Shown here one piece after another: positions 1 through 64,000 of a DNA stretch of 64,000 nucleotides. Under the pieces are notes generated by a model. That model worked only from the letters and a program-made list of their open reading frames with translations, did no database searches and was not told the DNA's origin. The DNA comes from Ostrinia nubilalis. Lineage: Eukaryota > Arthropoda > Insecta > Lepidoptera > Crambidae. The stretch lies in NCBI RefSeq assembly GCF_963855985.1, contig NC_087110.1, positions 5,943,001-6,007,000 on the forward strand. Reading direction: 5' to 3'. Position numbers and translations under genes: made by a program. Each line of letters opens with the position of its first letter. The first letter of the stretch is position 1.

Positions 1-179
1 TAACTATCTCAAAACTAGCCCGAATCAAAAACAAACAGAAATAATACATGGATATTAAAACCACAACAAAGCCTATATTTAAGCAAAGAACGAGAACTAT
101 CTATGTATAATTAAGAAAGTACCTACGAAGTCCAGCAGTGGACGGCACTAGATTGATGAAATTAAATTAAATAGTTTAT

Positions 180-300
180 TCAGTACATAGGCCCTTTCCA
201 GGGCACTTATACACGTCCCAAATATTATTATAGCTTGCCCTACCACCACTTCGGGACAATATTATGGGCTGGTGCTGAGAAGAAGTGGCGGTAGAAATCT
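180..300. repeat. LINE/SINE 3'-end remnant (lepidopteran type)
   Basis: The stretch with 'cacgtccca', 'cttcgggacaatattatggg' and 'gctgagaagaag' recurs in the window at about 28,898-28,990 and, inverted, at 5,275-5,345 and 45,830-45,960. It looks like the 3' end of a common lepidopteran retroposon. The family name is not certain. Confidence 0.5.
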
Positions 301-316
301 ATCACCTTTCACCATT

Positions 317-440
317 CATCATCATCATCATTATCTAAGCCATACATAGGACGTCCACTGCTGAACATAGGCCTCCCCCAATGCTTTCCATGTTACCCGG
401 TTGGTAGCGGCCTGCGTCCAGCGCTTTCCCGCTACCTTTA
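317..440 (-). mobile_element. RTE-type LINE 3' end, antisense
   Basis: A (CAT)n run is followed by 'aggacgtccactgctgaaca' and 'ggttggtagcggcctgcgtc'. This is the reverse complement of the RTE 3' end seen at 49,640-49,930, which still encodes the RT C-terminus and ends in (ATG)n. It is a short 5'-truncated copy. Confidence 0.75.
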
Positions 441-2711
441 CGATAGCGGACCAAAAACCTATGCCTTTCTTAGGTATTTTATAACCCTAGTGTTTCAGAA
501 TAGCTTATAAAAGAGCAAACGCTCGTGTTCGATTCCCGGTAGAGCACTGTTTCCCTGTACGATCGACTCCGAACTTCTGAGAATGCCGTGGGAAGAGCTC
601 GCCCGATTATTTGTAATGTATGAGAAAATAACAATATTATATTTTATACGTTGGTAGAGTGATACTCTATGCAACTATTATAATAAGCACATACTATTTG
701 TCATACAAGTGCTTATAACAAGTTCTGTGGTCTCATGAAAGTTCACTGAGGAATTACTGACCCTGATAATAAAATTTCAAAGGTTTTGGGAGTCAGGTGT
801 TCACTTTTTTGTGACTTATATTTTGCTAAACCCTAGGAAGACTTACTATGGGTTACAAAGAACATGAATTCTAGCTCTATAAGTGCCATTATGCGATATA
901 TTCATCTTGTATGAAGGGCATTATATTTAGAAAGAAAAAAAGAAAAAATATTTACTTGGTATTATTTAATCCTTCACGCACCAACTGCAAAATTGATTTT
1001 GATTGAACTCTACAATAATGTCCTCACCCATGACAGGAGGCCATTCTACGTTGCATTTGTGGTCTACTCAACATACTAACCTGTACAGATTTCTTTAAAT
1101 TCATATTCGTAGAACAAATCCAGCATACCAGGAATCGAACGCGTGACCTTACGGATGAGTAAGCGTAACCGGCAGTTCACGTAAACTGTGCCAATTTGTT
1201 GTAATAACTATTATCTTAACATTGTAGTTTATGGTACTGAAACTGGTAATAAAGCCTATACGGGTATTTAACACTTAAGGACATTGTAAGATACGATGTA
1301 CCGTCATAAAACGGCGCTACATAATATGTATTTTATAATACTAAAGTACCCGCGACTTCGTACGCGTGAAAATAGTTTCAATAATATTTCCCGTTTTTGC
1401 AACATTTTTCTTTACTGCTCCGCCACTATTCGCTGTGGGGTGATGAGCCTTTCGATCCAACACAAAAATATTTTTTCAAATCGGACCAGTAGTTCCTGAG
1501 ATTAGCGCGTTCAAAACTTTGTTGCAAAATATAAGGTGACACAATGTTTGCCTAGATGTACCGTAGTACATAAAATAAGGTAAGATAACCCCTTTATTTG
1601 TCACAAAAGATGCTTCAGAACAGTTAAGCAGGGAGAATGCCATAACTAATATTCGTCCAAGGACATTGAGGTAAAGGTGAGTTCACACAGTCTGTTGTAA
1701 AAGTAATATAATCTTAATTCAAATTCAAATTCAAAACGTTTATTACTTGGTAATATGGTACTTTCTTTACTATTAGATATAGTTTTTTTATACCTTTTTC
1801 TCTTTATTTCTCGTATGTAACTTTTATAACATAATAGAAATTTTGAGTCAAATAAAATTTCTTAATTTTAATATCATTAACGTAGAAATTAGCGAGGAAG
1901 GATTAACTTTTACACGTAAAAACCATAAGTACTAACAGCCTTGCACAAATCAAAATATTTAGGTAATTAAGTCCTAGGTAAGTGCCCTTGCTTATATTAA
2001 ATCAAACGCTCACTTGCTTACATCTAAAACTTTTAATTTTTTTAAATCTAGGCTGCTAAAAATTGCGAAATTTCTTACATTAATTTGTGCCCTTCATGGA
2101 ACCCGACTGTGTGTACATCCCCTTACAATAACTCCCATAGACAAAAGCGATACCAATTTCTCGCTCCAGTTGCAATGAATACCTATAATAATAATATGAA
2201 TAAAAACGAATCGCCTGAGAAACTAACATTATTTATATTACCTTTTGACCTAATTCCGTGAGGCCCCACGACATTAGATGTTATAGCAACTTTGGTATGG
2301 ACTAAAGCTGTCACAGTTCCAACTCTATCCATAAAAATACCTGTCCTTTATCATTTAGGAAATTGCTATTACTTTGCCTGTGTAATTCTATGTTTCGCTC
2401 ATTGTGTATCTGTGCTGTAATTGATTGTTGGTCTGTGGTTTAAGTTTGACAGATGGCACTGACATTGCTTTCGCGCTCTTTTTGGCGGCTTGTGGCCTCG
2501 TGTGGAGGATCACGTTTCGACGCTACAAGATGATTACACTAACTAAACTTATGCCTGTCGTTCAATAAATATTTTTCAGTAACTAAACGTGATACGATCG
2601 GAAATCGATCCTGGGATTTTATAACCAAATCTTGAAAAAGCTGAGGTAGCTAAAAAGCTCGATATAAACTCACAATATCAAGAAGTAATCTCTTGGGAAA
2701 ATAAACGTTTT
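441..2711. other. Gene-free AT-rich DNA with degenerate repeats
   Basis: I see no supported exon. About 480-560 and 1,095-1,150 contain tRNA B-box-like strings (such as 'gttcgattcccgg'), probably old SINE pieces. About 1,335-1,515 is a reversed Helitron-like remnant ('cccgcgacttcgtacgcgtg', 'caaatcggaccagtagttcc'). Around 1,722 there is an 'attcaaattcaaattcaaaa' string like lepidopteran LINE tails. Confidence 0.5.
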
Positions 2712-2822
2712 AGGCTGAGTTGCACCACCTAACTTTGACCGTAACTTTGACGATAACCGGTGTTTTTTGTGTAGTTTGACAGATTTTTGACGTTTGTCAA
2801 AGTTAAAGTAAGATGGTGCAAC
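2712..2822. mobile_element. MITE family 1, copy 1
   Basis: About 110 bp, starting 'aggctgagttgcaccaccta' and ending with the inverted form 'aaagtaagatggtgcaac'. The core holds 'tttgacagatttttgacgtt'. The same unit recurs at 11,446, 31,689, 36,184, 37,475 and 49,258. No coding capacity. Confidence 0.8.
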
Positions 2823-2917
2823 TGTAAAAACCCTAAAGCACGCCAGATAAAATTGTTAATAGACTGAAGTTTACTTGTTTAACAAAATGTCCCCAAAAGA
2901 AATTAAATCTATAGTAA

Positions 2918-3112
2918 TCTATACTAATATTATAAAGCTGAAGAGTTTGTTTACTGGTCCGATTTGAAAAATTATTTCAGTGTTAGATAGCCCATTTATC
3001 GAGGAAGGCTATATAGGCCATACAACATCACGCGACGATCAATAGGCTGCTCCTATTTTTTATTATTAGAAAACGGGTTTTCTCGCGTACGAAGTCGCGG
3101 GCACAGCTAGTA
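2918..3112 (+). mobile_element. Helitron-like non-autonomous element
   Basis: It begins 'ctatactaatattataaagc' and ends 'cgaagtcgcgggcacagcta' followed by gt, with internal 'tggtccgatttgaaaaatta'. These are the hallmarks of the common lepidopteran non-autonomous Helitrons ending in CTAGT. Compare 16,764-16,994. Confidence 0.65.
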
Positions 3113-3745
3113 CTTCCATATGTAGGTAAATGTAATTTGGAAGTCAGTTTTAAAGATACACTCCTTTAAACAAAATCAGTAAATGAACAGAAACATAGGA
3201 AGAAGAATAAATCACATAATTTACTTATAAAAATATACTCGGATTATAAATTAATTATTACCAGATTATCTCTTTAATACTTTCAAAGTAATCAAATGAT
3301 CAACAATATTTCGTACCAAACCTCTTAACCCAATCCACAGCTGACCTAAAACCCTTATCTCTATCAAAAAGTTATAAGCTACCGACTAAACGCTTGTCAA
3401 TGGCCAATTCGTATTCATTATATTGCAATCAGCCATAGAGCCGTCGTATAAAGCTGTATAATATCTCTATTTGACAGTTCTAAATGCTACGAAGTTTCAA
3501 CACGGCGCTAATTTACCGAGCTTCGATATATCAAAGGTTATTGGGATACACGAATGACATTATGGGTAATTGATACCTTAGACGAGAGACTAACTAACGA
3601 GCCCAGACCAGATAACATTATTGAGTTTTAATTTCGAAATTGATTCGTCTTTTCTGTAGGTAACTAATTCGCTCTGTCAACTGATCGCGTATAATTGACT
3701 CACGAATACTTTTTCTAGTCGGCTCCTATGACAGCTCCACCTTAA

Positions 3746-4040
3746 AGCCTTGATCACACGTACCGAGTAAACGGGCGAGACAGTGCTCTCGTAGTAGTAG
3801 ATGTATGAGCATACGCACCGAGTACTCGGCCGAGAGCACTGTCTCGCCCGTTTACTCGGTACGTGTGATCAAACGAGCAAACGGGCGAGACAGTGCTCTT
3901 GGCCGAGTACTCGGTGTGTATGAACATTACGCCGAGTGCTCGGCCGAGCGCTCGAGTATGTGACTCGCTCACCCAACTGACTCTACCGAGTAAACATTTT
4001 ACTGTCTCGCCCGTTTACTCGGTACGTGTGATCAAGGCTT
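3746..4040. mobile_element. Compound palindromic MITE
   Basis: The outer arms are 'gccttgatcacacgtaccga' and the matching 'tcggtacgtgtgatcaaggc'. Inside, 'aaacgggcgagacagtgctc' appears twice directly and in inverted form, with several 'gagtactcgg' palindromes. Short reading frames on both strands are by-products of the palindrome. Confidence 0.75.
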
Positions 4041-4167
4041 ATGAGAGCATAGAGACCCTCATATCAAAGTGGTAGCGTCGTGTCTCATCACGTACTGTCG
4101 CTTTCGTCACTGTCTTTAAAGGTCTTGGGCAGACAGGTATTTTTGGATATTTTCTGAACACGAACAC

Positions 4168-4287
4168 AGATAAAGGTAGCAGCTGCCGCTTCGGCCTTTG
4201 TGGAAATTATTGGGGGAGGCCCATGTCACGCCTATGTTCATTGTTCAGTAGTGGACGTCCTATGACTGAAATGATGATGATGATTAA
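4168..4287 (+). mobile_element. RTE-type LINE 3' end
   Basis: It contains 'gggggaggcccatg', 'cagtagtggacgtcctatga' and an 'atgatgatgatg' tail, in the sense orientation of the RTE copy at 49,640. Heavily 5'-truncated. Confidence 0.7.
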
Positions 4288-7200
4288 TACAGCGAATAAC
4301 ACTTGTCGAAGAAATCAACACTTTTCATTATTCAAAACGAAATGGAAAATAAGTAAAAATTGCACGATACAGTAATACATCATGGACCTAGCCGCATTGA
4401 GTAATAGCATAATGCTAAAGGTAGTACGTCTACTAAGGCTCGAAGACAAGGCATTCAAACCGGGTTTGACGGGACCTTTCACACTTAAGGCTTGCCGCAA
4501 TACTTGGGAGACCATATGCGGCTAACACCTATGCATGTTGAGTAAAGCGATTCATGAGAATTAACTGAATTGATGTTAAAAAACAAATAACTTCTAAGGA
4601 GATTTTTTTTACCCACAACGAAAAAGCTCTATTTTTTACCCACAATGGGAAAGTTCTTGGCGTGAATCTCACTTAATAGACGGCTTTTACATTTTCTTAG
4701 CGATAAAACTAGCTTCTGTCCTGATCTGATGATCAGTGGAAGCGAGCTTCACCCGGAATCCTGTCATTTAGGCTTTATGTAAAAAGGTTCAAGTGTTATC
4801 GACAGCATACCATAATTTGCTCTACTTACTTGATAATAATGATCAAAATGACTTAAGCAATTAGTTAGACCATGGGTCAGCTACTAGTTTGTGACGTACA
4901 TCCTACTAGCTATTCTATATGAAAAATAGTTTATGTCCTATTCTCAGACTTACAGAATATTACACACAAAATTTCTTAAGAATCGATCAAGCCGTTTCGA
5001 AGGAGTTTTGTCACAAACACTGTGACAAAAGAATTTTATAATTTGAGAAGATTTATTGATCAATGTTAAATAACATTGAAATTTTGTGAACATCTACGAC
5101 GTTGTATACAACAAATACAATATTGTGCCACTCCCATCGTAAAGTAAAGGAACGTGATGTGTCAAAATGCTTTGTCTGTAGAAATATGGCGACGACGCAA
5201 ATTATGAACTCTTTGAAACAATGGGAGATGTTCGAATTAAAACCAGTATTATAAGTTAGCCATTAAATAGCACTGCTTCTTCTCAGCACTGGCCCATTTA
5301 TTGTCCCGAAGCAGTTGTAGGGTTAATACTGGGGCATGTGAAATGCTTTTTAAAAACCTTTTTGCAAAAATAAATGAGTTTTATGTTTTATGAGTAAGTC
5401 TCATTCTCAAACAGAGCGAATTTATTTTACCTCACCTAGGTATTTTGATAACTTGACGTAGTTAAAGCTTAACAATGTTGTAAATTAATGTAATAGGTAA
5501 GTAGTTGTAACAGGAGCTCCTGCCACAAATAAGAAGTATTGTACTATTACATAGAGAAGCAGACATTTCATTTAAAAAATCTTCAAAAGTTCGCAATTGA
5601 AATTCAAATTCTTATTATTTGTTTGTATATTTACGGAAATAGGTACAAGTTATTTCAAACAACATCTGAACTAGAAATCCCGATATAAATCACGATTAGC
5701 ATAACTTCCATGAATTGCGTTTAAAATCAACAGTCTTCAGAGATGAAAATCTTCAGTTTGCTTTACCCGACGTATTTAAGTTGAAAAGTAATAGCTCGTT
5801 GATTATTCTAAAAGTCAGCTATTTGCCTCAAGATAGTGATGTCACGCGATACGCAAATATCGATATCGAATCTCTAAGAAAATTGAAGTTCAAACGTAAC
5901 TAAAGTATGTGTTCAAAAATAGTTTCTCACACTTTAAATAACACCTAAAACAGTATGTAAGAGAGAAGTTGGTAAAAAAAGAATACACGGCATGAATCAA
6001 CAAAGCTTATTTTTTGTACTTATCTGTCAAATTGGATTTGTACTTATCTGAAAAAGATTTAGCTACTAACCAAATATTTAATTAAACTAGAAACTAATTC
6101 GTATTAAAATGAACTGTATCTAAACAGACGTTCTAACGAGGACAATTTTAAGTTTACTGTTAAAGTTACTGTCATTCTAATATTTATGAAAAAGAACCCT
6201 GTTTTCACACAACGTAAATTAGGCATTCAATTTCATCGACTCTATCGAGTCTTCCATTCCTTCGGTGCCTCAGCTATCGACACTGGGGTGTCTCTACCCC
6301 AATCTTTGGTTACAACTCAAACAGTTCCCACAAACACTGGGAATTATATGAAAAGTTTGACATCTTGCTAGGAAACTTCCGAAAACTAATATTTTGAGAT
6401 CGGAAACGTTTGAAAAGGAAAAATAATGCTCGTTCCAGCGGAAAAGGAATTCAGTAAGTTGTACAATTGAACGAAAACAGGTCATAAATTAAAATTTAAT
6501 TTTGTACTCGTAAAACTCTACATTCTATTCAATTCTTCGATATTCGTATAATACATTGATCCTGCTCATCATTTTATTCGCTCAAGAATGAACGAAATAT
6601 GAAAAGTTCACACATGATTAGAAGATGAGCAAGCTCAAGCCAAAAATATCAATTCAGAAACCGAGCAGGAATCTCAAAACTCGATTCAACTTCAATTGGA
6701 TTGAGACTTTTGTTTTATAGAAATGCAATATTTTGACCAACCACAGGGCTAAATCTGTAAGAATTAATCTCAGAGATATCCTGCTTTTTATTCTCTTGTT
6801 AACTAGATTCAGATTCTTAAAAAGTTTTTCTTCTACTTAGTTCTTTAAATGTTCTAATTAACTTGAAATCAACCTTGTAATATAGTTATTTTCTTCACTA
6901 CTACAGTCTCGCATTTTACGATTGCTATTCATAATTAAAATGTTCACAAACCAATCAACTCGGAACATTATTAACGAAAGCTGTTTATTAAACATGAAAT
7001 GGTAACCCTATAACAATCTTTGTTATTTCATTATTTGGCCGTGTTCGTTATTCGCTCGTTATTAGTGAACGTGTTGTCGATATCGAGCAGTGATGTTTAC
7101 GATGTTATCGAATTACCGAGTTTTAAGTAGAGAAAGCAGAAGTGCAAATACTGAAGTATAGCTTTTTAGATGTAGTCAGTTTTTAAATGTCGATGTTTGT

Positions 7201-8414
7201 CGATTCTACTCATTTTTATTGGCATTCTTCCACTATTTCTACTAGCACTTGCATTTTGACATACAAGTGAATTTGAGCAGTCTTACCCGATCCAATATTG
7301 GCTCTGTGCACGATTACAGCGCCAACTAGCGTCCACAACTTTGTGGGCTCTTTCACATTGACATTTAGGTCGTATATTTGTGAAAAAATATCGAAATGAA
7401 AAAATAACAAATATTTTCAACTAATAAAATGTTGTGATACCACGATTTGGGTGGAAAAAAGGTTTTGAAATCATTTTGGTCATTCAAATCAAATGTGGTA
7501 AGTCCAAAAAGTGTGTTTAATTTTGATTGTGTCAGGGTTTGTTTACTTCATTTATAGTTGTAGTTTTACAGTAAAACGAAAAGAAAAAGCTACTTTAACG
7601 GTTTCATTATATAACAGTAAATATATTTAAATGTTCCTGTATCGCTAGTAATAAATTAAATATCGTTTTCAGATCGAAATGAGTATTGTTTTGAAGACCG
7701 GGTTTGTGAGTGTTACAATACCAAAATCCAACCACAAACCGTAATTAAAGGAAAGTTGTTGGTATTGGGCTGGACAAGTCCGAGATGTAGAAGAATTAAG
7801 AAAAAAACAAGGGCAGAGTTCAATAATTCACGCTCTCATCATTAGGCAAACATCTGTGCACAACAACTACTGTGACTCATTTTTGTACTACCACGTTGTA
7901 TAGTCTAGTTATTTCCAAATTGTAAACGGCTATTAAAACAGCCCTATCGAAATACAGTCCACTCTTTTATTTAAGTTCCCAGTAGGACCCTTTTCATGCG
8001 ATTAATGAATGATATTAAAATGTATTATGTAGAATCGCTTTGCCATTGACAGATACATCTGATGACAGAGCTTACATTATTTCTACTTTTGACCACCATG
8101 AGCGCTGCGATAGATTATGTTACCCCCACCTAGTACTTCGCACCCAGCGAATAAACAGTTTTACTTTGCTTGCGTTAATCATACCGCAGGTAGCACGAAA
8201 AAAAATATTAATAGCTCTAAGTCGTACAGAAGCTTTGATCATAATATTAGAAAACCTTAGCACTTAAATTAGCTATAATGTATTTCTTTACCAAATTTAC
8301 GTTACGTACGCGTGTTTTTATTGCCATTAACATAATTTAACTTTTTTTTTTAATACCAAATTATATTATTCCAAATGGGAATTTAATTAGTCACCGAACC
8401 CAAAAATCTGTCTA
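4288..8414. other. Gene-free AT-rich DNA
   Basis: Short open frames here show no family motif, no splice-bounded exon and no base composition different from the background. A reversed LINE 3'-end remnant lies at about 5,275-5,345 ('cttctcagcactggcccatt'). I see nothing else that I can name. Confidence 0.5.
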
Positions 8415-8595
8415 TAAGAGTAGGCGCACACCGTTGATTTTTCGTCGGTCGATAGTTTAGTCGGGCTGTTGATCAGTATGGGCATGTATGGGAGTGCGCA
8501 CACTACGCCGATTCGATTTGGCCGATTCTTCATACAATTTGAAATCGGGCACAACTATCGGCCAACTAAAAACAACGGTGTGCGCCTACTCTTAA
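8415..8595. mobile_element. Hairpin MITE with long imperfect TIRs
   Basis: The ends are 'taagagtaggcgcacaccgt' and its inverse 'acggtgtgcgcctactctta'. The arms continue inward with 'cgatagttt' and 'aactatcg', leaving a short loop. About 180 bp, non-coding. Confidence 0.75.
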
Positions 8596-8989
8596 TCGAT
8601 GTCGATAAAATTATAGAATACTAAAAAAACATGCGGGCTAATAATGAAACAAAACCTGAATAAAACATCAAACTTCACCGCACAAGAAAAACATGCATCC
8701 ATTCCACGTCTCGAATCTTCCAAATTGCCCATCTCTTTCATACGATTCGGCTTACACGAATACAATGCAATAATCGAGCCCTAGCCAGAACAGTAACGTA
8801 TGCAGCCACCCCGGGCTATGAAATATACGACCAATAAATAAACAAGGGCCGAAAGGGGTGAAATTAAATATTCATATGCAGTGATGAGGGGAGCTTTAGA
8901 CATATCGAGTTTCTTCGTTTTAAAAATCACGTTTGTGCAGAAAATACTTGTTGTATTTTTGTTTTATGTTTTGTCGACTTCAGTCAAAC

Positions 8990-9097
8990 GATGCTAGCCG
9001 CTACCAACCGGGCAATATGGAAAGCATTGGGAGAGGCCATGTTCAGCAGACTCAGTGGACGTCCTATGGCTGAGATAATGATGATGATGATGAAGTT
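8990..9097 (+). mobile_element. RTE-type LINE 3' end
   Basis: It contains 'gccgctaccaaccgggcaat', 'ggaaagcattgggagaggcc', 'gtggacgtcctatggctgag' and an (ATG)n tail. About 100 bp of the RTE family remain. Confidence 0.8.
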
Positions 9098-10530
9098 ATA
9101 TGAATATAAATTCACTTTAGCTTTGCATATTTTTTAAGCAGAGTCCACTCTAGAATCATAAAATGTTATAGCATATCACTCACAGCAATATTTTCAAAAA
9201 TCTGATGTAGAAGTGTTTAGAAGAATTCACTTCTGACCAAATATTGCAGATGTTATTGAATAGTTTTTGCTTTGTAATCAACCGATTTAAGATTGCTTAA
9301 TGAATGATTAAAAAATAATTAATGTAGCTATTCAAGTATTGTGTACACTTAGATTTTTATTTATTATCGATGTCGATAAACAAAATGGACATCACTAAAG
9401 CAATGCAATATCGTAATAGGCAGGCTAAAGAGTGAGGCGACTTGTATAACATCACCAAATTAGCCGAGCGATGTGCACTAGCCCTTAGGCGGTTATAGGG
9501 CTGCCCAAAACTGGTTTTATTTAAAGTGTTGTTCTTTTGTTTCGTTTTGTTATTGAAGATCCGAAATCTTTTATGGAGAATTATTAAAATGGTTGATAGC
9601 TGAATTAGAATTCTCATAAATATGTGTAGTACAAAAAATTTGGATTTACTTTTGGATTGAAATAACAACGTAACAAATAACAATGCAGAATGTAAAGAAG
9701 GCTCTGCTATTTTATTGGTTTGGACTCAGAAGTTTTTAACGATATGAATTATTGTTTATGAATTGTGTAAGTACTATCAATTTCTTTATATACTCTTCCG
9801 TTGTTACAACCAGACATCTGCGGATATTATTCTCCGCGAATCAACGCCTCTATCATTTGAATTTCAAACGTAATTAATATTATGAAATCCAACTATAGTC
9901 CATTCAGCGTAAGATGGTGATTATGACAGTTCTATTTAGTGAGGCGCTCCTTATAAACCTAATCGATATTTTTTAGAATCGAGAATATTTTCTATAGAAA
10001 TCTAATCGCCTTTTATTTGTTCATTTTTAATCTTGATCAAAATTATATCTATGAATTTGAACTATCTGGAAATGGAATAAACGTGAATATTCTTAGTGGT
10101 ACAAAATAAATCACAAAGAATTAAATATATGCATTTTATTCAATAAAACATCAAAATAACAATAACAAACAATACGTGGAGAAATCGCATAAAACAAAAC
10201 CGTCATCAAAGGCAAACGCACACGTACTGACTTAGCTTTGACCTGCCTGAGATAATAATCGTGATTCGATGGTAAGATGACCACCATGCCGATTACTGAT
10301 TTATTGCGATTGTTTATGTCCCATCCCTAAGAGCAAAAGTTCCGACTAACGCAGAAGCAATTCATTTAATATTTTTTCACAATTTTTTCTAAATAATAAA
10401 TTAATAAATAAATAGAAATTCTTGTTTAGGTTAATTGAGAAAGATTAGTGATTGATATTTTGGAAGGATGAAAACACACAAAAGTAATTGATTTTTACAA
10501 CTCAATAGTTTTATTCGTAGAAAGTTAGAA
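9098..10530. other. Gene-free AT-rich DNA
   Basis: I see no supported exon. A minus-strand frame at 9,357-9,683 is low-complexity, without recognisable motif or splice context. Confidence 0.5.
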
Positions 10531-10532
10531 TA

Positions 10533-10797
10533 AATAAATAAATAAATAAATAAATATCCTTAGACATTTTACACTGCGCTTCTAGTCCCAAACTAAGCAA
10601 AGCTTGTACTATGGGTACTAGACAACGGATATAAACAAATACTTTTTTTTTGTAAATACATACTTATTATACATAGAAAACACCCAGTCCAATACAAACA
10701 AATATGTTCATGCACACAAATGTTTGTACTGTGCGGGAATCGAACCCGCTACCTCCGGAATAGTAGTCCGTTCCGAACCACTACACCAAACGGCCGA
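10533..10797 (-). mobile_element. tRNA-derived SINE
   Basis: Read on the minus strand, the head has a tRNA A box ('tggtgtagtggtt') and B box ('ggttcgattccc') followed by 'gcacagtacaaacatttgtg'. The body contains 'gtacaagctttgcttagttt' and the element ends in an (ATTT)n tail, seen on plus as 'aaataaataaataaataaat'. This is a near-complete SINE of the lepidopteran tRNA-head, LINE-tail type. Pol III promoter boxes are intact to the eye. Confidence 0.8.
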
Positions 10798-11445
10798 CTA
10801 AATCATAAAACGAAACGTTTTATCTGTCTAAATCACCATCATAAGTTGAATGAACTATAATTGTAAGCGAATTTGAATTATAATGCTTCGAAATACGCCT
10901 CCCCTAAGTTGCACAGGTTTAAAAAAAACGTATTTTTAAGATGCACAGATTTAAAAAAATAAAATGCGGCATATTTTTTTTTATAATTTAAAAAAAACTG
11001 TGCCAACCCTAAACCCGGCAACGACATGTAAATGTTTTGTGACGCCTTTATAAATGATTTTATCTGACGTGTTTTGTGTGAAATATTGCTTGGCGGAATT
11101 GAATTGGACGCAATCTCGACATGCATGTGTGCTAATCGCTGAGGGCGATGTTGGGGCCAACGTTTGATCAAACTTTTGAGGATCGTGCGAGTTTTAAAAC
11201 CGCAATATATTTGTTAAACGACGTAATATAGTATTTTTTGAGTGTATTAAACTCTATGCAGTTGTCATAGATGCTATTTTGCAACCAAAAAGTATAAGCC
11301 TGATGTTCTATCGACTGTTATACTTAAAGATACTGGTTTTAATCGTTAAAGACTAGTTCAATACTTTTCACTTACGGTTTGTAATATAAATAACTTAAGC
11401 GTGCTATTCCTACAAGTTGTAACCTGTAAATAGCTTACACTTAGC
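10798..11445. other. Gene-free AT-rich DNA
   Basis: No supported exon. At about 11,225-11,312 lies one degenerate copy of a roughly 90-bp interspersed repeat ('gatgctattttgcaaccaaa', then 'cctgatgttct'), also found at about 11,715, 12,010, 17,210 and 25,655. Confidence 0.45.
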
Positions 11446-11569
11446 CTCAGTGGTGGTGTACACCAAACTTTAATCGTAACTAAAACGATAACCGGTGTAT
11501 TTTGTTTAGAGTTTGACAGATTTATTGATATTTGTTAAAGTTAAAGTAAGATAGTGCAACTCAGCCTTA
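11446..11569. mobile_element. MITE family 1, copy 2 (degenerate left end)
   Basis: The right TIR is 'taaagtaagatagtgcaact' followed by 'cagcctta'. The core 'aaaacgataaccggtgtatt' and 'gagtttgacagattt' match the other copies. The left TIR is eroded. Confidence 0.7.
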
Positions 11570-11714
11570 AAATGGTAAGACACTAGTACTTTTCGGTTCT
11601 TAAAATTATTATAAAGCTCATGTACCACCTTTTTGGGATCTTAGGTTCTTAAAAGTTTCTTATACAGCTCGTGTAGCACTTATTCTTATCACCAAAATAT
11701 TGGTTGTATAGTCT

Positions 11715-12100
11715 GATGTACTGGCAACGGCACATCAAGTTTAACACTCTGGGAAGTTATGTACTTGTAATAAGAGTGACAAACAACAAAAATGTATCCA
11801 TATCTATAAAATCGAAAGGTCACTGATTGACTGACTCACTCATCACGAAATCTCAGAAACTACAAGTGCTAGGAGTCTCAAATTTTGCATGGGGGTTCCT
11901 TTTAGAACGTAGGTACTCACCAAGACGGGATTTTGCAAAATTCAACCTCTAAGGGGGTAAAACGGGACCACGCGTACGAAGTCGCGGGCGGCCTGATATG
12001 CTTTCTTATACAGACGATAGCACGTCAAGCTTGACACTGTGGCATCTTACTTCGTTGTAACAGGGGTGATTTTTCGACAAAAATGTAAGTCTAATGTGGT
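11715..12100. repeat. Two copies of a ~90-bp interspersed repeat around a Helitron-like segment
   Basis: Copies at about 11,715-11,795 and 12,010-12,095 share 'cacrtcaagyttrac', 'ctgtggcatctta', 'gttgtaacaggggtgat' and 'caacaaaaatgta' types of strings. Between them, about 11,805-11,995, is a Helitron-like piece ('gactgactcactcatcacga', 'gcgtacgaagtcgcgggcgg'). A reversed relative of that piece lies at 40,122-40,292. Confidence 0.55.
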
Positions 12101-12832
12101 TTCGCTTATACAATAGGGAGTTTTGTTACAATGTCGGCGCCAAGGCAGCGCTCGCGCATGTATAATGTCAAATGCAAGCACAAGGGGTGCCTGTTCGGAT
12201 ATTGTAAGTGGCCTAATGGGTCAGCGCTATATTTGACTTTTTATTATTGGTTGAGTGAAATGTTATTGTAAACAACGCGATATTGTTAATATAGTCTATC
12301 AAAGTTAAAATGCTTTCGTGGTATTTTTAACTACAACGTGTTAAGTATTTGAGTTTCTTATGTTTCATAATGTTTTACCTTACTTGCTTATGTTGCATAA
12401 TTTTGTGATACCTAATTACTATATTCTTCTAATTTAATTATTTCACAAAATAAATAATCCCTTAATTAGGTATGTCCTATAAATTGTCCTTGTATATTTT
12501 TGATAGAATAATAGCTACCTTATGATCAGTGTAAATTTTAAAAAGTTAAAATGTGTCAAAAATTTAACCAGGGTGATTTTCAAGCAGGCAGCTAATTCCG
12601 TTATATTTTTGAAACTTTATAAAAAAACTACACAGAACAAATTCGTAATATCACTTGTGGCAACCCTCGATCTAATTAAAGTAGATACATAATAATTAGG
12701 CATTAAATTGTCGACAGGGGCGGCGTGGCTCCACATTGTTTGCACTGCTTTATGCCTGGGGTGTTGTTTGCTGGTGCCATGTAACGCGAGTCTTGCAATG
12801 AATGTGATAGACAATTTAGCGAGGTTCATACG

Positions 12833-12935
12833 AGACGCGGTGGCGCAGTGCTATTGGCGTTTTTGTGGCGATCACAGAAGTTAAGCGACTGTCACCACGG
12901 TTGGTGATTAGATGGGTGACCATTATAACAATAAA
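12833..12935 (+). mobile_element. 5S rRNA-derived SINE-like fragment
   Basis: 'gatcacagaagttaagcgac' and 'ttagatgggtgaccat' correspond to the 5S rRNA internal promoter (A box / intermediate element and C box). The sequence in front ('gacgcggtggcgcagtgcta') is tRNA A-box-like. It is too diverged and too short to be a working 5S gene, so I read it as a pol III-derived retroposon head. Confidence 0.6.
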
Positions 12936-12954
12936 TTGTATGAAAATTGTAGTT

Positions 12955-13055
12955 CGTTGGTTTCAGCTGAACGAAGTCCATTGCTGGACATAGGCCGCCC
13001 CTCAGGATTCCACGTCGATAGGCTAGCGGTACCCGCATCCAGGTGCTTCCCGCAA
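12955..13055 (-). mobile_element. Old RTE-type LINE 3' end, antisense
   Basis: 'cagctgaacgaagtccattg' and 'ctggacataggccgcccctc' with 'acccgcatccaggtgcttcc' match the reversed RTE tail, with many mismatches. The (CAT)n part is missing. Confidence 0.55.
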
Positions 13056-16000
13056 ATAGAATTTAATAATATGACTTTGTATTGCGAGTACCTATGTATG
13101 TAGTTGGTAAACAGTATTAATTAATTGAAAAACTTAAAAGTCGGTTATAGTGATAGTCAATCGACAATTTAGTATAATTAATTCACTTTACTACTGCTCT
13201 ACAAGCAACTTCCTTTGTTTATTTAGTGAAAAAATACTATCGTTCTAATGACTAATTAGTATTATCATTAATTTGTTATGCAAAGTTTCTCATGTGTGAA
13301 GTCGATTGATAGGAAACGAATTTAATTTGAATAATTTGTAAACCGTTACTTATTTTCTGTAACCTGCAAAAAAAGCAAGAGGTATTTCAAGTCATTAAAA
13401 GATAGGATCCAGGCTATCTTTTATAATAAACTAGCTAAACCCGGCGAATTCTGTACCTACCACCTATGTTCATCAGAAATAATGTGGGATTCTGATGGTG
13501 AAAGAATTATTCAAATCGGTCTAGTAGTTTCGGAGCTTATTCAATACAAACAAACAATCAATTATTTGCTCTTTATAATAGTGCGGATTAGACATAAATC
13601 TTAGAGAGTGAGTGTATCATGTCATTATTATACATTTGGTAAAAAAAGTATTTCAATCGGGGACAATATTGCTCTTTCGTCTTTCTGTGTTCATAGGCAT
13701 AAGTTGGTTCAATAATCCAATACCGAGAGTTTATATCAAATAGTAACAGAATCTGTATATTATAAAACGTCTATACTTCAAAGTTCAAAGTGCCTAGTTT
13801 ATTTGCCCACGGGACCCCAAAAACAAAACACAACCGAATAAACAGAGTTATTCAAATGTATTCACCTCTACAACAGCTGATATTTATCTACGATGACCTA
13901 TTAGCACTTTAAATTCATTAGAAGGATAATAGAACACACGCGTTAATTTGATTACCATGGTGCTTTGATAGATAGCTTCCTGTGTTAATTGTTTTACAGA
14001 AAGTATTACAATGGGAAAACGATAGTGGTTTTTTGTTAATTTGGAAGGTATATGGTAATTTTAATTAATCAGAAGGGACAGTGACAGCCCTGGACATAAC
14101 ATTGAAGAAGTTATCTTTTTGCTACATCCAAAAATTGTGTACAAAACTTTATAAAGAATCACCGAGATGTGACTAGTGAAAAAACAACAATAAATTTCAT
14201 CCACCCAAATATGAAAATCATTCTAGAATCTTGACATACATTTTGACTACATTAATTAAAAATTTGCAAAAATCCCAGAGCTGAAAGCTCTGAATGGGAG
14301 CTTTACAAGTTTTTGTAGGGCTTGTTAAAAAATTTGTAAAGCAAACATTTTCCAACTACCTACTTCATCTACTAACAACTAACTCTATAAATTTATACCT
14401 ACTATAGTAATTTTGAGAGGATAACCATAAAAAAAATATCATCGTCATCGTACTTTCAAGGGGTTGTGCGACATGGTGAGAATAAAATCACATAAAAAAA
14501 TAAGTTTATCGTTAATTCATCATCATCATCATTTCAGCCATAGGACGTCCACTGCTGAACATAGGCCTCCCCCATTGATTTCCTGACCGGTTGGTAGCGG
14601 CCTGCATCCAGCGCCTTCTTGTTACCTTTGACTACATAGGTATTTAATTGACGCTAAAATCTGACCTTTTTAAAGGTACTTGTAAGTAAGTAAACTCGTG
14701 CATTAATATTTTTTATATACCCTTAATTTAACCCTTCAAATAAAGCCACCTTGTAACAAACTAAAGGACAGCTGTTCAATATTAATTAAGTTCTTATAAA
14801 GTTTCATTAAAGTGAATTTACCTCCATATTTCGGAGTTGATAATATGGTGGCGACAGATGGGACACAAGTATCTATTCGTTATCTATGTTATTAGATAGA
14901 GCACCATATTTTAGACGCGGTCGGAGGTTCGGTACCGTCGGTGACAAAAGGTTTTATTTATAATGGAAATTAAAACAAATACAAACAGAGTTGTAATAAA
15001 TGATGATGATAGTGGGAATAAACTAACACCTAATGTACAATAAAGAGATTATTTCATTATTTAGCTCCTTCCCTCTTTAAAATAAGTCCCACCCCCAGTA
15101 CCCTACAGAAGAAGGAGACATTGGACATATTTTGCACAGGAAAGTATAAATCTTAGTACTTAAAGGAGAACTCCCACACATCCAAAAGCAAAAGTACAAA
15201 GTTCCGAGTATAATTGTCAAACAGGACAAAATAAACTTCCCGGTAAAATGATTCCGTTTCGCTCCGTTTGATGTTAATGGCTCGAATATTCCCATCTGCT
15301 CACTTGCCTTGTAACAGAATGGTTAAATATGGGGTATTTTTGGTACTTGACAAGAGCCGATTCATGAATTTTTAATGAGACGTGCCTGCTTTTAGTTAAT
15401 TTGATATTTGCAATGTGGGAAGTCTAGATTTTTTCATCATGGCAGCGCCACAGTTTCTGTTTGGAAAACGCCACATGGGGCAAAGGGTATGAACTTCATC
15501 ATCGGGTCATTTGATCTTCATGCATCACAACCCTCTCTAATTCACCAGAGGCAAATGGAGGATTTGGCCTTTTGGCTAAATGGGTTGGGGAGGCTTGATG
15601 GTTTATATTTGTCTCTATTCGTCTTTTACGACATTCACGGAAAGAGTGGGAGAGGTCCCAAACTCTCAATCTACTTTGTCAAAATGTCCCAAACTTACTA
15701 ATTTTGTTTATTTTTAAACTAATTTCGTCCCTCAATCCTGAAATTGTCTAAGAATCGAATAAAAACACATAGGGACTTATCATCGAAATTTTATCAAATA
15801 TAATATCTCTACAATGTAACATGTAAGAATTAATAAATAAATGAGAGAAAGAAACTGTAACTTTTGAAATTACATTTTAACAAGCTGTACCTCTCTACTC
15901 TATCTGTCTATACCAAACATCTTCTAGCCCTTTTATACTTTAGGTTAACGTATCAAATAAAATTGGAGATTGTCACACACCAATTCCAAAGAGCCGATCA

Positions 16001-16498
16001 GACAATAAAAACGAACATTATTAAACAGTAAAATCTTAATAAGGCGAAATGCAATTCAACATTATGGCCCCATAAAACCGTACTCTCGATAATTTCGGAC
16101 GAGCAAATGTTGGTAATTAGGTTTTAGAGATGTCATTGACACTTCATTTTGTTCGAGAAAGTCTTCAAACAACACACATGTCATAAAGACATCAGACACC
16201 GAATGACCTTCGAATTTAAGTAGCGATCTGTCAGACTCTATTTTGTTTAGGTACCTACTAATAATTATTTTGTATGAGATGCGTATAGTGCAGGACTGGT
16301 CATAATAGCAATCCTTGATCCTCTTTGTTTTGGTGGAAACCGGGAGGATAAAGGAGATATGGAAATAACGAAATCTGATTGGTTAATTACTCAAACAAAA
16401 CTCCTCTCCATTCCGCTTTGTTGGAAACCAGGCCTTATCCAATGGTGGATGTCTTCTGTTGAAAATCTATACTAGTCTATACTAATCTATACTATCTA
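13056..16498. other. Gene-free DNA with small repeat pieces
   Basis: No exon is supported. About 13,425-13,580 is a reversed Helitron-like end ('aaactagctaaacccggcga', 'caaatcggtctagtagtttc'). About 14,519-14,635 is a reversed RTE 3' end ('cataggacgtccactgctga', 'ttggtagcggcctgcatcca'). Open frames at 15,077-15,701 lack motifs and splice context. Confidence 0.5.
14519..14635 (-). mobile_element. RTE-type LINE 3' end, antisense
   Basis: (CAT)n followed by 'cataggacgtccactgctga', 'acataggcctcccccattga' and 'ggttggtagcggcctgcatc'. Same family as 317-440. Confidence 0.75.
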
Positions 16499-16762
16499 CA
16501 GGGTGTTAGGTAAATGGGTATATGAGCCGACACTAGCCCATGTTAACATGGGCATATAAATGGTATGGTGAAGTCAGAAAATTGATATCTTCATTTTAAT
16601 TATTTTAATTTTCATACAAATCGAATTTTATTAAATTTATTTTGTATGAAAATTTAAAAAAATTAAATGATGATATCAAATTTCTGACTTCACCATACCA
16701 TTTATATGCATATGTTAACATGGGCTAGTGTCGGCTCATATACCCATTTACCTAACACCCTG
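16499..16762. mobile_element. 264-bp hairpin MITE with TA target duplication
   Basis: The ends 'cagggtgttaggtaaatggg' and 'cccatttacctaacaccctg' are exact inverses. The arms extend about 110 bp each ('gagccgacactagcccatgt', 'atggtatggtgaagtcagaa') with an AT-rich loop. TA flanks both ends (16,497-16,498 and 16,763-16,764). It sits at the left end of the Helitron-like element that follows, so it probably inserted into it. Confidence 0.85.
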
Positions 16763-16994
16763 TATACTAATATTATAAATGCGAAAGTAACTCTGTCTGT
16801 CTGTCTGTCTGTCTCGCTTTCACGCCTAAACCACTGAACCGATTTTGATGAAATTTGGCATAGAGATAGTTTGAGTCCCGGAAAAGGACATAGGATAATT
16901 TTTATCCCGGTTTTGAAACAGAGACGCGCGCGATAAAGATTTTCTGTGACAGAAAAAATTCCACGCAGGCGAAGTCGCGATCGGAAAGCTAGTT
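16763..16994 (+). mobile_element. Helitron-like non-autonomous element
   Basis: It starts 'tatactaatattataaatgc', with (CTGT)n, 'ccgattttgatgaaatttgg' and an end 'gcgaagtcgcgatcggaaag' then ctagtt. This is the typical abundant lepidopteran Helitron fragment, about 230 bp, without a Rep/helicase gene. Confidence 0.75.
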
Positions 16995-19051
16995 ATTAAT
17001 AAGGAAGGAAAGATAGATTTGACCTTTAAAAAAGACAGAAAACTTTTTGAATCAAAACAATAAAGAAGAATATCATCAACCCATCATTTCTTAAGTTAGT
17101 TATCTTGGATAGGCGAAAAATTGTGTAGACAGAATACGAGTAGTCCGTGTGTTTATTCGTTGAGTATTACGTTGGTCTTCCGTGACAGAACGACCCGTAT
17201 AAAACACAAACAACGGCGCATCAAGTGTGCAATGGACACTGTGCATCTTATGTAGTTATCTTAAGTGCTATTTTGCAACAAAAAATTATAGTTTGAAGTT
17301 CTGTGGATCGTTCATACTCGTACAACTTTAGATTTTCAGTTTATGTTAGAGCCGAACTATAATTGTATGGGATCGTTTTTGCTGACTTTCTAGTCGTAAA
17401 GTATTATTATGAACCTTTCATAGGAGTCATTTGGTTATTGAAATAGTATAGCGCAATTTGAAGTGATTATAATAGAGAATTTAAAGTGTAGGTACTAGTT
17501 TTAGCTTAAACTGAAACGGCATCAACAACAATAAGAAGGGCTTATTGGTTCTTACGGTCAGTTAGTTTAAAGAGATGTGCTAGTATTAAACTAATAAGAA
17601 TGACATCTTTCTTTATCTGCTTACTTCATGTTTAGTAATTAATTAGATTTTACAGATGGAAACTTATTTATCAGCGAAAGCAGTTGATAATGAAATCTAG
17701 TGATTGTTTTAACTTTCAGATGATGGAAAATGTATTATTTATAGCAATATTAAATGTTTTTTAAAAGTGAATTTCTTTACGCCAACAATATTTTTGTACA
17801 GACAACACATCAGGCTATACATTTTTGTTCCAAAATCGCTCCTATTACAACCATATAAGATGCCACAGTCATCTGTAGTAGAGAGTCTGTTCATAGTGAC
17901 TTTTAGTAGAGAATAAAATAGAATAGAGACTGGACCCATAAACCTAAGACCAATCAACAAAGTAAACCAGGTGGCCGATTGCTTTTCAATTTTTATTGGC
18001 AATTGAACTTTGTTAGCGACCTCCGTTTAACCGACTGTTTACAAAAGGTAACAAAAGGCGGTGAAAGTTATTTTGCGCGTTCTAGCCGAGGTATAAATAC
18101 ATTTTACTGCCATGCGCGGACGCCGCGGAAATCGGCCGCAGATCAAAGCGGGATTAGGGCTACCATACGGAATTTACTGGACAATACCAAAATAAATAGT
18201 GCCAGAGATATCTAATGGATAGCTGGAGGGGACCACACAGGTAGGTTTGACCAAGCTTAGGTAAGTCAAGGAAGAAGTATATGGAAATTAGGAGTCAAAT
18301 AAAAAATTAGGAGTCGAAGTAGTCGCCATCGAAGTTGAAGTAGTCGCAATCATTATCATCATATAGAAATACTCAGACCATTGTTATTTCTGTAGCCAAT
18401 GTGATGAGCCAAGCTTGATGACCAGGAAAATGAAGAAGTATAGAGAATACTCTCACCATTGCTACCTCTTGTAGCCAAACTGTATAGCTTAATCATCCAT
18501 ACTATGAAACCCAATTAGTTAAGATTGGCCTCAAGAAAATTTAAACTGACATTGGACCCGCAACAAGATTATTTAAAACACTTTAGTAGAGTTCGAAGCT
18601 TAACATCGACTCTCTATAGTGAAAAGTGGATGACAGATGAAAATCAAACGATTAATAACCACTTAAGAAAAAGATGCACACCATGTTTAAAAGCGTTCTG
18701 CTGCTTGAATCTATAGTACAATTAAGCTTTTGTGTTTATCAGCTACACAATGATATTGTTACTTAAATATTTGCAAAAACAGCCCTACAAATTTCAAAAA
18801 ACAGTTCTATCTAGTAGATATCGGTCTAAATGGCAGCTTCTTAAGATTCCTTATGCATAATTCAATCCAATCTGTTGGATTACTTCTATTAATAACGCTC
18901 AAGTCTGCATATCCTACCTAAAATTCCCGGTAAACTCTACAATATGTAGAGGGTCACTACACTAGCAACCCTATAAAACTGCTGTAACAATACCGCTCGG
19001 TTTGTAAGTGAAAAGATCAAGACAAAACTTACACTTAAAATTAATCGCACA
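16995..19051. other. Gene-free AT-rich DNA
   Basis: No supported exon. About 17,210-17,310 holds another copy of the ~90-bp repeat ('ggcgcatcaagtgtgcaatg', 'ctattttgcaacaaaaaatt'). Around 18,290-18,480 are short imperfect direct repeats ('aattaggagtcgaagtagtc'). Confidence 0.45.
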
Positions 19052-20544
19052 CAGGGCCGGATCGTGAGTTTGTGGGGCCCTGGGCTGAAACTACTTGGGG
19101 GCCTATCTTAGTACTCAACTAATAGCCATGCCAAAAAACTGTTTCTATAATGATGTTATTATTCTTATACATACAGTGTGAGTCACGATAAAGTGCACAT
19201 ATATTGACCTATTTTTATCGACAAAAAAGAGGTCAAAAAAATTTTGAGATTTTTTTTATTTTTTTTCTGCCAATTACTTACGTTAGGTAACGTAAGGGCC
19301 CCGGGGTTACAAGGGGCTCCCAGATCCCGCTAAAAAGTAGACAATAATTTGAAAAAAAAAAAAAAAAAAAAAAAAATAGTTGTCTGTAAAGTGGGTTTAC
19401 GGACGATATTTTTACGTCACAACGTCATAAGAAAATATTGATTAAAAATTGCATAACTAAATTTTTGAGATTTTTTTTAATTTTTTTTCTGCCAATTACT
19501 TCTTGTAAAGAAAACTTAATAACTTTTAAACTAAGAGGTATATTATCCTGATAAAATAAAAACAGTAATAATGCTAAATAAAAGGCGATACTAAAAAAAT
19601 ACATAAAATGCCCAGAAAATGCCAACAAATAATAAATTGCTTTTAAATTCGTATTTTTTTGGTTATTTGATAAATTTCTCCAAAAAATGCCCCCATAACA
19701 GGTGGTTTTTATTACTTTGTATTATTCTCTATCGTATTAATTTTGTAAAACCAAAAATCGGAAGTCTCTGTCCCTCATTTGCTATGATCATTTGAAGAAA
19801 GGCCTGCCACCACATTATTATCCGCTACAGGTAGAGACAATTTTAATTTTAACTAAAATGCTTATTTTACTTCGAAATCTTTTGTTTTTATTTGAAATGT
19901 AACTTGTTTTTATCAAAATACAAAACTAGAGCCACTTTCAGTTTCGTTGTTAACGAAGCGTTGAATGGCGCGCCAGGAGAGGCTTAGTTCAAACGATCAT
20001 TGCAAACATTGTGATAGGGATAGAGACATGATATTTTTTAGTTTTACAAAGGTACCTAATATGATAAAGAATAACACAAAGTAATAAAAACAATCTGTTA
20101 GGGGGGCATTATTTGGAGAAATAACCAAAAAAACACGAATTAAAATGCAGATTTTTCTCAAAATGTATCATTTTTTATTATTTGTTGCCATTTTCTGAGT
20201 ATTTTATGTATTTCTTTAGTATCGCCTGTTATTTAGCATTATTACTGTTTTTATTTTATCAGGATATACCTCTTAGTTTAAAAATTATTACGTTTTCTTT
20301 ACAAGAAGTAATTGGAAGAAAAAAAAATTAAAAAAAATCTCAAAAATGTAGTTATGTAACTTTTAATCAATATTTTCTTATGACGTTGTAAAAATATCGT
20401 CCGTAAACCGACATTACAGACATCTTTTTTTTTTTTTTTTTTTTTTTCAAATTATTGCCTACTTTTTAGCGGGATCTGGGGGCCCCTTGTAACCCCGGGG
20501 CCCTGGGCTGCAGCCCAATCAGCCCATAGGTAGATCCGGCCCTG
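19052..20544. mobile_element. 1.49-kb foldback non-autonomous hAT element
   Basis: The termini are 'cagggccggatc' and 'gatccggccctg'. The flanks carry an exact 8-bp duplication, atcgcaca, at 19,044-19,051 and 20,545-20,552. The two arms are inverted repeats of roughly 550-700 bp, sharing 'ccccggggttacaaggggc', the poly-A/poly-T tracts near 19,352 and 20,426, 'tttctgccaattacttcttg' and 'gatactaaaaaaatacataa'. The loop is about 19,800-20,010. No transposase is encoded. The 8-bp TSD and the CAGGG ends point to the hAT superfamily. A transcript would fold into a long dsRNA hairpin. Confidence 0.85.
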
Positions 20545-20552
20545 ATCGCACA

Positions 20553-22985
20553 GATCCTTGGGATAGATATTTTACAAGAATCAGAGAAATGTACACCTTG
20601 ACACGTTATTGGTGAGAATTTAGATCAATTTAACATGTGTTTATTTTGTTGGACATTATCTTAGTCAGGTACTTTTGAAGATAATAGAAGATTCTAACCG
20701 ACCCTTTTTGTTTGCGGTATTAGGGTTATAGTATAAAATTTAGCCCTGAAAAAATGCCATTATAATGACCCTGGGGTTGGTTAGGTCAATATAAACACCA
20801 TGGTATGTTTCCACTCAATTTGACATCTCTAAAATCTACAATAACTAACTTGTCTGGTATTGACAGTCTGGCAAAAGACATCAATGTAAGTGATCTTTAA
20901 CTGGTCTGAAGTTCATTTCAATTGTATCATTAACATGATGTTATCACCTTATCATTAATCATCACTGTGCTTTCCAATCCGACTTTCGTCGCTTCAGCAA
21001 CATTTCGCGCTTTCAACGAATCTTTACACTACACCTCGCCGTGCCCGTTTGATTTATGTTCTCAACTGATTTTCTTTAGCGCTCCAAACTTTAGACCACA
21101 TGTCAAACAGCAATGTTGAAAAAATTCGAATGTAAACAAGAATATTTATGTTACACACTATTTTTAGTTGTGCATTATATATGGGTAGCATTGTTTTAGT
21201 TGGTAGTGACGAATGACGGTGCTTGGGTTTATGTGGTGGTGGTGACGGGTCGCGTCATCAAGTTAGATCTTAGATCATCGGGCAGTAAGATTGGTTACAG
21301 ATAATGTACTGTGATTTACAGATTGGATCCTCAATATTACAGAAAGGACAAAAAGCGTGTAAAAATATTACCAAAAAATAATATTTTCTCTGATGGCGAT
21401 TCAACTTATTAAATCTGAATATTTTATGTAGGTAACTATATAATTGTTGTTAAGTTTATAGTAATTTTATAAGAGTTGCAAATATCATTTTATTCATAAT
21501 CTTATGAACAATTTTCTTAGAATAGGTATTTTCTATCTAGTCTTGTTTAAATCAATTTTATTTCCTGAAGAAGGGTTTTCTAGTAGATTTTCCATCAAAC
21601 AAAAAGGTTTTTTAAAGATTGCTTGGACAAAATTAAATGAGCACAATCATACTCCTAATATGTTTTCTCCCTAAAATCAATGTATGTAATAAGCTTACTG
21701 ATTTATGTTTACAACTTATTATCACCGAGTTTAACTTTCACTTTGCTAACTTAATTTAGAACACTAATAAATGTACCTGTTTTAATTTGTTGTCTATCAT
21801 CTACTATCGTTATTGCGGTAGTATTACCTACTTCAGTCATAATTTTACTATTTCATTTGGTTGTTTATGTTTCCGTTTCACATTTTATGGAACTTTTAGA
21901 CCAGTCCCCTTTCAATAGAAATTATTGATCCGTACTTCCGGATGCCGTATTTTATTTATGTATTTTAATCGTTTGCATTACATTATTGATGGTCACCTAC
22001 ATTCTAACTTGTACCGTTCATGTCAATTTTAATTTAAAGTTAAGCTATTTGATTGTATAGAAGGATTTTAGCTGCAATTATTAACTTAATCAGTATTTGA
22101 AATAGCATTTGCATTAAATTTATTTTGTCCGTTAAACTTATTGGTGTCAGTTATGTTTTTATTGGCATTCGCTTTTGCAATATCTGCCATTTTACTGTCA
22201 CCGTGCGCAAGAGCACGCTTCTGTGGATGACGCTAAAAGTATTTGACATTAACGTAATCTAGTTCTAGTGTCAACGAACTCAGCCCGTACCTACTTCTAT
22301 TAGCTTTAATTAAAAAAGGAACAGCGTTTTTTGTATTGACACAGTCGTTTGTTTTGATTAGTCTGTTGGGAACAAGATTTTGCTGGGTGATTTAATATTA
22401 TTATCATGTTATCTCATCTGAGTCATTCGTTTTAGCATTACTTAGATTTTTTTCTTTGTTATTTAAATCAGTGTTTAAGATTTCAATATCTCTTTCAAAG
22501 TTATTGCCGACTTTGAACTTATAAATTACTTAAAATGTATGACACACGGCCTCCTTTGTATTTTTATCACCCGGTAGAATGATTTTGTCGTACTACAAAC
22601 TGATAAGTTAATTCTTTCTGTAACTCAAGAAACGTTAATCCTATAGACTTATTTATGATCAATCAAACCGAATAACTGGTCAGATAAATCGTTTTTCTAT
22701 AATTTTAAAATATATTTCTATATTAATTAAATACCCATAAAACATAAGAAAAAAAAGTTAGTTAATCACACTCGATTATCGACTTAAAAATAAATTCGTA
22801 TTGGTAATAAAAATGTTTTTTTTTTTATTTCAAAATGTCTTAATAGAGTCAAAGTAGTACAGTCAAAATAATAAAATAAACTAAAAGTTTATTCGTAAAG
22901 AGAAGAGCAAAAGCTCTAAAAACACTTTCTTCAGGTAGTGGAAACCGGCTTATAACTTAGAAGATAGTTAAACTTAAAAACTCAC
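20553..22985. other. Gene-free AT-rich DNA
   Basis: I see no repeat family or exon that I can support. If the signal-peptide exon at 22,986-23,053 is real, this is the start of its first long intron on the minus strand. Confidence 0.45.
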
Positions 22986-23053
22986 CACCAGTTTCCGAAG
23001 ACGGCTTGCACTAGCAGCAGCAGAGAACACAACACTTTCCAAAATAGCATCAT
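22986..23053 (-). CDS. Orphan first coding exon with signal peptide
   Basis: On the minus strand an ATG-ATG opens a frame of 22 codons plus 2 nt, ending at a consensus donor (ctggtg|gtgagt). The peptide reads MMLFWKVLCSLLLLVQAVFG then N-W: a short start, a Leu/Val-rich core and a small-residue cleavage region. That is a good N-terminal signal peptide, so the product would be secreted or a type I membrane protein. Sequence upstream (23,054 to about 23,690) looks like a 5' leader running into a GC-richer, CpG-containing promoter area. The next exon was not found in the 22.9 kb to the left, so it may be small, diverged or outside the window. The family is unknown. A chance frame is possible, but the donor, start context and hydrophobic core together make a real exon more likely than not. 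Confidence 0.5.
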
Positions 23054-23399
23054 ATTGTTCCAAAACCAATACAAGTCACTAAAAGATGCACTTTTTAGCG
23101 TTACCTCAAAAACACAAGACCACCGCAAAACTTGTACTCCAAACTTTTCCGTCCGAAACTCAAATTACAACAAAAACCAAACACCAAACAATAACCACAA
23201 AACCGAACAACATAACAATGTAATCACAAAAACATTTCTAAAGTGCAAATCGAAATAAATACGAAAAAACAAAACTTTTAAAACAAACTTTCTGTAGAGT
23301 TCACTACGTCGGATCACGGAATATTAAAAACAAAACTGATGACGGCCAGCGAAATTTCAATAGAGGAATTATTTAAAAAGGTTGTACTCTTTTTTCCGA

Positions 23400-23690
23400 T
23401 TCGAAAAAAATATTTGGGATAGTCGGCGTTTAGGCGAGCGGCGCACTTACGACCTGCGCGCATGGGAAGCGAAACCAGACTGGCTTGCTTTAAGCCGCTG
23501 GTAAGTATTCCATAGGATTCGCCGTAAGGGGAAGGGTCTCTTGGAGGGCGTGTAAATGCAACACAGCGCTGCATGAATTCATCCTTCAAAGCCCTTACCA
23601 CTGTAGCGACCACTTCGCCGATTTCGTCGCTCGGAGCCCACAACGCGATCAAACTACTCTGCACCCATCATCGGCAGACTAGTTGCGAAA
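23400..23690. promoter_or_regulatory. GC-richer island, possible promoter / 5' UTR of the minus-strand exon
   Basis: Base composition rises well above the surroundings, with many CpGs ('ggcgagcggcgcacttacga', 'gcgacgaaatcggcgaagtg'). A 116-codon minus-strand frame spans it but matches nothing I know. It lies 350-640 nt upstream of the signal-peptide ATG, a plausible place for a promoter and leader. Confidence 0.35.
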
Positions 23691-24910
23691 ACACATGGTA
23701 CGGTCACATTTTAAAAATCATTTTCTTCTGAGAACCATCAATTGTAAGCTTATGTCGTCGTCTCATGATGTTAATGCGCAAAAATATTAACACTTATTTT
23801 GAAATTGATTTGCTTGATCGAATGACGGGGTTTAAATAAATTGATGTTGCCGTAAATGTATATAAAACGTTATTTATTGAGGAAATCAGGATTGAGATTC
23901 CAAACGTAAGTGAGCGTTTAAGCGACCTCATAAATTATAATTAATCTCACTTGATTTGTGTACTTACAGTTATTACGAACGCGCTAAAAGGATTTATATG
24001 GGTTCGTAGATAAGATTCGCGTTAAACTTTTACTAATCACTTTGTTCTGATTAAAATTTGGTTCACATTTTATTACACATTTGATGTTTTTTATTTCAGT
24101 CACAATTATCATTTAAATCAATTCCTTTTATTGACTGTAAATAAGGGAATCATTCAAGGGTGCATTTTGGGTCCTGTTTTTAATTGGATATAAAATTACA
24201 AAACCAATATTTGTATATCAACCATACATCAAATCTTTATAAAGAAGTACTCATCCCTGTCACAGAGTTGATTTGTTAGACTCCCTTCGAATGTCAGCGA
24301 TACATTTCCTTCTTTAATAACTAATTTCGGTTCCCGACCCCGGGAAGTAAAAAACCACTACAATGGGGCTTACCTGCGTCCCGTTCCCCTTATTTACGAT
24401 AGTAGTAAACCTGTAATTGCAACACATCAAACGGACCGACAGATGGGAGACTACGGTCTTACTGAAATGCATTTGCATCTGTCAAAGTTCAAAAATCAAC
24501 CAAACGCCTATAGGAATAAGAACGATGACAATGACGTTGGTAGAGACAATAAGTTTGTAAAACATGCAACAGAATTCCCTACAATAGAATGAAGATCTAC
24601 AAGCGAATTTGAAGCATTGTCGGTGCCATTTTTTTATCGGCGTCGGTTTCTACTTTTTGCCTTTTGTAATTTGTTGTTAATGGGAGTGTGTTAGCAGCCC
24701 TTCGATTCCAATTTGATCTATAAAAAGATGGGAGAGATCTAAAGTCGGCTCACAACTTAATATAGCAATTCTTGAAAATACCAGTCAATTGCCTATTCAC
24801 TTTTTTGGATAATCTTTTTTTTTGTGTTTATAATCGTCAAACCAAACAAGGTTTGTACATAAGAAAATTATTTAAAAATATGCGTTAGTGAAAACATTTA
24901 ACTGACCTTC
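23691..24910. other. Gene-free DNA
   Basis: Nothing is supported as an exon. A donor-like 'gacgcag|gtaagc' on the minus strand at about 24,370-24,385 might belong to a non-coding leader exon, but it cannot be tested here. Confidence 0.4.
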
Positions 24911-25054
24911 TTTAGGGCAAATTTTTCAATCGTCTGATATTTTTTAACTGAAGAATAATTTTGTCATTTTGACATGTTTTCCATACTAAAACTGTCAATG
25001 TGTCTAACTTCTTCAGTTAGAAGATGTAAGTACGATTGAAAAATCAGCCTTTAG
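24911..25054. mobile_element. Hairpin MITE (TTTAGGGC ends)
   Basis: The ends 'tttagggcaaatttttcaat' and 'attgaaaaatcagcctttag' are imperfect inverses. Inward, 'tttaactgaaga' pairs with 'tcttcagttaga'. About 144 bp, non-coding. Confidence 0.7.
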
Positions 25055-27996
25055 ATACCTAACCGAACGTTCACAAAGTTTTTTTACCAGCTTCTTGCTA
25101 TATCCCATAACGACGCCTAAAATAAAGTATGAATGTAATACAATATAATATGAAGAATCATATGGCGGCAATGGATGCAAATCTTGTGGTGCATCAAGTT
25201 TGTTTAGCCACTAATAAATGCAATCAGGGTTGGTAATTGTTATTGGCGACTCTACAAAACTTAGTTTATAAGACAAACATAATAATATGCATTTAGAAGC
25301 TTTTCTTTACAGTTGTTCAAATTGGTGGTAATTAATATAGCGGTAACCCAATTGTTTCTTATCGTTTCTGATTAATTTCGTTGCGACTCCAATGTTTAAC
25401 TCTCCCCGGTTTGTCATTTGGTCTTCACTGTTTGAGTTTTTACTGGCATCTATGGAAAGAGGTAGGGAATAGTCCCGTTATCGCACTATTATTTATAAGG
25501 ACAATAGGTATAACTGTAACTGTTTTAGAAGGCAACCCTAACTACAACTAGAACTGATATTGACTGCCCACGTCGCGAGAGACGAGTTAGCTTAAGGTTC
25601 TAGGGCAATAGGTATACAAACATCAGTCTTTAGACTAAGATGACGCTCTTGAACGACTTCACAAGCACTGGAACCTTATGTCCTTGTGTCAAGTGCTGTT
25701 TTGCAACAAAAATAGTCTGATGTTGTTCTGCATATATCCAAAGAACACCCTGGTCTATCTACTGGGAATTGGTTACATTACACTATGAAAAAAACAGTAA
25801 TTTATGTTTATTATTAGTTAAAATCACTGATTATGTACTTTTGGTTCGATATCCAAAACTGAAACCTTTCCAAACACTCAAAACTTTTGCTTGCCGTTAC
25901 AACAACTCAGCCGCTACTAACCTTTTGTTACAGAGGAACCTAAATCTTACTAGATGATGTTAATATGCATGATCTAAGACTACCATACTTTAACGTAGTA
26001 CTTATTATTATTCTGTGGTATTACCTAAATAACTCTTTAACAATGTTAATCTCATAAGTGTCCAATTCTGGTCAAAATTGAATAAATATAGAGTCAAACA
26101 TTCACATTCCATTCCAGAATTCCACAATTCGTCACACATAGACAGACAGCGGCATATTTCGCTCAATTGCTACGATTACCCCAGGGACACGTTAACACGT
26201 CAATTTAGATTGTCTGCAGTTTTGTTTGTCAAATGTAGAGTTCCCTTTATGATGACATGAACGGAAAAAAATAAAAAAAAATTGTAATAGTTTAAAAAAC
26301 TAAAAACACCCTTTTAATTACTGCACAAAAACGCCAAAAATAGACATCATTTAGTATTAAAGTGCTCGAAAAGACAAATCCAATGAACCCAAATTCGATG
26401 CGATTTCGCCATTTGTTAAAGAAGCTCTTATGGCCACCTTCCAGTCCCATCATCAGACCAGCTCGATGGTACCATAATATTGTATTTTCATCTAATCTAC
26501 ATATTTCATTATGATACAAGAATTAGAAGTGGGTGTAATTAAGATTCTTAAATTCCATTACATAGATGACGACCTAATAAAAGCCCTGCGTCTTAAAAAA
26601 GGTCATCATGATCATCATCATTAATTTGAGTATCAGATTTCGTGGTCCAGGATTTCAACAAATTCTATGACATGCTATACCAACCCACGATATATCCAAA
26701 CCTCTTTCTCATTTTAAGAAAATCAAAAAGTTTCATTTACATTCCACGTTTCATCTATCGATATGATCACAAACCCTTGTATTATCAGGAAAGTTTAGCT
26801 CTAACATTGGGCCTAATAAGGGTATTGCTCCCAATCACCCAACCCTTTACGATTAAATTTCATCCCCTCATATTAGAAATGAAAACTTTTCCGATCTGAA
26901 ACTGCGTATTTCTTTAATTTGCTGAACAGTCATTTGGAGGGTTCATACAATATACAAACTTATATCTCACCCAAAATAACCAATATACAGCTTTGGGCTC
27001 ATAAAAATAAGGTTGACTAGACCCGCAAAGAAATGTTGTTAATCCGATAACTGCCAATTATGTTTCGTATAGAAAAGCAGCTGAAACGACAGCCAAACAA
27101 TAACATAAAAGAGTCAATACGAAATACAAATGAATAATCTATAAATGCCTTAAAGACATTGATTGCGTAGAGTTTGAGATTGGTAGAGCGGGAAAAAATA
27201 ATAATATTTTTGCATAATTATGAGAAAATGTTAGTAGTTAATAAGTATGTAAGAAAAACTAACAATTTGTAAAAAGTCGTACCTAAGAATAATATCTATG
27301 CTATTTGCTAAAGCCATACTAGTACGGCTTCGATGTTTCATCACTAAACAGATTTAGATGAAACTAGGCAATGAGACTATGTAGGACTTTGTCTCACTTA
27401 CTAATTTGAAAAGAAATAACAGTTGCCCGCAGCTTCGCCCACGTTAATTTCAATCTATCACATACTGTCTTTAAACATCTATATTATATAGCCTATTTTC
27501 ATCACTTCATCAGTGACAGTGTAGAAAATTTTAATAGTGACAAAATTTTAATAGTGACAAAATTTTTCAAGGTGGTCATCGTAAATGCTTTTTTTTAGAT
27601 AATTTTTATATTACCTGCGTAACTACTTTTTGATAACTCTATTTAATTTTGATTGAGACAAAAATACCTTTTTTGCCGCCCGCTCTACCCGTCTCTCGCT
27701 CTACGCCCCAGCTAATACGATCCAGTTAGAGGACCATAATAAGTCGGCATATCCCATACCCCGAAGATGGTATCTGTACTATTTTTATTTTATGCATAGA
27801 CAGAATCTTTATTCCTTTGTTTACTACATAGAGGTCGTGTGCTATAGTTGTGTTGAAGTTTGTGGAAGCTTGCATAAGTATCATAGATGATACTTACCCC
27901 CGGTTTCTGAATTAAGATTTATAGAAGTATATTGAGAATGCTCATCGTCTACTTAATTAAGAACCTAAGTATTAAAATAACCCTCCTTCTGGCTAA
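25055..27996. other. Gene-free DNA with repeat remnants
   Basis: About 25,655-25,730 is a further copy of the ~90-bp interspersed repeat ('gtgctgttttgcaacaaaaa', 'tagtctgatgttgttct'). About 27,300-27,450 looks like an eroded Helitron piece ('cccgcagcttcgcccacgtt'). No exon is supported. Confidence 0.45.
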
Positions 27997-28344
27997 GGGG
28001 TCATCCATAAAGTACGTCACACGTAAAGAGGGGGGGAGGGGGTCGACAAAGTGTGACATGGTGTAACAAGGGGTGGGAGGGGTCTAAGTTTCGTGACATC
28101 ACATTTCAATTGTTTCAAATATTTGATATAATGTTGATTTCATAAAAAAAGTACTTAATTTAAATGGAAATAAAACTAATTTCAAAACTGCTGTTAATTT
28201 AATAATTTTTCGATGTGAAATTGCCAAATATGTGACGTTACACTCGGGAGGGAGGGGGTCTCAGAAATGTGACCACCTGTGACAAGGACGGAGGGGGGCT
28301 CAAAAAATCATGAAATTTGTGTGACGTACTTTATGGATGGCCCC
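27997..28344. mobile_element. 348-bp TIR element, PIF/Harbinger-like
   Basis: The ends are 'ggggtcatccataaagtacg' and 'cgtactttatggatggcccc', an inverse pair with one mismatch, flanked by TAA at 27,994-27,996 and 28,345-28,347. G-rich blocks ('gagggggggagggggtcgac') follow each end. TAA target sites fit PIF/Harbinger. No transposase is present, so it is non-autonomous. Confidence 0.7.
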
Positions 28345-29426
28345 TAAGTCGGGTAAAAATTTAATAGGCTTAAACAGAAAATGGGCAAGCTCAAGTTAAA
28401 AATCTCAATTCAGAAATTAATTAAAGATAACATCGTAGAATATCGAAATCTTTGCATACTACTACTACTTATAAAATGCTAAAATAGATAGATAGATGCT
28501 CTATAATAATACACGTAAAAATATCAAAGAAATATAAAATTGAATCGGCAGTCTCATCGCTAGAAAGCAATCTCTTCCAGACGAGGTAAGGCCAGTTGTA
28601 AGGACAAATGTCCAAAAACCAAAATTTTTCGTTTGCATAGATAAAGCTTTTTTAAGAATTACTTTGCGTGCTACTTTAATGCTTATCGAATCCGACCGAC
28701 CCCCAACCAAAAGATCGAATTCATATTGTCCCACCTGACACCTGAGGCATTATAAGAAAATCTTTTTTTTAAGGTAAGTAACATAGCACCTTGACTTGTT
28801 AGATACCGTTATGTATACTATCAGAAAGTTTATTAGGAAATCTCCCATAAAAGTCATAAAAACTCATTTTATTTTTGCAAGTAGATTTTTAAAAAAGCAC
28901 TTTTACACGTCCCAATATTAAACCTGCCACTGCTTCGGGACAAAAATGGGCCAGCGCTGAGAAGAAGTAACGCAAGAAACTCAGTTACTGTTCTTAGCTT
29001 CTTTTCCAAAGATATACAGTCTTTAAAATATTGAACTAGCGCCATGGTGGTGTAAATAGACTAGAAAGTCAGATTCTTATGAATCTTTCTTGTTGTTGAT
29101 GTTTTAAGTTATTTTTTATTAGATTTACACCTATTTTATAGCTTTGTTTGAATGTGAGTTTCTCTATAAATCATTTTCGGCTGTCTGCTTATTTGCCTTT
29201 GCCTACTCCTTAAAAAAACTGTTGCAGCAAGAAACGCGGTCGGAAGCCATTAGAGTTTTATACTTTTTAAATTGTGTTCTGGCTTCTGCCCCTATCCGAA
29301 AACACTTCGGTTAACGTATCGCGTTTACACTAAACCGATATTTAGTGATGCCGTTGATACAGATTAAATTAATCGATATCGATAAATGGACACCTTGTCT
29401 TAGAAATGACTGACTTTATAGTTCTT
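28345..29426. other. Gene-free DNA with a LINE 3'-end remnant
   Basis: About 28,898-28,990 repeats the 180-300 type sequence ('actgcttcgggacaaaaatg', 'gctgagaagaagtaacgc'). Nothing else is supported. Confidence 0.45.
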
Positions 29427-29595
29427 GCAACTCACGAAGGCGAGTGAGCTTTACTTGTGTGTGTACGTGTACATGCACATAACGATAGTGTGCATGTACA
29501 CGTACACACAAAGTAAAATGTCTATCAAAACTTTTGAAAAACGAACAGTAGCGAGCCACCACATACATGTAAAGCTCACTCGCCTTCGTGAATAG
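29427..29595. mobile_element. Palindromic MITE
   Basis: The arms 'actcacgaaggcgagtgagc' and 'gctcactcgccttcgtga' pair, with a second inner palindrome 'gtacgtgtacatgcacata' / 'tgtgcatgtacacgtac'. It directly abuts the hAT element at 29,604. Two overlapping minus-strand frames here are palindrome artefacts. Confidence 0.7.
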
Positions 29596-29603
29596 CAACA
29601 ACT

Positions 29604-30149
29604 CAGTGTTGTTCTTAATACGGCAATTGCCGTAATATACGGCATTCAGGCATCTTAGGCACCATAAATACGGTATACGGCAGCACTTTGATTACCGTAT
29701 CAAAATATACGGCAATTGAGTAAAGTAGAGTTTTATGAGTTTTTCATGAGTTTTAGTAAACAAAAAATAAATATTTCGTCTAATGGAACGCAAAAACTTG
29801 TAAACCATAGATGAAGTAGAAGCGCCACGAAAAGAAACGCCAAAAATGCAACCTTATCTCCGAGATTTTAATGTCTAAAATCGTTATTTCCTCATTTTGG
29901 TAGATTCTTCACTTTTATTCGGGTAGGTTCTTGGACTAAATTATTCAAAACCTTAATAAGTGAAGAATAAAATAAGTAAGTTTAAAAGTAGTATACGCAT
30001 AGTACATAATACATCACTTGTATTTTTTAAAATTTAAACCTTCCAAATAAACATTTTATACAATACGGCAATTTTCTTACTTTTCCTTAAAAATCCGGCA
30101 ATTTTAGAATTAGAATACGGCAACCCTAAATTTGTCAGGAACAACACTG
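29604..30149. mobile_element. 546-bp non-autonomous hAT element
   Basis: The termini 'cagtgttgttct' and 'ggaacaacactg' are inverted. The 8-bp duplication caacaact lies exactly at 29,596-29,603 and 30,150-30,157. The interior repeats 'tacggcaa' and 'atacggta' motifs and is otherwise AT-rich. No coding capacity. The 8-bp TSD places it in hAT. Confidence 0.85.
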
Positions 30150-30157
30150 CAACAACT

Positions 30158-31313
30158 ATAGGTACCATTAAACTTATTGATAGTCCTGTACTGTGAGTTC
30201 AAATCTGTGTTGTAAATTAGATTTATTTGACGGACTTAGAACAGATTTGAATTGCGTAAAAATTACGAAATTCTATACAGGTGTTTCTTATTACTGAAAC
30301 TATTGTTCCAGGTAAAACATTTTGTTGTTTAAATAATACATTTTCATACAACATGATGTGGTGTGTCCTGATCCTGAGGGTGTGTCAGCGTTATTTTCAT
30401 ATTGTTCATATTGTTTTCCTTCGGTTCAATTGTAAAAATTACCTGAACAAATCTGGCTGCTTTCATTTCACCCCTTAAAGGCAGATACATAATTCGCTAT
30501 TCACCTGAGAAATTCAATGTTTCTATTCTACTCTTAGCACACGTTGTAACAAACATACCTTTCGGAGCGTTATTAAAACAATTTGTTATCCAAGAAAAGA
30601 AAGCCCTAACGTTACGAATTGAATCTGAGCTTAGGTTAGCTTTGATAAATGCGTCTGCTGTATTAGAAAATTGCCCTTATGTTACACATAATGTTTGCGA
30701 CTTTTTATCTTATTTCTTGTGAAAACTAAAGTAACAAAGAGACCTTATTTTTAGATTAGGATCAGAAAAGAAGCATTTTTAAAAAGATACAGAATCTTGA
30801 ATCAAAAAGGTCAAATATAACTAAACCTGTGAAGGAAAGCTTAGTTAGTTAGTTACATATATCCTAAATATCCAAATCATAACTTAAATTTATGTCTATC
30901 TCATTGCACAGTCTCTTCAACTTTCAACCTTAAGATCAATGAAAAATTAGCATATTTTAACAAGTTTGAAATATAAATTAAATCACAATCATCGATATCG
31001 ACAACCTCACCTGCACACCGTTCCCATCACTAACCTTTTATTTATTTATCAAAATACTGGCTTGTATCAGAAGTCGATCATCGCGGTGTTTTCCTATCAA
31101 TCAGCGCCTGATTGAAACAATCCGTCTTTATAAAAATCCACGTAAACTCCTGCCGATATGTTGTGAGTTTTTACAGCGTATTAATTTGTTTATCCCATTA
31201 AACAAGGTGAATTTACGGCGGTAATAGAACTGGGAATGTTTTTGAGACAGAAACTATTTCTGATAGACGGACGAAATTGGTGCAAGTTTAGTACAGGCAA
31301 GTATTTTTACGCA
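30158..31313. other. Gene-free AT-rich DNA
   Basis: No motif-bearing frame, exon or named repeat seen. Confidence 0.45.
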
Positions 31314-31412
31314 GGCCGCTACCAATCTGGCAACATGGAAAGCATTGAGGGAGGCCTATGTTCAGCAGTGGACGTCCTATGGCTGAGATGAATGATGATG
31401 ATAATGAAGTAT
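31314..31412 (+). mobile_element. RTE-type LINE 3' end
   Basis: It contains 'aggccgctaccaatctggca', 'gcattgagggaggcctatgt', 'tcagcagtggacgtcctatg' and a degenerate (ATG)n tail. Same family as 49,640. Confidence 0.8.
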
Positions 31413-31688
31413 TTTTAGGATTGAGATTTGTCTATGCTATGACGATGTGTGATGGATAACCCGTTTTTTTGTATGAAAGCTGATAATGTAAATATTTTCG
31501 ATGCAGTTTTTGGAAATCAACTTTCTAACTAAAAGTTTTCTGATGCCTGGCTCGGTACACTTGCTACTCTTGCGGTTACGGGTTCGAGTTCTGCTAGGGG
31601 CAAATGTTAGTATCTTGAATGACTTGAATCATATTAATATTATAGACTTGTCCTCGAATTGATAGATATCATACTTAAGTCTAGCTTA

Positions 31689-31814
31689 AAGCTGAGTTGC
31701 ACCACCTAACTTTAACCGTAACTATAACGATAACGGGTGCTTTTTTGTATGGAGTTTAACAGATTTTTACGTAGGTATGTTAAAGCTGAAGTAAGATGGT
31801 GCAACCCAGCCTTA
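31689..31814. mobile_element. MITE family 1, copy 3
   Basis: Both TIRs are present: 'aagctgagttgcaccaccta' and 'aagatggtgcaacccagcct'. The core 'taacgataacgggtgc' matches. The outer flanks are TTA/TTAA-like. Confidence 0.85.
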
Positions 31815-33420
31815 GTTTCTGAACAGTTTATTTCATTATTTTTATGATATCATACTTAAGTACGTGAGAGATTAAATAGGTAGAGTCGGCTCCAAATACC
31901 ATATAAAGTACTAGTCTCTCTACCTACTAATTTTCAGTCGAAACCTCTCTTTAAACCAAGAGCTCGGCTATTGAAATAACAGAAGAGCAGCCTCAAATTC
32001 GGAAACTGAAACTTTAACCTGCAACTTCTCTATCAGTACTAAAGTACTAAAACATTGTCATATTATCCGAGCTACGAGCATTACAGTAATATTAACTGAA
32101 TATTTGTTTTGACAGCGCATCTGCCAACTCCAGACAGTATAATGGAGCGGATTGACGATTCGGACAATAACACGCCGCCATGTTTGTTCCGTTGACGTTT
32201 GGCGGCCATATTGGATTGCATTCTGGCGGGAAACAAAGGGTTTCAAGTTTCTATACAATGCGTTTGGGCGGGATGGCATGCAGGTTGGAACAAAAGATTT
32301 TTTGAGCTTATGAGTGCAGTTTAGTAAAAGCCATGATGGTGTTTTATCCCCCACTATTCTCAAAAATTAATGCATTCAATAATTCTTAATAATTTTGACG
32401 ATCAATGAATCAAGATGTAAAGGAACTTCCAAGCATCTATCGAGTGGTATGAGTTATGAAAATCTAAAATCTTGCTCACCCGACAATATTCCTAACTTAT
32501 TTATTTGTTTTAATATGACATTCAATAGATTTTTTTAAAGACCAGCCTATTATATTACTCGTAAAATGGTTCAATTGACCTATGTTATGGACAACTTAAT
32601 TGGTAAGCAAATCTTTATTCTACAAATAGGGACGACTGGGTACTAACACAAACTCTTCACTCTAAAACCCGTTTATTAAATTTAATTTTCGTAACATCTT
32701 TGGAATCGGCAAACAAACAATAAAGACTTCTATTAAGAAAACATGCATTTCACTAATAACATCTACTCTAATAAATGCGTTCGGAATACCCTCTAAACTT
32801 CATACAATATTGCGAATACCGCTTATCTGCGGCGACAGAGCTGCATATCCGGAGAATATCCGTAAATATCCGGACCGGTGTGATACGGTATCCGTAACTT
32901 GACGGTATCCGTTCAACGTACGGTAATAAGAAGTCAATATTAGCGCGCTGGGCGGGCGGATTTGAGCTGGCTATGGCAGGGTGGAGAACGCTTTAGTATA
33001 GTTTAATAATCTTTTATTTACATAGGTAAGTCTGCTACGTCGTATACAAACAAATTCGGTTGCCATTTTCTTGTTTGGCAAGTCTTATTTATTGCATTTT
33101 ATTGAAGTACCATTTTGGGAGCTTTTCTAAACCTTCAACTTCAGGAACATTACTGATTATTAGATGTAAGCTTTCCAAAGATAATTATATAAAATATGAC
33201 ACAATACTGATAAATAATGTGACTGCAACCATTATTCTCAGCAACTTCAATATTCCCGACCCACTCGTATTCAGAAACTGAGGCAGCAGGCTATGTGGGG
33301 CTCGAACCCACTAAAAACCTAGAGTGCTCTATCCTACGCTGCTTAGTGATTAGCGTCTTTAGAAACGACCAAGACGCCTTTCACGAATGTCCCGCCCTAC
33401 ACGTTACAGAAGCTTTCGCT
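31815..33420. other. Gene-free DNA, one GC-richer patch
   Basis: About 32,090-32,340 is GC-richer ('gcggccatattggattgcat'), but neither strand gives a convincing exon. About 33,283-33,400 carries a reversed tRNA B-box-like string ('gtggggctcgaacccac'), perhaps an old SINE. Confidence 0.4.
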
Positions 33421-33748
33421 ATACTAACCGAGCCCTAGCAGCGCCCTCGGCGTCCCGATAACAGGGCGAGTTTACACAGAACCAATTAGACAACGCCGCG
33501 GATCGCAGTGTTTTAAACTTAATGTAATCATCAATCTATCTCCTAGATCACAAATCACATGTTAGAGAAATGAAGCAATATTGTCGGTAGCTTAAGAAAT
33601 CTAGGCGTACACAATGTAAGTAATACAGAAGCCGCCTCCATACTAGCCAGATTCTAGCAGCGCCCTCGGCGTCCCGATAACAGGGCGAGTTTACACAGAG
33701 CCAATTAGACAGCGCCGCGGGCGCCGGCGGGACATCGCAGTGTTTTCG
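33421..33748. repeat. GC-rich direct duplication, ~95-110-bp units
   Basis: 'gcagcgccctcggcgtcccg', 'ataacagggcgagtttacac' and 'ccaattagac' then 'cgccgcgg' occur at about 33,421-33,515 and again at 33,639-33,748, about 220 bp apart in the same orientation. Function unknown. Confidence 0.75.
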
Positions 33749-35496
33749 CATGCTAATTGTGCCCCCCTTGTACCGCAAATAACGGCAACATTGTGTTTTA
33801 GTTGCGGATTTTTAGAAATAGCGAGAAAAATGTAGGAAGTTTTTGTTTACATTTTCCTTAGACCTATTTCTGTTGGTAACCGTTTTGAATTGGGAAAAAT
33901 GTTATTATCCTTTACTCGTAATAATTGCGAACGTCAAGAACTGGCAGGAAAAAATGGCTGAATTTATTTTTATAATAATAAACCCTATTACTGAGCTTGA
34001 TATCTGCTTTATTAGGCTAACATAGCAGCTGCTGCTTGCAGCTGAGCATCTTTAATACATGAATGGAGCACAAAATAAGTATGTTATTTTGTAAGAACTT
34101 TCTGAAAATAAATGATAAGTACCTACCTACATATCTAACTCTAACAGAATCCTACCTGTAACATACCTATTTATTTTATTTTATTTTATTTAAACTTTTA
34201 TGCCAAAATAAATTTGAACATAAGGCGAACTTAATGCACTAAAGCATTCTCGACCAGTTTACCTTTGGGTTGAGCAGAAAAGAAATTTGTTTGGCGGTAC
34301 TTCTAGTGCAGGAAAGAAAAACAAAAACAAATATGCTACATACATAAATAATATATAAAATATATAATAAATAAATACATACATAAAATAGATGATTGAG
34401 TTAAACTGAAATTACAATTCATGAAGATGAGATCATTTCACCTATCAAAGGATAGAGTAATTTCGTCAGTAGGTATACTTACCTACTTACGAGTAAGTAT
34501 TGCAATATTTTTATTTAAAAGAAAAAACCTTTTTTGATATTGTATTGTAGTCTGCAGGTTAAGTCATGTTCATCATTATTTTGTTCATCTAGCTAGAAGT
34601 ATTTTTTAAGAAAGTTAAAGTCGCTTAACTTTTTCCGTACATTGTTTTCTTTCCTGTCCGAGTTTGAACTTTGGTTAAACCCTCGAAGGGCGGCGCTTTG
34701 ACCGTAACGGATGACATTATCGGCAGTGCAAACAGACAAACAAGTTGGAAATGCGACTTTCAAAATTGTTTACAGATGTAGGCAGGTAGGTACTTAACCC
34801 ACCTGTTTGGACAAAGGGACTTTAAAATTGTCCTCTAAATATTGCCATTGGTGTTAAAGTAGGTAAGTTTGTTTATCCTTAGTCCTCCCCCTCCCTCGAA
34901 AAACTACTGTTGGCTTGAAAAATCTGGGAAAATTCGTAATAATACTGCTCTTCTTTTCATGAACTTTCAAGGAAATCTCTAACGGTAAAGATACATTACT
35001 TACCTAGTTTAAGAGTAACTCATTTAACTCACGTAAGTATTATAAAATTTCTTAACTAGTAAAAATTCCTTAGAAAAAAATATTAAAAGTGACGTTAAAT
35101 GAAGTAATTGCTTGCTTCTGAAATATATTGTGTTAACGACGGACAACTACGGAACACTGCGCGGGACGCGACACGCACTTGGCCAATTTTTTATTAGATA
35201 AGCTATTGAATACAATCGTATACTTAAGGTCTATCAAAGCTTTATTTCAGTTTGCAAGTAAGCAAATCATCGATATAGGCTGCTGTCATTAGTAAAAAGG
35301 CTACAAGACCGCTAAACATAGATAGGCTTGCCGGAATTATTTCCGGATTGTCCAGTTTGAAGCAGCTTGCTTTTATTAGGTGAAAATTAGTTACTTTCAA
35401 AAATAAATTTTGACTAGGTACCTACGCAGCTAAACGAATAAGGAATTGAATCTGCCACGAATGTTAATGTACTTCTGTCTGTACTGTAGCATAAGG
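33749..35496. other. Gene-free DNA with LINE-tail remnant
   Basis: About 34,165-34,345 has the lepidopteran LINE-tail look ('ctaaagcattctcgaccagt'). No exon is supported. Short tandem 'ttattttattttattt' lies at about 34,170. Confidence 0.4.
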
Positions 35497-35853
35497 GCAG
35501 TTTACCGAAAGCACTAAAACCTGTAAGCCACTAAATTGACCGTCATAGATGATTGCCCCGAGCGCGTCGGTCTAACTTGTCGGCGAGACAATATTTGCCA
35601 ATCGACCGGATTCCGAAGTCACATAGAGGTACGTACAGTCACGATCAATGAAATGTAGGTACCTACTGTTGATAGGGTTTTAAATAAACAACTTGAAAAA
35701 ATCGAACTGCCTAACTAAGGGTTACTTAAGACTATTAAGCTTAGGCCGCTTACCAAGACCACTAAAACCTGTAAGCCACTAAATTGACCGTCATAGCTGG
35801 CCGCCCCGCGCGCGTCGGTCTAACTTGTCGGCAAGTCAATATTTGCTGAGTAG
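35497..35853. repeat. Direct duplication of a ~110-bp unit
   Basis: 'cactaaaacctgtaagccac', 'taaattgaccgtcatag', 'gcgcgtcggtctaacttgtc' and 'tcaatatttgc'-type strings occur at 35,497-35,612 and 35,743-35,853. Just after the second unit, 'gtacagtcacgagcaatgaa' and 'ttgctcgtgactgtacc' (35,870-35,953) form a small inverted pair. Confidence 0.75.
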
Positions 35854-36183
35854 TCCGCAGTCGCATTGGTACAGTCACGAGCAATGAAATGTACTTGTTA
35901 TTGTAGGATAGTGTGGTGGCTTATACTTTTAATTTTGCTCGTGACTGTACCGGAGTTCAATCTCAACTGTTTTATAAGGATTTGTACAGAGCACGAATAA
36001 AATTAATATCGTTCACGTTATAGTATGGTAGATTAATCGTTTTTCTTTTATTTTTTTGTAAGAAGAACAAAATGGCGCCACTACTGTTGTTTATGGAATA
36101 TAATTAGGTACTGTACGATTTTATTATTGTTTTTCAACCCCTTGGGAATTAATAATGCCTTATGTTAGCGATATTGAAACCCT

Positions 36184-36305
36184 AAGGCTGAGTTACACCA
36201 TCTTACTTTAACCGTAACTATAAGTTTAACGGGTGGTTTTTGTATGAAGTTTGACAGATTTTGACGTTTTTTAAAGTTAAAGTAAGATGGTGCAACCCAG
36301 CCTTA
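36184..36305. mobile_element. MITE family 1, copy 4
   Basis: TIRs 'aaggctgagttacaccatct' and 'agatggtgcaacccagcctt' are both near-intact. Confidence 0.85.
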
Positions 36306-36735
36306 ATACTTATAACGGCAAAGCACTAAAGCTGCGTTACATTTCCATCAGTGGCCAGTTAGTTAAATAATTGGATTATAAAATAAAATACCAAATCTGA
36401 CTCAATTCTTACTTTATTAATTCAACAACCAACCAACACTTCACGTTACAACAAAAAAACCTTAAAAACAACTCGAGAGCCTATTTATAAACAAAACTTT
36501 TTACATCTAAGAAGTAGGTACTAAATTGGCACAGATTTTCGGTGCCTTGATTTTAAAATAACAAGGTAAAATGGAATAAATTAAAACAAAAACGGCTTTA
36601 GCTTCATCCGCATAAGGGCACATTTCGATTGTGGAAATTGCAATATTTTAAGGGAAACATACATTTTACAACCCGGTCCAGTTAACTGCGCACCTTGCAG
36701 CCGTGACGTCACGTTGACACTCAGTAGCCTCATTC

Positions 36736-36957
36736 ACGTAACAAAACTTCAACGACAACAAATCGCTGAATGCGATCCTATCGAGTAACCATTCTATCGA
36801 AATGACCTTATGAATACGGATTTAGAACTGTTTTTCAATGGGACGACGTAACAAAACGTCAATGACAACAAATCACTAAGTTGCGATCCTATCGAGTAAT
36901 CGTTCTATAAAAATGACCCTTGTAAATAAAGATTTAAAACTGTTTTTCAATGGGACG
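36736..36957. repeat. Head-to-tail tandem duplication, 110-bp period
   Basis: Two adjoining units start 'acgtaacaaaac' at 36,736 and 36,846. They share 'gcgatcctatcgagtaa', 'gaactgtttttcaatgggac'-type strings and differ by about 15 per cent to the eye. Confidence 0.8.
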
Positions 36958-37005
36958 ACTTCTGAACGTCGCGAGATCTTGACTGTCAAAATACCTACGT
37001 GAATT

Positions 37006-37122
37006 ATGCCCGTTTTCACCATCAATCCCTAATTTTAAGTGACCCTTATGAAAACAAAATGCCTGTTATGTGTTACCATAGGGATCAATTAAAAATTAGG
37101 GATTGATGGTGTAAATGGGCAT
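37006..37122. mobile_element. Hairpin MITE
   Basis: 'atgcccgttttcaccatcaa' with 'tccctaatttt' pairs with 'aaaaattagggattgatggt' and 'gtaaatgggcat'. The loop is about 45 bp. Confidence 0.8.
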
Positions 37123-37474
37123 TAGGCCACTGGTTTGGATGGGGCAAACGCGGGGAGGTATTCGGATGAGTGCGAGGGAGTCGCATTCAGCGAGGTAAGC
37201 AATTAGCTCAATCGGGTTGTACTTTAAAAACAATACATATTCAACAACTAGTTCTGTCAATTGCTTAAAGATACAGCTAAAGATACCTCAGACTTGACAA
37301 TTTATTAAATACAGTTTTCCGCGAGCTTAAATGTTTACTCGCGTACTTATTTTATTCTAATATGTACAGAATATTAAAAAGTATTGCTATATCACAGATA
37401 TGCAATCAGTTATTCGTACAAGAAAGAAACAAACAATTGCTTTGAACTTTCGCGTTCCATTTCAATTTAAATAG

Positions 37475-37597
37475 TAAGGCTGAGTTGCACTACCTAACTT
37501 TGACCGTAACTATAATGATAACCGGCGTTTTTTGTATGGAGTTTGACAGATTTTTGACGTTTGTCAAAGTTAAAGTAAGATGGTGCAACCCAGCCTA
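37475..37597. mobile_element. MITE family 1, copy 5
   Basis: TIRs 'taaggctgagttgcactacc' and 'aagatggtgcaacccagcct', flanked by TAA. The next hairpin begins in its last bases. Confidence 0.85.
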
Positions 37598-37706
37598 AGA
37601 CATGGGTCTTAACGCGACGTTTATTAATGAGTTACATTATGTACTCACGGCTTGACGTTTCGGCTGCGATGCTGCAGCCGTGGTCGTGTTAAGACCCGTG
37701 TCTTAA
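37597..37706. mobile_element. Hairpin MITE (TTAAGACxYGGGTCTTAA type)
   Basis: 'aagacatgggtcttaacgcg' pairs with 'cgtgttaagacccgtgtctt'. The centre holds 'ggctgcgatgctgcagcc'. It abuts MITE family 1 copy 5. Confidence 0.75.
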
Positions 37707-37765
37707 TATTTTAATTGCTTTGAACATAAGAAAATTATGGAAAAGTAAAGTTAGATATAAATGCT

Positions 37766-38089
37766 GTACAGCCAGCGTAAAGTAGTTAGTGACACCCAAA
37801 ATGGCAAAAAAGTCGATAACTCAACCTTATTCCAATGAGGGTTTTCGCGAATGAAAAATCCGCCAGATGGCAATACGTAGACGCGAGGTCCAAAGGCTGC
37901 ATGACTGGTTATTTTTGACATGACATTGACAGATATGTCAAAATCCACCAATCACGCAGCAGTCAGACCCCACATCCACGTCTCGCCATCTAGCGGATCT
38001 TTCATACGCGAAAACCCTCATTGTAACAAAGAACGTTGCGAACTTTTTGGCTACTTTGGATGTCACGAACTATTTGACGTTGACTGTAC
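37766..38089. mobile_element. ~324-bp hairpin MITE
   Basis: The ends 'gtacagccagcgtaaagtag' and 'tttgacgttgactgtac' pair imperfectly. Inward, 'ccaatgagggttttcgcgaa' pairs with 'cgcgaaaaccctcattg', and 'gacatgaca' / 'atgtcaaaa' lie near the centre. Confidence 0.75.
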
Positions 38090-38126
38090 TGAGTTTGATA
38101 TAAACGATAGATCAAAGAAATAACTA

Positions 38127-38335
38127 AAGCCAGGTCTATGAGCACGTAGAATTTTGTCCAATGATCCCAAGCTACCCATCCTTATCGCTCGCGCGTAATT
38201 ATATTGCTGTAGCGACTGTGCGACGGGCGCCCGCAGTGAGTGTGCGAGCGCGACAGCAACATAATTACGCGCGAGCGATAAGGATGGGTAGCTTGGAGTC
38301 ATTGGACCTAATTCTAAGTGCTCGCAGACTAGACT
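38127..38335. mobile_element. MITE family 2, copy 1
   Basis: The arms include 'ccaatgatcccaagctaccc' and 'atccttatcgctcgcgcgta', inverted as 'tacgcgcgagcgataaggat' and 'gggtagcttggagtcattgg'. Other copies lie at 39,155 and 48,486. Frames of 60-79 codons on both strands arise from the palindrome. Confidence 0.85.
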
Positions 38336-38704
38336 ATACCTAAATACCTTTTAAGTAATGATGAGACTAGGGACTTTAGGAAAATCTTACTCATACATAG
38401 TGTAGGATCAATTTATTGCTATAAGGATTTGTTATTTTGTTGCTTTTATCGAACGAAAATAATCTAATAAGGCCCATAACCCATTAGCGCTATGTATATG
38501 AAAGTACTGCCGCATATAAGATCACTTTTGGCGACAAGGTGTTTCAGGAATTGGGTATTTGCCACCACTCCCCAATAATTCCAAAGCACAACTTTAAAAC
38601 CAACTGCGTAAATATGAACTAAAAAGATAAAAAGGCACTTCATTCTGGTCTTAAAAACTTAATTAATTTTAAATTACCTGTTAATTAAGTTTTTGGTTGC
38701 ATTG

Positions 38705-38919
38705 TAATGAGGGCTTTCGTTTTAGCGCTCACCAGTTAGCGTCACTGTAGAGTAAGGTCCTGTCACTTGCTAGTAGCGAAGACAGTGGCACCAACTGGTG
38801 AGCGCTAAAGTGGTAGGGATATTGCAATTGCACTCATCAAGATGGCGCCACTGTAGAGTAAAGTCCTGTGAATCGCCAGGGGTGCCAACTGTTAAGTATA
38901 AAAACGATAGCCCTCATTG
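38705..38919. mobile_element. Hairpin element with CAATGAGGGCT-type ends
   Basis: 'taatgagggctttcgtttta' pairs with 'aaaaacgatagccctcattg'. An internal pair is 'ttagcgctcaccagtt' / 'aactggtgagcgctaa'. 'cactgtagagtaa' with 'gtcctgt' occurs twice directly. A related piece is at about 45,705-45,775. Confidence 0.75.
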
Positions 38920-39112
38920 AATAAAATAGCTTAATTTAGTTGACAAAATAGTGACGTCACTGGCTAGTATTGCCATACAAAATCTATGGGAGAGTCTCGT
39001 TTTGAGTTTTAAAAAGTACGTCAATTGATTGGTGGTGGCAAATACCCTATTGGTTATTATGAGCCACATTTCATGTAATCGATTATGCAGCAGTACTATT
39101 TATGGTGATAAA

Positions 39113-39604
39113 GGTCGCGCAGCGAGAGTTGAGACGATCAACACAAAGATTTGTAAAGCCTGGTCCGTGAGCACGTAATTATGTTGATGTCGCGCTCGCA
39201 CACTCACTGCGGGCGATAAGGATGGGTAGCTTGGGGTCATTGGACAAAATTCTACGTGCTCACGGACCAGGCTTTATCTGTATACGCTTGCCGCGCTGAC
39301 AACTTGCGTAGTCTATCTGACTGCCAAGTGCTGTCTGCTGCTGGCACGGGGGGGGGGGGGGGGGGGGGGGGGGGTGATATATTACGATGTGACAGAGCAT
39401 ACAAATCTGAAGTCTCGCTGACATTTGACGTTACCCTCCCGTGCCGCTCCCATACCTCACTGACTAAGTTAACCCCTAGACCTTATAGTGTATTACTGTA
39501 TTCGATATTAGTACTTGAATGTAATGTGTTATGTGTTATGTGTTCTGTATTCTAATATTACATCAGTGTGAGTGCATATTCGCCTCAACTCTCGCTGCGC
39601 GACC
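39113..39604. mobile_element. ~490-bp TIR element with nested MITE and 27-bp G run
   Basis: Terminal inverted repeats of 21 bp begin ggtcgcgcagcgagagttga at 39,113 and end with the exact inverse at 39,604. Inside are a MITE family 2 copy (39,155-39,276) and an uninterrupted run of 27 G (39,348-39,374). Confidence 0.7.
39155..39276. mobile_element. MITE family 2, copy 2 (internally deleted, nested)
   Basis: The ends 'aaagcctggtccgtgagcac' and 'gtgctcacggaccaggcttt' are exact inverses. The right arm keeps 'gataaggatgggtagcttgg', but the left arm has lost the matching part. Confidence 0.75.
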
Positions 39605-39611
39605 TATACTG

Positions 39612-39756
39612 ACGCCCGTATTCACAAACGATGCTTGCTTAAGTAAAACAGCAAATCGAACGCACAGCGTTGAATAGAGCTCTATGACTGGTTCGTATGT
39701 TCTGTGCGTCCACGCGCACTGTGAGACCTCATAGTAATGTTTGTGAATACGGGCGT
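39612..39756. mobile_element. 145-bp MITE with ACGCCCGTATTCACAAAC ends
   Basis: 'acgcccgtattcacaaac' at the left and 'gtttgtgaatacgggcgt' at the right are exact inverses. Internal part AT-poor and non-coding. It ends 54 bp beyond the MAT1 stop codon. Confidence 0.8.
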
Positions 39757-39809
39757 GAATTACGCGTTTAGTGATACTAGTCCAGTACTATGGTGGGTAG
39801 TGGGTCGGG

Positions 39810-42355
39810 TCAGCTGGCGTGGTATAGTCCGGCCAAAGCGTCTTGGAGCGCGCGTAGGCACGGCAGCTGCGATGTGTAGCCGCCCGCCATTTCTGTTTCT
39901 GTTTCCCGCCTGTAAGAAAACGAAGTGTTAAAGGAAAATAATATTACAGCATTTTCTTGAAAAACTTTTGCAGCACATTCTAAATCTTACAAGGAAATTT
40001 TCAGTCGATTATTTAGTATACAAAGAACTCATTTCTCAAAATTGCAACCGATTTACGTAGTACCGAATACACGACTTTTTTGAGCTCACGCCAGGCGTCG
40101 CTGTTATGAATAACTAGGTGGATCCCGTTTTACCCCCTTAGGGATTTTGCAAAATCCCGTCTTAGTGAGCATCTACGTTCTAAAAGGAACCCCCATGTAA
40201 AATTGGAGACTCCTATCACTTGTAGTTTCTGAGATTTCATGATAAGTGAGTGAGTCCAGTGACCTTTCGCTTTTATAGATATAGTAGATACAAATTGGTA
40301 CTTAGAAACCCCGGGTAACTAGTGTTTCTCGAGCATCATCAGCTGCTAATCCTTATAATGGACTTTTAACCGTACCAAATAAATGTATACTAACTTGACA
40401 TGCCGCAGGTACCCTTGCGTGTTGATTTCCTGCAGAGACGGTGGGTCGGGCCCGCATCGGTCTGGGATCGGAGGCGCCTCGTATCGGTACAGAGGACCTT
40501 CTTCGATCGTCACCATCGGGTTCTGATCTAAGCCACGGGTGAACTTGACTCCGGTTGAGAACTGGGTTATCTGAAATAAGAAAATAAAATTGTAGTATTT
40601 CTGTTAAAACTGGTAGATGGACTCATATTTGAACATTATGTGGATAAGAACAGTGCTTGCAGTTTTATATGTATTTCATTCAAATAGGTGTGATATGTAT
40701 GGAATATTAAATGGTGCATGCTGTGACTCTTGTGGTCTATGATGGACCCTATGGAAACATGCCATCAAAAATATACTTTTTTATTTTATCACAGTTAATT
40801 TAATTACAGTACAACACATTTAGAAGCGACCGTGTGTGAGTATGCAGCACTAAAAGTATTTTAGATTTAACGAATTTTACGAAGTCTTACTTACTATAGT
40901 AAGTGAAATCTACTCAACTTACCTTGGGCATAGGAGGCAGAGCCTCCTCCTGTTTATTACTAGCAATCGTCTGAGCAAACGTGTTCAATATGTCCTTAGC
41001 GTCCCCTTCAGCGAACATCAACTCATCGATCAGTGCTTCCTTCTCCCGTATCTTCTGTTTCTTGGCCTCTTGCTCCATCCTGACTAGTTCTGCTCTACGA
41101 AGCTCCTCCATCTGCTTTTCAATTTCTAGTATCTCCTCTAATTCTATTTCTTCTCTACCTGCCAATGAAATAATGACAAATCTTAGTTTTAGTACCATTT
41201 CATCATCATCATTTCAGCCATAGGACGTCCACTGCTGAACGTGTACCATTTAGCAAAGATTAAATCAGCAACGCGGACATGCTTGGTTTCATAAGTACCA
41301 AAATTTTGTCTATGGTGGCTTATGTGTAAAGACATTGTAAATGATACATAGGTCCTTTAAAGTGAGCAGTACATTGGTACCTAACTTAACCTTAAACACA
41401 TTCAAGGTCTTTATACAAAACATTCATGGTATGATTCTATTATAAGTGTAAGCCAGAATAGGTCTAAGAAAAAACCTTGAATGTGTTTTATGTTTAAGTT
41501 TATGTGCTTTAGTCTCTAACGCATGATGTTTTCACCTATAATTAAGTTTGCATTTAACAAGTGTCATTTTTTATAGTTACTTTTGTGAAGCCTCAATGTA
41601 ACCTTGTTGGTGTTCAAATAAATAAATAAATAAATAAGTTTACTTTTGCCATAGCTTCATTTGTGAGTTCTGTGAGAAATGTATTTTGCAATAGTAGTTA
41701 GAAACCACTAGAAATTTTACAAGATATGTATATGTATTTTTTTCACACTCATACCTATTTTAGCTTTGTTTTTCATGATCAGTTCTTTATTATCCTTCTT
41801 ATACTGTTCTATTCTCTTATTTGTTCCCACAATATCAATGTTATTGGTCAAATTGTAGACGATAGTCTCAATTTCTTCTAAATAATCATTGTACTCCCGC
41901 AATGTGGCAAAATCCTCTTCCTTTTTATTGTAGTCTTTGAGAACTCTCTTCCTGATGTCTATTTCTTTTTCAACCATAGGGTCTTCAAACAGTTGAACTC
42001 TGAAATTGCTTCTGCGTAGTGGCACATTGCAATCGGGGCATGAGCCAGATCCTAAAACATAAAATATATTTAAGTACAACCAATTGACAAAATAGAAAAT
42101 AATATGAACTTATCATTAGCAGCACTCCCAACATTTTGTATTTGAGGCCCATGCTCCTATGACACAGGGGATTTTTGTGGATGTGGTAACTCAAGGAAGA
42201 CAACAATTGACTGCTTATTAATAATAGCTACCTTTTAAGAACAATAAATCAACACAACTCTCGCACAAGGCATGACCGCACACGTTTACCATCAGCTTCA
42301 GAGACGGGTTCCTGTATTTCGTTGTCTTACAACGCGGACAAGCTTGGTCGTCCAT
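39810..42355 (-). CDS. MNAT1: CDK-activating kinase assembly factor MAT1
   Basis: MAT1 holds CDK7 and cyclin H together as CAK and anchors CAK to TFIIH in the nucleus. Five minus-strand exons fit GT-AG and phase: 42,355-42,232; 42,051-41,755; 41,158-40,923; 40,570-40,395; 39,909-39,810. They total 310 codons plus TGA (human MAT1 is 309 aa). Exon 1 plus the exon 2 start encode the C3HC4 RING: C6, C9, C26, H28, C31, C34, C46, C49. Exon 2 includes [20 protein letters not shown] and [19 protein letters not shown]. Exon 3 is a charged coiled coil ([20 protein letters not shown]) near residues 142-190. Exon 5 ends [20 protein letters not shown] then GLYHAS, the conserved CAK-activating tail. Introns hold an RTE stub (41,206-41,240) and a Helitron-like piece (40,122-40,292). 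The TRIM element lies about 250 bp upstream of the ATG. Confidence 0.95.
40122..40292 (-). mobile_element. Helitron-like fragment in MAT1 intron 4
   Basis: 'cccgttttacccccttaggg', 'attttgcaaaatcccgtctt' and 'gtagtttctgagatttcatg' are the inverse of the segment at about 11,805-11,995. Non-coding. Confidence 0.65.
41206..41241 (-). mobile_element. RTE 3' stub in MAT1 intron 2
   Basis: Only (CAT)n followed by 'cataggacgtccactgctga' remains. This is the extreme 3' end of the RTE family in antisense. Such a short copy implies strong 5' truncation. Confidence 0.6.
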
Positions 42356-42604
42356 ATTGATGGAGGAATGATTACTTTAGTCACAAATGTTACCTTTGTG
42401 GCTACAATTAGCTTAAAAACACAGATCTAAACCGAACAATCCGATGCAATTTTATTTTCGAGGTTGCTTTCAGATGCTTTGTTTGACAGAGTGACAGCTG
42501 CAGCTGGCTTGCTGTCTGATTGACAGTGACGGTTAAAGTGATGGGGTACCGTATCTTCATAATCGATTTAAACAATCTGGTGGGAAATCATTTAATACCA
42601 AACT

Positions 42605-43478
42605 TGTGGGATATGATGCTCAACCACAATAAGGAAGCTAGATGTTAGTGCTTCCTTCCGAGCGGGTGTTGTGCTCGGGGACCAAGGTCCAATTACACCA
42701 TCTTGGTTTGCCTATATATACTTGGCAGGATATAAAACTCCGTCACCGCGATGCAGGTTTGTATGAGCGGCGGAGTGTGCCATAGTGAAGTAGTGACAGC
42801 GCCATCTGTTGGTCACTAGTTTGTAGTGGCGTCGCCACACCACTCCCCCCGGAAGAACCGGAGGTGGATGACGTCAGGATGAGCTCAGCAGTCTGTGCGT
42901 GATGAGCTTACAAGTGCCAGTGTGCTCAAGTCTGCGGTGAGTCGAGACGAGCAGGTTGCGGTGCTCTATCCACGGTGAGTCGGGATAGTGAGCGGAGGCG
43001 TCTTCGATGGTCGGGCGTGGAGCTGGGCCAGAGCTGTACCCGTGACCAGTGAAGTGACGGTTGCTTGCTGCCGAGGAACCAGGAAGGTCGGTTGCGATCT
43101 GCGATGGTCCCTGAAGGCTGGATGCTGGCTTGTTGAAGACTGGAGCTGATGACGGAGTGGCGGAGATGGTGAGGATGGCGGAGGCTGATGCCGAAGATGG
43201 TGGTGGATGGAAGGTCACGTTCCAATCACGTCGGGGTCACCAATGTGGGATATGATGCTCAACCACAATAAGGAAGCTAGATGTTAGTGCTTCCTTCCGA
43301 GCGGGTGTTGTGCTCGGGGACCAAGGTCCAATTACACCATCTTGGTTTGCCTATATATACTTGGCAGGATATAAAACTCCGTCACCGCGATGCAGGTTTG
43401 TATGAGCGGCGGAGTGTGCCATAGTGAAGTAGTGACAGCGCCATCTGTTGGTCACTAGTTTGTAGTGGCGTCGCCACA
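42605..43478 (-). mobile_element. TRIM-like non-autonomous LTR retrotransposon, 874 bp
   Basis: Two apparently identical 235-bp LTRs (42,605-42,839 and 43,244-43,478) begin TGT and end ACA, and are flanked by a 4-bp duplication AACT (42,601-42,604 and 43,479-43,482). Just inside the right LTR the minus strand reads 'ttggtgaccccgacgtgatt', a tRNA primer-binding site of the type used by insect LTR elements. Inside the left LTR is a purine tract ('ccggggggagtgg'), so the element is read on the minus strand. The 404-bp interior holds only short Pro/Ser-rich frames without gag or pol motifs. It lies 250 bp upstream of the MAT1 start codon. Confidence 0.9.
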
Positions 43479-43551
43479 AACTCGAGGATTTATGCTAGAC
43501 AAACTTGTTTCTTCCTATTGCTATGTTATGTTCAATAGTAGGTGCTGCCCA

Positions 43552-43720
43552 GAGCCCCGATTACGGTAATTTTTAACGTCTACAATCCAGACACGCTTCT
43601 CGATTCTGCGATACGATTGGTCATTCAACAGCGTACGTCAGCTGTTTTGACCAATCGTATCGCAGAATCGATGAAGCGTGTCTGGATTGTAGACGTTAAA
43701 AGTTACCGTAATCGGGGCTC
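43552..43720. mobile_element. Near-perfect 169-bp palindromic MITE
   Basis: 'gagccccgattacggtaa' pairs with 'ttaccgtaatcggggctc'. The arms continue with 'aacgtctacaatccagacac' and 'cgattctgcgatacgattgg' and their inverses up to a small loop near 43,635. The 107-codon frame at 43,542-43,865 is produced by the palindrome. Confidence 0.9.
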
Positions 43721-44386
43721 AGTGTTATTTATAAATATTTTGCCAGAAAATCTTCTAGAACAGACAACAGAGTTTCCTTCTTCAGAAATAATTTTATTAG
43801 GGAGGGAGGGAGTGAAGAATTTTTTTCATTCAGGTACACGTTTATCAAACTCTCTGTGGACTTGAAAACTTAAATTGTATTTTAAAAAATATTAGCGATG
43901 TAACTTATTTAAGTATTAACTTTTAACAACTTAACTAAACTATACCTATTGTAAATTAATAAAATAAAAATAAAAATTATGTATGTACAAGCTTTATAAA
44001 TAAAAAAAAACATTCAAATCGCTCTCTTGGGCTAGGGGGAAGTAGGTTAAGTAATAATAGTAATACTTTTTTAAGTATTCATTTAAAATAAAAACTAAAT
44101 CGATTTTTATTTTGTGCCTGGAGAATCGATATTTATTTCGATTCTGATACATATTGTTGGCAGCTCTAGACACATTGTTCTCAGTTACAAATTTAAAAAT
44201 TTCGAGTTCATTGACCAATCAGAATCTATTAGAAAATGTTTTTACCAATAAGAATGCAGAATTTTGACAGTTGTGAACAATAGAAAACAACATGTTTTTA
44301 AATATTTGTGAGAAGTTTTAATTCATGTTTTGCTTTCTATTTTATGTTAATATAGTCGTTAATATTTGTCAAAACATCAATAAAAT
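43721..44386. other. MAIP1 upstream region
   Basis: AT-rich and non-coding. 'ttgaccaatcagaatc' at about 44,211 contains a CCAAT box in forward orientation about 170 bp before the MAIP1 ATG, a plausible promoter element. Nothing else is recognised. Confidence 0.4.
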
Positions 44387-46186
44387 ATGAATTTAGCTAT
44401 AAGGCAAGTGCTAACAAGACAGTCTTTTAGGCTTTGCGACAGAATTGTTTATAAATCTTTACCAAAACAACTAAACATAACCTCATCATGTACTGTTACA
44501 CAATTGAGGAATTACTGCGAAGACCGCGTAGAAGCGAGGAAATTGCCGCCTCTCATGGAGTTCCCGCCAATCGTATGGCCGTCGTTTATCAAGTTTGTTA
44601 AGAATTGGATGTTTTCAAATTTTATTATACGACCATACTTTGACCAAGAGTTCAGCTTACATGAGTTTATTGAAGCATCAAAACACGCTGTTCAGGTTTG
44701 TTATTCTACCTGATTTTTATTCATTATCATCCCATTTCCATCACAATTCATGTAGAATTCCAATAAGAACTAATTAAATATTGGACCTATAAGAATGAGA
44801 ACATTGTTCCCGTTCTTGATTATTTACTTACTTTGGTAACTACCTACAATGTTTTTTAATAACGAGATAGTATATCCATACTATAAAGAGCTAAGTAGCC
44901 ATCTGTACCTTAAGTTTAGATAGATCATCTTACCTAAGTTTTTATTCTATTTTCAAGCCTACCGCTGCCTTATGATTAAAAGCAGTGAAGTGGTTTTGAT
45001 ATCACATGAAGAAGTAGTTTTTATTTTTCTAAAACTATGCTTAGCTGCTTTTCTGAAATCCCATTTGTTTCAAAATTGTTTTAACAAGAACCAAAACATT
45101 GATGTACTCCGTCAGGTTGTTTCAGATGCCCTAACAAACAGTGACTTCAAATCACTGGAAGGTCTAGTCGACAAAGATGCCATTGCCTCATTAAAGAATG
45201 CCGTCTCGAAGCTGTCAGTATCACAGAGACAGCTACTGAGTATTCAGAAGGAAGACATATTCTACGCTTTTCCTTATCAGGTGAGTAAATTATTTAAAAT
45301 CATCGTCAAAGAACTAAGTATGTACAGGATAAAAATTGTTCATTGACTTATTGAAAAAATAGTTTTTCAGCAAAACAAATTAATTAAATAGAAAAACATG
45401 CTTTTACATAAAAAAGAGACGATGGAGATGTTTTGAAAGTTCCTTTATGTCATAAGACATTTTCTGTATTTTCAGGTTGGAGTTATTTTTGACGAATCAG
45501 ACAAGCGATGGGTGGAGATCACTATGTGTTACCATGTCTTGAAGGGACTCAAAAATATGCAAGATTCTGGAGATCTTCCCCCCATCTCCTTAGGGTAATT
45601 TCAAAGTTTATTATTATCTAAATCCTGGTTAAATAAAGCTGAAATGTGTGATCCATTGCAACAACTTTATTATTTACATATTGAAAAAGAGGGTGTCCTT
45701 GATTGCGCTCACAAGATGGCGCCACTAGCGAGTTCTAGGACCTTACTCGACAGTGGTGCCTTATAGGCAACCTTATAGAAAACCTCCCAATATTATTTTA
45801 TACACAGTGGTGACTGAGTTTGTTGCGGCGCTTCTTCTCAACACTTGCCAAATGTTGGTCTCGAAGCACTGGTAGGGTAAAAAGATTATGAGACATGTAG
45901 AGGCTCCTTAAGAGCAAAATGACGATTTGTAAGAACTATTTATTAGTCTAAACAAATAAAGAAATGTTGACTTTGACTTTATAGATACTAACTATCCCAA
46001 TATTAATTTATAGATTTCTCAAAAACAGTATTTTTCTCTTGTTACAGAACACAACCAGAATTTCAAGACAAGATATTCATATTAAACTACAGATTTATTA
46101 GAGAGTTCACAAAAGGAGTTGAAGACAGCTGGTGGGTTAACATAGTTAACCATTTCCAGCCTCAGTCGCTAATGAAAAAAATATAA
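44387..46186 (+). CDS. MAIP1: m-AAA protease-interacting protein 1, mitochondrial
   Basis: MAIP1 (C2orf47 family) binds the m-AAA protease in the mitochondrial matrix and supports assembly of the calcium uniporter subunit EMRE. Four exons fit GT-AG and phase: 44,387-44,695; 45,116-45,280; 45,476-45,594; 46,048-46,186. They give 243 aa (human 291). The N-terminus (MNLAIRQVLTRQSFRLCDRI) has Arg and few acidic residues, as a mitochondrial presequence should. Residues about 66-130 contain FVKNWMFSNFIIRPYFDQEF and, across the exon 1/2 join, HAVQVVSDALTNSDFKSLEG, which aligns without gaps to my memory of the human protein. The C-terminal part (VGVIFDESDKRWVEITMCYH) is the Tim44-like fold region. 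An AATAAA lies at 46,239. Start chosen because it is the first ATG in frame and gives the presequence. Confidence 0.9.
45670..45985. repeat. Retroposon remnants in MAIP1 intron 3
   Basis: The left part ('gcgctcacaagatggcgcca', 'ggaccttactcgacagtggt') is related to the element at 38,705. The right part ('gcttcttctcaacacttgcc', 'caaataaagaaatgttgact') is a lepidopteran LINE 3' end with its usual tail. Confidence 0.55.
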
Positions 46187-46487
46187 TCCGTCAACTTCCA
46201 ACGATAAGTCCAAACCAGTCAGTTAGCCCAGATTTTTAAATAAAATTCAGTTATATTTAAATATTTCTTTTATTAAAATAGTTATTGTATAAAAATAGGT
46301 TTACTGTTCTGTTATACATTCAGTGAACCAATCACAGATTCATTAAAATCGTTAAACTTATTATAAAAATGTACAAAATTAATTCAGAAGTAGTAGTTAG
46401 TAGAGTAAATTAAGAATAGAGATTGCTTGACAAGCATAAACATACACCTTTTATAACTAAAAAATCTACAAAATCATAATACATTTG

Positions 46488-47860
46488 ATTAGATTGCTCA
46501 AATTATCATGATTCTCAAACCCGGTAAGCCCCCAAACGCTACATCTTCCTACAGACCTATTAGTCTTCTACCGCTGATGTCGAAGGTATTCGAAAAAATT
46601 CTGTTGAAACGAATGAAGCCCCACATCGGTGATCTGATACCTGAACACCAATTTGGTTTCCGGGAAAGACACTCCACTACTGAACAGGTCCACAGAACCA
46701 TAAACATCATCTCAGAAGCACTGGAAAAGAAACGATACTGCTCAGCTGCGTTCTTGGACATAAGTCAAGCCTTCGACAAGGTCTGGCATAAAGGGCTCTT
46801 GTACAAACTGAAACAGAACCTCCCATGCCCGTTCTACGAAATACTTGGGTCGTATTTGGGAGACAGATGCTTCGAAGTCAGATCAGGAGACTCTTGTTCT
46901 GCCCTATGCAACATAGCGTCCGGTATACCCCAGGGTAGTGTTTTGGGGCCCGTGCTGTACCTATTGTTTACCGCAGACCTGCCAACAACTACAAATACAT
47001 TCACAGGCACCTTTGCTGACGACACGGTAACAATGGCAACACACGACGATCCAGTCACGGCCTCACTCTATCTCCAGGAAAGCCTGACGGAAATGGAGAA
47101 ATGGTACCATTCATGGCGTATTAAAGCGAACGGAGAAAAATCTGTGCATGTAACCTTCACTCTCAGAAGAAACTCCTGCCCACCGGTCAAACTTAATGGT
47201 ATCCAAATACCTCAGGCTGAGGACGTTAGGTATCTGGGCTTGCACCTGGACCGCAGGCTAACCTGGAGAAAGCATATATGGACAAAGAGGAAGCACCTAG
47301 ATGCCAAACTAAGAAACATGATGTGGCTTGTCGGAGGCCAGTCACAGCTGAACACCAGTAGCAAAATGATGGTCTACAAAACCATCCTTAAACCTATCTG
47401 GACCTACGGGATACAGCTGTGGGGAACAGCTGCCAACTCCAATCTCGACATAATCGAGCGCTTTCAGACAAAAGCCATACGTTTGATTTACCAAATCCCA
47501 TGGTATATCAGCAACAAGCTCATCTATCAGGACTTGCCATTGCCCACAGTCAGAGAGGAAATAAGAGCCACACACTCCGCTACAAGGATAGACTTTCAAA
47601 TCATCCAAACTCTTCAGTACAACAACTCATGACCATTGAAGGCTTCCTATTCAGCAGACTGCAAAGAGCTAGTGTCAGGGGTCTCCTTAGTAGATTCCAT
47701 GACAGTTGAGAAACCATGATCACTGAGGGCAACTGAGTCACTGGACTCCACCCTACCCATGACAAAGAACAGTGCAAACGGACACAGGAGTGGATTATTG
47801 TAGTTCCCTACAGATTGCCGCTGGGACCACGGATATAAGAGAAGAAAAAAAAAAAAAATA
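46488..47860 (+). mobile_element. 5'-truncated Jockey-clade LINE with target duplication
   Basis: The insertion is bounded by a 12-bp direct repeat, ataatacatttg, at 46,476-46,487 and 47,861-47,872, and ends in poly(A) (about 47,844-47,858). It carries only the RT part of ORF2 and lies between the convergent MAIP1 and paracaspase genes, in non-coding sequence. Confidence 0.9.
46490..47709 (+). pseudogene. Jockey-type reverse transcriptase fragment, frameshifted
   Basis: The frame opens at the 5' truncation point with the conserved 'AQIIMILKPGK' block of Jockey-type RT. It continues through 'SYRPISLLPLMSKVFEKI', 'FGFRERHSTTEQ', 'AAFLDISQAFDKVWH', 'GIPQGSVLGPVLYLL' and the catalytic 'TFADDTV' (FADD where YADD is usual, as in many Jockey elements). 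It runs to about 47,575. There a 1-nt shift moves the C-terminus (LRYKDRLSNHPNSS, ending at a TGA near 47,709) into another frame. The endonuclease domain and ORF1 are absent. It is a dead copy and gives no protein of use to the host. Confidence 0.9.
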
Positions 47861-47982
47861 ATAATACATTTGGAGCAACATTTTTGAAGACATAGCATCT
47901 ATCATGACATTTAATTAATATATTTGTACCTACATGTAATAGCACCAATAATTGCTTAAAACTATCTACTTTAGGGACAACC

Positions 47983-50907
47983 TCAAAACACAACACACTT
48001 TTCGAATTTTTCAGTAACTTCTTTCATTTTTGCTAAGGTTGCAGCTGCATCACCTGAAACCAAAGCATAATAACGATTAAAATACACTAATGTTTTCACT
48101 AAGAATTAAAACGATCTAAAACATCCTTCGTGTGACTTCAATCTTTCGAAACATGCATTTCAAAACCAAAAATGTATTACCTTTGACAGGGTCATACAGG
48201 GACCTCTTTGCTACCCCACATTGAACTTTCAATGGCTTTTGCTTCCTTATTGAATTCTCAACATCTGAAAAATAATATTCTTCTGTTAAAAACAGTGGCT
48301 ACTATAGCCAAGCAAATGCTAATCTTTAAGACAAAATACTGTAATGGTGAGCTGTGCTAAGAGCTAATATCAAGAACTATTTTCTGTTCTTATCTGAGTT
48401 TTATTAGTATCATTCGTCATTTGCATATTATAAGACACCCAGCAGACTACAGACTTTATGCTGTTAAACAGTGAGAATAGGTATAGTCCGGTCGCCGAGC
48501 ACTTCGAATTTCGTCCAATGACCCCAAGCTACCCATCCTTATCGCTCGCGTGTAAATGTATTGCTGTCGAGACTGTGCGACGGGCGGCCGCAGTGAGTGT
48601 GCGAGCGCGACAGCAACATAATTACGCGCGAACGATAAGGATGGGTAGCTTGGGGTCATTGGACGAAATTCTACGGGTTCGGCGACCGGGCTTTATTTTA
48701 AAATGTACGTACCACCATGAACTTTATCCAGCAAGCTGTTAACATCCAAATCATCGCCTAGTCTCGTACACAACGCATTCACGTACAGGCTACTTCCAGG
48801 CACAATCCTCGCAGAATCACCGGTCTTCAATTCGTACGTCACATTGTCGTCTAGTGTCGTCGAACATTCAATTTCCAAGACTTCGTACGCTGCGTGCGAC
48901 GACTGCGTGGAGTAGGCAATAAGCAAATTGTTGAATGTCGTGTAGTCTTCGGAATCTGGTATAGAAGTGAAGATCTTGGGGTTTGATGTCCTGCAATGAA
49001 ATAATATCTTTTTTTAACACTAGGTGAGGTTGAACAACCACAACAAAACACACAAACACATTCATATCTAATGTGATTTTTAATCCTTCAAGTTCCGCGA
49101 ATCTAGACACAAATAATCAATTGTTACACAGTAGTCGGCTACCGCTTGCGGGTTGAGAGGTTAAATAGCTTAAAAAGCATAATCATGACAACTTTTTATC
49201 AATCATACTGTAACAAAATTATTGTAGTCATCAACTATGCCATAGTGTAAAATATCTAAGGTTGAGTGCACCACCTAACTGACCATAACTTTAACAATAA
49301 CTGGTGTTTTTTGTATGGAGCTTTACAGATTTTTGACATTTGTCAAAGTTAAGTAAGATGGCGCAACTAGGGTAGCCAGGTGTCCGGCTTTAGCCGGACA
49401 TGTTTGGCTTTTTACGGTCTTGTCCGGCTTTTGTTAGGCTTTTTATGTGGCTGCAATGCCAGGCGAAAGTCGAGTTACAGAATAATATAAAGCGCACGCA
49501 TTATATTATATAGTACTCACTCCTGAGCTATGACACTAAGACATGTCCGGCTTTTAGGGTAAAATGTCCGGCCAAATGAAGCACAGAGTCCGGCTTTTGT
49601 GTTTTTGGACCTGGCAACCCTAGGTGCAACCCAGCCTTTTAGTGTAAATGCTATGGAGAGGGCTATGCTAGGTGTTTCTTTGCAAGATCGAATCAGAAAT
49701 GAGGAAATCCGTAAACAAACTAAAGTCGCTGACATAGCCCGACGGATTAGCAAGCTGAAGTGGCAATGGGCAGGGCACATAGTACGCAGAACTGACGGCC
49801 GATGGGGCAGCAAGGTTCTGGAATGGAGGCCGCTACCAATCGATCAACGTGGAAAGCATTAGGGGAGGCCTATGTTCAGCAGTGGACGTCCTATGGCTGA
49901 AATGATGATGATGATGATGATGATTGCCTAAAATCCATTTTATTACCTGTCTAAATTAAACCGACACGCGTCCATTATGAGCACACAGAGCTCTGGTTTG
50001 ACTTTAGCCGCTTCTTTTATGATGAAGTTCTCTGTGAGGCAGTGGTCAATCTGAATGTCTTCGGTGGGGCATTCAATGCCGAGCAAACACGCCATTTTAC
50101 AAAGTTCTATGCCGTGCCCAGCTAGGAATACGAAACCTGGAAATGAGATAGAGATATTAGGCGTAATTTTCAATAAAAATGGTCTAATGGACCAAAACAT
50201 TATTATAGATTTTTTTATTTACGTTGTCAATTATAATGAGTACTTATAATAATTAAGTAAGCATTAAGGTATATTATCAAAAGCAATGTAATACTTCCAT
50301 ACAGTTTAGAACTGTGCTAATTGTTAATCACTATAATTTCATGAGTCATTGAGGAAAGTAATAAAAATTTACCATGAAAAATAACAACTTACAATAGGAG
50401 TCTTCAGGTATTTCTTGAATTACGGTGCTCAATATTTCTTTCAATTCCTTGCTGTGGGTATTTTTTATGGTCACCACTATAAATCCCAAGTTTTTCAAGT
50501 TCGCAGCGAGAGAATCACAGTCCATAGAAGGGGTGGCCAACTTCGAGAGCCGCTGATATTTGTCGTTGGCGATCAGAATAGCCACTTTCGTCTGCGGCCG
50601 GTAGTAAGTAATGATAGTTTTGACTTGAGAAGCAGATACCAAGAAATTCTTGTACTGGCTTAATGAGTATCCACGCCTGTCAAGAGTTTTCAGTAACACC
50701 TCGCCAGGCTTTTCGTTATCGGTAAATGATATCCTGAAAACAAATTCGGGTGAGGTAACTACTACACCAAATACATAAGGCACATATGGCTGTGGCCGGT
50801 TTTACTTACGTTAAATTCGCCAAATCAGCTATAACTTCGCATTTTCCTTTCGGTAATGCCAAGGCAGCAAGATAATCTTTGTATGGCAAGTTTTGGATCA
50901 GCGACAT
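47983..50907 (-). CDS. MALT1: MALT1-type paracaspase
   Basis: A cysteine protease and scaffold. In animals with MALT1 it acts in NF-kB signalling and cleaves after Arg. Six exons fit GT-AG and phase: 50,907-50,810; 50,733-50,393; 50,136-49,947; 48,990-48,713; 48,264-48,181; 48,053-47,983; 353 aa. Residues about 1-75 resemble a death-like domain (KPGEVLLKTLDRRGYSLSQY). The caspase-like domain starts near KVAILIANDKYQRL. The catalytic pair is H154 in FVFLAGHG and C204 in LIMDACR. Next, LLIAYSTQSSHAAYEV aligns with the segment after the catalytic Cys in human MALT1, and DVENSIRKQKPLKVQCGVAK with YDPV looks like the start of an Ig-like region. It is much shorter than human MALT1 (about 824 aa), lacking the N-terminal Ig pair and the TRAF6-binding tail. 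Not a classical caspase: no QACxG. Intron 3 and intron 4 hold several MITEs. Confidence 0.85.
48486..48695. mobile_element. MITE family 2, copy 3 (paracaspase intron 4)
   Basis: 'gtccggtcgccgagcacttc' pairs with 'cgggttcggcgaccggg'. Inside, 'ccaatgaccccaagctaccc' pairs with 'gggtagcttggggtcattgg'. It ends 18 bp before the exon 4 donor on the minus strand, so it sits right behind the splice site. Confidence 0.85.
49258..49640. mobile_element. MITE family 1, copy 6, split by a nested element
   Basis: The left part (49,258-49,367) runs from 'aaggttgagtgcaccaccta' to 'aagtaagatggcgcaac'. The right part (49,623-49,640) resumes with 'ggtgcaacccagccttt'. The 255 bp between them is a separate insertion, described at 49,368-49,622. 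Confidence 0.8.
49368..49622. mobile_element. Non-autonomous hAT element nested in MITE family 1
   Basis: The ends 'tagggtagccaggtgtccgg' and 'ggacctggcaaccctag' are inverted, of the TAGGGTTGCCAGGT type known from hAT elements. The flanks ggcgcaac (49,360-49,367) and ggtgcaac (49,623-49,630) form an 8-bp duplication with one mismatch. The interior repeats 'tgtccggctttt' several times. Confidence 0.8.
49641..49930 (+). mobile_element. RTE-type LINE 3' end with RT C-terminus
   Basis: A frame of about 70 codons (roughly 49,650-49,862) contains 'RRISKLKWQWAGHIVRRTDG' and 'RWGSKVLEWRPLPIDQ', the C-terminus typical of RTE-like LINEs. It is followed by 'ggcctatgttcagcagtgga' and (ATG)n. This copy shows what the short stubs elsewhere in the window derive from. 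It lies in paracaspase intron 3, opposite to the gene. Confidence 0.85.
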
Positions 50908-51047
50908 TTTGAAAAACAATGTACGACAATCTAGATACTTGATTCTCGATTTTGATGAAGATTATTCAACAAAATTACCATTCAGTAAAAATTAATAAAA
51001 GTTTAAAAACAATAAAATTGAGTGGGTTATTAATATTCTGCTTCAAT

Positions 51048-51078
<31 letters not shown>

Positions 51079-51307
51079 GGACTATCCCGCGGATTTATTG
51101 CCGCGGTGATTCTGCCAATGTCAAGTGTTTAAGGAGACACATACTTTAGTCCGCTTCAGTAATATTTTAGATAATGCAGCAGTTTTTTCCTTTTTTTTTT
51201 TTTTTTTTTTTTTTTAAACCTTAAAACCACCACCTAAAACAACAACAAACATCACAGTCAAACGACACAACAATTATGTTAATAGGGAAAGAGGAGTTAG
51301 AATAATT

Positions 51308-54300
51308 TTATAGTTTGATGTCAAAGACAGCACAATATTTACTTAGATATTTAATACAAAAGTGTTGAGTTAATATATATTGGAAGTTGAAAGGACGAGG
51401 AGTTTTAAGGGGAAGAATATCATATAAAGAAACAGAATAATTTTTACAATTAAAGAAAATATGCTCAGGGGAACCTTCGTCTTCTCCACAATCACATAAT
51501 GGGCTATTTCTCACATTAATTTTATGGAGGAAAACTGGAGTGCATGCGTGACCAATGCGAAGACGGCATATCGTTGACACTATGCGTTTATCTATCCCTT
51601 TCTGTTTAAAAAACCACGGTTTTCTGGGAATTATTGGTTGGATGTTGGCATAGTGTCGACCTTTTGTTTTAGACGATTCGTTGAAACGGATCTGCCATTG
51701 GTCAACAAGGTCTCTGAGTGCTAAGGGTAAAGTGTCACAAGCATATATCGTATTAAGAGGAGACCCTGCATGTGCAGCTTCTCCCGCCCATAGGTCAACC
51801 TGTTCATTGCCGCGGATACCACTATGACCTGGAATCCACCCTAGTGCAACCTGAATGTCTTCACTGTGACAACGAAAGAGAATGTTTTTAATAGCCAGCA
51901 GGGTAGGTGAGATTAGCTTACTTCTGAAGATATTACTAGATAAGGCCTGTAGGCAACTCTTTGAGTCTGAAAGAATGATAGACTTATTTAATTTATGGGA
52001 GAAAACATAAGAAAGAGCCTCTAGAATAGCCAGCGATTCACCTGTGTAAACAGAAGATTCTTTTGGAGACTTAAAGCTTAAAAGAATTTAAAATTTAGGA
52101 ATCCATACCGCACTACCAACAATTCCATCCTCTGAAGACTTAGAGGCATCCGTGTAGATAGGTAGCCAGTGTTGCCAATCTCTAGCTAAGCATTCAGTAA
52201 GTTTGGAATCAGCCGCAAGGTCACCTTTTGAGATACCTAAATCTAAGAGAACATGGGGTGGAAAGATCAGAGCATCATAATCAGTTTGGAATATAGGATT
52301 TTGATGAAACGTAACTACGGGGTGGGACAGTGAAGAAAGTTTTCTAAGACTAGTTATTAATCTAGGGGGCTCTTTATGGGACCAGTATTTGCAAGAGGGA
52401 AGAGAAATTAAATCAGATAGATCTTGGAGTCGGGGTATCAGAGGATGACGGGCAAATTGGCTAACTTTAAATGTGAATCTATCAGACAAATATTGACGTC
52501 TAAGATCTAGAGGAGGGTCTACACTCTCAACTTGTAGTGCATTTTTTGGAGAGGACCGCATAGCTCCCAAGATAATTCTTAGACCTTTAGCTTGAATTTT
52601 ATCTAATTTCGACAATGCTTCTTTACTGCAGGGTTCTAATAGAAAAGACCCATAGTCAAGATGGCTACGAACTACTGCATTGTATAATAGTTTTTGGCAA
52701 TAAGGATGGGATCCCCACCAGACTCCAGAAAGGGATTTAAGAATGTTAATACCCTTCTCGCACTTTAGGATGACTTGATTAAAATGAGGTATGCCAGACA
52801 TTTTAGAGTCAAGAAGAACTCCAAGGAATTTAACTTTTTCGTCGACAGGAATGAGCTGATTATTGCATGAAATTTCGACAGAGGGGGGATATTTTTTCCT
52901 TGAAAATAGTACAACGTTACTTTTGGGAATTGATAGTGCTAGACCATGGTCGTCCAACCATATACTTAAATAATACAGAGCTGAATTTAAACGCGATGAA
53001 ATATCTTCAATTGATTTCCCAGAAGCATAAAGGCAAATGTCATCAGCATATTGAAGGATATTAGAAAAACATGAAACGCTTTCCTCAAGATCGTAGGTAT
53101 AAATACTATATAAAATAGGGCTTAGAACTGAACCTTGAGGCAGACCTTTCCAGACATATCGTGGGGGTAAAAGTTGGCCATTTGAACGGATTTTGAGCAA
53201 TCTGCCCATAAGCAAGTTGGTTGCACAATGGACTAACCTCACAGGGAGACTCACGCGAAGCATCTTCTGTCTGAGCACCGGAAGTTGAACATTGTCATAT
53301 GCAGAAGCTATGTCCAAAAAGACGCCAACTAAGAACTCCCCTTTCGAAAAGGTGATACGGATGTCTGACGTTAAAATGCTCAGGCTGTCCATGGTACCTC
53401 TAGATTTACGGAAGCCGAACTGACTATTCGCGAGAATATCTCTATTTTCCACTATCCATTCTAGGCGGTTTTTCAATAAATGTTCAAGAACTTTGCATAA
53501 AGTAGAGGATAGGGCAATTGGTCTATATGAAGATGACACGGAGGCATCTTTTCCAGGTTTTAGAATGGGAATAACTATTTGGGTTCTCCAGGACTCCGGA
53601 ATTATACCAGACATAAAAATAGAATTAGCTATATCTAAATAAAATTTCTCCCCAATTGGGCCAAGATGAGTTAAAAATGAATAGGGGATTCCGTCCTCTC
53701 CTGGAGAGGAATCTCGAAGTCCCGAAAGAGCACATCTTAGTTCAGGTAAAGAAAAGGGTTGATCAAATTTATCCGAACTCTGGAGGTTAGGATAAGGGGT
53801 AGGTATACAATTTTCAGCAGGGACAAACGGGGGAGTCAGCCCATCTGCAAAGTCATTTAGCCAAACAGATGGGTCGTTTGAAGAAGGAGATTCTATAAAT
53901 GACCCACGAAAGCGGCGGATATTTTTCCAAACTGCTGCGGAAGGGGACCTAGGAGTGAGGGATTCGCAAAATTTAATCCACCCACATTTCTTTTTTTTTG
54001 ATAAGAGACGCTTAGTACGAGCCTCCACTTGTTTATATTTTAAGAAGTTCTCCATGGTCATAGAGGCATTATAATCTTTTTCTGTCGATTTACGAAGTTT
54101 AATCATCTCCGAGCATTCCGAGTCCCACCATGGAGGGGGAGCGATCTTTTTATGATTGAACTTTTTACGAGGGAATTGTGAATCCGCAGCAGATAACAAT
54201 GACTCTACAAATATGGAGCACTTCTCGTTTACATCGGTGGAAGGGGAGCTAATATGGTTTGATAGGAGTCTGTCTACCTCTGATGCATAATTGGACCAGT

Positions 54301-55015
54301 CTACATTATGTAATTTGTATTTAAGTAATGGAGGGGGAGCTGGAGTAGGTGATACTGATTGGGGCTTTTTTATAATAATGGGGAAGTGATCACTACCATA
54401 AGCCTCTGGAAGAACCCACCATGAGCAGAGAGATGCAAGGGAAGAGGAGCATACTGAGAGGTCAACAGCTGATCTAGGATCTTGACTAGGATATACTCGT
54501 CTTGTCGGGGATCCATCGTTCAGGACACATAAATTGAGATCCTCAAATATATCCATTAGTTGGACAGAGAAGGAATCACAGCTGTGAGCACCCCAGGCGA
54601 TATGATGGGCATTAAAATCTCCTAACAAAAGGATAGGTGGAGGAAGTGAGGAAAAAATAGTCAATAATTCTGGGATAAGAGAAGGGGTAGGGTGAGGAAT
54701 ATAAATGGACATAATAGAAATATTCATAACACGAGCAGCCACAGCGTTAAAAGCTGGACTGTGGGAAGGGATGGAGAGAAGAGAGTATGAATAGCTTTTC
54801 TTGATAAGAAGACAACAACCTCCGTAGCTATCATCTCTGTCATCTCTAAGGCAGGCATATCCTGGAACCCTGAATAGGGAACCTGGTCTCAGCCATGTCT
54901 CAGAGATGGCAGCGACTGCCACTGAGTGCTGGTTAAATAAATAAATTAGATCAGATTTTTTCGGACGGACACTTTTACTGTTCCATTGAAGAAACTGAGA
55001 AGTGTCCGTCGTCAT
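51308..55015 (-). pseudogene. LINE ORF2: endonuclease, reverse transcriptase and RNase H, one nonsense codon
   Basis: From ATG 55,015 (MTTDTSQFLQWNSKSVRPKK) the frame encodes an APE-type endonuclease ('AAISETWLRPGS', 'LLLGDFNAHHIAWGA', 'SDHFPIIIK'). Then comes the RT ('PILKPGKDASVSSSYRPIAL', 'FGFRKSRGTMDS', 'FLDIASAYDNV', 'GLPQGSVLSPILYSIYT', 'QYADDICLYAS' with the catalytic DD). An RNase H follows, with its first Asp in 'IYTDASKSSEDG'. A TAA at 52,088-52,090 interrupts the RNase H. The same frame then stays open to 51,308, with 'TGESLAILEALSYV', 'ILSDSKSCLQAL', 'LGWIPGHSGIRGNEQVD' and a Cys-rich end 'CDCGEDEGSPEHIFFNC'. Only this one stop separates it from a complete ORF2, so the copy is young but probably inactive. 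An upstream GTG at 55,102 extends the frame but has no support as a start. Confidence 0.9.
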
Positions 55016-56429
55016 CTTTATCGTCTGAGGATCGAAGAGATTTAGGTAGTTTATTGAAGAGTATATTAAGTTTTGAGGCAACGTTGTTCGGTAGTGAGTC
55101 ACTAAATTTTGAGAGAATTACCGTGAGCATTGACAGGCAATTTTCTATTAATTGGTCATTATCAGATATATCTGAGTGGGAACAACCTTGTAGTGCGCAA
55201 CCATTAGGCACCTGAGAAGGGACATCAGCAACTAAGGCCTGGTGGGCCTGCCTATCATATCCTTTGGACAGAGAGGATCTGCTGCGGGGAGTAGGTGGAT
55301 TTATCCTTCTAGATACACTTGGTGTTTGTTGGGAGGGGATTGATCTTGGGGGAGATTGTGGTGATGGGAAGGAAGCAAAAAGTGAATTACGAACTTCTTT
55401 TGCAACATCGTTATATGGTTTTCTTGTTTTAGGAGTTAAGTCTGAAGCATCTAAATATGAAAGACCTTCTTGAGACATAAGTTGCTTTATTCTTTTCTGT
55501 CTGATGTGTTCTGGGCAGTTTTTGTCTGTAGCCAGATGGGCCCCCGTGCAAAGTAGACAAGAAGATCTCTCATCAGGGACATTACAAGCGTCACCAGAGT
55601 GGCTTTGAGCGCAACGGAAACAACGGGGTTTAGAGCGGCATTGATTTTTTATGTGTCCGAACCTACAGCAATTATGGCACTGTATAGTTGGAAGCTGGTA
55701 TACTTCCACCACCAGAGAGGTGTGGAACGAGTAAATCCTATTTGGAAGTTTTTGCCCAGAAAATGTGAGGACCACAGTTTGTGTAGGAGTCCAAATAATA
55801 TTCCCATTATTAGACACCTTTCTGTTAAGACGCCTGGCTTTTAAAACAAATCCGAATCCCTCTGGGATTTCAAGAGAGTTAATAAACTCATCGAGGGTCC
55901 AATCTACCGGGACACCACGGACTAGACCCATTCGAGTAATATGGTATGTGGGAATCATGGCATTGTATTTGTTGTCTGTCAGTACCTGGGAATTAACAAA
56001 ATTGTTGGCATCTTCTCCAGAGGTGAATTCGACTGCAATTTTATTTCTGCCAACATTTCTAACGCCATCTTTGGCGATGCCTTTAATGTAGTTTCGGTGC
56101 AGAAATTGGCCAAACTTAATAGGGCGGATAGTGGTACCCGCGGCAGGGTCAGGTTCAGTACGAGAGCAATGAACAATAAATGGTCCGCTGTCGTTTGCTG
56201 TGTATATACGTGCCTCAGTGAAACTGGGGTGGGTATATAAAGATTGAATGGAGGTCGACGATTCCTCTGAGTCCCGAGTGCGTTTGTCTAAGGTTTCCTT
56301 GCCAGTCGGCTCCAACGGAAGCGTACGTTTTCTTTTCTCAACATTTCGTTGGCTCTCGTCAGAGAAAACCGGCTGAGAAATCATAGTAGCATCGTCCGGA
56401 GGATCCGGAGGTTTTGGGGGTACATCCAT
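54975..56429 (-). CDS. LINE ORF1, gag-like nucleic-acid-binding protein
   Basis: 484 codons, intact, starting with MDVPPKPPDPPDDATM. The N-terminal third is Pro/Ser/acid-rich. The middle resembles an RRM-like fold region (FVLKARRLNRKVSNNGNI). Three CCHC-type zinc knuckles follow near residues 250-310: CHNCCRFGHIKNQC, CFRCAQSHSGDAC and CLLCTGAHLATDKNC. This is the usual ORF1 architecture of I- and Jockey-group LINEs, whose product coats the element RNA. It overlaps the likely ORF2 start (ATG at 55,015) by about 41 nt in another frame, so ORF2 would be made by reinitiation or a similar mechanism. Confidence 0.9.
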   Translation of the reverse strand: MDVPPKPPDPPDDATMISQPVFSDESQRNVEKRKRTLPLEPTGKETLDKRTRDSEESSTSIQSLYTHPSFTEARIYTANDSGPFIVHCSRTEPDPAAGTTIRPIKFGQFLHRNYIKGIAKDGVRNVGRNKIAVEFTSGEDANNFVNSQVLTDNKYNAMIPTYHITRMGLVRGVPVDWTLDEFINSLEIPEGFGFVLKARRLNRKVSNNGNIIWTPTQTVVLTFSGQKLPNRIYSFHTSLVVEVYQLPTIQCHNCCRFGHIKNQCRSKPRCFRCAQSHSGDACNVPDERSSCLLCTGAHLATDKNCPEHIRQKRIKQLMSQEGLSYLDASDLTPKTRKPYNDVAKEVRNSLFASFPSPQSPPRSIPSQQTPSVSRRINPPTPRSRSSLSKGYDRQAHQALVADVPSQVPNGCALQGCSHSDISDNDQLIENCLSMLTVILSKFSDSLPNNVASKLNILFNKLPKSLRSSDDKDDDGHFSVSSMEQ

Positions 56430-56637
56430 ATTTGATGCCCTCAGAAGAGATAGGATTTAGGGACAAAGGAAATAGACAATCACAAAACAAATAGTGTTAA
56501 ACACTTACCCAGCACCCACAAATATCACAACACTTAGAAAAAGGAAAGAAAAGTTATTTATAAAAGTGAAAAAAGAAAAATAAATTTCGCGCGATGTGGC
56601 TCACTTCAACATCAACGGCAGAATCTGCTTCAATGGT

Positions 56638-57766
56638 GCGAATTTAAATTAATTGGTAAGTTTACAAACAAAGCAATGTCATTAGTGCAATGATATTCTA
56701 GAACTATAGATATGTTACGTTCATAGAAATTACGATTTTAATCCGTGCCGAGCTATTCCAAATTGCACACATTGACAAATGTAACTGATAAGTGAAACAA
56801 AAGATACGAAATAGCACGCAAATGAAAGAGATAGCTATAGTTTTAACGATTCTGCACTAACTAATCTATGTCCGCAGCGCACGCATCCTTATCGCTCTAA
56901 CGTCAAAACAAGATCGCTTTCTCTTTCTTAACTTGAACATGGCGCATGGCGTCTTGATTGTTTGCATAAATAATTGAAAATATAAATACTAAATAATTTT
57001 GCATAATCACATGTGGTAAGAGATCCCTTGTATTTTGTTTACTTTAGAGTCATAATTGGTACACTTTCGAAACACACACGATGGCATTTTTTATTTATTT
57101 TGGTAAGAACACAGGAACTTACGGTGTGGTACGCACGCGATTGCGCACGACGCAGGCCACACGAAGACTAAACACAAGACGTCCCAATTGGGACGTATTT
57201 GAGTATTCACAGCGCGAGCGCTTATAACATATCTGCTTTTGTTTTTATAATATCATTGCATTAGTGTCAAAAATAACTTTTTTAATTAGACTTTTTTTTT
57301 GTAAAATAACGGCTGTTGGCTAAGTGTGGCCATCCGACTGTCAAAAGAAATAGGGTTGTAAATAATAATTTTTCGTATAATCGACTGTAGTTTTTAGTTG
57401 TTCGAATTAATTAATCGTTTTAAAAGAATTATTATTTGAATATTGCTGTGTAGACTGAACTAGGATAATAATATTTTGGATGTTAATTCATAGCCAATTT
57501 GCCTTTCTAAAAACCTTAACATGCCTTTAAATTATCTCAGATACGTAGGTCTATTTTAAATGTTATTATAAACCTCCGTTATTTAATAAAAGGAGTAAAG
57601 AGATTACGTTGTGAATTTAAGTAAAATAGCATGATTTTATTCATACATGAATATCGACTAACCCCACTCAATTTCTGTAAAAATTATGATTAGTAAAAAA
57701 ATTAGAAGCTTAATCATACATCCCTATTCCATAGACAGACCGACCATCCATCATAATTTTAGCAAA
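56638..57766. other. Upstream region of the small-protein/SLX4 locus
   Basis: Pre-insertion sequence resumes here after the LINE. It is AT-rich with a GC-richer patch at about 57,120-57,230 ('gcgattgcgcacgacgcagg', 'acgtcccaattgggacgt', the latter a perfect 18-bp palindrome). 'catccttatcgctctaacgt' at about 56,884 resembles part of MITE family 2. The promoters of the plus-strand pair and, before the insertion, of the paracaspase must lie in this interval; no TATA box stands out. Confidence 0.4.
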
Positions 57767-58151
57767 ATGGCCATCGGAGTAGATACGTCAAAGTGGAAAC
57801 CAAGAAAAATTAAAGGAACTCCTGCTGCTAGATTTAGAAATGCGCTTGGTTTAGGCATTCTAACTTTTGGAATTATCAGTGGTTGCATACTACAGTAAAT
57901 ATCTGTCGTTTAACTTTGTCTTTTTAATTTCTTTGAGGTTATGATTCAGACTGTAAACAATGAAATATTTCCATTTCAGTTTCTCCAGTGCAACAGAAAA
58001 GTATCGAAAAGCTTTTGAGGTGCTATATGAAGATCCTATAGAAGAAGTAGAACGAAAGATAATGATTGCTAGTGGTCTTCCTAACCGGTCTCCAGCTACA
58101 ATAAAAAGAATCGAAAAGGAATTATCAAGGATCGACAGACCTGATACATAA
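57767..58151 (+). CDS. Small single-pass membrane protein, unrecognised family
   Basis: Two exons: 57,767-57,894 (phase 2) and a second starting at 57,989 (after ctccag) or 57,980 (after tttcag). Both acceptors keep the frame, giving 96 or 99 aa ending TAA at 58,149-58,151. I prefer the ATG at 57,767 (context agcaaaATGG) over the in-frame one at 57,686. The N-terminus MAIGVDTSKWKPRKIKGTPA is basic. Residues about 27-42 (ALGLGILTFGIISGCIL) are one membrane segment. The rest (KYRKAFEVLYEDPIEEVERK, then SGLPNRSPATIKRIEKELSR) is charged and probably helical. A basic start, one membrane segment and a small size are common among mitochondrial inner-membrane assembly proteins, but I do not recognise the family. 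It ends 3 nt before the SLX4 ATG. Confidence 0.7.
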
Positions 58152-58154
58152 GTT

Positions 58155-61100
58155 ATGAATATAGAGAGTAATAGTAATAGGTATGTTGTTTTTATGTAGT
58201 TACTGGGCTAAATGAATAAATTATTTACATAATTAACATTGTTTTATTGCAACAGCAAGAATCACAGTCCATGCAAAGTGGTGAGCAAATATTTCCAGAA
58301 CAGTCCTGTTATGGATGAGAGTTTGTCGGAATTTAAAGAGAAAAAAGGCAGTTGTAAAGGACCCAAGAACTCTCAAAAGTCAACTGAACAGCAACCAAAG
58401 AAGACAAAGCAGAAAAAGCCTCCAAAACGAATTAAAGGACAAAAAGACATTCGGACTGTTCTAAAATCTAAAAAGAACGATCAATTGACTTATGCCAAGG
58501 AGTTTGATGAAGTTTGCAAACAAGCTGGTGTTGATATAGATTCTGAACAGCTACAATTAGCTATAGCATTATCAAAGTCTTTACAATCATCGGAGGACAA
58601 TAAAAGTAGTACTAGTCAAAAGCCTTTGAGTTCTCAGGAAAGGACAAAAAAAATTCGAACCACTTTGCAAGAGTATGGATTTGCTATTCCAGAAATAAAA
58701 ATAACTAATAAGAGAAGGTTGAAAAGGCCTAGAAAGCAATACAAACTTTTACTATCAAGTGACACGGAAAAGCAACAAATTATAAGTGATAGATATTCAC
58801 AGGTGCTATTTACAAGTTCTCTCTCTAATAAGGCTCTAAATGAAAATGATATAGATTATTCGATTATAAAATGTTATCATGTTGCAACAGGAATATCTTA
58901 TGAAACTTTACAGAACAACAATATTTTGTATGTTGAAGATTTAGTTGAAAAATCTACTAGTAAAGGAAGATTGCTTAGAGACTGGGCTGATATACCAGGC
59001 AGACCAAAAAGTCCAGTCAAGCAAGAATCTACCAATATGAACTTTAGTGAAATAGAATGTTCGCAAGACGAACTTGACATTGTTCTTAGTGGAACATTGA
59101 AGTCTGCTAAAGATATTGTAAAGAAAAAAGTTAATTCATTATCAAATAACACACCTACAATTTTTATTGATGTTGATACTGATATAAATCATAGTAATAA
59201 TGATAGAACTCTGGTCACTAAAGAATCTAACAATACAGATACCATTGATTGTAAAAATGGAACTTCACTGATCTCAAATAGAGTCAGGAGTTGTTCTCCA
59301 GATATCTTTGATGATGAAGTGTCCGTAATTTTGACTGATAGTCATGATAAAACAAACAAAGAATCTGAGAAATCTATCAAACAGGATGATACTATAATGG
59401 ACTTAACAGGAGATGAACAGGATACAGAAAATGCAGTGAAAATAAATGACTGTCAACTAATACATGAAAAGAAACAAAATACAAGTGTTGTAGATTTAAC
59501 ACAAACAGATTTAAACAATCACACAGAATCTGAACAGTATCTGTTTACAAAGAAACCTAGTAACCCAGAAAAGCTGACCCAGGGTTCCCAGAACTATACC
59601 AGAAGAAACTCAGATGACTTTATGGAAATAACTGAATGTGTTGGAATTTCTGCAAAAATTAACCCCAGTCCAGCCAAAGAAAAAATCACAGCATCTCAAG
59701 ACTCAAATGATGAAGTTAGAAGGTATTCTGATGAATTTATGGAAGTCATTGCTTGTGTTGCAAAAACTTGTTCACAAGCTAGTTCAAATGAAAATCCACA
59801 CATAACATCGCAAGTTACAGACAAAACCAAAAGAAAGTCAAACGATTTTATGGAAATGACTGAATGCGTAGCTAGCACCTCTTATTCTGTTCCAAAGAAT
59901 GTTGAAACTGATATTGATCTCACACAACAATCAGATGAAAATGAAAGAACTGTGGTAGATGGAACAGCTAAGAACATAGTAGAGAATGTAGATCTGTCTC
60001 AGTCATCAAATGAAGATGAATTACCTATTGTTGAGATGAGCCAAAGTAACAAGTCATTAGATGACACTATTTTATTAAATAATGACGAAATTGATATCAT
60101 AAAACCAAAAATAGCAAATAATACAGATTCGAAACCTATTGAATTAGAAGAAACACTTGATCTATCAGATACTTCAAGTCCTGTTAAATCAGACAATTAT
60201 CTTAGGCCATCGAATCATAGCTTTTTCGACGAATTTGTGCATAATCACTCTGATGATGCTAGTACTAAAGAAACTTTAGAAAAGTCTTGTGAGATAGAGA
60301 GTCAGAATCAATTATTAGGTGATGAAAATGATAATGATGAAGTAGATTTGACCCAATCATCTAATTCATCAGTGGCAAGTAGAGAAGTTAGTGGAAACAA
60401 TAGTAGCATACAAAGTTCAAAAAATGTTGAGATTTTCCAAGATGTATCAATTGATTATGATGAAATGTTTGATGCAATATCAAAAAACGAAACTGATACT
60501 TCAAAACGAGATCTATCCCAGAACTCAGTTGCTTCTCAAATTACTGATGAGAAAGATGGCAATGTATCAGAGACATATAGCAGAAGTTCTCAGGTGTTTG
60601 ACATTTCTGATAAAGAGCTTGAGTATTCTATGAATAAATCAAGATATGAAGGAGCTTGGGGGGTTGATTTTGGTGGTATTTCAGTCATTGACAATGATTT
60701 GTCTTTACATAATCCTGGGAATATTGAAAAGGGAACTAGCGAATCTATAAACAGATCTACAAATGATAGCTTCTTGCCTGCAGTTGACATTAAAAGCAGT
60801 ATGATTAAACCAAAGAAGGAATGTATATTAAAGACACCAAATATGTTACCTAAAAATGAACTAGCTACTCCATTGAAGGCATTTACAAATGATAATGCAT
60901 TTACAGTAGACACACCTACTAGTAGTGAGTATATTCTGAAGACTGACCAGGTGACTCCGATGCTAGATTTTGCAGCAATGTCTACACCAGACAGGAATAG
61001 AGAATTAGACAAATATGGACTTAAGCCTTTTAAGAGAAAAAGAGGTAAATATATTCAAATTTACAATCTTATAAGATTATTTAATACTGTAAATGTAAGG

Positions 61101-63047
61101 GAAGATAAACTTATAATTTGTTAGTTTCACCAAACTATTGAACCAATTTGTTTTTAAAGATGACCATAAAGAAATGTTATTATTATTTTCGTTACAATTT
61201 CTTATTAAATTCTTTACTACTGCATTCCTAAAACTGGATTCTATTTCCTTCCAGCTATTCAACTACTGACCCACCTGTACAATCAAACTCATCCCGTTGT
61301 AGAATCCTGTCAAGAGGAGCTACCTTCTCCTTCCAAAAGACGGAAAACCAGCCAAGAATCGCCTAAAAATCACAAATCTCCAAGAAAATCACCAAGAAAA
61401 ATGTTGAAATCGCCGACAAAAAAATCTCAAGCAGTAGACAATTTAAACGATTGCAGTAAAGACAGTAATGTGTATGAAGTGACTAATGAAGTTCCAGAAA
61501 TAAAAGCAATCTTGTGTTCAGAAGAAGACTGGGTCTTTCAGAAACGGGAAAAGGCTAAGGTACTAGCTAGTATATTTATAACATTACTTTTTAACGAATT
61601 TTGTTTCGACTAATAGTAATAGTATTGAAATCCAAGAGTGACCTTAGATGACCCACGCTGAACTGTCCCAAACTCAATGACAGGGGGGCGCTACCATCGT
61701 TCAACTATATGGTTTCCAACATGGCAAAAATCGGAACCAGCGATCCGGTATTGACGGTGGCGCCCCGTTGTAAATGTCATAGATAGGACAGTTCAGTATT
61801 TTGGAACTATACCAATAAATTCGTCATTGTATGAAATAGTTTAGCAAGAGCGCCACCACTCGGAGAAATGTTGCACTACGATAGCACGCACCGATTCATC
61901 TTTATTGCTTCGTATCCCTGACTGCCATTAGATGGCGTTGGTTGTTAAGTAAAATATGAAATTGAAAACTAACTTCCCTAATAACAAAACTTGCCTTCAT
62001 GTGAGTTGGAAAGTTTAAAATGTCATTTGCATAACAAAGGCTAGCCAACATAGTCGCGCCACATGGTGTTGCCTAGTTTTTTTTTTTTTTTTTAGTTTTA
62101 TCATCATCATCATCATCTCAGCTATAGGACGTCCACTGCTGAACATAAGCCTCTCCCATGTTGCCCATTTGGTAGCGGCCTGCGTCCAGCGCCTTCCTGC
62201 TACCTTTATGATGTCGTCGGTTACCTTCTGTTACCTAGTTGCCTAGTTTATTGTTATTGAAACCTGTTGAACCATTCTGTCATATTCAAACCTGATTTTC
62301 ATAATTCCAGGTGCACTCCTGCCGTGTTCCATTGCATATATCGCTTCACAACTACGTGTCGTGTAGACGAAAACTATATGAGGCTATATTGCGTTACGAG
62401 CCCGTTAACATTGACGTTATACATAAGGAGTTGGTGGCCAGCGGACATCGCTACGATCCAAAGGTAAGGACTTTTCAGTACCAACGGATATATTGCTGTC
62501 TCAAAGTAGTGGTAGGGCAAGCTATATTGCGACGTGTATGTGTGCCTAGAAAAGGGCACCAATAAATAATTTAAAATTGAATTTGGACATTGAAAAGTCC
62601 AAAGAGAAAAACGTCCGTTGCAAAAAAATACAAAGACGTCGTTCATACTTTGTCATTACGCGTTTTCTTATTTCGCTATTGCTAATTTGGTTCAGTTATA
62701 AAACGCTAGATGGCGTGAAAACTTGATTTGATTTGATGAACTGTGCGATCATAAATTTTTAACTATTTGACTATTTTATTTTTGGAATAATAACCTTAAT
62801 TAAATAAACTTTGTTGTTAAGATATTAAATACTCAAAGTCATGTAAGAAACTAATACTATATTGCAATTCTGTTCACTATAATGCTTTATATTGTCGCTC
62901 TCTAGGCTAGTCTTTAATAGGTAAATTAAAACAAGTCTACAAGTCAATATTATAAAAAAATCTTTGTTTCAGGATCTTTTGAGGTACTTGGACAAGAAAT
63001 GCATAACCGTTAAAACAGCTGACAACAACGCAAGGAGTAAAAGATAA
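58155..63047 (+). CDS. SLX4: Structure-specific endonuclease scaffold SLX4
   Basis: SLX4 (MUS312 in Drosophila) is a nuclear scaffold that activates SLX1 and binds XPF-type nucleases for crosslink repair and Holliday junction resolution. Five exons fit GT-AG and phase: 58,155-58,180; 58,256-61,044; 61,255-61,559; 62,311-62,463; 62,973-63,047; 1115 aa. The tiny first exon (MNIESNSN) is chosen because its donor and phase join exactly. Exon 2 is mostly disordered, Ser/Asp/Asn-rich, with six [V/I/M/L]-D-L-[T/S] motifs and three F-M-E-x3-C-V repeats. The family signature starts at VTPMLDFAAMSTPDRNRELD with KYGLKPFKRKR and AIQLLTHLYNQTHP across the exon 2/3 join: the SAP-like domain. The SLX1-binding C-terminal helices are YEAILRYEPVNIDVIHKELV and DLLRYLDKKCITVKTADNNA. 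I see no N-terminal UBZ zinc finger (no C2H[CH] set). AATAAA at 63,104. Confidence 0.9.
61657..61800. mobile_element. MITE in SLX4 intron 3
   Basis: 'gctgaactgtccca' pairs with 'ataggacagttcagt', and 'gacaggggggcgctacc' with 'ggtggcgccccgttgt'. Imperfect TIRs, about 144 bp. Confidence 0.65.
62098..62222 (-). mobile_element. RTE-type LINE 3' end in SLX4 intron 3
   Basis: (CAT)n, 'ctataggacgtccactgctg', 'ggtagcggcctgcgtccagc' and 'ctgctacctttatgatgtcg': the antisense RTE tail. Confidence 0.75.
62483..62580. repeat. LINE 3'-end remnant in SLX4 intron 4
   Basis: 'agtagtggtagggcaagcta' and 'gaaaagggcaccaataaata' resemble the right part of the 180-300 repeat in inverted orientation. Confidence 0.45.
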
Positions 63048-63633
63048 TTAAGTTGAACATAAATCATGATAATATTTATGTAAATATTAAAATTAAACTA
63101 GTAAATAAAAATGTATTTTTTACTTTATACTGTCTACTTTATTTGCTGTTATTTTATGATAAAACACCGAAATATTTACTAAATTAGGTGATAAAATTTC
63201 CTGGATAGATAGATTAATATCCAGTTTTTTCAGTGTCTAAGAAATGATTGGTTCTATATTGGCTCACATAAAATTCTAAATCCTATTCTTTGTCTTACTA
63301 CCGATTTGTGTTCATAATAATCTCTCTTCATAATTTTATTTTTCATACTTTTTTTATTCATACATTTTTATTACTACCAACGGAGCTCATAACAGTTAGT
63401 AATCATAATTTTTTTATCAATACCGTTACTGCCAAGAACCATTTAAAATACATAATTTTTATTTTCAGATCTTTTTTCTTCATAACATTCATTGATCATA
63501 TTGTTTTAATTAATAATGTTGTTACTAAGAACATACTTCAACTCATAATGTTGTTGTTCAGAATAATTAACTTTATAACAGACATACTCGTATCTTTAAA
63601 AAAATCATATATAATTTAATTAAGTAAATAAGC
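63048..63633. other. SLX4 3' flank
   Basis: Very AT-rich. After the AATAAA at 63,104 no gene is supported. The 109-codon frame at 63,290-63,619 is Phe/Ile/Asn-rich low-complexity translation of AT-rich DNA. Confidence 0.4.
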
Positions 63634-64000
63634 ATGCAGAGCATGCAGCATGAAAGCAAGCATGCAGCATGCATTGGTACCTATCTCCTCGTCTCCGGCG
63701 CTGCGGGATGTGCAGCCCTTCCGCCCTTGCGTAACGAGGCTCAGGCACCTACGCTTGCTTCCGCAGCTTCGGCTTTTTGGATCGCCATCGGCGCCTTCGG
63801 CGCCTCGGCGACCAGCCTCAGCCGCTCCAGCTCACCCGGGCGCCTGAGCCTCGTTACAGCGGGCGAGGGCTGCCCTACCTCCGCGCCTCCGGCTTTTAAA
63901 TTACACTCTAGGGGTAGGGCAGACAAGACTATGTGGAGTCGGTTTTGCAGCGATTCGTTTCTGTCCCGTTAGTTTTGTGGCACAAAATATTGCCTATGCC
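63634..64000. repeat. Abruptly GC-rich block at the window edge, probable mobile element
   Basis: Composition switches from AT-rich to GC-rich at about 63,640. It opens with 'gcatgcag'-type direct repeats. Then come a 16-bp inverted pair, 'gtaacgaggctcaggc' (63,731-63,746) and 'gcctgagcctcgttac' (63,842-63,857), and a 'ggcgccttcggcgcc' palindrome. Three overlapping frames read through it with no family motif. The right boundary is outside the window. Confidence 0.5.

Follow-up and report, generated by a model that had tools for sequence, protein, structure and literature searches.

Organization of the locus

In the genome of Ostrinia nubilalis, two conserved coding ORFs, the first for a small protein and the second for SLX4, were contiguous on one strand and did not overlap (Table 1). 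Positions are those of the window, i.e., the whole stretch of 64,000 nucleotides that was analyzed. Re-reading of the sequence bore out an earlier note on this DNA, according to which the TAA of the small gene (58149-58151) was followed by gtt and then, in the same phase, by the SLX4 ATG (58155), and the first SLX4 exon held 26 coding nucleotides (58155-58180) before its donor.

Table 1. Features of the small gene and SLX4 in the O. nubilalis window
Feature	Position	Strand	Remarks
Small gene, coding exon 1	57767-57894	+	42 codons and 2 nt; ATG at 57767; start context CAAAATGG
Small-gene intron	57895-57979	+	85 nt, GT-AG, phase 2
Small gene, coding exon 2	57980-58151	+	stop TAA included; whole ORF 99 codons
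Common exon	57980-58180	+	201 nt: end of small CDS, TAA, gtt, SLX4 ATG with 26 coding nt
Stop TAA of the small protein	58149-58151	+	next base G
Spacer gtt	58152-58154	+	3 nt; 1 nt implied in Leptidea sinapis
SLX4 coding exon 1	58155-58180	+	8 codons and 2 nt
SLX4 intron 1	58181-58255	+	75 nt, GT-AG, phase 2
AATAAA within SLX4 intron 1	58215-58220	+	followed by TTGTTTTATTG about 19 nt further on; might form the 3' end of a small-only mRNA
SLX4 coding exon 2	58256-61044	+	
SLX4 coding exon 3	61255-61559	+	
SLX4 coding exon 4	62311-62463	+	Slx4 Pfam domain begins here
SLX4 coding exon 5	62973-63047	+	stop TAA at 63045-63047
AATAAA 3' of SLX4	63104-63109	+	likely poly(A) signal of the long mRNA

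Another in-frame ATG was located at 57686, 81 nt upstream of the small-gene ATG, and opened an N-terminal extension of 27 aa. Since the 24 full-length relatives of the small protein began with MA[IV]G, this extension was probably unused, being either untranslated or 5' of the mRNA start.

Retroelement ORFs were present on both sides of the locus. The upstream element encoded a CCHC-type ORF1-like protein (54975-56429, minus strand), and the downstream one (L003:2898-7974, plus strand) had an ORF1 and a 1233-aa ORF that, by eye, resembled endonuclease, reverse transcriptase, and RNase H. Just beyond the end of the window, the segments L003:700-1100 and 1930-2400 seemed, again by eye, to be inverted copies around a (GT)n run.

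The small protein

The first ORF encoded a membrane-type protein of 99 aa from two exons. Its hydrophobic stretch started at residue 26 (mean Kyte-Doolittle value of 1.94 over 19 residues) and was preceded by a basic N-terminus with seven K/R and one D/E in 25 residues. A search for relatives at E<=1 returned 30 sequences, namely 24 full-length proteins and six pieces. The length was 99 aa in 23 of the 24 full-length relatives and 98 aa in the remaining one. All 20 relatives with species names were lepidopteran, ranging over Eumeta, Plutella, Tuta, tortricids, pyraloids, Spodoptera, Manduca, and butterflies. The alignment of 25 sequences contained 18 invariant columns and had a mean column identity of 71%. 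When both exons were searched against the genome, only one place matched among the best candidates scored. The search for relatives found no annotated protein 100% identical to the Ostrinia sequence.

The small protein had been described in the earlier note as a probable organelle membrane protein. Searches against Pfam, the PDB sequences, and Foldseek returned nothing significant, and this label was a guess. The AlphaFold model of the Chilo relative had predicted helices at 19-44, 46-56, 63-73, and 81-91, with a mean pLDDT of 73.7 and a pTM of 0.36; because of this low confidence the empty Foldseek result was weakly informative. The Euphydryas relative (P0019) carried a UQCC-type UniRef label beginning with 'Ubiquinol-cytochrome-c reductase complex ass'. 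Identity with UQCC3 was not supported: none of the 25 members matched PF15141 at E<=10, and the hhalign comparison with human UQCC3 was weak, with a probability of 2.2% and a P of 0.021 over 38 columns. Moreover, an ORF on another contig of the same genome, C6, was the better UQCC3 candidate, which spoke against the UniRef label.

The SLX4 gene and its start

The second gene had five coding exons and encoded 1115 aa. The C-terminal SLX1-binding domain characteristic of SLX4 (Mus312) was present: Pfam Slx4 (PF09494) matched residues 1050-1105 with an E-value of 4.5e-13 and 49.4 bits (cut-off 24.8). Three of the SLX4 matches carried the name mutagen-sensitive 312. Vertebrate SLX4 has BTB and UBZ domains. 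Neither produced a Pfam match at E<=1 in the Ostrinia protein, where they may be lost or too diverged. An SLX4 relative of Schistocerca piceifrons (P0127) had both a BTB domain (PF00651) and the Slx4 domain. Loss of BTB from lepidopteran SLX4 is possible on these sequences.

The NCBI model from the same genome, LOC135083211 (P0031), began with the same residues as our reading. This 727-aa model (region 58155-60400) was 100% identical to it over 65% of the query and ended early (...SREVNFPRCIN) in comparison to the 1115-aa reading. In 44 of the 101 SLX4 matches, the first residue was located 7-29 residues ahead of the conserved KYF motif, and 20 of these proteins began with MN; a small number of the 44 sequences (e.g., P0090, P0092, and P0104) seemed to translate intron sequence. 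Many other annotations started at an internal methionine, Met28, in the context GTTATGG. This residue was Met in 76 of the 85 matches with a readable site, a count that left out 16 of the 101 matches lacking the pattern and was trivial for the matches that begin there. In the nine matches without Met28, the SLX4 start must be located upstream. Together with the 44 early starts, these nine matches made the tiny first exon look real.

The conservation of Met28 and its context can also be read in favor of the main rival to a dicistronic mRNA. According to this explanation, the two genes would produce separately started, overlapping mRNAs, where the SLX4 transcript starts inside the small gene (in its intron 1 or exon 2), so that either the SLX4 AUG or Met28 becomes the first good AUG and the dicistronic RNA is minor. 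The separate naming of the small protein and SLX4 in several species also agreed with such an arrangement. On the other hand, the nine matches without Met28 did not fit a start at that codon, and TCAGTY, the only insect element tried, was at chance level, with 65 occurrences in the window against 69.4 expected. Its single plus-strand match between 57767 and 58155, at 57976, overlapped the splice acceptor. A scan for bacterial-type promoters, which was not designed for insects, found six, close to the 4.2 expected from shuffles. We considered a separate SLX4 start possible, if on balance doubtful.

Conservation of the gene pair in Lepidoptera

For 17 of the 30 small-protein clusters, the longest contig was identical in size to the contig of an SLX4 match, in a comparison that took in 94 of the 101 matches. 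Three of these linked contigs had lengths of 4,037, 5,199, and 6,383 bases, so that SLX4 and a small-protein exon were at most a few kilobases apart; most of the others were megabases long and proved co-location on one contig only. In one case (P0007), a cluster labelled Cydia strobilella was matched to the contig of a C. pomonella SLX4. The 13 unmatched clusters included Loxostege, Spodoptera, Manduca, Papilio machaon, Plutella, and Galleria. In Spodoptera, Manduca, P. machaon, and Plutella the two proteins were on different contigs, perhaps from different assemblies, and Galleria had no SLX4 among the matches listed. When 514 residues of SLX4 exon 2 were used as the query, no part of SLX4 was detected on four contigs (2775, 3671, 2244, and 1106 nt) that carried uninterrupted 99-aa small ORFs. 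A pattern scan of viral_contigs for lepidopteran relatives yielded 11 hits to the pattern, none of them a relative.

Gene names provided further links. The small gene and SLX4 had consecutive locus tags in Loxostege (ABMA28_010189/010190), Chilo (evm_003242/003241), and Choristoneura (MSG28_012703/012704). In Pieris napi they belonged to one NCBI gene, LOC125053044, with the small protein as isoform X3 (P0014) and SLX4 as isoform X1 (P0080), and in Tuta both the small protein (P0015) and SLX4 (P0041) were named O0L34_g1747. Separate gene names were used in, e.g., Pararge, Maniola, Cydia strobilella, Epargyreus, and Battus. Judged from these comparisons, the pairing is old and linked in many Lepidoptera. 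The listed open-licence titles and abstracts contained no description of this gene pair.

These data also bear on another alternative, namely that the two genes abut but are independent, both having a promoter and a poly(A) site of their own; the small gene would then stop at the intronic AATAAA and never continue into SLX4. This AATAAA (58215) was followed by a T/GT-rich stretch, and the separate names in several species agreed with two genes. However, the exon 57980-58180 was continuous, and the 5' leader of any SLX4 mRNA that used the ATG at 58155 would consequently consist of small-gene sequence, except in a transcript that started within the 3 nt between them. Moreover, the Pieris napi and Tuta names merged both genes, and eight SLX4 models were fused to the small protein. 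Two independent genes were very unlikely.

Spacing and frame in Leptidea

The in-phase spacing in Ostrinia was by itself worth little, as it is expected by chance in one case out of three. A second species was more informative. The SLX4 model of Leptidea sinapis (P0095) had ten extra residues, MQERIYHINN, ahead of MNVDKF, and the Leptidea small protein (P0011), for which the same 1,352,413-base contig was listed, ended with ARTDLPHK. One DNA sequence can encode both ends over a 29-nt overlap, leaving 1 nt between the small stop and the SLX4 ATG, which is then, in contrast to the in-phase Ostrinia pair, in frame +1. Overlaps of at least 20 nt were found for none of the 23 other small C-termini, none of 2000 random AT-rich peptides, and none of 1000 shuffles of the ten-residue extension, so that an accidental 29-nt fit is improbable. 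The sole other overlapping fit in Leptidea had a single nucleotide in common; non-overlapping placements are always possible and lie beyond this test. Thus, the two ORFs very probably come close to contact in both a pyraloid and a pierid, with differing frames, L. sinapis being the one species beyond Ostrinia for which near-contact was deduced. Since the same neighborhood is found repeatedly in Lepidoptera and a second family also points to near-contact, the close spacing exceeds chance.

The frame difference implied in Leptidea took away the principal argument for a readthrough fusion, which the earlier note had raised as a membrane-anchored form of SLX4. The stop was TAA and the length of the small protein was fixed. 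Given the different frame implied in Leptidea and the fixed small-protein end, an in-frame extension by readthrough was not supported as a conserved feature.

A tethered SLX4 could also arise by in-frame splicing into SLX4 exon 2, and against this route the Leptidea frame does not count. Joins into exon 2 that keep the frame do exist in Ostrinia, either by skipping 57980-58180 or by using a GT after 58000 or 58087. Furthermore, the small protein was found at the N-terminus of eight of the 101 SLX4 matches (Diatraea, Phthorimaea, Dendrolimus, Arctia, Brenthis, Leptosia, Operophtera, and Danaus plexippus), and the Diatraea and Danaus models had a common junction, GLPN|S. However, the stop and the start were removed at mostly differing junctions, and skipping of the middle exon, although possible in frame in Ostrinia, was seen in none of the eight. 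Because their junctions mostly differ, the fused models may be annotation artefacts, and we read most of them as cases where the prediction software bridged a stop within a single transcript. A membrane-tethered SLX4, whether from readthrough of the in-phase TAA-gtt-ATG or from splicing, was very unlikely.

Transcription and translation of the pair

That the lack of room for a poly(A) site between the two ORFs, pointed out in the earlier note, would force one mRNA was not supported: an AATAAA was present at 58215, within SLX4 intron 1, with a T/GT-rich stretch before the acceptor (0.14 such hexamers are expected by chance per 75 nt), and Pieris napi had an isoform, X3, that encoded the small protein only. 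If the NCBI pipeline gives each transcript its longest ORF, X3 would be the expected product of a short mRNA. Given the chance expectation of 0.14, the intronic AATAAA is put forward only as a suggested 3' end of a small-only transcript. Retention of the same intron would leave the SLX4 AUG with an open frame of only 14 codons.

The broader claim of one mRNA for both proteins stood in part. The genes were linked and probably belonged to a common transcription unit, as suggested by the Pieris napi and Tuta names and the eight fused models among 101; the separate names elsewhere spoke against it. The proposal that SLX4 is made by reinitiation was plausible, in that leaky scanning would account less well for the start contexts and the AUGs in between. 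The small-gene AUG had the context CAAAATGG and was followed by AUGs at 57840, 58027, and 58062 before the SLX4 AUG in GTTATGA. Leaky scanning to SLX4 was disfavored by this strong first start and the three intervening AUGs. However, a first cistron of 99 codons predicts low efficiency, since DENR-MCT-1-aided reinitiation was described to fall as the first ORF lengthens (in the part of PMC5972666 consulted), and a low SLX4 output is expected. We infer that such an output would be acceptable for a scarce scaffold.

Our preferred model is a conserved lepidopteran dicistronic transcription unit from which SLX4 is made inefficiently by reinitiation, and we regarded it, as a whole, as somewhat probable. 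Of its two parts, a transcription unit common to both genes was likely and the production of SLX4 via reinitiation was plausible. In this model, one promoter upstream of 57767 would yield a pre-mRNA across both genes, and splicing of SLX4 intron 1 would produce, in Ostrinia, an mRNA with both cistrons. The strong start of the small protein would be used first. After termination, a minority of the ribosomes would begin again at the SLX4 AUG, located a few nucleotides downstream, giving a low level of SLX4. Alternatively, cleavage at the putative poly(A) site of the intron-1 AATAAA, or retention of the intron, would leave the small protein as the only product. A stricter version, where lepidopteran SLX4 has no promoter of its own and is made only via reinitiation after a 99-codon microprotein, with intronic polyadenylation setting the amount of SLX4 mRNA, was unlikely.

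Comparison with known dicistronic loci

A close parallel was the Drosophila sloth1-sloth2 pair, encoded by a dicistronic mRNA where the second start is 5 nt after the first stop, as described in the part of PMC9681215 consulted. Both are insect loci with an upstream small single-helix protein and compact spacing. However, the sloth1-sloth2 products are both small and are distantly related complex III factors, whereas the second product in Ostrinia is a 1115-aa repair scaffold that is not known to be a partner of the small protein. In sloth1-sloth2, the poor first start (ACACATG) and the optimal second start (CAAAATG) were an argument for leaky scanning (PMC9681215, same part); in Ostrinia the strong start comes first, and reinitiation fits better.

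According to the part of PMC4528330 consulted, FlyBase had 159 annotated Drosophila dicistronic pairs, with small proteins over-represented. Forty-five of the pairs were seemingly exclusively dicistronic, whereas monocistronic forms existed for both members in 45 and for a single member in 69. Alternative monocistronic isoforms are usual in this class. The spacing at exclusively polycistronic loci was from -34 to 319 nt, a range that included the 3 nt in Ostrinia and the implied 1 nt in Leptidea. The name mus312 had no occurrence in the main text of PMC4528330. The pair described here differed from the Drosophila class in being lepidopteran and having a spacing near zero. It fits with the known insect dicistronic class.

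The same genome contained another array of three same-strand, head-to-tail ORFs, on contig C6 (15497473-15499529; L006:984-3040). The first ORF, which we take to be CEBPZOS-like and which gave no match in a Pfam search, was followed after 11 nt by a UQCC3-like ORF of two exons, and then, with an ATGA overlap, by TBCC (333 aa). The genome's one PF15141 match was located here, with an E-value of 4.21 for the exon and 6.9e-6 for the spliced protein (26.3 bits, below the cut-off of 33.6). Similar to the SLX4 locus, small membrane-type proteins were directly upstream of a larger unrelated protein on the same strand; the array differed in having three ORFs and other genes, and shared transcription there was likewise putative. 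It is a possible tricistronic locus that looks like an independent case. The Drosophila CCDC56/mtTFB1 locus is reportedly dicistronic as well.

Implications

The notable points of this locus were its conservation, the nearly overlapping ORFs, and a long, well-started cistron ahead of a DNA-repair scaffold. Lepidopteran SLX4 annotations were unreliable, as eight of the 101 were fused, many started at Met28, and the Ostrinia microprotein was not found annotated. If the two genes do form a dicistron, the amount of SLX4 across much of an insect order would hinge on ribosomes fresh from another protein, and the pair would be a naturally occurring test case for reinitiation behind a long first cistron in animals. 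If SLX4 were made only via reinitiation, the dosage of a genome-stability scaffold would be tied to the translation of a protein that is unrelated to it and possibly mitochondrial.
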